Origin: a virus
DNA length: 20,334 nt
Direction: 5' to 3' (one strand)
IMG/VR virus record: IMGVR_UViG_3300011013_000122
Span: 1 to 20,334 of that record
Shown: positions 1-20,334 of the stretch, piece by piece
How the letters are laid out: each line of letters begins with the position of its first letter
How positions within the stretch are numbered: the stretch's first letter is position 1
The notes under the pieces: generated by a model
Told to the model about the DNA's origin: nothing
The model's database searches: none
Seen by the model: the letters and a program-made list of their open reading frames with translations, nothing else
Translations under genes and position numbers: made by a program

Positions 1-2
1 AA

Positions 3-311
3 TTATTTTTTAATAATACGACTTTTAATTTTTTTAATTTTCTTATTTATGTATTCTATTTGTTTTACTATGTCTGATACTTTATCTGGTGACATATCAT
101 AATCATAATCAACTATAATAGTAGAGTTTAATTTTTTATTATAATATTCAACTTGAAACCAGAAATCGCTTCTGGTGCTATCTTCCCTTCCATTAACATA
201 GAAGTCTGTCAAACCTTCATGTTTTAGTAGAGAATATAATTTCTCTAATTCTAAATAATCTCTTATATCTATATCTTCCTTTTTTATTATCTTTTTAATT
301 TTATCTTCCAT
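3..311 (-). CDS. hypothetical protein, 102 aa
   Basis: I do not recognise this protein. It is complete (ATG at 309-311, TAA at 3-5), small and charged, with lysine-rich ends (IKKIIKKED near the start, KKIKKIKSRIIKK at the end). The middle is acidic and aromatic (DFWFQVEYYNKK, IVDYDYDMSPDK), and predicted helices flank a short beta-rich centre. There is no signal peptide or membrane segment. It starts 5 nt after the stop of the 50-aa membrane protein gene, so the two are very likely one leftward transcript, divergent from the virion genes. There is no Shine-Dalgarno sequence; the leader is A-rich. The opposite orientation suggests it belongs to the early or regulatory side of the genome, which is inference from position only. 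Confidence 0.6.
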   Translation of the reverse strand: MEDKIKKIIKKEDIDIRDYLELEKLYSLLKHEGLTDFYVNGREDSTRSDFWFQVEYYNKKLNSTIIVDYDYDMSPDKVSDIVKQIEYINKKIKKIKSRIIKK

Positions 312-316
312 TTTAT

Positions 317-469
317 TTATTTTATTAGTTTTATAATGCTTTCACTTATAATCCCCGCGTGAAAGTTATCTGTTGGCGTTTGCCCTGATGTAGCCCACAT
401 AAGAAAACAAGCAAAGTCCACCATTAAGATTAATATCACTGTATAAATTATTATATCTCTTAATCTCAT
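317..469 (-). CDS. small single-pass membrane protein, 50 aa
   Basis: A short complete frame, ATG at 467-469 to TAA at 317-319. A basic start (MRLRD) is followed by a hydrophobic stretch from about residue 6 to 26 (IIIYTVILILMVDFACFLMW), then a polar tail with TSGQTPTDNF and a final IIKLIK. This matches a one-pass inner-membrane peptide with a short N-terminus and a polar tail of about 24 residues. The hydrophobic block, the 5-nt gap to the next leftward gene and the TAA stop all support a real gene. A second ATG at 475-477 is in another frame and stops at once. Function is unknown; small phage membrane peptides include holins, superinfection-exclusion proteins and regulators, and nothing here chooses among them. 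Confidence 0.55.
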   Translation of the reverse strand: MRLRDIIIYTVILILMVDFACFLMWATSGQTPTDNFHAGIISESIIKLIK

Positions 470-513
470 AATGTCATAGGCTTTTTATTTATAAGTTAAT
501 TACCTATACTTAA

Positions 514-542
514 AGACTAGCACATAACAAAAAATAAAGCAA
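514..542 (-). promoter_or_regulatory. weak candidate leftward promoter
   Basis: Read on the minus strand, TTGCTT (537-542) and TAGTCT (514-519) are separated by 17 nt, and TGC directly before the -10 gives an extended -10 (TGn). It would place a start about 40 nt upstream of the leftward operon. The match is far poorer than the three rightward promoters, so this call is tentative. Confidence 0.3.
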
Positions 543-561
543 GTAGTAATACAAGTAAACC

Positions 562-570
562 TGTGGATAA
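562..570 (-). promoter_or_regulatory. DnaA box match (TTATCCACA)
   Basis: The minus strand reads TTATCCACA, the consensus bacterial DnaA box, inside the AT-rich gap between the leftward operon and the rightward promoter at 602. I saw no cluster of further boxes nearby. My rough estimate from base composition is about 0.3 chance matches in a window this size, so a single site is suggestive only. It could mark a replication origin or a host DnaA-controlled switch. The rest of 470-600 is A/T-rich with no other clear signal. Confidence 0.35.
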
Positions 571-601
571 CTTTTTAATAAATGAGTACATAGATTAAGA
601 C

Positions 602-630
602 TTGACAAATGATTAATAATATGATATAAT
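602..630 (+). promoter_or_regulatory. consensus sigma70 promoter P1 (drives the ncRNA region)
   Basis: TTGACA at 602-607 and TATAAT at 625-630 with a 17-nt spacer match the sigma70 consensus exactly. Transcription should start near 637, one base before an 8-bp hairpin and about 490 nt ahead of the first gene. It shares the block ACTTGACAAA with the promoters at 1083 and 2951. Confidence 0.9.
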
Positions 631-636
631 AGAAGT

Positions 637-1063
637 GTTGGTTATGAATATAACCAAGTTCGTTACAAAGTTGATATATCGAGTGGAATAAGGCAAACCC
701 ACTATAATCTAAATGGCCCTTATTATCTAGGGCTAGTCTTCTAAAACTTCTTATCGTTGAAATGTAGTAGAGGTAAGGAATAAGTTAATGTTAAGATGCA
801 AATGCGAAAGCTGGGAAAATGACTATACGACTTGTCACCCAGCCATCTGATTTGCACCGTAGCATTAGAGATAGATATTATGTACTTAAAGGATACGATA
901 ATAGGCTATCATAGATATGTTGACCACATAACTGTGGTATTATATCACTTACTAGTGATATTGACCACATACTTTGTTACTCTAGAGTATCTGGCGTTAA
1001 TACTCTACTAACACACATAATGCCTTACTGATATGGTATCAGAAGGTAAAAGTCGTGTTACCT
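637..1063 (+). ncRNA. large structured noncoding RNA (novel candidate)
   Basis: About 430 nt with no credible gene follow P1. Helices found by hand, in order: 638-645/650-657 (8 bp, loop GAAT); closing helix 662-671/971-980 (9 bp plus one U-U mismatch); 682-686/699-703, whose loop 687-693 is complementary to 718-724 (pseudoknot); a rod 786-790/863-867, 797-803/850-856, 810-815/838-843, 820-823/834-837 with two 6-by-6 internal loops; 870-874/906-910 with 876-881/898-903; 923-928/933-938 or the alternative 933-938/964-969; 943-949/954-960; 983-990/1000-1007; 1028-1033/1037-1042; 1044-1049/1058-1063. The rod loop 826-833 is complementary over 8 nt to the last hairpin loop 1050-1057. Large phage RNAs such as ROOL and GOLLD have this general style, but I cannot assign a family. 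The 3' end is uncertain: no U-run follows 1063, so transcription may continue into the terminase genes. Confidence 0.7.
920..971 (+). repeat. 11-nt direct repeat TTGACCACATA inside the ncRNA
   Basis: TTGACCACATA occurs at 920-930 and again at 961-971. Each copy contains ACCACA, which can pair with the single UGUGGU at 933-938. The two pairings exclude each other: a small hairpin with loop UAAC, or an extended hairpin that stacks on helix 943-949/954-960. Confidence 0.75.
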
Positions 1064-1082
1064 AATTTAATATACAAAACAC

Positions 1083-1111
1083 TTGACAAACTATTTTATT
1101 TATGTTATAAT
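1083..1111 (+). promoter_or_regulatory. consensus sigma70 promoter P2 (terminase operon)
   Basis: TTGACA at 1083-1088 and TATAAT at 1106-1111, spacer 17 nt, are an exact consensus. The expected start near A1118 leaves a leader of only about 11 nt before the small terminase ATG, with no Shine-Dalgarno sequence. Confidence 0.9.
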
Positions 1112-1128
1112 ACAAATAGAGTAAAAAT

Positions 1129-1521
1129 ATGGCACAAGGAAAAGAGTGGAAAAAAGAACAAAGAGAAGAGATTATCCAAAGTTTAAGACCTTATTTAGAA
1201 ATGGGTTTTTCAAGGAATAAAGCTTGTCAGTTTATAGGATTACCACCACAGACCTTATCTAACTGGGTTCAAATAGATAAAGCTCTTGGGATGAAGCTAA
1301 CAGGATGGGAAAATGTTATTACTACCATTGCCTTAAATAATATTGGTGATACAATTAGAGCTGAAGCTGAAAATGAACTTGATACTAAAAAAGAAAATTC
1401 TTGGAAGTGGGGAGAAAGGAAACTAAAAGAGTTATCACCTAAACAAGAAACAGAGATAACAAACCCAGATGGAAACCTTAAAACTATTATCATAAATAAA
1501 AATGTCACAAGCGACGATTAA
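1129..1521 (+). CDS. terS: putative terminase small subunit (DNA-binding), 130 aa
   Basis: Its place and size fit a phage small terminase, which recognises the packaging site and delivers phage DNA to the large subunit. Residues about 10-50 read as a helix-turn-helix domain: basic KEWKKEQREEII, a helix, then FSRNKACQFIGLPPQTLSNW, where the SRNKACQFIGL and PQTLSNW segments form the two recognition helices. The rest is helical and charged, possibly for oligomerisation, with a short disordered tail. The gene starts about 11 nt after P2's predicted start, and its 3' end overlaps the large terminase start by 20 nt, a sign of coupled translation. Small terminases diverge strongly, so the name rests on the HTH plus its position directly before terL. 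A transcriptional regulator is the alternative. Confidence 0.72.
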   Translation: MAQGKEWKKEQREEIIQSLRPYLEMGFSRNKACQFIGLPPQTLSNWVQIDKALGMKLTGWENVITTIALNNIGDTIRAEAENELDTKKENSWKWGERKLKELSPKQETEITNPDGNLKTIIINKNVTSDD

Positions 1522-2944
1522 CTTACTCCCCAAACAGACTGAAGCTTTTAACTATTGGGAGTCTGAAGAAGTAACAGAACTAGGATATGGCGGAGCAGCT
1601 GGTGGTGGAAAGACCAGACTTGGTTGTTATTTGGCTATAACTATTGCCGAAATGTATCCTGGAAGTAGGGGTGTAATAGGTAGAAAGGAATTAAAGACCC
1701 TTAGATTGACAACCCTGACCTCGTTATTTGAGATATTTGGAGAATTGGGCTATAAAAAGGACTTAGATTACAAATATGACTCACAACAAGGTGTAATAAA
1801 GTTCACTAATGGCTCTCAGATCTTAATTTTGGACACTGCTTATAGTCCACAAGACCCAGAATATACTCGTTTTGGTTCTTTAGAGTTAACTTGGGCCTGG
1901 ATAGATGAGTCAAATGAAACCCCAGAGAAGGCTATTTCAATATTAAAAACCAGAGTAGGACGTAAAAATCATATAAATGGTGTTAAGGTTAAGTCTTTTT
2001 GGCTAGAAACTTTCAACCCTAACAAAGGACACGTCCATAGAAACTACTATAAGCCTTGGAAAGATAATAAATTACCTAAGTATCGTAAATTTATAAGAGC
2101 TTTACCTGGAGATAATCCTTATTTACCTAAAGAATATATAAATAATTTACAAAGAGCAGATAGAGTTACAAGAGAAAGACTACTATATGGTAACTTTGAT
2201 TTTGATGATGACCCACAAAAGATAATGCTTTATGAGGCTATTACTGATTTACCTTTTAATGTTTTAGAGGTATTTCCACAAAAGAGAGATATAAAAACTA
2301 TAATAGCAGATATAGCTAGATTTGGTGGAGATAAAATAGTTATTTCTTTATGGGATAATCTTACTTTATATGGACTTTATGTTTACACCTATCAGGGAAT
2401 AGACCAGACAATTAAGAAACTAAAAGAGATCTCCAGAGAACAAAATATCGGATTTAAGAATATTTTAGTAGATGAAGGTGGTGTTGGTGGTGGTGTAGTT
2501 GATGGTATGAGGGGAATTAAGGGTTTTAATGGTAATAGTTCACCACTACAAGTATGGGATTATGTTAAAAACAGACAAGTAAGTGCCAATTACCAGAACT
2601 TTAGAAGTCAGTGTCTATTCAAATTAGCCGAAATGGTTAATGAAAGGAAGATTAGAATTAACATAACATTGTTTGAAACTAATATTGAGGGTTATAACAA
2701 AGAGAAAGCAATATCAGATTTGATGGAAGAACTAGATCAGATAAAACAAACAGACAACTCAATGGACGGAAAGAAAGCAATAATACCAAAATCTAAAATT
2801 AAAGAACAGTTAGGTAGAAGTCCTGATTTTGCTGATGTAATGATGATGAGAATGCATTATGAATTAGTAGAATTACCCTTTGATTATAAGCCTGATTTGA
2901 TATTTAGAGGAAAAGACCCAGAGGAGATAAACGAAGCAATATAA
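1502..2944 (+). CDS. terL: terminase large subunit (packaging ATPase and nuclease)
   Basis: This is the motor that pumps DNA into the prohead and cuts the concatemer. The N-terminal ATPase has a Walker A loop GGAAGGGKT at residues 30-38 and a Walker B strand TWAWIDE at 130-136 with the catalytic Asp-Glu. The C-terminal RNase H-like nuclease shows its acidic residues in order: D270 (IADIARFGGD), D324 (ILVDEGG) and D442 or D445 (SPDFADVMM). The 480-aa length is normal, and the protein looks intact. The start ATG at 1502 lies 20 nt inside terS with no Shine-Dalgarno sequence, so it is probably reached by translational coupling. The stop is followed within 7 nt by the next promoter, without a visible terminator. 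Confidence 0.95.
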   Translation: MSQATINLLPKQTEAFNYWESEEVTELGYGGAAGGGKTRLGCYLAITIAEMYPGSRGVIGRKELKTLRLTTLTSLFEIFGELGYKKDLDYKYDSQQGVIKFTNGSQILILDTAYSPQDPEYTRFGSLELTWAWIDESNETPEKAISILKTRVGRKNHINGVKVKSFWLETFNPNKGHVHRNYYKPWKDNKLPKYRKFIRALPGDNPYLPKEYINNLQRADRVTRERLLYGNFDFDDDPQKIMLYEAITDLPFNVLEVFPQKRDIKTIIADIARFGGDKIVISLWDNLTLYGLYVYTYQGIDQTIKKLKEISREQNIGFKNILVDEGGVGGGVVDGMRGIKGFNGNSSPLQVWDYVKNRQVSANYQNFRSQCLFKLAEMVNERKIRINITLFETNIEGYNKEKAISDLMEELDQIKQTDNSMDGKKAIIPKSKIKEQLGRSPDFADVMMMRMHYELVELPFDYKPDLIFRGKDPEEINEAI

Positions 2945-2950
2945 AAAGAC

Positions 2951-2979
2951 TTGACAAATAATTAAAAGTGTGCTATAAT
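2951..2979 (+). promoter_or_regulatory. consensus sigma70 promoter P3 (portal/capsid genes)
   Basis: TTGACA at 2951-2956 and TATAAT at 2974-2979, spacer 17 nt, with TGC before the -10 (extended -10). The expected start, at A2986 or A2988, coincides with the ATG at 2988, so the first transcript is leaderless or nearly so. No other strong promoter is visible downstream, so P3 probably drives the whole head and tail block. Confidence 0.9.
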
Positions 2980-2987
2980 GTGTATAT

Positions 2988-3266
2988 ATGTTAGAATCAA
3001 AAAAGAAGAAAAAAACAAAAGAGGTTAAGAAAGACTATCACATAGTCCTTAATTTTAACTTTGAAGTTGTAGAAGGAGATACAAACGATATATCTAAATT
3101 CATATTAGATAACGCTCCTAAAATATTAAGAACAAACCTAAGAATTAAAATAATAAATAAAGAAGGCAAAACCTACGAAAGATTATTACCATTACAAAAA
3201 GCAAGGAGAGTATTTTGGGGTAGAGCAGATTTAATCATATTCATAAAGTATATGATATTTAAATAA
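2988..3266 (+). CDS. hypothetical protein, 92 aa, leaderless mRNA
   Basis: I do not recognise this protein. It begins with a very basic tail (ESKKKKKTKEVKKD), followed by a beta-rich part (YHIVLNFNFEVVEGD, RIKIINKEGKTYERL) and a hydrophobic C-terminus (LIIFIKYMIF) that might touch a membrane or a protein core. Promoter P3 ends 8 nt before its ATG, so the mRNA would start at or within two bases of the start codon. One base separates its stop from the portal start. Position between terL and portal, and its own promoter, suggest a small packaging or regulatory accessory, but this is only inferred. A short poly-lysine N-terminus could bind DNA or RNA. Confidence 0.7.
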   Translation: MLESKKKKKTKEVKKDYHIVLNFNFEVVEGDTNDISKFILDNAPKILRTNLRIKIINKEGKTYERLLPLQKARRVFWGRADLIIFIKYMIFK

Positions 3267-3267
3267 A

Positions 3268-5073
3268 ATGGATAATTTAACAATACACGAATATATAAAG
3301 ACAGAGGAGAATAACTACAATACTACACGAATCCCTATAACGAATTCAAAAGATTGGAGTATGAAAGAACACATTGAAAGATGTACTAATGTTGCAAATG
3401 GTTGGTTTCACTCAGGTAAGAATGATGGTTTACGTCCTTATGATGATATAGTTACACCTATTATCGATGTAGCATTTAGAACAGAAGGCTTTGATGTGAA
3501 AGATATAGTTCCTTTTGTTGATGATGCAAAGAACTATTATAAGTCATTTTTGATTAAAAAGTATCACCCACAATGGGCTAAAGAACATAATTTAGATGAT
3601 TTTATTGATGAAGTAGTAGAAAGTTCAATAATTTATGATCTAGTTTTAATAAAGAACGCTAATAATGAAAGACCCGAAGTAGTTCCTTTACAAGAAATAG
3701 CATTTTGCGACCAAACAGATGTACTTTCAGGACCAATATGTATTAAACACCAGTATTCAATACCAGAATTACTAGAGTTTAAAGGTAAATGGGACGATAA
3801 TAAGATAGAAGAAGCTATTGTAATGGCTTCTTCAGAGAAAGAAGTATCAAATGCTAGAGATAATAAGATAAAAACACCAAGTAAATATATAGAAGTCTAT
3901 GAGTTACACGGCACTTTTCCTGAAAGTAAGTTAAAAGAGGGTGGCGACCCAGACAAATATGTTCCACAATTACACATTGTTACATATTACACAGACAAAG
4001 ATGGTAACAAAGAGGGAATTACCTTATATAAAGGTAAGAGTAAGGAGTATAAAGACTTATTTAAAGCATTAAAGATAGATAAAGTTCGTTCATTTGGTAG
4101 AGCTTGTGGGCGTTCAATAGTAGAAAGACTATTTGAACCACAAGTATGGAGCAACTATGCAGGTATTAAATTAAAAGAAATGTTAGATAGTGCAGTAAAT
4201 CTACTACAAACAGATAGTGATGAAGTTACAAACCAAAAGATTTCAGGACTAAAGAATTTCACAGTATTAAAGACAGAGAAAGGTAAATCATTAGGTAGGG
4301 TTGATATGCAGTTACAAAATGTTCCAGCATTGGATAACTATAAAGCAGGTCAGGAATTAAATGCAAGAAAGTTAGGTTCAGCATCAGACGCTCAATTAGG
4401 TCAAGCACCACCATCAGGAACACCATTTGCTTTACAAAATGCAATTATACAGCAAGGAGAAGGAATACACGAATATAGACGAGGTAAGATAGCAACATTC
4501 TTCTCTGATGAACTATATAGAGATTGGATACTAAAATGGTTGGTAGCAGATATGAATAAGGGTAAAGACTTTAGTGAGGAATTATCATTAGAAGAGTTAA
4601 AACAGGTTTCAAATGCAATAATAACAAATGAAGTAAACAGGAGAATTAAAGAAATTATACTAGATGGACTACTTGTTACCCCTGAAATAATACAAGAATT
4701 AACACAAATAGTAAAAGAAACATTTAATAATGGTGGAAAAAGGAGATTCTTTAAGATATTAGAGAAAGAATTAGATAATATACCTGTTAAAGTAAAGATA
4801 AATATATCGGGAAAGCAAAAGAATATGGCTCAAATAGCAGATAAGATGAGTAATTTGATCAGTAATGTATTAAGAAACCCACAAGCATTTGCTACAATTC
4901 CTGGTCTAGGTGGATTATATAATCAGTTGATAGAGAATTCAGGACTAAACCCTATAGATTTTACACCTATTATAGAGGGAGCAAAAGCTCAAGCACTAGA
5001 ACAACAGGCACAACCATTAAAACAATTAACACCCTTGTCGGGGGGAATTAAAAATAATCAACAAAATAAATAA
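3268..5073 (+). CDS. portal protein, 601 aa
   Basis: The portal is the dodecameric ring at one capsid vertex through which DNA enters and leaves, and it docks the terminase. Evidence is the length, the place between terL and scaffold/capsid, and the sequence pattern: a mixed N-terminal wing; a conserved-looking middle with RSFGRACGRSIVERLFEPQ near residue 271; and a helical stem region near SGTPFALQNAIIQQGEG, with YRRGKIATFFSDELYRDW just after it. The last part (about 520-600) is helical and Gln/Ala-rich (KAQALEQQAQPLKQL), fitting the crown or barrel helices of podovirus portals. No frame break is seen. The start ATG follows the previous stop by one base. I assign it by synteny and general pattern, not by a single diagnostic motif. 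Confidence 0.85.
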   Translation: MDNLTIHEYIKTEENNYNTTRIPITNSKDWSMKEHIERCTNVANGWFHSGKNDGLRPYDDIVTPIIDVAFRTEGFDVKDIVPFVDDAKNYYKSFLIKKYHPQWAKEHNLDDFIDEVVESSIIYDLVLIKNANNERPEVVPLQEIAFCDQTDVLSGPICIKHQYSIPELLEFKGKWDDNKIEEAIVMASSEKEVSNARDNKIKTPSKYIEVYELHGTFPESKLKEGGDPDKYVPQLHIVTYYTDKDGNKEGITLYKGKSKEYKDLFKALKIDKVRSFGRACGRSIVERLFEPQVWSNYAGIKLKEMLDSAVNLLQTDSDEVTNQKISGLKNFTVLKTEKGKSLGRVDMQLQNVPALDNYKAGQELNARKLGSASDAQLGQAPPSGTPFALQNAIIQQGEGIHEYRRGKIATFFSDELYRDWILKWLVADMNKGKDFSEELSLEELKQVSNAIITNEVNRRIKEIILDGLLVTPEIIQELTQIVKETFNNGGKRRFFKILEKELDNIPVKVKINISGKQKNMAQIADKMSNLISNVLRNPQAFATIPGLGGLYNQLIENSGLNPIDFTPIIEGAKAQALEQQAQPLKQLTPLSGGIKNNQQNK

Positions 5074-5075
5074 TT

Positions 5076-5399
5076 ATGGATTATTTAAATGAGCAAGAAG
5101 TAGTTAAAATAGAAGCATTTTGTAAAGACGAAGTTCTATTTGACGCAGTTAAAAAGGTTCTATTAAAAACACTTTATAATAGTGGGACAGTAGAGAAAGA
5201 GAAAAAGGTAGATATTAGGAATAGTGCTTTTAACTTTATAGCAAACCCAGCAAATAGTGAAGCAACTAACGAGACAGTAGGAGAGAATTTGAGAGCATTG
5301 TTTGCAGGAGTTCAGGAACTAGCAAACGGTTTTGCAGAATTAAAGACAATAAAGAAAAAAGTAAAGGTTAAAGAGGAAAAAGAGAATAAGGCAATATAA
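5076..5399 (+). CDS. hypothetical helical protein, 107 aa
   Basis: No known domain recognised. The protein is mostly helical: NEQEVVKIEAFCKDEVLFDAV at the start, an Asn/Ala-rich middle (NFIANPANSEATNE), a helix with LRALFAGVQELANGFAEL, and a lysine/glutamate tail (KKKVKVKEEKENKAI). It sits 2 nt after the portal stop and before the scaffold. Small helical genes at this spot occur in many phages and are thought to be minor head proteins or packaging accessories; here that is inference from position. The start context TAATTATGG resembles those of many genes in this window. Confidence 0.7.
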   Translation: MDYLNEQEVVKIEAFCKDEVLFDAVKKVLLKTLYNSGTVEKEKKVDIRNSAFNFIANPANSEATNETVGENLRALFAGVQELANGFAELKTIKKKVKVKEEKENKAI

Positions 5400-5482
5400 T
5401 ATTTCGGTTATCATTCCGACCAAAAATGAATTATTACGAGAAACCCAACTCAGACAAATAAGGGCTAACTAGAACATCAACT
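5400..5482 (+). other. 83-nt gap with short hairpin and 11-codon micro-frame
   Basis: The gap before the scaffold gene holds a small hairpin (TCGG 5404-5407 with CCGA 5416-5419) directly followed by an 11-codon frame, ATG 5426-5428 to TAA 5459-5461, reading MNYYEKPNSDK. It is the longest gap among the head genes apart from the ends of the capsid and 144-aa genes. It might be a translated leader controlling scaffold synthesis, but the frame is short enough to occur by chance. Confidence 0.2.
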
Positions 5483-6037
5483 ATGGAAAACGATGAAAAT
5501 ACTCCTGAAACTGAACAGGAAGAAAATGAAAACAGTGAAGAGGAAACTAATGAAGAGGAATCTTCAGAGGAAGAATCTAAAGACCAACCTGAATCAGACG
5601 ATACAGATTGGAAAGCAGAAGCATTAAAGTATAAGGCGATCTTAGACCGTAAAAAGAAAAAGAAAGCCCCAACTAAAACTGCTTCTAAAAAATCAGATGA
5701 TTATGATTATGGAGAACTAGCTTTCCTTAATACAAATGATATTAAAGGTAGCAAAGAAATAGCCTTCACAAAAAAAATTCAAAATCAAACTGGCTTAGAA
5801 TTAAGAGATTTAATAAACAACAATTATTTCAAAGCCGAATTGAATGAGTTTAGAGAAGGAATTGCTACTGAAAATGCCACTCCTAGTAATAGCAAAAGGG
5901 CTAAAAGTTCCACAGCAAATACTGTAGAATACTGGATAGCTAAAGGTGAGTTACCTAAAGATAGGGAACTACGAACTAAAGTTGTTAATGCTAGAATTAA
6001 GAAAGAAAAAGAAGGTGGAATGTTCTATAATTCATAA
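5483..6037 (+). CDS. putative capsid scaffolding protein, 184 aa
   Basis: Scaffolds guide capsid protein into a prohead and are then expelled or cleaved. Evidence: the gene is immediately upstream of the major capsid gene; residues 1-42 are extremely acidic and disordered (many EE, EEES runs); a helix DWKAEALKYKAIL follows; then a lysine block (DRKKKKKAP) and a helical C-terminus ending in VVNARIKKEKEGGMF. The 'acidic tail, W-K-A-E-A helix, basic C-terminal end' plan is common to phage scaffolds, whose basic C-terminal helices bind the capsid protein. There is no protease motif. A 35-nt A/T-rich gap separates it from the capsid gene. Confidence 0.72.
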   Translation: MENDENTPETEQEENENSEEETNEEESSEEESKDQPESDDTDWKAEALKYKAILDRKKKKKAPTKTASKKSDDYDYGELAFLNTNDIKGSKEIAFTKKIQNQTGLELRDLINNNYFKAELNEFREGIATENATPSNSKRAKSSTANTVEYWIAKGELPKDRELRTKVVNARIKKEKEGGMFYNS

Positions 6038-6072
6038 TACTGATATTATTAAGTTAATATTAAAAATAATTT

Positions 6073-6921
6073 ATGGCAATCGCGTATAAAGAAGAGTTTG
6101 AAACAAAACTACAGGAAAGACTTTCTGCTCCAACACTTTGGAAGGAGGTTTGTAAAGTAGTTTACACAAACACAAACACAATTCATAACCCTTATATGAC
6201 CGACGCTACTACCTTTACGGGTACACGTGGTACAGGTTATGACTCTACTCCTGTAGCAACTACAGATGACACTCTTGTTATCAGTACTTACTATGGTTCA
6301 GCAGAACACATTGACCGTGCAGATCTAGCACAAAAGACTTTCAGTGACTTTATGGCAATAGCAGACAATATGGCTACTGTTCTAGATGAAAAAGTTGAGT
6401 CAGGAATGCTTGCAGAATACGCTCAATGGACTGCATTTGATAATGCTTCAATAGGTGGTTCAGCTGGAGACATAACAGTTGCAACATCAAACATTGATGA
6501 CATTATAACTAATATGAAAGAAGCAATCCGTACTGCAGGTGGTAGAACACTTATGGAAAGGAATGGTGCTTTCATAATTTGGAGAGAAGCTGACTTTTCT
6601 CTAGTTGAAGCCCTAGCTCGTTCTCAGGGATTTAACACGTTAGATAATGCCCTACAAAATGGAATCAAACAAGGTTTCGTTTATGGTGGTGTAGAACACT
6701 ACAGTTCTTCAAAGCACACTGCTGGACACGTCTTCGGAGGTGTTAAAAAGGCATTTACAGCTGGTATTTGTAAAGCAACTTATGGTTTAATGAAAGATAT
6801 CGTTAACCCTGTAGTAGCCGGTAAGCAAATCTCAGGCGTAGGATTGGAAACTCGTGTTGACTTAGCTTTCAAAGCTTGGGCAAAAACAGCTCCTGTTCTA
6901 TTCGATATTCAAGTAGCTTAG
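6073..6921 (+). CDS. major capsid protein, HK97-like fold, 282 aa
   Basis: This is the shell protein. It follows the scaffold, has the usual size, and its composition fits the HK97 fold: an N-terminal arm (YKEEFETKLQERLSAPTLW), an extended E-loop-like segment rich in T/G/D (residues about 38-75), a long spine helix (DNMATVLDEKVESGMLAEYAQ is its core), then an alternating beta/alpha A-domain with GGRTLMERNGAFIIW and the C-terminal GVGLETRVDLAFKAWAKTAPVLF. The pattern 'ATYGLMKD...GVGLETRVDLAFKAWA' is typical of capsid C-termini. No delta-domain is apparent, consistent with a separate scaffold. Its TAG stop is the only non-TAA stop in the window. A stem-loop lies 10 nt downstream. The name rests on position and pattern. 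Confidence 0.85.
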   Translation: MAIAYKEEFETKLQERLSAPTLWKEVCKVVYTNTNTIHNPYMTDATTFTGTRGTGYDSTPVATTDDTLVISTYYGSAEHIDRADLAQKTFSDFMAIADNMATVLDEKVESGMLAEYAQWTAFDNASIGGSAGDITVATSNIDDIITNMKEAIRTAGGRTLMERNGAFIIWREADFSLVEALARSQGFNTLDNALQNGIKQGFVYGGVEHYSSSKHTAGHVFGGVKKAFTAGICKATYGLMKDIVNPVVAGKQISGVGLETRVDLAFKAWAKTAPVLFDIQVA

Positions 6922-6931
6922 TTTATCTCTT

Positions 6932-6951
6932 TTGCTCCTTTATAGGGGCAA
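6932..6951 (+). terminator. stem-loop behind the capsid gene
   Basis: TTGCTCC (6932-6938) pairs with GGGGCAA (6945-6951): 7 bp with one G-U, loop of 6. It begins 10 nt after the capsid stop. No U-run follows, so it is a poor intrinsic terminator; it may instead protect the 3' end of capsid mRNA or reduce read-through. Confidence 0.5.
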
Positions 6952-6981
6952 GGATAGGTAAATTAACAACCTAAAACAATT

Positions 6982-7707
6982 ATGACATATACACAAATAT
7001 TAGATTTAATATCAAGATTAACAACAACTCAAAATACAACTACGAGTTCTTATCCTATTGAAGCAAAAACAGTAGATATTAACAATGCTTTGAATAACTA
7101 TTTTATTCTAGCAAACTCTTCGGCAGGAAACTGGAAGCCAGTAGATGACACAAATCAAACAGATTATCCTATAGTTTATGCAGATATAGTTTCAGGACAA
7201 CAGGATTATTCATTTACTTTAGACCAAAATGGCAACCAGATCTTAGATATATACAAAGTAAGAATTAAAGATGAAACTTCAGGAAAATGGACTACATTAG
7301 AGCAGATAAATCAGAACGAAATAACAGACGCTCAACTAGATACTACAGTTTCAGGTAAACCAAACCAGTATTATCTTAACTCAAATGGTATATTCCTAGT
7401 TCAAAAGCCAGATTATGATTTAGTAGAAGGATTAGAAATATCTGTAAATAGAACTTCAACCTACTTTACAACCTCAGACACTACAAAGAAAGCAGGGATA
7501 CCTTGGGTTTTCCACGAGTATCTAGCACTTAGACCAGCTTATTTCTATTGTGTACAAAAAGGATTAAAACAAGCAGTTGATTACAGGGTAAGATTATATG
7601 GAAATGATGGTATAAGTGGTATGGAAGGAAAGATTAAAGACTATTATAAGGATAGAAATAAAGATTACCAAAGTTCAGTATCGGGTGAGATTATTAATTC
7701 AGTATAA
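6982..7707 (+). CDS. putative head-tail adaptor / connector protein, 241 aa
   Basis: Directly after the capsid gene, phages usually encode the adaptor ring that joins portal to tail. The protein begins with a helical part (TYTQILDLISRLT, DINNALNNYFILANSSAGNW) and continues with beta strands: a DIVSGQQDYSFTLD segment, then ILDIYKVRIKDETSGKWTTL. A C-terminal helical part (GIPWVFHEYLALRPAYFYCVQKG) follows. The phrase 'SGQQDYSF... QILDIYKVRI' recurs in phage proteins annotated as adaptors or structural virion proteins. This is recognition of a pattern, not of a defined domain. It could alternatively be a tail-completion or tubular protein. Confidence 0.6.
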   Translation: MTYTQILDLISRLTTTQNTTTSSYPIEAKTVDINNALNNYFILANSSAGNWKPVDDTNQTDYPIVYADIVSGQQDYSFTLDQNGNQILDIYKVRIKDETSGKWTTLEQINQNEITDAQLDTTVSGKPNQYYLNSNGIFLVQKPDYDLVEGLEISVNRTSTYFTTSDTTKKAGIPWVFHEYLALRPAYFYCVQKGLKQAVDYRVRLYGNDGISGMEGKIKDYYKDRNKDYQSSVSGEIINSV

Positions 7708-7747
7708 TAGGTCGTATTATAAATTATAAATTAAACAATAAAAAATT

Positions 7748-8182
7748 ATGGCAACATTCACAAAAGTAAATGACTTCGTAAAAGCAATAGCTGAAAAAGA
7801 GATTGATTTATCTGGAGCAGGTTTAACAATAGCATTATCAAACACAGCACCAGCATCAGAGACTAACGACCCAACAGCTGATGGTAATGGTGTATTGGCA
7901 AATGTAACAGAAATTGATTACACAAACCTTTCTTCAAGGGTCATCACAGTTGCAAGTTCAACCCAGACAGGTGGTACTTATAAGTTAGTTCTTACTGATT
8001 TGGTCCTAAACTCATCAGGTGGAACAACTGGTCCGTTCGAATATGTATATATATACGACGATTCTTCAACAAACGATGATTTGGTAGCAGTATTTGACTA
8101 TGGTTCAGCTTTGACACTAAATGATGGTGATACTTTTACTATTGACTTTGATGCAACCACAGGAGTCTTAACACTCGCTTAA
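7748..8182 (+). CDS. small virion protein (decoration or tail), 144 aa
   Basis: The sequence is beta-rich and poor in charged groups: TKVNDFVKAIAEKEIDLSGA, then LTIALSNTAPASE, a loop, VLANVTEIDYTNLSSRVIT, and TFTIDFDATTGVLTLA at the end. The pattern 'F-DFV-IAEKEIDLSGAGLTIALSNTAP ... YTN' occurs in many phage structural proteins that lie just after head genes. Its role is unresolved: capsid decoration, tail component or fibre base. The tandem hairpins behind it, like the stem-loop behind the capsid gene, suggest a separately stabilised or processed mRNA and hence high expression, which suits a decoration protein. That is inference. Confidence 0.55.
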   Translation: MATFTKVNDFVKAIAEKEIDLSGAGLTIALSNTAPASETNDPTADGNGVLANVTEIDYTNLSSRVITVASSTQTGGTYKLVLTDLVLNSSGGTTGPFEYVYIYDDSSTNDDLVAVFDYGSALTLNDGDTFTIDFDATTGVLTLA

Positions 8183-8186
8183 TGGT

Positions 8187-8229
8187 TCACTCTGCCCATT
8201 TATGTGGGTAGTGATGAGTTATTAAACTC
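8187..8229 (+). terminator. two tandem stem-loops behind the 144-aa gene
   Basis: First: TCACT (8187-8191) plus GCCCA (8194-8198) with TGGGT (8205-8209) and AGTGA (8210-8214), 10 bp with a 2-nt bulge (one G-U). Second: GAGTT (8216-8220) with AACTC (8225-8229), loop ATTA, followed by TTTATAAATT. The weak T-tract allows partial termination. Together they may attenuate transcription into the fibre genes. Confidence 0.45.
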
Positions 8230-8253
8230 TTTATAAATTAATTTAAATATATT

Positions 8254-8694
8254 ATGGCAGATGCAAAAATTACAGATTTAACAAACAAAACAACATTAGA
8301 TGGAACAGAAAATGTGGTTATTGTTGATGACCCTTCGGGAACACCTATTACAAAAAAATCAACAATTCAAGATATTTCTAATCTAGCAACTGTAATAAAT
8401 GCTCAAACTGGAACAGCCTATACCTTAGTATTAACAGATAATGCTAAACTGATAACCTTAACAAATGCTTCGGCTATTACATTAACAATTCCTACAAATG
8501 CTTCAGTTGCCTTTCCTGTTGGAACACAGATTGATTTAGTTCAAGGTGGTGCAGGAGCAGTTACAATCGCAGGAACAGGAGTTACTATAAATTCAAAAGA
8601 TGGCAACCTAACTATCAATGGACAATATGTTGGTGTGTCTTTAGTCAAGACAGATACTGACACTTGGTTATTATTAGGTGATTTAACCGCATAA
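8254..8694 (+). CDS. putative fibre-associated virion protein, 146 aa
   Basis: Beta-rich and low in aromatic residues. It starts with a short helix-prone segment (MADAKITDLTNKTTLDGTEN) typical of phage fibre and head-fibre N-termini that anchor to the virion. Then come repeated short strands: YTLVLTDNAKLITLTN, ITLTIPTNASVAFPVGTQ, GAVTIAGTGVTI, LTINGQYVGVSLVKT. The 'TGTAYTLVLTDNAKLITLTNAS' type of domain appears in phage fibre and virion proteins. It has no receptor-binding signature that I can see. Its TAA overlaps the next ATG (TAATG), so the propeller protein is probably made by stop-restart, in a set ratio with it. Expected partner: the propeller protein. Confidence 0.55.
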   Translation: MADAKITDLTNKTTLDGTENVVIVDDPSGTPITKKSTIQDISNLATVINAQTGTAYTLVLTDNAKLITLTNASAITLTIPTNASVAFPVGTQIDLVQGGAGAVTIAGTGVTINSKDGNLTINGQYVGVSLVKTDTDTWLLLGDLTA

Positions 8695-9572
8695 TGGCTT
8701 TTACTTTAGGAATAATTGGATATAGCGGAGGAGCAAAACCTTTTGGGTTGTTTGGAGGAGGATATATTAGTGGTAATTCCAACTACACCGACAAATATAC
8801 CTATTCGGATGACACTGTAGTTGCAGGAACAGTCTTAGGATTAGCAAGACAGAATCTAGCCGCTACAGGTAACACAATCGAGGGAATATTTGGTGGAGGG
8901 TATGGTAATTCTTACTCTGATTACACCGACAAATACACTTATTCTGGTGACACTGTAGTTGCAGGAACAGTGTTAGGGTTAGCAAGACGCGAACCAGCCG
9001 CCACTGGTAATTCTACCGAGGGAATATTTGGTGGAGGGTTTGATGGTTCATATACTAATCACACCGACAAATACACATATTCTGGTGATACTGTAGTTAC
9101 AGGAACAGTCTTAGGATTAGCAAGAAATGGTATAGCCGCTACTGGTAACTCCACCGAGGGTATCTTTGGTGGAGGAAGCAATGATAATAATACTAACCAC
9201 ACTGACAAATACACTTATTCTAATAATAGCGTAGTAGCTGGAACAGTCTTAGGATTAGCAAGACAAAAATTAGCCGCTACTGGTAACTCCACCGAGGGAA
9301 TATTTGGTGGAGGCTATAATACAACTGATTACACCGATAAATATACATATTCTAATAATAGCGTAGTTACAGGAACAGTCTTAGGATTAGCAAGATGGGC
9401 TCTAGCCGCTACTGGTAACTCCACCGAGGGTATCTTTGGTGGAGGGATTTCTACAACTGATTACACCGATAAATACACTTATTCTAATAATAGCGTTGTA
9501 GCAGGAACAGTGTTAGGGTTAGCAAGATATTTTTTACCCGCTTGCTCATCAACAGCAAATGGATTAGGTTAA
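8694..9572 (+). CDS. kelch-like six-blade beta-propeller virion protein, 292 aa
   Basis: After an 19-aa start, the whole protein is six tandem repeats of 44-46 aa at residues 20-65, 66-111, 112-157, 158-203, 204-247 and 248-292. Each has a glycine-rich strand (FGGG), a variable stretch, TDKYTYS, a strand VVAGTVLGLAR, three variable residues, then AATGN-S/T-EGI. The Gly-Gly, Tyr and Arg spacing resembles kelch motifs, so a compact six-blade propeller exposing six pairs of loops is likely. Residues just after 'LAR' differ in every blade (QNL, REP, NGI, QKL, WAL, YFL), as do the loops after FGGG, while the frame is nearly constant. This is the pattern expected of a receptor- or sugar-binding surface, probably on a tail or head fibre. 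Translation probably restarts from the upstream stop (TAATG). The exact fold is inferred. Confidence 0.75.
   Translation: MAFTLGIIGYSGGAKPFGLFGGGYISGNSNYTDKYTYSDDTVVAGTVLGLARQNLAATGNTIEGIFGGGYGNSYSDYTDKYTYSGDTVVAGTVLGLARREPAATGNSTEGIFGGGFDGSYTNHTDKYTYSGDTVVTGTVLGLARNGIAATGNSTEGIFGGGSNDNNTNHTDKYTYSNNSVVAGTVLGLARQKLAATGNSTEGIFGGGYNTTDYTDKYTYSNNSVVTGTVLGLARWALAATGNSTEGIFGGGISTTDYTDKYTYSNNSVVAGTVLGLARYFLPACSSTANGLG
8751..9569 (+). repeat. six tandem ~138-bp repeats encoding propeller blades
   Basis: Unit of 138 bp for four copies, 132 bp and 135 bp for the last two. Stretches such as GGAACAGTCTTAGGATTAGC and GGTAACTCCACCGAGGG recur nearly unchanged among copies, so the array can recombine. The last copy lacks the AATGN end, which terminates the array. 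Confidence 0.85.
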
Positions 9573-9579
9573 AAACATT

Positions 9580-10197
9580 ATGATTACAAAAAACCACAAA
9601 AAGAATACAAATTTCCAAATAGTCTATTTCTTAATAGGCAGTTGTTCAACACCAGACGGTGCTTATTCCTTACTATGCGACCTAAAAGAGGAAAGACAAT
9701 CATCTATAAACGCTTATAAGGTTACTCAACTAAAAGATAAAGCAAAAGAGATAAGAGCTAATAAACTCTTAAAAGGAGATGAAGCGGATAAACTAGAGGG
9801 AGAAGCTGAACTATTAGAATTAAAAAACAACAAAAAACAAGGCGAAGAGTTATATAAGTCAGCAGTCAGCGAATTAGAATTTATAGATAAATGTATTGAA
9901 GAGCTACAGCCATTAAGAAAATATGCTGATTTACCAGAAATGGAAGCACACGAAGCGTCACAGCTAGGAGAATGGAGGGGTGAACTTCTTAGAAGAGCTG
10001 AAAATTATATGATTACCACTGGCGGAATACCACCAGACCATTTTGATACTATGAGAATGCACCCAGAGTTTAACTCTGTAATCTTGCCAAGAATAAATGA
10101 AATGAAAAAACTTATGCTTACAAAAGGAGGTTTAGGAGAATTACAAAAACAATTAGAAGTCAAGCCATTGGATAATTTAGTAAAATTATTAAAATAA
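9580..10197 (+). CDS. coiled-coil virion-associated protein of unknown function, 205 aa
   Basis: Charged and helical. A short N-terminal segment (FQIVYFLIGSCSTPDGAYSLL) leads into a long coiled coil from about residue 40 to 115 (KDKAKEIRANKLLKGDEADKL, ELKNNKKQGEEL), then a conserved-looking block LQPLRKYADLPEMEAHEASQL, then HFDTMRMHPEF and a helical end. I recall similar sequences in many phages, between fibre and internal-protein genes, always as unknown. Its place between two fibre-type genes suggests an assembly factor or minor tail protein. A start at the second Met would lose the YFLIGS segment, so the first ATG at 9580, 7 nt after the previous stop, is preferred. Confidence 0.6.
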   Translation: MITKNHKKNTNFQIVYFLIGSCSTPDGAYSLLCDLKEERQSSINAYKVTQLKDKAKEIRANKLLKGDEADKLEGEAELLELKNNKKQGEELYKSAVSELEFIDKCIEELQPLRKYADLPEMEAHEASQLGEWRGELLRRAENYMITTGGIPPDHFDTMRMHPEFNSVILPRINEMKKLMLTKGGLGELQKQLEVKPLDNLVKLLK

Positions 10198-10198
10198 T

Positions 10199-10813
10199 AT
10201 GTCATATCAAAGCTGGAGAATACAAAAAGAAGACGGGAGTTATTTACTCCAAGAAAATGGAAGCTATTTACTGCTTGATGCGTTATATGTCCAAATAGGG
10301 CTAGGTTCTTTTATATTAACTGGGAAAAATGTAATACTAGGTGTTGGTAAAAAAATGTTAATATCGGCTGGCTCTTTTTTGCTTACAGGAAAAGACATAT
10401 TATTTGATCTTGGAAAGGGAATCATCGCAGGATTAGGTTCATTCGCTTTAACTGGAGAGAATATTCTAACACACATAGCGGTTTCAATAAAAACAGGTGT
10501 AGGTTCATTCATCTTAACAGGAAAAGATGTATCAATTGGAATTGTAATAAAAATGCTTGCAGGATTAGGAACATTTACTCTAACAGGTAAAGATTTAATA
10601 TTTAAAATAGGTAGAGGAATAGTTGTTTCATACGGAACATTTGCAATAACAGGAAAAAGTGTTCTATTAAAGTTATCAATTTCAATGAAAGTAATTTATA
10701 GTTCATTTTCATTAGTAGGTAAAAAAATAAGATTTGCCTTTAATGGTATGTACACAGTATGGACTAACAAAACCAAAAATGTCGCAAATTGGATTAACAA
10801 ATTAAAAAACTAA
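10199..10813 (+). CDS. virion protein with seven 22-aa GSF-LTGK repeats, 204 aa
   Basis: The N-terminus has two short copies of a motif (DGSYLLQE, NGSYLLLD) known from phage virion proteins as 'edGsyLLlE'. Then seven repeats begin at residues 36, 58, 80, 102, 124, 146 and 168, exactly 22 residues apart, of the form G-S/T-F-x-hydrophobic-T-G-K-x-hydrophobic. The Gly/Ser/Phe and Thr-Gly anchor points with alternating hydrophobics suit a repetitive beta-roll, solenoid or short fibre shaft. The C-terminus (NGMYTVWTNKTKNVANW) is different and may cap it. Neighbours are other fibre-type genes, with one base between this stop and the next start. Related repeats are annotated in phages only as structural or hypothetical. 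Confidence 0.6.
   Translation: MSYQSWRIQKEDGSYLLQENGSYLLLDALYVQIGLGSFILTGKNVILGVGKKMLISAGSFLLTGKDILFDLGKGIIAGLGSFALTGENILTHIAVSIKTGVGSFILTGKDVSIGIVIKMLAGLGTFTLTGKDLIFKIGRGIVVSYGTFAITGKSVLLKLSISMKVIYSSFSLVGKKIRFAFNGMYTVWTNKTKNVANWINKLKN
10304..10765 (+). repeat. seven tandem 66-bp coding repeats
   Basis: Codons for G-S/T-F recur every 66 bp at 10304, 10370, 10436, 10502, 10568, 10634 and 10700 (the last reads S-S-F). Nucleotide identity is modest, so the repeats are old compared with the propeller blades upstream. Confidence 0.7.
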
Positions 10814-10814
10814 T

Positions 10815-12341
10815 ATGGCAACAATAATTCAAAACAAATGGGATAATGGACAAGCAGAAGATGTAAGAACAACATCGCTTAATCAGAATGCCCTATCACA
10901 AAACTTTGATACAATTACTGAACCACATAGACTTAATCCTATGGTCAGTAGTGTAGCAGAATCACCAACAGTTGTAGCAGATTCAGAAATGTCAGATGTT
11001 CTGATTGGGCAAGTTGCTGGGAATAACTATTATGTTGGAATAGGTTATGAGAGTCAATCTTCTTACCTAACAACCTTTTATACAAAAACAAATGTAAATG
11101 GAACATTTTCAAAACAAGCAGTTGGTAATTACGTATATAGTAAGGGTTCAGGTGTTGCTTATAAAAATCAAGTATATGCTGTAGAATATCAAGCAGGGTC
11201 TCCTTCTTATTACAATTTAATAAGATTTGATGGAGCTAATAGTGTTACCACAGTTGGATCAGCAACGGTTTCTTCTTCATCATCTACAGTTCTACAAGCT
11301 CATTGTTTTGTTCATCCAGAAGATAATATTTTATATATGTTAGTTGGAGATACAATTTCAAAATGGGATGGAACTACTTTTTCTACCGTTTCAACAATTT
11401 TACCAACAGGATTTAGTGTATCATCTGTAACTAATTATGGTACTTATTTGGCTATAACAATGAATTCTGATACAAATAGTTTAAGTCCAGTATGTTATTT
11501 ATGGGGTAGAGATACTTCTATAAACACCTTACAAGAAACTATTGATTTAGGAGAAGGTAGTGTTGCTATTGTAGAAAATTTAAATAATAATTTAATATTT
11601 GTTATGTCTGTTGGAGGTTATGGTCAAACTGTTTTAGATGAAAGAATGATGATTAAAGAATATGCTGGTAATACTGTAGAAACATTGGTTAATCTTGTGG
11701 TTGGTGATTTAGTTGGTGATCCTTATTCATATAAAGCAAAAAGTGGAAATCATTTATATTTTGTAACAGCAAACTCTGATTGTATATGGTCTTTTGGAAA
11801 GAATAAAACAGGAAATTATGTATTAAATCAAAGTAGATTTATAATAAATGGAGATAAGGTAACTGGTTATACTTACCCTTATATTGGATCAATAGGAGGT
11901 CTTTCAATGATAGGAGATATAATATGGGTTGCTGGTTATCCTATGGCAGGTGGTGATTATATTATGATGAGAACATTATCAAATTCTGACGGTATTGCTT
12001 ATGCAGGAACTTCAATATATAAAACAACTATCAATCCTAATATGCCAATAATAGATAGATATGATGAAAAACAATTAGAAGCAGTTCAGGTTTCATTTAC
12101 TGGTTCAGGTGGAACTATACAAATAAAATATAGTGTAGATGGTTCAGAAATGAGTGCTTTAATACCAACTAGCGAGAATACTACAACTTTGGGAAAAGAA
12201 GATGTAATTATAATGACAAATGAAGATGGCGGAGAACCATTATTATCAGGCAGAGAATTTCAATTCCAAATAGAAAGTTATGGTGGAGTAAAAATTAAAG
12301 AACTTCGTTATAAATATACTAACTTAAATACAACGATATAA
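10815..12341 (+). CDS. large beta-rich tail/virion structural protein, 508 aa
   Basis: An N-terminal anchor-like segment (IIQNKWDNGQAEDVRTTSLNQ then ALSQNFDTITEPHRLNPM) begins a protein that continues as many short beta strands with recurring small repeats (YNLIRFDG, ILYMLVGDTISKWDG, LIFVMSVGG, HLYFVTANSDCIWSFGKN), suggesting a beta-propeller of 6-8 blades. The last about 90 residues (EAVQVSFTGSGG, IQIKYSVDG, FQFQIESYGGVKIKELRYKY) form a beta-sandwich-like cap. 'IQNKWDNGQAEDVRT' N-termini are seen in phage virion proteins that bind the tail. Likely a tail or tail-hub component; no enzyme motif is seen. The stop overlaps the next ATG by one base (TAATG). Confidence 0.6.
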   Translation: MATIIQNKWDNGQAEDVRTTSLNQNALSQNFDTITEPHRLNPMVSSVAESPTVVADSEMSDVLIGQVAGNNYYVGIGYESQSSYLTTFYTKTNVNGTFSKQAVGNYVYSKGSGVAYKNQVYAVEYQAGSPSYYNLIRFDGANSVTTVGSATVSSSSSTVLQAHCFVHPEDNILYMLVGDTISKWDGTTFSTVSTILPTGFSVSSVTNYGTYLAITMNSDTNSLSPVCYLWGRDTSINTLQETIDLGEGSVAIVENLNNNLIFVMSVGGYGQTVLDERMMIKEYAGNTVETLVNLVVGDLVGDPYSYKAKSGNHLYFVTANSDCIWSFGKNKTGNYVLNQSRFIINGDKVTGYTYPYIGSIGGLSMIGDIIWVAGYPMAGGDYIMMRTLSNSDGIAYAGTSIYKTTINPNMPIIDRYDEKQLEAVQVSFTGSGGTIQIKYSVDGSEMSALIPTSENTTTLGKEDVIIMTNEDGGEPLLSGREFQFQIESYGGVKIKELRYKYTNLNTTI

Positions 12342-12640
12342 TGGAAAACAAATTAACAAAACTAGAAAATGAAGTATTAAACTTAAAAAAAGAATTAAGC
12401 TCCTTTAAAGATTTATATTATAGAACAAATATGATAGACAAACAAGTATATAAACATAGTGCATACTTCAAAAATGATGTATATTTGCCGAGTAAGATAG
12501 CATTCTTTGGTGGTAATACTCCTGTATCCCAACAAACAGCGATTTCAAGTCCTTCAGGTGGTTCAACTATAGATAGCGAAGCAAGAACAGCAATAAACTC
12601 AATTATAACAAAATTACAAACCTTAAGATTAACAGCATAA
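12341..12640 (+). CDS. small coiled-coil fibre-type protein, 99 aa
   Basis: Residues 3-30 form a coiled coil (LTKLENEVLNLKKELSSF), typical for trimer formation. The C-terminal half has FGGNTPVSQQ at 66-75, then PSGGSTIDSEARTAINSI at 71-88 and a final helix with hydrophobic end (LQTLRLTA). The motif 'GG-PV-QQ ... GGSTxDSEARxAINxI' is widespread in short phage fibre or spike-associated proteins of unknown function. It is translationally coupled to the previous gene by TAATG and 4 nt from the next. A trimeric short fibre or chaperone is the best guess. Confidence 0.6.
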   Translation: MENKLTKLENEVLNLKKELSSFKDLYYRTNMIDKQVYKHSAYFKNDVYLPSKIAFFGGNTPVSQQTAISSPSGGSTIDSEARTAINSIITKLQTLRLTA

Positions 12641-12644
12641 TAAT

Positions 12645-13868
12645 ATGAATAAACAAGAAGCATTAAATAACATAAGAACACAATTCGTGGCTAAGACCCA
12701 AGCACAAAGAGATGCTTTGGCTAGTATTAATAATAATTTTACTATAACATCTGACTCTCTTAAAAATAACCCACCAATTACTCCACCAATTACTCCTGAC
12801 AATACAAATGTTAATGGTGTTACAGATACTGTAGCAAGTGGTATTGCTAGTAATTTAGATACTTTAACCAGAGAAAGAGATGCAAAGCAAAAAGCATTAG
12901 AAAACTCACAAGCAGATATAAAAAAACTAATGGGTGAATTAACTGGTAAAACTGCAGATACACAAACAGCAAATGAAACTGCAGGAGTAAATGCCGCCCA
13001 AGCAAAAGAATCAGAAACAGTAAAACAAATTGCTTCATTAAAAGCACAAGCAGACTCACTAAACAGAGAAGCACAAGCAATTCCAATACAAACTCAGAAT
13101 CAATTTGCTAATTCTGGTGCAACAGATAGAGGTGTATCTCCTATTACAACTGCTAAACTAAGAGATAATGCATTAAAAGCCCTTTCATTAGGACAACAGG
13201 CAGATATAGCATCTGCTAAACTTACTGGTTCACAAATAGACTTACAGAATGCAAAAGATAAAGCCCAGCAAATAGTTGATCTAAAATATAATCCTATCTT
13301 ACAAGAAATAAAAAATAAACAACAGCAATATGATTTTATTAAAGGTAACCTTTCAACCGCAGAAAAGAAAAGAGGTGAGGCTTTACAAGTTTCATTAAAC
13401 AGAGAAGCAAATAAGATAAAAAAACAAAAGGAAGATGAAAGTAATCTAAATAAACTTAAAATAGAAGTTATTAAAGATTATCCACAAAAAGCTAATTTAT
13501 TAGACAATGTAAAGACATATAGGGATGCTTTAGAAATAGCAACTAATATCGCTCAAACCACACCAAAGAAATCTACTCTAACAGAGGGACAGAAAAAAAC
13601 ACAAATATTTAATTCCTACAAAGACGTTTTCAAGCGTGGAGTAGTTGATTCAAAAGGAAACACAGTTATAGATAGTAATGGTTTCGTAACCCCAGAAGCT
13701 TGGAAAGAAATTATAAATAGTTATCCTGGTAGTAGGGCAGACTTTATAAGAAAGTATGGTTATTTACTTTATTCAAAGGATCTAGGTGCCTATGGATTAA
13801 CCCAAACAGAGCAAAGGTTAATAAATGGTACACCTAGTTCGTCATCATCATCAGGTAGAACAGTTTAA
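12645..13868 (+). CDS. coiled-coil internal virion protein (ejection-type), 407 aa
   Basis: No catalytic motif seen. After a short helix (NKQEALNNIRTQFVAKTQAQRD) comes a proline-rich linker (about 43-55) and then long helical, Ala/Gln/Lys-rich coiled coils to about residue 290, with frequent NREA, KAQ and LQN heptad-like segments. The C-terminal 110 residues contain a loop with D and N (FVTPEAWKEIINSYPGSRAD) and a Ser-rich end. High coiled-coil content, size and position directly before the giant 1948-aa protein fit an internal head or ejection protein that enters the host with DNA. A tape measure is the alternative, but 407 aa would mean a very short tail. Inside the linker a perfect 12-bp tandem repeat (ccaccaattact at 12771-12782 and 12783-12794) makes PPITPPIT. 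Confidence 0.55.
   Translation: MNKQEALNNIRTQFVAKTQAQRDALASINNNFTITSDSLKNNPPITPPITPDNTNVNGVTDTVASGIASNLDTLTRERDAKQKALENSQADIKKLMGELTGKTADTQTANETAGVNAAQAKESETVKQIASLKAQADSLNREAQAIPIQTQNQFANSGATDRGVSPITTAKLRDNALKALSLGQQADIASAKLTGSQIDLQNAKDKAQQIVDLKYNPILQEIKNKQQQYDFIKGNLSTAEKKRGEALQVSLNREANKIKKQKEDESNLNKLKIEVIKDYPQKANLLDNVKTYRDALEIATNIAQTTPKKSTLTEGQKKTQIFNSYKDVFKRGVVDSKGNTVIDSNGFVTPEAWKEIINSYPGSRADFIRKYGYLLYSKDLGAYGLTQTEQRLINGTPSSSSSSGRTV
12771..12794 (+). repeat. 12-bp tandem duplication in the linker
   Basis: CCACCAATTACT occurs twice in direct contact, extending a Pro/Thr/Ile linker by four residues. It looks like slippage and keeps the reading frame. Confidence 0.8.
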
Positions 13869-13870
13869 TT

Positions 13871-16800
13871 ATGGCAACAAATTTAAAACAAATTTTAGGA
13901 CAGATTACTGGTGCTAAAAAGAAACCTGCACTTGATTTCAAGGTGGGTGAAGGACTAACCCCAGAACAAAAGATAAAAGCAGAACAGATAGTAAGGAAAC
14001 CTGCACCAGTTTTAAATAATAAACAAAGTAGTGCTTATTGGGGTAATTTAATTAAAACAGAATTCACACCAAGAACAAATGCAGTTCCTATAAGGAGATT
14101 ATTTGCTAAAGAACCCACACTAACAAAAGCCCCACCAATAGCCACACAATTAGGTGGACTTGGTTTTAGGTTAATAGAAGCAGTTCCTAAGGCAGTTGCA
14201 ACTATAGGTGGAGAGTTAAAAGCAGGTTTCAAACCAACAACAGTAAAAAGTAATATAGATTTAAGGAGGTTTGGTTTTGATAAACCCAATTATGTAACAG
14301 CTTCTAAGGAAGTAACAGACAGGATAAATAAAGGTGAAAACCCATTTATTGCAGGATTAAATGTACTATCTAATAAAAGTTTAGATGTAGCTTTTGGTGC
14401 ATCATTGTTTGGTGATTTAGCTAAATTAAGTACAAGTATTTTATTAAGTGGTGGTCCTGAAGCGAAAATTGAAGCACAAAATGTTATAGATGCTTTCAAG
14501 TCAAAACAAAAGGAAGTATTTGCTAGATTAAAAAATGCACCATTAGATGTTAGGGAAAAAGCCCTAGCAGATATTTCTAATGCAAAAACTCAAGCCGAAA
14601 AAGTATTAAAAAAACTAGGGAAACCTAATTCTTTTGATAGGGCAAGAGTAAGTGCTTCTCGATATACTGAGTTAATAGGAAGACAAACAGAAGTAAAGGA
14701 TTTAGGTAATTTCTTAAACCCAGACATAAATCTTAAAACACCAAAGATAACACCCGCACCAATAGGAACTAAACAACTACCAGGAACAAGAGATGTAAAT
14801 AACACTCAACCATTTGGTCTTTCTATTAAAAAGGTGGAAAATGTTGGGAAATCTGAAACAGAACCTTTAATAAAAGAAGCTAAGAAATATAAAACTGCTG
14901 ATGAGTTTGTGGAAAAAAATATAGATAATTATATTAAAACCACTAAAGAATATAAAGATTGGGCTAAAGGTAGTTCAAAAATTATTGAAGCGTATCACGG
15001 AACACCATACTCTTTTGATAAATTTGAAATAGGTAAAAAACAGGCTGGTGCTTATGACATAGATGGGATTTCTTTTGCTCCTGAAAAAAGATTAGCAGAA
15101 CCATTTAGTAGGCAATATCCAGATTGGTATTATAGTAAAAAGAAAATTATAAACAAAAAATATCCAGAAGTATTTGAAATAAAAGATAAAATAAAACAGT
15201 TAGAAAATAATAAGAAAATTAGAAGTGTAGAAGCAATTAAAAAACGAAGAAAACCAATATATAACACAATAAAAAAGAGATGGGAAGATGAAAAAGATTG
15301 GTTATTTAACAATAATTTTGAAAAATTTAAAGAAGAGTATACCTTTCTGTTTGATGAACTTAAAAAACTAGATAAAGAATTAGAGAGAGCAAAAGCTAAA
15401 ACAGATATTAATATTACTACGAAAGAAAAAAAAATCTTAGAAAGTTATAATAAAGAATTGCAAAAACTTAATGATTCTGTTAAAGGAAATATATATAAGG
15501 TGTATATTAAGGGTAATAACATAATAGATGAAATCGGTGAGGATCTTGGTTTTTCTTCTTTTAGGGATCACGCTCTTGCCGAATTAAGGGGAGATATACT
15601 AAGAATTAAAGATGCTGATACTGGTCAATATATTGGAGAAGAAATTATGGTAAATGACCCATCTCAAGTATTTATAGTTAATTCCCCTAAAAATATATCC
15701 AAATTAAAAGAAATCTGGGAAAAAGCTAATAAACCAGTATTGCCAAAGATTAAAAATCAATCATTGATTACAGAAGCTAAGAAATATAAAAGTGCAGATG
15801 AGTTTATAAAGGCACATAGAAAAAAAATACAACTCGAGAAGATTAACAAACTTAATCCGATAAAAGATAATTTTCATACAGGTATCAGATCTATTGATGA
15901 TATAAAAACATTCAAAGAGGCTATTAAAGACCCCGAGTCCTTTGTATATCCTGATTTTAATAAAGAAACGGCAGAAAAGGCAACTAAAGATGGGAAAATT
16001 ACAATTTACAGTTCTAAACCATTGGATAAAGAATTAGCCCAATTTGTTAGTCCATCTAAAATGAATGCTACTGATTATGCAGGTGGTAATACTGTATATT
16101 CAAAAAATGTAAACATAGATGATGTTGCTTGGATAAATGTCGATGAGGGTCAATTAGTTGGTAAAACAAAACCCCAACTCACAGACATCTGGAATAAAGC
16201 AAATAAAATTACCCCTGAAACTAACTTAATAAAAGAAGCTAAGAAGTATAAAACTGCGGATGAATTTACTAATTCATTATTTAAGGAAGGTTCAACACCA
16301 TCGAGAAATAGTTCTAAACTAATAGAATTAACTAAAAACGGAAAAAAGGTAAAATCACAAACACTAACACTACTTCGTGGAACTTCTAATATTTCAAAGG
16401 AAAATCCAAAAGGAGGGTTGTGGTTTACTGAAAATGTATCTGAAGCAAAAACATACGGAGATAACATATATGTTGCAAAAGTAAAACTTGGAAAAACAAG
16501 AACATTTGATGATGTAGAAGATGCTTATTTCTCTTTAACTGGTAAAGAACTAACACAAAAACAAATAGATGGTGGGCAAAGAGTAGTTGAACCTTTATTA
16601 AAAAAAGAAGCACAAAAACAAGGTTTAGATAGTTTAGTATTAAAATATGGTGGTGTTGGAGATGGTGCGGGACAAAATCCACAAGTAGTTATATTTAATA
16701 ATAAATTAATTATATCCAAAGCCAAATTAAATGATATATGGGAAAAAGAAAATAAAAAAGAACTTCCTAAAATAGCAACTCAAAAAACTACAACTGGAGC

Positions 16801-19717
16801 AAAAACCAAGAAGACAATAATAGAACAAACAACCCAAAAACCAGAAACATCTTTTACTCAAAGAATTAAAGATTTAGCTCGTGGGGCTAGAGAAGCTACA
16901 ACCCTTACAAAAACCCAGATTAAAGCTACTCAAAATGAATTAACCAATATAATTAAAGAATCTAAACTTGGGTTGGCTGATAAGGGAAAGTTTTTATCAT
17001 CTGTAAAGAATGTGCAGACGCCAGAACAACTAAACAAGATTATTCCTGAAGTGGAAACAAGGATTACAAAACTAGAAGAAGCATCAACAAAAAGAAACCT
17101 ACTTTCACAAATAAAAAAAGAACTTAAAGCACCTATAACTAAAAAGGTGGGTTCAAACAAGATTTCAAAGTATAGCCCCAAAACCACTAAGTTATTGAAG
17201 GAATATAAGACTGGAACTACTTTATTATCTCCTGAAGGCTTAAAGATAAAAAAACTTCAAACCACAGCAGATTGGTACGAAAAACATCCTAATGAGTATT
17301 TACCCGAAAGTGTAGTTAAAGAATTAGAAGACTTAAATAAAAAGAATTTAAAATCTCTTACTATTCCCGAGTTAAAAACAGAATTAAAAAATATTCAATC
17401 CATAAAATCACAAGGTAAGACTTTTCAAAGAATAACCAGAGATAGAGAAATAATACAACGAATACAGAACATTGACAAGTTTAATGAAATTATTGATGCT
17501 GATAATGTAGATAAGGCAATAGTTCCTGAAACAAAAAACATAATACAAAGGGCTCTTACAAAAGCAAAGGTATTCAATCTTAATCTATTAAATAGTGATA
17601 CGCTTTTTGATACACTAGACGAAACATCTAAGGCAAAACTAAACTCTGGCGAAATACACAGCTTCTTTCAAAATGCAGTAAATAAATCAAGGGATTTAGA
17701 AATTATATTAAACAAGAAAGATCTTAAAAACACACAAGAGTTACTAAATAAATACGAAATAGGAAAAGAATTAAACAAAAAAGAAACCTTTGATATAAAT
17801 GGAAAACCCACAAAATTGACCAGAAACTCAATGATGGAAATTTATCTTGCAACATTTGACAAGGCTAAGCTTAATTCTGTTATTGTAGGTAATAAAATAC
17901 CAGAAAAAGTCATTTCTAAAATAATATCTAAATTAACCAAAAACGAAAAAGCATTAGTTGAAGACATACTTAAATATCATAGCGATAAATACCCAGAAAT
18001 AAATGAAGTATTTAAAAAGGTTAACTTTATGGATATGCCTAAAAATGAGGGTTATTCTCCTATGCACAAAGACCTAAAGTTCACAAAAGATAATGAAATA
18101 AACATAGCGAAAGATAACCTACAATATGCAAAGGCATCTGTTAAAAAGGGTTCTACAATAGAACGAAGTGGCTCTCTTGCACCTATAAAGTTAGACTTTA
18201 TTGGAAATCTTGTTAATGATATTTCACAAGCGAATCATTATATTTCTTGGGAACTTCCAATAAAAGAAATAAACTCTACTCTTTCTGGGATAAAAGATTC
18301 TATTGTTTCAAAATATGGAAATGAATATTATGATGTATTAAGAGAATGGGTTAAAAAGGTTGCAGGTGATGGTAGATATGATACCACTGTGTTAGCAAGA
18401 GAACTCCTAAGGTTAAGAAGAGGGATTACAAAATCTCTTATTACGAACTTTATTACTCCATTAAAACAGACAATTTCTTTATCTTCGTTCTTAACAGAAA
18501 TCAATGAATTAGACCTGTCGAAAGGTGTTTCAAAATACATATTACATAAAAAGCAATGGGATAATTTTTGGAGTAATGTTCCACAAATAGCAAACAGAAG
18601 TGAAACACTAACTCGTGATATAGGAGCAGTAAGTAAAAGTCGTTCAGCATTAAAGAAACTAAAAGGTAAAAAACCTATTAGTGAAGTAGGGGTAGCCCCA
18701 GTAAGATTGTTTGATAAACTTACTGTTCGTTCAGGAGCAACAGCTGTATATCTAAAAGCAATTAAAGATGGATTAAGCGAAGATGAAGCTATTAAAAAAA
18801 CAATAGGAGTAGTTAGAAGAACACAGATTACTGGTGATATTAAGGATCTTGTGGGATTTCAAAGTGGTGGTGCTTTGGAAAAACTATTAACTATGTTCCA
18901 AAACCAGCCCAATAAATATTATAATATTATTTATCAAAACATTAGAGCCTACGCAAAAGGAAGAAATACTAAAATGGGGCTAGCAAGGGCTTTATTGTAT
19001 GCTTGGATTATACCAACCTTCTTATATGAAGAGTTTAGCACAGGTGGAAAAGCAAAACCCAAAGACTTATTGCTATCAGAAATATTAGGTCCTGCAAATT
19101 ATGTTTTAATTTTGGGTAACTTAATTCAATCTGCTAAAAGTGGTTTTAGTTATTCTGCTTCTCCAATTGAAGATATAGCAAAGAACTTAACTGACTCAAT
19201 GAAAGACATAATTAAGGGAGATATATTAAAATCAATGGAAACATTGGGTGAATTGGCATTAAAAACACAGGGTGTTCCAGTTAATCAACCAAAAAGAACA
19301 TATAAGGGTATTCAAGATATGATTACAGGAAAAACATCTGACTGGAGAAGGTTAATTTGGAGTAAATATTCCTTAAATGAAACCAAATATTCTCCTATAA
19401 AAGCTACTTATGAAAAAGCACAAAAATTAAAAGCAGAAGGAAAAGATAAAGAAGCGCAAGCATTAGTAGATAGTTTAAGTGAGGCTGGTTATAAACTTTA
19501 CAAAGAATATAAATCATCTCTTAAGGCAAAAGAAACTAAACAAGGTAAAATAGATATACTCCCTAAATATAAGGAAATACAAAAGGTTAATAAAACTGAC
19601 CCACAGAAAGCACAAGATATGGTAAATGCACTTACAGATAACGAATATAAATACTATCAATTAGTAAAGAAATCTAAACAAAAAGACGAATTATCAAAAC
19701 AACCAATATTCAAATAA
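13871..19717 (+). CDS. giant polyvalent protein with three ART-like modules, 1948 aa
   Basis: Residues 1-332 are a helical, partly hydrophobic N-terminal part. Then three modules follow, each opened by L-I-x-E-A-K-K-Y-K-x-A-D-E-F (333, 632, 786) and closed by L-x-x-I-W-x-K-A/E-N-K (612, 770, 953). Module 1 shows ART hallmarks: YHGTPYSFDKF (H376), DGISFAPEKRLAEPF (399) and EEIMVNDPSQVFIVN (E590/E591). Module 2 is shorter, with FHTG at 668, YSSKPLDKEL and NVDEGQLVG (E759). Module 3 has LLRGTS (834), GGLWFTENVSEAKTYG (848) and PQVVIFNN. ADP-ribosyltransferases move ADP-ribose from NAD onto targets; this combination in one giant phage protein is the 'polyvalent protein' plan, assumed to be injected. 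Beyond about 1000 the protein is helical, and near 1702-1722 (MGLARALLYAWIIPTFLYEE) is a likely membrane segment. Catalytic competence of modules 2 and 3 is unsure. Confidence 0.75.
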   Translation: MATNLKQILGQITGAKKKPALDFKVGEGLTPEQKIKAEQIVRKPAPVLNNKQSSAYWGNLIKTEFTPRTNAVPIRRLFAKEPTLTKAPPIATQLGGLGFRLIEAVPKAVATIGGELKAGFKPTTVKSNIDLRRFGFDKPNYVTASKEVTDRINKGENPFIAGLNVLSNKSLDVAFGASLFGDLAKLSTSILLSGGPEAKIEAQNVIDAFKSKQKEVFARLKNAPLDVREKALADISNAKTQAEKVLKKLGKPNSFDRARVSASRYTELIGRQTEVKDLGNFLNPDINLKTPKITPAPIGTKQLPGTRDVNNTQPFGLSIKKVENVGKSETEPLIKEAKKYKTADEFVEKNIDNYIKTTKEYKDWAKGSSKIIEAYHGTPYSFDKFEIGKKQAGAYDIDGISFAPEKRLAEPFSRQYPDWYYSKKKIINKKYPEVFEIKDKIKQLENNKKIRSVEAIKKRRKPIYNTIKKRWEDEKDWLFNNNFEKFKEEYTFLFDELKKLDKELERAKAKTDINITTKEKKILESYNKELQKLNDSVKGNIYKVYIKGNNIIDEIGEDLGFSSFRDHALAELRGDILRIKDADTGQYIGEEIMVNDPSQVFIVNSPKNISKLKEIWEKANKPVLPKIKNQSLITEAKKYKSADEFIKAHRKKIQLEKINKLNPIKDNFHTGIRSIDDIKTFKEAIKDPESFVYPDFNKETAEKATKDGKITIYSSKPLDKELAQFVSPSKMNATDYAGGNTVYSKNVNIDDVAWINVDEGQLVGKTKPQLTDIWNKANKITPETNLIKEAKKYKTADEFTNSLFKEGSTPSRNSSKLIELTKNGKKVKSQTLTLLRGTSNISKENPKGGLWFTENVSEAKTYGDNIYVAKVKLGKTRTFDDVEDAYFSLTGKELTQKQIDGGQRVVEPLLKKEAQKQGLDSLVLKYGGVGDGAGQNPQVVIFNNKLIISKAKLNDIWEKENKKELPKIATQKTTTGAKTKKTIIEQTTQKPETSFTQRIKDLARGAREATTLTKTQIKATQNELTNIIKESKLGLADKGKFLSSVKNVQTPEQLNKIIPEVETRITKLEEASTKRNLLSQIKKELKAPITKKVGSNKISKYSPKTTKLLKEYKTGTTLLSPEGLKIKKLQTTADWYEKHPNEYLPESVVKELEDLNKKNLKSLTIPELKTELKNIQSIKSQGKTFQRITRDREIIQRIQNIDKFNEIIDADNVDKAIVPETKNIIQRALTKAKVFNLNLLNSDTLFDTLDETSKAKLNSGEIHSFFQNAVNKSRDLEIILNKKDLKNTQELLNKYEIGKELNKKETFDINGKPTKLTRNSMMEIYLATFDKAKLNSVIVGNKIPEKVISKIISKLTKNEKALVEDILKYHSDKYPEINEVFKKVNFMDMPKNEGYSPMHKDLKFTKDNEINIAKDNLQYAKASVKKGSTIERSGSLAPIKLDFIGNLVNDISQANHYISWELPIKEINSTLSGIKDSIVSKYGNEYYDVLREWVKKVAGDGRYDTTVLARELLRLRRGITKSLITNFITPLKQTISLSSFLTEINELDLSKGVSKYILHKKQWDNFWSNVPQIANRSETLTRDIGAVSKSRSALKKLKGKKPISEVGVAPVRLFDKLTVRSGATAVYLKAIKDGLSEDEAIKKTIGVVRRTQITGDIKDLVGFQSGGALEKLLTMFQNQPNKYYNIIYQNIRAYAKGRNTKMGLARALLYAWIIPTFLYEEFSTGGKAKPKDLLLSEILGPANYVLILGNLIQSAKSGFSYSASPIEDIAKNLTDSMKDIIKGDILKSMETLGELALKTQGVPVNQPKRTYKGIQDMITGKTSDWRRLIWSKYSLNETKYSPIKATYEKAQKLKAEGKDKEAQALVDSLSEAGYKLYKEYKSSLKAKETKQGKIDILPKYKEIQKVNKTDPQKAQDMVNALTDNEYKYYQLVKKSKQKDELSKQPIFK

Positions 19718-19718
19718 T

Positions 19719-19931
19719 ATGATTACATTAAAAGACATTAAAAATAACTGGTTAATTCTAGCATTTGTATTTGCTAGTATTGTTTGGTATGCCAATACAA
19801 ATAATCGTATAAAAAATGTTGAAGCACAAGTCCAAGAGAATAAGACTGTTCTCCAAGTTGTTTATAAAATACAAATTGATTTAGCAACAATGAAAGCCGA
19901 TATTAGTTACATTAAAGCAAATATGAAATAA
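19719..19931 (+). CDS. membrane-anchored coiled-coil protein, possible lysis accessory, 70 aa
   Basis: A short N-terminus (MITLKDIKNNW) is followed by one hydrophobic segment at about 11-26 (WLILAFVFASIVWYA) and then a coiled coil (NRIKNVEAQVQENKTVLQVV, IQIDLATMKADISYIK). This plan matches phage spanin-type (Rz-like) or holin-associated anchors, which sit in the inner membrane and extend into the envelope. The peptidase gene begins one base after its stop. No lipobox or second membrane segment is seen, so neither a holin nor an o-spanin is established. It could also be a membrane anchor for virion assembly. Confidence 0.5.
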   Translation: MITLKDIKNNWLILAFVFASIVWYANTNNRIKNVEAQVQENKTVLQVVYKIQIDLATMKADISYIKANMK

Positions 19932-19932
19932 T

Positions 19933-20334
19933 ATGATACATAAAGAAAAAATAAAAAGTGAAGACCCTAGATTAGCTAGACATATATATCATGATGACCG
20001 TTCTTGGAATTATAAACTAGATACTTCAAAGCTAGAGATAAAAGATGTAGAACATAAGCGTCTTATTCCTGTGCTTAATCAAGGGCAATTAGGAAGTTGC
20101 ACTGGTAATGCAGGAATTGGTGCAATAAATACCAACCCATTTCAATTAAATAATAAAGTCTTTTCTCCAGATGAAGATGGTGCTATTAAATTATATTCAG
20201 ATGCTACAAAGATAGATAGGTTTGGTGGTCATTACCCACCTAAAGATACAGGTTCTAGTGGTTTAGCAATAGCTAAGGTTCTTAAAAGTAATGAATTAAT
20301 ATCAGAATATAATCATACCTTTACCTTAAATGAC
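19933..20334 (+). CDS. papain-like (C1A) cysteine peptidase, partial at right edge
   Basis: The frame starts at ATG 19933-19935, one base after the previous stop, and remains open to the last base (134 codons seen). The active-site motif is clear: NQGQLGSCTGNAG at residues 49-61, with the oxyanion-hole glutamine Q50 and the catalytic cysteine C56. The His and Asn of the triad should lie beyond the window edge. It has no visible signal peptide and no long prodomain: only about 43 residues precede the catalytic part. C1A peptidases cleave proteins. In a phage this could be a lysin for a proteinaceous surface layer, a processing protease or an injected effector. Position after a membrane-anchored coiled coil favours lysis, but this is inference. 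Confidence 0.85.
   Translation, partial: MIHKEKIKSEDPRLARHIYHDDRSWNYKLDTSKLEIKDVEHKRLIPVLNQGQLGSCTGNAGIGAINTNPFQLNNKVFSPDEDGAIKLYSDATKIDRFGGHYPPKDTGSSGLAIAKVLKSNELISEYNHTFTLND

Follow-up and report, generated by a model that had tools for sequence, protein, structure and literature searches.

A new family of large structured RNA in phages and Patescibacteria, with covarying pairing between a rod loop and a 3' strand

Introduction

The locus considered here raises the question of what stands in a long gene-free stretch that opens at a perfect promoter and ends at the terminase genes of a virus. In the window (the whole stretch of DNA analysed, a 20.3 kb IMG/VR virus record), the region between a minus-strand ORF ending at 311 and the terminase small subunit gene (terS) at 1129 is free of genes. 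A preliminary description, made from the sequence alone, had proposed that an ornate structured RNA lies there, that it resembles in style the large phage RNAs ROOL and GOLLD, and that its family may be new. Two of its starting points were found just as described, namely the perfect promoter at 602-630 (12/12 hexamer positions, a 17-nt spacer and TG before the -10) and the stretch after it, where 631-1128 of the window holds no ORF of at least 60 aa.

Results

Locus, promoters and predicted fold

The features of the locus are presented in Table 1. The promoter at 602-630 should drive the structured RNA, and the one at 1083-1111 would give terS its own start and separate it from the RNA. Three 12/12 extended -10 promoters lie on the plus strand (at 602, 1083 and 2951, ahead of the RNA, of terS and of the gene after the terminase large subunit gene, terL), and three such perfect promoters are unusual for one 20 kb window. 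The 3' end of the RNA is approximate because no clear intrinsic terminator was found 3' of it in the window. The terS ORF has no PHROG match of its own, and relatives of its product were found at 55-57% in only two contigs (L013 and L014). The window TerL is 70-75% identical to that of phages with unrelated TerS proteins, and L013 and L014 did not appear in the TerL search, which makes the two terminase genes (1129-2944) look mosaic.

Table 1. Features of the locus in the window, with the basis of each assignment.
Feature	Position	Strand	Basis or remark
Extended -10 sigma-70 promoter	602-630	+	TTGACA-N17-TATAAT, 12/12 hexamers, TG before -10
Structured noncoding RNA	637-1063	+	Ends approximate; z -5.4; model R1 (655-985) finds homologues, 30-66 bits
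5' hairpin	638-657	+	Fold; absent from L014 homologue
Closing helix P1, 5' strand	662-680	+	Pairs with 973-980 and 914-924; inverted repeat I5, fold
P2 hairpin	682-703	+	Fold; loop 687-698 AAUAAGGCAAAC
P3 hairpin	714-735	+	Fold, probability 0.96; variable in relatives
P4 hairpin	748-779	+	Fold, probability 0.4; weakly supported
Conserved rod	785-868	+	Rod alignment; helices broken by loops UAAG/CGUA, UGCGAAA/CNUCU and AAAA bulge
Rod apical-loop strand ACGACUU	827-833	+	Pairs with 1050-1056
P6 hairpin	870-910	+	Fold
P7 hairpin	933-969	+	Fold
Closing helix P1, 3' strand	973-980	+	Inverted repeat I5
P8 hairpin	983-1007	+	Fold
3' hairpin	1021-1048	+	Fold; precedes conserved AGGUAAAAG motif (1044-1052)
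3' element AAGUCGU	1050-1056	+	Partner of rod apical loop; covariation tests
Second extended -10 promoter	1083-1111	+	12/12; just before terS
terS	1129-1521	+	ORF; inferred from position and relatives in L013, L014
terL	1502-2944	+	phrog_979, E 7.7e-28

The fold of 637-1063 reaches -124.0 kcal/mol, compared with -92.4 ± 5.9 kcal/mol for 100 dinucleotide shuffles (z -5.36), and 0/100 shuffles were as stable, which bears out the claim that the pairing exceeds chance. The minimum-energy fold also has more than ten helices, in line with the number found by hand; the closing helix 662-671/971-980 is present with 9 of 10 positions complementary, and so is the rod 786-815/838-867, whose pairing is interrupted by an AAAA bulge and by two 6-by-6 internal loops, UUAAGA/CCGUAG and GCGAAA/CAUCUG. 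Around P7, alternative pairings arise from the direct repeat D2, UUGACCACAUA, at 920-930 and 961-971. However, the antisense strand folds equally well (z -6.4), and because of this the folding of the single sequence settled neither the strand nor the RNA nature, so that homologues were needed to decide. These settled both, the rod model scoring 87 bits on the plus strand versus 33 on the minus strand.

Search for known RNA families

When the window was compared with all 4227 Rfam 15 families by cmscan, matches at E up to 10 were chance matches only, and at the gathering threshold neither the window nor its TerL relatives gave any match. For the homologue loci described below, the sole match at the gathering threshold was a tRNA in L227, and for nine chromosomal copies at E<=0.5 it was the LOOT RNA (RF03000), which lies beside the new RNA; on the new RNA itself RF03000 has no match. 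The Rfam models of ROOL, GOLLD and phi29 pRNA matched nothing in the window, the homologue loci or the nine chromosomal copies. An origin from tRNA or tmRNA was rejected after search; the window has no tRNA gene, and the 13 homologue loci have one (that of L227). The literature searched, with incomplete coverage, does not describe this RNA. The suggestion that the family might be new has thus held, and we regard the RNA as almost certainly a real new family.

Relatives in phages and in Patescibacteria

Direct sequence searches with the RNA found nothing in phages, in plasmids or, by blastn, in the TerL relatives, which at 70-75% identity lack the RNA, and a portal-based search gave no relatives either. 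Of the early patterns, GGAATAAGGCAAACCC produced chance hits only (L062 included) and was discarded, and TTGACCACATAACTGTGG produced no hits. A covariance model of window 655-985 alone with its own predicted fold (R1) matched L014 at 2643-2441 on the minus strand (29.8 bits, E 4.5e-7), in the gap upstream of a terS whose product is related to that of the window at 57%, and behind a TATAAT box. In L014 the internal loops of the rod are identical to those of the window and its helices are swapped, UGCAAAU/AUUUGCA becoming UACAUAU/AUAUGUA, GCUGGG/CCCAGC becoming ACAUGG/CCGUGU and UGAC/GUCA becoming ACGAC/GUCGU.

The pattern AAGNTNNNNNTGNGAAANNNNGGAAAA, written from the window and L014 sequences, matched 50 IMG/VR stretches, and R1 confirmed eleven of these together with L220 (the L014 contig again) at E values of 1e-6 to 1e-18 (1e-10 to 1e-18 for L203, L216, L228, L182 and others). 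With L183, added by the later rod covariance model R3, there are 13 IMG/VR contigs besides the window, some of them near-identical (L183/L227; L188/L195/L209). The R3 score of window 784-870 (87.1 bits) is that of a sequence in the training set of the model; independently, R1 finds the other members. L233-L235, taken from a second rod pattern, are not members, as they lie inside coding sequence and the fold is missing under R3, and a rod search of named plasmid and phage collections gave no credible match.

Among 84,980 bacterial and archaeal species, a strict pattern had three hits, all in Patescibacteria (Parcubacteria, Paceibacterota and Nomurabacteria) and all confirmed by the window-only model R1. 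Scans with R3 found the RNA in 11/397 genomes of one order, 5/384 of its class and 2/380 of the phylum, and the chromosomal copies in Patescibacteria number 13 in all. Given where the RNA occurs, the host of the window's virus would presumably be a patescibacterium too.

Covariation of the rod

In 14 rods with 29 pairs, 95.8% of the cells are paired and both partners have changed in 18/29 pairs; 0/500 shuffles reached any of the covariation measures, and sliding the partner by 1-3 columns lowers the pairing to 33-43%. Ten held-out copies likewise gave 95.8% paired, with 20 pairs showing double changes and 0/500 shuffles as good, although this alignment was fitted to the model, so that its slide control (35-48%) is the fairer comparison. 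The unpaired parts UAAG/CGUA, UGCGAAA and the AAAA bulge are conserved as well, a conservation that the search pattern partly imposed in the first 14 sequences and did not impose in the later, model-found copies. Homologues that vary without compensatory changes had been named as what would speak against the structure; those found show strong compensation in the rod, and the alignments indicate that the rod shape itself is kept by evolution.

When P1 was sought in every member with permissive pairing rules, the outcome seldom exceeded that of shuffles, and we claim this helix for the window and for a small number of copies; its 5' strand has a model match in L014, where the RNA seems to begin close to the closing helix. 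To the eye, relatives appear to have P2-like hairpins with a GG-rich loop ending near AAAC.

Pairing of the apical loop with the 3' strand

The structure first described is supported, but its most informative feature had been missed, namely a non-nested pairing of the rod apical loop with a strand near the 3' end. Downstream of the rod and after a hairpin, the members carry AGGUAAAAG or a near variant (14/14 sequences of the motif-based test). With the motif position fixed regardless of pairing, a loop's own 3' strand beats those of the others with a permutation p of about 1e-5, the limit of the test; an unrestricted partner search in 330 nt was weaker, but its swap test still came out positive (p 5e-4). 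The five pairs adjoining the rod helix are present in 23/23 sequences and six pairs in 134/138 cells, where four of the 23 (L243, L247, L248 and L249) have 3' strands that lack AGGUAAAAG and were located by complementarity, and are thus not independent. There are 17 distinct sequence pairs, and 0/20,000 reshufflings reached the observed pairing. Examples are ACGACUU/AAGUCGU in the window, GCAACCU/AGGUUGC in L228, CCGGGAUCU/AGAUCCCGG in L231 and GAUAGACACU/AGUGUCUAUC in L250, and a further copy, L263, has GUGACU/AGUCAC. Since this pairing is non-nested with the closing helix, it is either a tertiary or an intermolecular contact. In ROOL and GOLLD, covariation had first revealed comparable loop-strand pairs, which cryo-EM later showed to join different chains (PMC12286853).

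Genomic settings

A homologue search between a consensus promoter and terS had been advised. Homologues do exist, but this placement is only one of several contexts. Among the phage copies, those of the window and L216 come ahead of terS and terL, and that of L014 is next to terS on the opposite strand; others stand in the gap between terL and portal (L182, L188, L195, L209, L210), before the portal gene (L218), near lysis genes (L228) or elsewhere (L183/L227, L203, L226). The setting of the chromosomal copies is uniform: in 13/13, the gene of a large serine recombinase (520-590 aa) follows 0.2-1.0 kb downstream on the same strand. These recombinases fall into several divergent groups, and Pfam Resolvase/Recombinase domains were found in 5/5 tested. 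A protein of 215-295 aa with no assigned function usually precedes the chromosomal RNA; three of these proteins tested had no Pfam match, and there is no detectable similarity among the copies. In 7/13 genomes (G026, G027, G956, G752, G581, G538 and G554) a LOOT RNA is found upstream of the new RNA, at a distance of 0.5-1.8 kb and for the most part on the opposite strand, and the 13 genomes carry 0-6 LOOT copies each.

Several side observations were made at these loci. In L258 and L260 the 3' part of the recombinase gene merges with the beginning of a gene for a YchF-like GTPase, which suggests that the latter is an integration target of this recombinase group. A long near-perfect hairpin, followed by a terminator-like hairpin with a T run, stands 50-200 nt before the RNA in L182, L188, L203, L210, L218, L226, L227 and L228; this element may be an attenuator or a small RNA in its own right. 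Upstream of terS in L010, a TerL relative, there is a gene-free structured stretch of about 590 nt (515-1100, plus strand; z -6.3, reverse -2.0) with a TATAAT just before it and no Rfam, phage, R1 or R3 match, which may be another large RNA with no relation to the first. In other TerL relatives, stretches ahead of terS (L005 1-120, L007 1-160, L008 1-80 and L012 3350-3445) resemble odd or interrupted tRNAs, with T-arm and acceptor ends, and neither ARAGORN nor Rfam calls a tRNA in them.

Discussion

The conserved rod with its internal loops, the covarying helices and the covarying non-nested pairing are observed directly in the alignments, and the identity of the RNA is very secure; what it does can be approached by inference. 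The reading we hold to be rather probable is that 637-1063 is a noncoding RNA that stands on its own and folds via the loop-strand contact, and that it belongs to a new family of phages and of serine-recombinase elements of Patescibacteria. As the RNA has its own strong promoter and terS has another, it would be made as a separate transcript, most likely a trans-acting architectural RNA, and action in trans in such a role is what we consider probable. The loop-strand pairing would either lock the fold of the monomer or join neighbouring copies into an oligomer, as in ROOL and GOLLD; by this analogy a homo-oligomer may form, although we place its chances below even. The folded RNA would then act while the element moves. 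Mobility is what the carriers have in common, and the simplest role to fit all of them would lie in excision, packaging or late infection.

The main rival is that the RNA is a cis-acting leader which controls the downstream gene (terS, portal or recombinase), with the loop and the 3' strand as a switch of read-through or translation. The constant place of the chromosomal copies ahead of a same-strand recombinase agrees with this, as do the RNAs of the window and L216 ahead of terS and those of L182, L188, L210 and L218 ahead of the portal gene, and nothing conserved in the RNA stands between the paired 3' strand and the gene. However, in the window the second perfect promoter stands between the RNA and terS, and the RNA of L014 points away from terS and is therefore not tied to one downstream gene. 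The downstream gene also varies by lineage, and L183, L203, L226 and L228 have no such gene adjacent, so we judge a leader to be unlikely. Less likely still is a packaging RNA similar to phi29 pRNA, which would form a ring at the portal by loop-strand pairing in phages and in phage-packaged elements. Most phage copies do adjoin terminase or portal genes (window, L014, L182, the L188 group, L210, L216, L218), L252 has a terS-like HTH protein nearby, and phi29 pRNA likewise oligomerises through complementary loops. Against this, no Rfam family matches, pRNA included, some copies have lysis or early genes for neighbours, and no terL or capsid gene was seen in the stretches of up to 20 kb inspected around the chromosomal copies, some of whose neighbours were searched against families.

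That the locus is a DNA element such as an attachment site, pac or cos, with inverted repeats that mimic RNA helices, is strongly disfavoured and, in our estimate, very improbable. The gene-free stretch beside terminase genes, in which both strands fold well, agrees with it, but the model scores are strand-specific (87 vs 33 bits), G-U pairs are kept on one strand, the single-stranded loops are conserved, and the covariation of loop and 3' strand is non-nested. Chance folding of AT-rich intergenic DNA is refuted by covariation and has a negligible probability; long phage intergenic regions can show low z-scores for other reasons, as the one in L022 does from terminator-like hairpins, but compensatory changes were found in both sets of sequences (14 and 10), with 0/500 shuffles in each.

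To return to the free-standing RNA, the likeness in style to ROOL and GOLLD that had been noted is supported; this is a large ornate phage RNA, and it matches neither family. ROOL is also a large structured RNA of phages and prophages with no assigned function, and it forms a homo-oligomeric cage. It has a covarying loop-strand pairing (J6/8 with L8) that is an intermolecular bridge (PMC12286853). In GOLLD, a large phage RNA too, L20 kisses J13/15; this contact was detected through covariation and proved to link chains (PMC12286853). The new RNA differs from both in the lack of an Rfam match, and hence of homology to ROOL at model level, and in its conserved core; it is about half the length of GOLLD and occurs in other hosts. 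ROOL is often, but not always, near tRNA islands in phages, whereas the new RNA has no nearby tRNA genes in the scanned loci except one in L227, and it is found with serine recombinases in Patescibacteria. The phi29 pRNA, also assembling through complementary loops, is about 120-174 nt with a different fold. LOOT, a structured RNA as well, is a separate family of 121 positions and is absent from the window and the phage contigs scanned. The RNA described here constitutes a new family among the large RNAs of mobile elements; it resembles ROOL and GOLLD in style and fails the tests of their Rfam models.

Conclusions

Large ornate phage RNAs are few; a new family with no catalogued relative adds one, and it sits in phages of a phylum whose biology is mostly unseen. 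Its loop-strand contact is sharp and testable, as two short strands change freely but always together. A broader and quite speculative picture, to which we give a low probability, is that of an RNA machine of Patescibacteria mobile elements, which would multimerise via this contact, be part of a conserved mobility module that also includes a large serine recombinase and LOOT, and be carried by phages beside their packaging genes. The chromosomal order is fixed, often with LOOT and the unassigned protein, then the RNA and then the serine recombinase, and it places LOOT, a known RNA with no assigned role, in the setting of integrative mobile elements.

What the first reader, a model, noticed from the sequence alone, without database searches (positions are those of the whole stretch)
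14867..16755. Three tandem ART-like modules bounded by the same motifs in a giant injected protein
Each module starts L-I-x-E-A-K-K-Y-K-x-A-D-E-F and ends L-x-x-I-W-x-K-A/E-N-K, so the module was copied and then diverged in place. The cores differ in length (about 290, 150 and 180 residues), and the third motif keeps a Glu in modules 1 and 2 but reads PQVVIF in module 3. This suggests three different target-modifying activities in one delivered protein.
Basis: partly seen in the sequence, partly recalled or inferred. Interest (0 to 1): 0.75.

Follow-up and report, generated by a model that had tools for sequence, protein, structure and literature searches.

The report
Swappable enzyme cassettes in phage proteins
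The repeated motifs mark the two ends of a plug-in domain cassette that many unrelated environmental phages share, and close phage relatives carry entirely different enzymes between the same two ends, so phages appear to swap whole enzyme domains inside one protein.

Summary
In detail: three A-core-B modules lie head to tail in the 1948-residue product of 13871-19717. Modules 1 and 3 are ART-like; module 2 belongs to another core family, its ART fold is unproven, and it has Ser where 11 of 11 compared cassettes have Arg. "Copied and diverged in place" is not supported.

The motifs are not part of an ART. The same pair, A (PLIEEAKKYKSAEEFV) then B (KTKSQLTDIWNKA), frames 146 cassettes, mostly in IMG/VR virus contigs, with ART, ParB-like, GNAT and nucleotidyltransferase cores in 17 carrier clusters. 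A and B are also conserved as DNA, beyond protein identity and codon usage.

Three sets of near-identical phages carry unrelated cores, with DNA identity breaking in or at A and B. One, in the window's own carrier family, is nucleotidyltransferase versus ART within 100% (978 nt) and 97% (3,900 nt) identical surroundings.

Best reading: phages exchange in-frame domain cassettes at short conserved DNA arms and build small arrays; the window holds one of two three-cassette arrays seen. Recombination machinery, virion delivery and enzyme activities are inferred.

The parts
13871..19717 (+). carrier gene: 1948-aa polyvalent-type protein holding the cassette array
   Evidence: open frame; residues 1129-1822 match phrog_9880, E 2.2e-33; no Pfam hit above cut-off
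14864..14926 (+). A element of cassette 1
   Evidence: profile score 58.5; 36 of 45 nt equal to the majority-codon A sequence
14927..15685 (+). core 1: ART-PolyVal-like domain (YHGT) with a long Lys/Glu-rich insertion
   Evidence: PF18760 E 1.4e-5, 26.3 bits vs cut-off 31.2; core-only profile match to the cassette ART family, prob 91.5
15686..15733 (+). B element of cassette 1 (worn as DNA)
   Evidence: profile score 29.4; 26 of 39 nt equal to majority B
15761..15823 (+). A element of cassette 2; 9 aa after B of cassette 1
   Evidence: profile score 53.4; 35 of 45 nt; spacing
15824..16159 (+). core 2: domain of the second core family (relatives read IYR, here IYS)
   Evidence: phrog_13543 E 1.7e-20; core-only profile match prob 96.2; AF2 pLDDT 85.1; 46-47% identical to BFVD polyvalent and MuF-type phage proteins
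16160..16207 (+). B element of cassette 2 (near-consensus DNA)
   Evidence: profile score 49.9; 35 of 39 nt equal to majority B
16223..16285 (+). A element of cassette 3; 5 aa after B of cassette 2
   Evidence: profile score 49.2; 34 of 45 nt; spacing
16286..16708 (+). core 3: ART-fold domain
   Evidence: AF2 pLDDT 84.3, pTM 0.76; AcrIF11 6kyf top; PF18760 E 0.016 only
16709..16756 (+). B element of cassette 3 (worn as DNA)
   Evidence: profile score 22.4; 25 of 39 nt

Best explanation
The three modules are three members of a pool of exchangeable, in-frame protein-domain cassettes with the layout A element - core domain - B element. SHOWN: A and B are conserved as protein and, beyond that, as DNA; between them sit unrelated enzyme domains; near-identical phages differ by replacement of the whole core, with DNA identity breaking in or at A and B; related cores occur between A and B in different carriers; cassettes can stand head to tail a few residues apart. 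INFERRED: A and B act as short homology arms at which co-infecting phages exchange cassettes by general (phage or host) recombination, the arms staying alike because copies that match the pool keep being exchanged; at the protein level A (helix-turn-helix) and B (one helix) would be permissive joints that let any core be plugged in without breaking frame or carrier. INFERRED from polyvalent-protein work: the carrier enters the host with the DNA and its cores modify host targets or counter defences. In the window the array holds two ART-like cores and one core of a second family.
For: 146 cassettes, 133 non-redundant at 90%. Pairing: in loci found by A alone, 24-25 of 30 A with room have B downstream and 0 of 30 upstream; in loci found by B alone, 38 of 47 have A upstream and 2 of 47 downstream. 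Cores: of 88 cassettes, ART-PolyVal in 26, GNAT in 2, NTP_transf_2 in 1; ParB-like PHROGs in up to 7. DNA level: A (n 155) mean pairwise identity 0.741 against 0.689 (max 0.695 of 300) for the same proteins recoded with local codon usage; B (n 98) 0.747 against 0.683 (max 0.690); outside the elements 0.30-0.32. Same residue, different codon by place: E5 GAA 124/152, E13 GAG 117/128 (Fisher 1.2e-37); B Ser5 TCC 62/64 against usage 0.09. Natural swaps: L070/L091, L056+L077/L081 and L121/L136. Related cores whose surroundings are not alike at DNA level: 17 pairs. Array spacing: 21 of 30 B-to-next-A gaps are 2-16 aa. Carriers: 91 tails in 17 clusters.
Against: Only three independent swaps are seen, all in metagenome contigs, where a chimeric assembly cannot be excluded without reads (one state of one swap was assembled twice, L056 and L077). 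Some A lack B and the reverse: 5-6 of 30 and 9 of 47. The window's own B1 and B3 are worn as DNA. With every flank residue removed, BLAST leaves window cores 1 and 2 as singletons and joins core 3 to one other core only; their family placement rests on profiles.
Confidence: 0.8

Rival explanations
1. One ancestral ART module was tandemly duplicated in this gene and the copies diverged; the motifs are structural edges of the ART fold.
For: Modules 1 and 3 are both ART-like and all three share A and B.
Against: The same edges frame nucleotidyltransferase, GNAT and ParB-like cores; core 2 is of another family; the nearest relative of core 3 by flank-free BLAST lies in another carrier cluster (L226).
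Confidence: 0.06
2. A and B are recognition ends of a dedicated site-specific recombinase or transposase, making this a true mobile domain-cassette element, like an integron cassette but inside a reading frame.
For: DNA-level constraint is uneven from base to base (heterogeneity p 1.7e-6 for A, 1.3e-22 for B), stops sharply at the element edges, cassettes form arrays, and in L070/L091 identity stops at the left edge of A.
Against: No integrase in 33 of 34 and no resolvase in 34 of 34 records, though records may be incomplete; A and reverse-complement B are not alike beyond chance (p 0.78); the DNA is hardly seen outside reading frames that use it: only 15 DNA-level matches fell outside the 383 protein-level hits, and these were not examined one by one.
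Confidence: 0.2
3. The elements are conserved for protein or RNA reasons only (processing site for a phage protease, docking site, translation) and cores diverged by ordinary evolution.
For: A and B are nearly always found as protein motifs in long open frames; the next gene but one encodes a peptidase-like protein (phrog_16701, E 2.5e-20).
Against: Unrelated folds cannot arise by divergence between near-identical surroundings (L070/L091: 100% and 97% identical DNA); position-specific codon choice is not a protein property.
Confidence: 0.08

Closest known systems
Polyvalent proteins of phages and conjugative elements (Iyer et al. 2017, PMC5512222; passages read)
   Same: Large phage proteins with several effector domains; ART the commonest modifying domain, up to 12 copies in one protein; GNAT and ParB domains also occur
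   Different: In the passages read no shared cassette ends and no DNA-level exchange elements are described ('linker' and 'tandem' occur 0 times in the main text)
T-even tail-fibre adhesin swapping by recombination between conserved motifs (Tetart et al. 1998; seen only as a reference title in PMC11069274; content recalled)
   Same: Short conserved stretches inside a gene let a variable functional segment be exchanged
   Different: There one adhesin family in related phages (recalled); here unrelated enzyme folds, unrelated carriers, both ends conserved as DNA, head-to-tail arrays
AcrIF11, anti-CRISPR ADP-ribosyltransferase (6kyf; PMC12421852, passages read)
   Same: Top fold match of core 3
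   Different: 15% identity, stand-alone protein, target Csy1; the target of core 3 is unknown
Integron gene cassettes and polymorphic-toxin tip exchange (recalled)
   Same: Exchangeable cargo behind or between constant sequences, arrays
   Different: No inverted-repeat site, no integrase as a rule; cargo is an internal in-frame domain, constant sequence on both sides

Membership tests
Polyvalent protein | several distinct effector domains in one large phage polypeptide | tested here: met
   two ART-like cores and one core of a second family in 1948 aa
Polyvalent protein | packaged in the virion and delivered with DNA | not testable with these tools
   gene follows structural genes (terminase, major head protein hits) but no virion data
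ART-PolyVal (PF18760) | curated Pfam score of 31.2 bits | tested here: not met
   core 1 26.3 bits, core 3 16.4 bits; so not filed as formal members, only as ART-like
ART superfamily, core 3 | ART fold | tested here: met
   AcrIF11 E 5.3e-4 prob 1.00, PARPs next; VIA Z 6.8 over 110 residues
ART superfamily, core 3 | H-Y-D/E active-site residues | tested here: inconclusive
   RGT where the consensus of its relatives reads HGT, no Glu in PQVVIF; no activity data
ART superfamily, core 1 | ART fold | tested here: inconclusive
   sequence and profile matches only; no model made
ART superfamily (R-S-E type), core 2 | fold match to a solved ART | tested here: inconclusive
   no Foldseek match at E<=0.001; VIA best KptA Z 3.4
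ART superfamily (R-S-E type), core 2 | first-strand Arg | tested here: not met
   Ser in 5 of 5 (module 2 and four close relatives), Arg in 11 of 11 other cassettes of the alignment
Integron-type cassette | inverted-repeat recombination site | tested here: not met
   consensus A against reverse-complement consensus B: score 12, shuffles 13.1, p 0.78
Integron-type cassette | tyrosine recombinase in the same genome | tested here: inconclusive
   1 of 34 records, some incomplete
Homology-arm domain exchange (T-even adhesin type) | variable segment replaced between near-identical flanks with breaks in the conserved motifs | tested here: met
   L070/L091, L056+L077/L081, L121/L136

The most novel reading that the evidence does not exclude
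Environmental phages share a mobile domain-cassette system: A and B are dedicated DNA end-elements, read in frame, that move whole enzyme domains between otherwise unrelated virion-effector genes and stack them into arrays, giving phages a common exchangeable arsenal, an integron-like library at the level of protein domains.
Probability: 0.35. Interest if true: 0.95.

Novelty: new variant of a known kind. Interest (0 to 1): 0.85.

Why it matters
How polyvalent phage proteins come by their changing sets of domains is open. If A/B elements are exchange points, the question becomes testable, and A/B can be used as a probe: whatever lies between them is a candidate effector or counter-defence domain, including cores with no known family. 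The elements were absent from 50,697 GenBank phage records and (one query) 72,556 plasmid records by the queries tried, so the system may have been missed because the phages that carry it are uncultured.

Tried and rejected
Tandem duplication in place: rejected, see rivals. A and B as inverted repeats or a paired stem: consensus A against reverse-complement B scores below shuffles. Site-specific recombinase of the phage: integrase 1 of 34, resolvase 0 of 34; single-strand annealing proteins RecT 1 of 34, ERF 5 of 34, so no common recombination gene was found either; other families were not searched. The 34 records were the longer ones I picked, not all. Host: 11 MAG contigs carry the A pattern (three labelled Parcubacteria or Falkowbacteria, the rest from other groups), but a search of 379 genomes of the phylum of one of them found it only in that genome; host left open. 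Carrier tails: almost no Pfam or PHROG matches in 10 representatives. Module 1 alone and module 3 alone found nothing in GenBank phages and module 1 nothing in IMG/VR; module 3 found one IMG/VR locus. Clustering caveat: cores kept a few flank residues, which joins more cores, where none are kept. Four loci that repeat contigs already held (L039, L065, L074, L097) and the window copy L023 were left out of the counts from then on. A DNA-level scan for copies outside reading frames cannot tell frame by translation and is quoted only as a count. In VIA tables, families not listed are not excluded. Literature: searches for the motif letters (0 papers), for cassette or domain-shuffling terms with polyvalent proteins, for conserved-motif swapping, and for ART plus swapping or flank terms (0 papers) gave no description of these elements; the library holds open-licence papers only and most hits were seen as listings.

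Full report
What was checked. The window is a 20,334-base linear IMG/VR virus record. ORF 13871-19717 codes for 1948 aa. Two profile scores built from collected copies gave 0 hits at A>=16 or B>=15 in 936,829 reversed residues, so the motifs are not chance.

What the three cores are. Core 1 matches PF18760 ART-PolyVal at E 1.4e-5 (26.3 bits, curated cut-off 31.2) and core 3 at E 0.016. With the flank motifs cut away, core 1 and core 3 match the profile of 34 ART-PolyVal-like cassette cores at probability 91.5 and 95.8; core 2 matches instead a second core family (17 cores) at 96.2; three comparisons with ParB-like cores as a control gave probabilities under 1. An AlphaFold2 model of module 3 (pLDDT 84.3, pTM 0.76) has AcrIF11 as best Foldseek match (6kyf, E 5.3e-4) and PARP2/tankyrase next; VIA gives Z 6.8, rmsd 3.9, 110 aligned. 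A model of module 2 (pLDDT 85.1, pTM 0.78) has no PDB Foldseek match at E<=0.001 and only weak VIA rows, several of them ARTs (best KptA, Z 3.4); in BFVD it matches two polyvalent or MuF-type phage proteins at 46-47% identity. Module 2 and four close relatives read IYS/VYS where 11 of 11 other cassettes of that alignment read YR. In both models A folds as helix-turn-helix and B as one helix.

The motifs belong to a cassette, not to an ART. Searching the modules in IMG/VR gave loci in which the same A and B frame other cores. 146 complete cassettes were collected, 133 non-redundant at 90%. Order is strict: in loci fetched by A only, 24-25 of 30 A have B downstream and 0 of 30 upstream; in loci fetched by B only, 38 of 47 B have A upstream and 2 of 47 downstream. 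Of 88 cassettes scanned, 26 match ART-PolyVal, 2 GNAT, 1 NTP_transf_2, 1 ParB_N and so on; PHROGs name ParB-like families in up to 7. NTP_transf_2 (46.1 bits, cut-off 21), Acetyltransf_1 (29.7, cut-off 20.7) and ART-PolyVal (51.1, cut-off 31.2) are over their curated cut-offs. No Pfam or PHROG family covers most members, so A and B are not a listed family.

The ends are conserved as DNA. In non-redundant sets (155 A, 98 B) codons are chosen by position and against local usage: A Ser11 AGT 98/108 (usage 0.22), Glu13 GAG 117/128 and Glu14 GAG 129/144 (usage 0.31) but Glu5 GAA 124/152; B Ser5 TCC 62/64 (0.09), Asp9 GAC 76/93 (0.31), Ile10 ATC 64/97 (0.14), while Asn12 and Lys13 are even. Ser5 lay outside both B patterns, so its bias is not due to the search. 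Heterogeneity among two-fold sites: p 1.7e-6 (A) and 1.3e-22 (B); Glu5 against Glu13, p 1.2e-37. Recoding the same proteins with each locus's own codon usage gives mean identity 0.689 (A) and 0.683 (B), against 0.741 and 0.747 observed, above all 300 draws. Just outside the elements identity is 0.30-0.32. These tests do not model relatedness by a tree.

Natural swaps. (i) L070 and L091, in the window's own carrier cluster: 100% identical over 978 nt up to the left edge of A, 97.3% over 3,900 nt from nt 5 of B; core nucleotidyltransferase against ART-PolyVal; L091 has about 350 nt more before its A. (ii) L056 and L077 against L081: 99.6% over 237 nt running 44 nt into A, then 97.9% of 142 nt (L056) or 90.9% of 3,106 nt (L077) from nt 5 of B; a 252-nt ParB-like core (weak Pfam match, E 0.016) against a 645-nt core that starts with YHGT. 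(iii) L121 against L136: 98.8% over 401 nt, 99.0% over 102 nt, cores of 234 and 174 nt with no similarity. By the strict rule 19 cassette pairs are alike on both sides: 16 with the same core, all 100% identical, and 3 with different cores, which are case (ii) twice and case (iii). The reverse case, related cores whose neighbourhoods are not alike at DNA level, gave 17 pairs, several sharing loci; in a number of them DNA similarity runs from A to B, for example L131/L137, L084/L119 and L049/L132; L049 and L132 do have related carrier tails by protein, L131 and L137 do not.

Arrays. Of 131 ORFs with a complete cassette, 118 have one, 11 two and 2 three (the window and one other); 21 of 30 gaps from B to the next A are 2-16 aa. 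Near-duplicate loci are included in these counts.

How it works. The simplest account is exchange by recombination at two short conserved arms, in frame, with cores chosen by selection on what they do in the host. A dedicated enzyme is possible, but integrase (1 of 34 records) and resolvase (0 of 34) are rare; RecT and ERF are found in 1 and 5 of 34, so the machinery is open. Delivery and enzyme activity are inferred from polyvalent-protein work (PMC5512222, passages) and from the fold of core 3 (AcrIF11: PMC12421852, passages).

Known or new. Multi-ART polyvalent proteins are known. Swapping of a variable segment between conserved motifs is known for T-even adhesins (title seen; content recalled). 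I found no account of A/B elements (paper searches) and no copies in GenBank phages or PLSDB plasmids with the queries tried. I rate it a new variant of a known kind, with a bolder reading in the section on the most novel reading.

Noticed in passing
window 8694-9572: 292-aa protein built of about 5.5 copies of a 138-nt tandem repeat (GGGY..YTDKYTYS..VVAGTVLGLAR..ATGNSTEGIFGG), a likely tail or adhesin repeat protein.
   Followed up: partly
window 10199-10813: 204-aa protein with a repeated GSFxLTGKxx-like unit and no Pfam match.
   Followed up: no
window 19933-20334 (cut by the end): Peptidase-like gene (phrog_16701, E 2.5e-20), second gene after the carrier; could process the array at B/A joints, untested.
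   Followed up: no
window 17255-19336: The carrier's C-terminal part is related to large proteins of BPP-1, Vibrio, Pseudomonas and Cobetia phage records (21-25% identity); function unknown.
   Followed up: partly
window 15130-15560 approx.: Core 1 holds a long Lys/Glu-rich, probably coiled-coil insertion (weak OmpH-like match).
   Followed up: no
L091, aa 467-583 of its ORF: About 115 aa of other sequence begin at a worn A-like stretch (PLVEEAKRK) just before the ART cassette; may be the remains of an earlier cassette.
   Followed up: partly
34 long records with A/B loci: Tyrosine integrase in 1 of 34, suggesting mostly virulent phages or incomplete records.
   Followed up: no
L064, L110, L147: Related DDGHNR cores follow an A element in three loci, of which L110 and L147 have different carriers.
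   Followed up: partly
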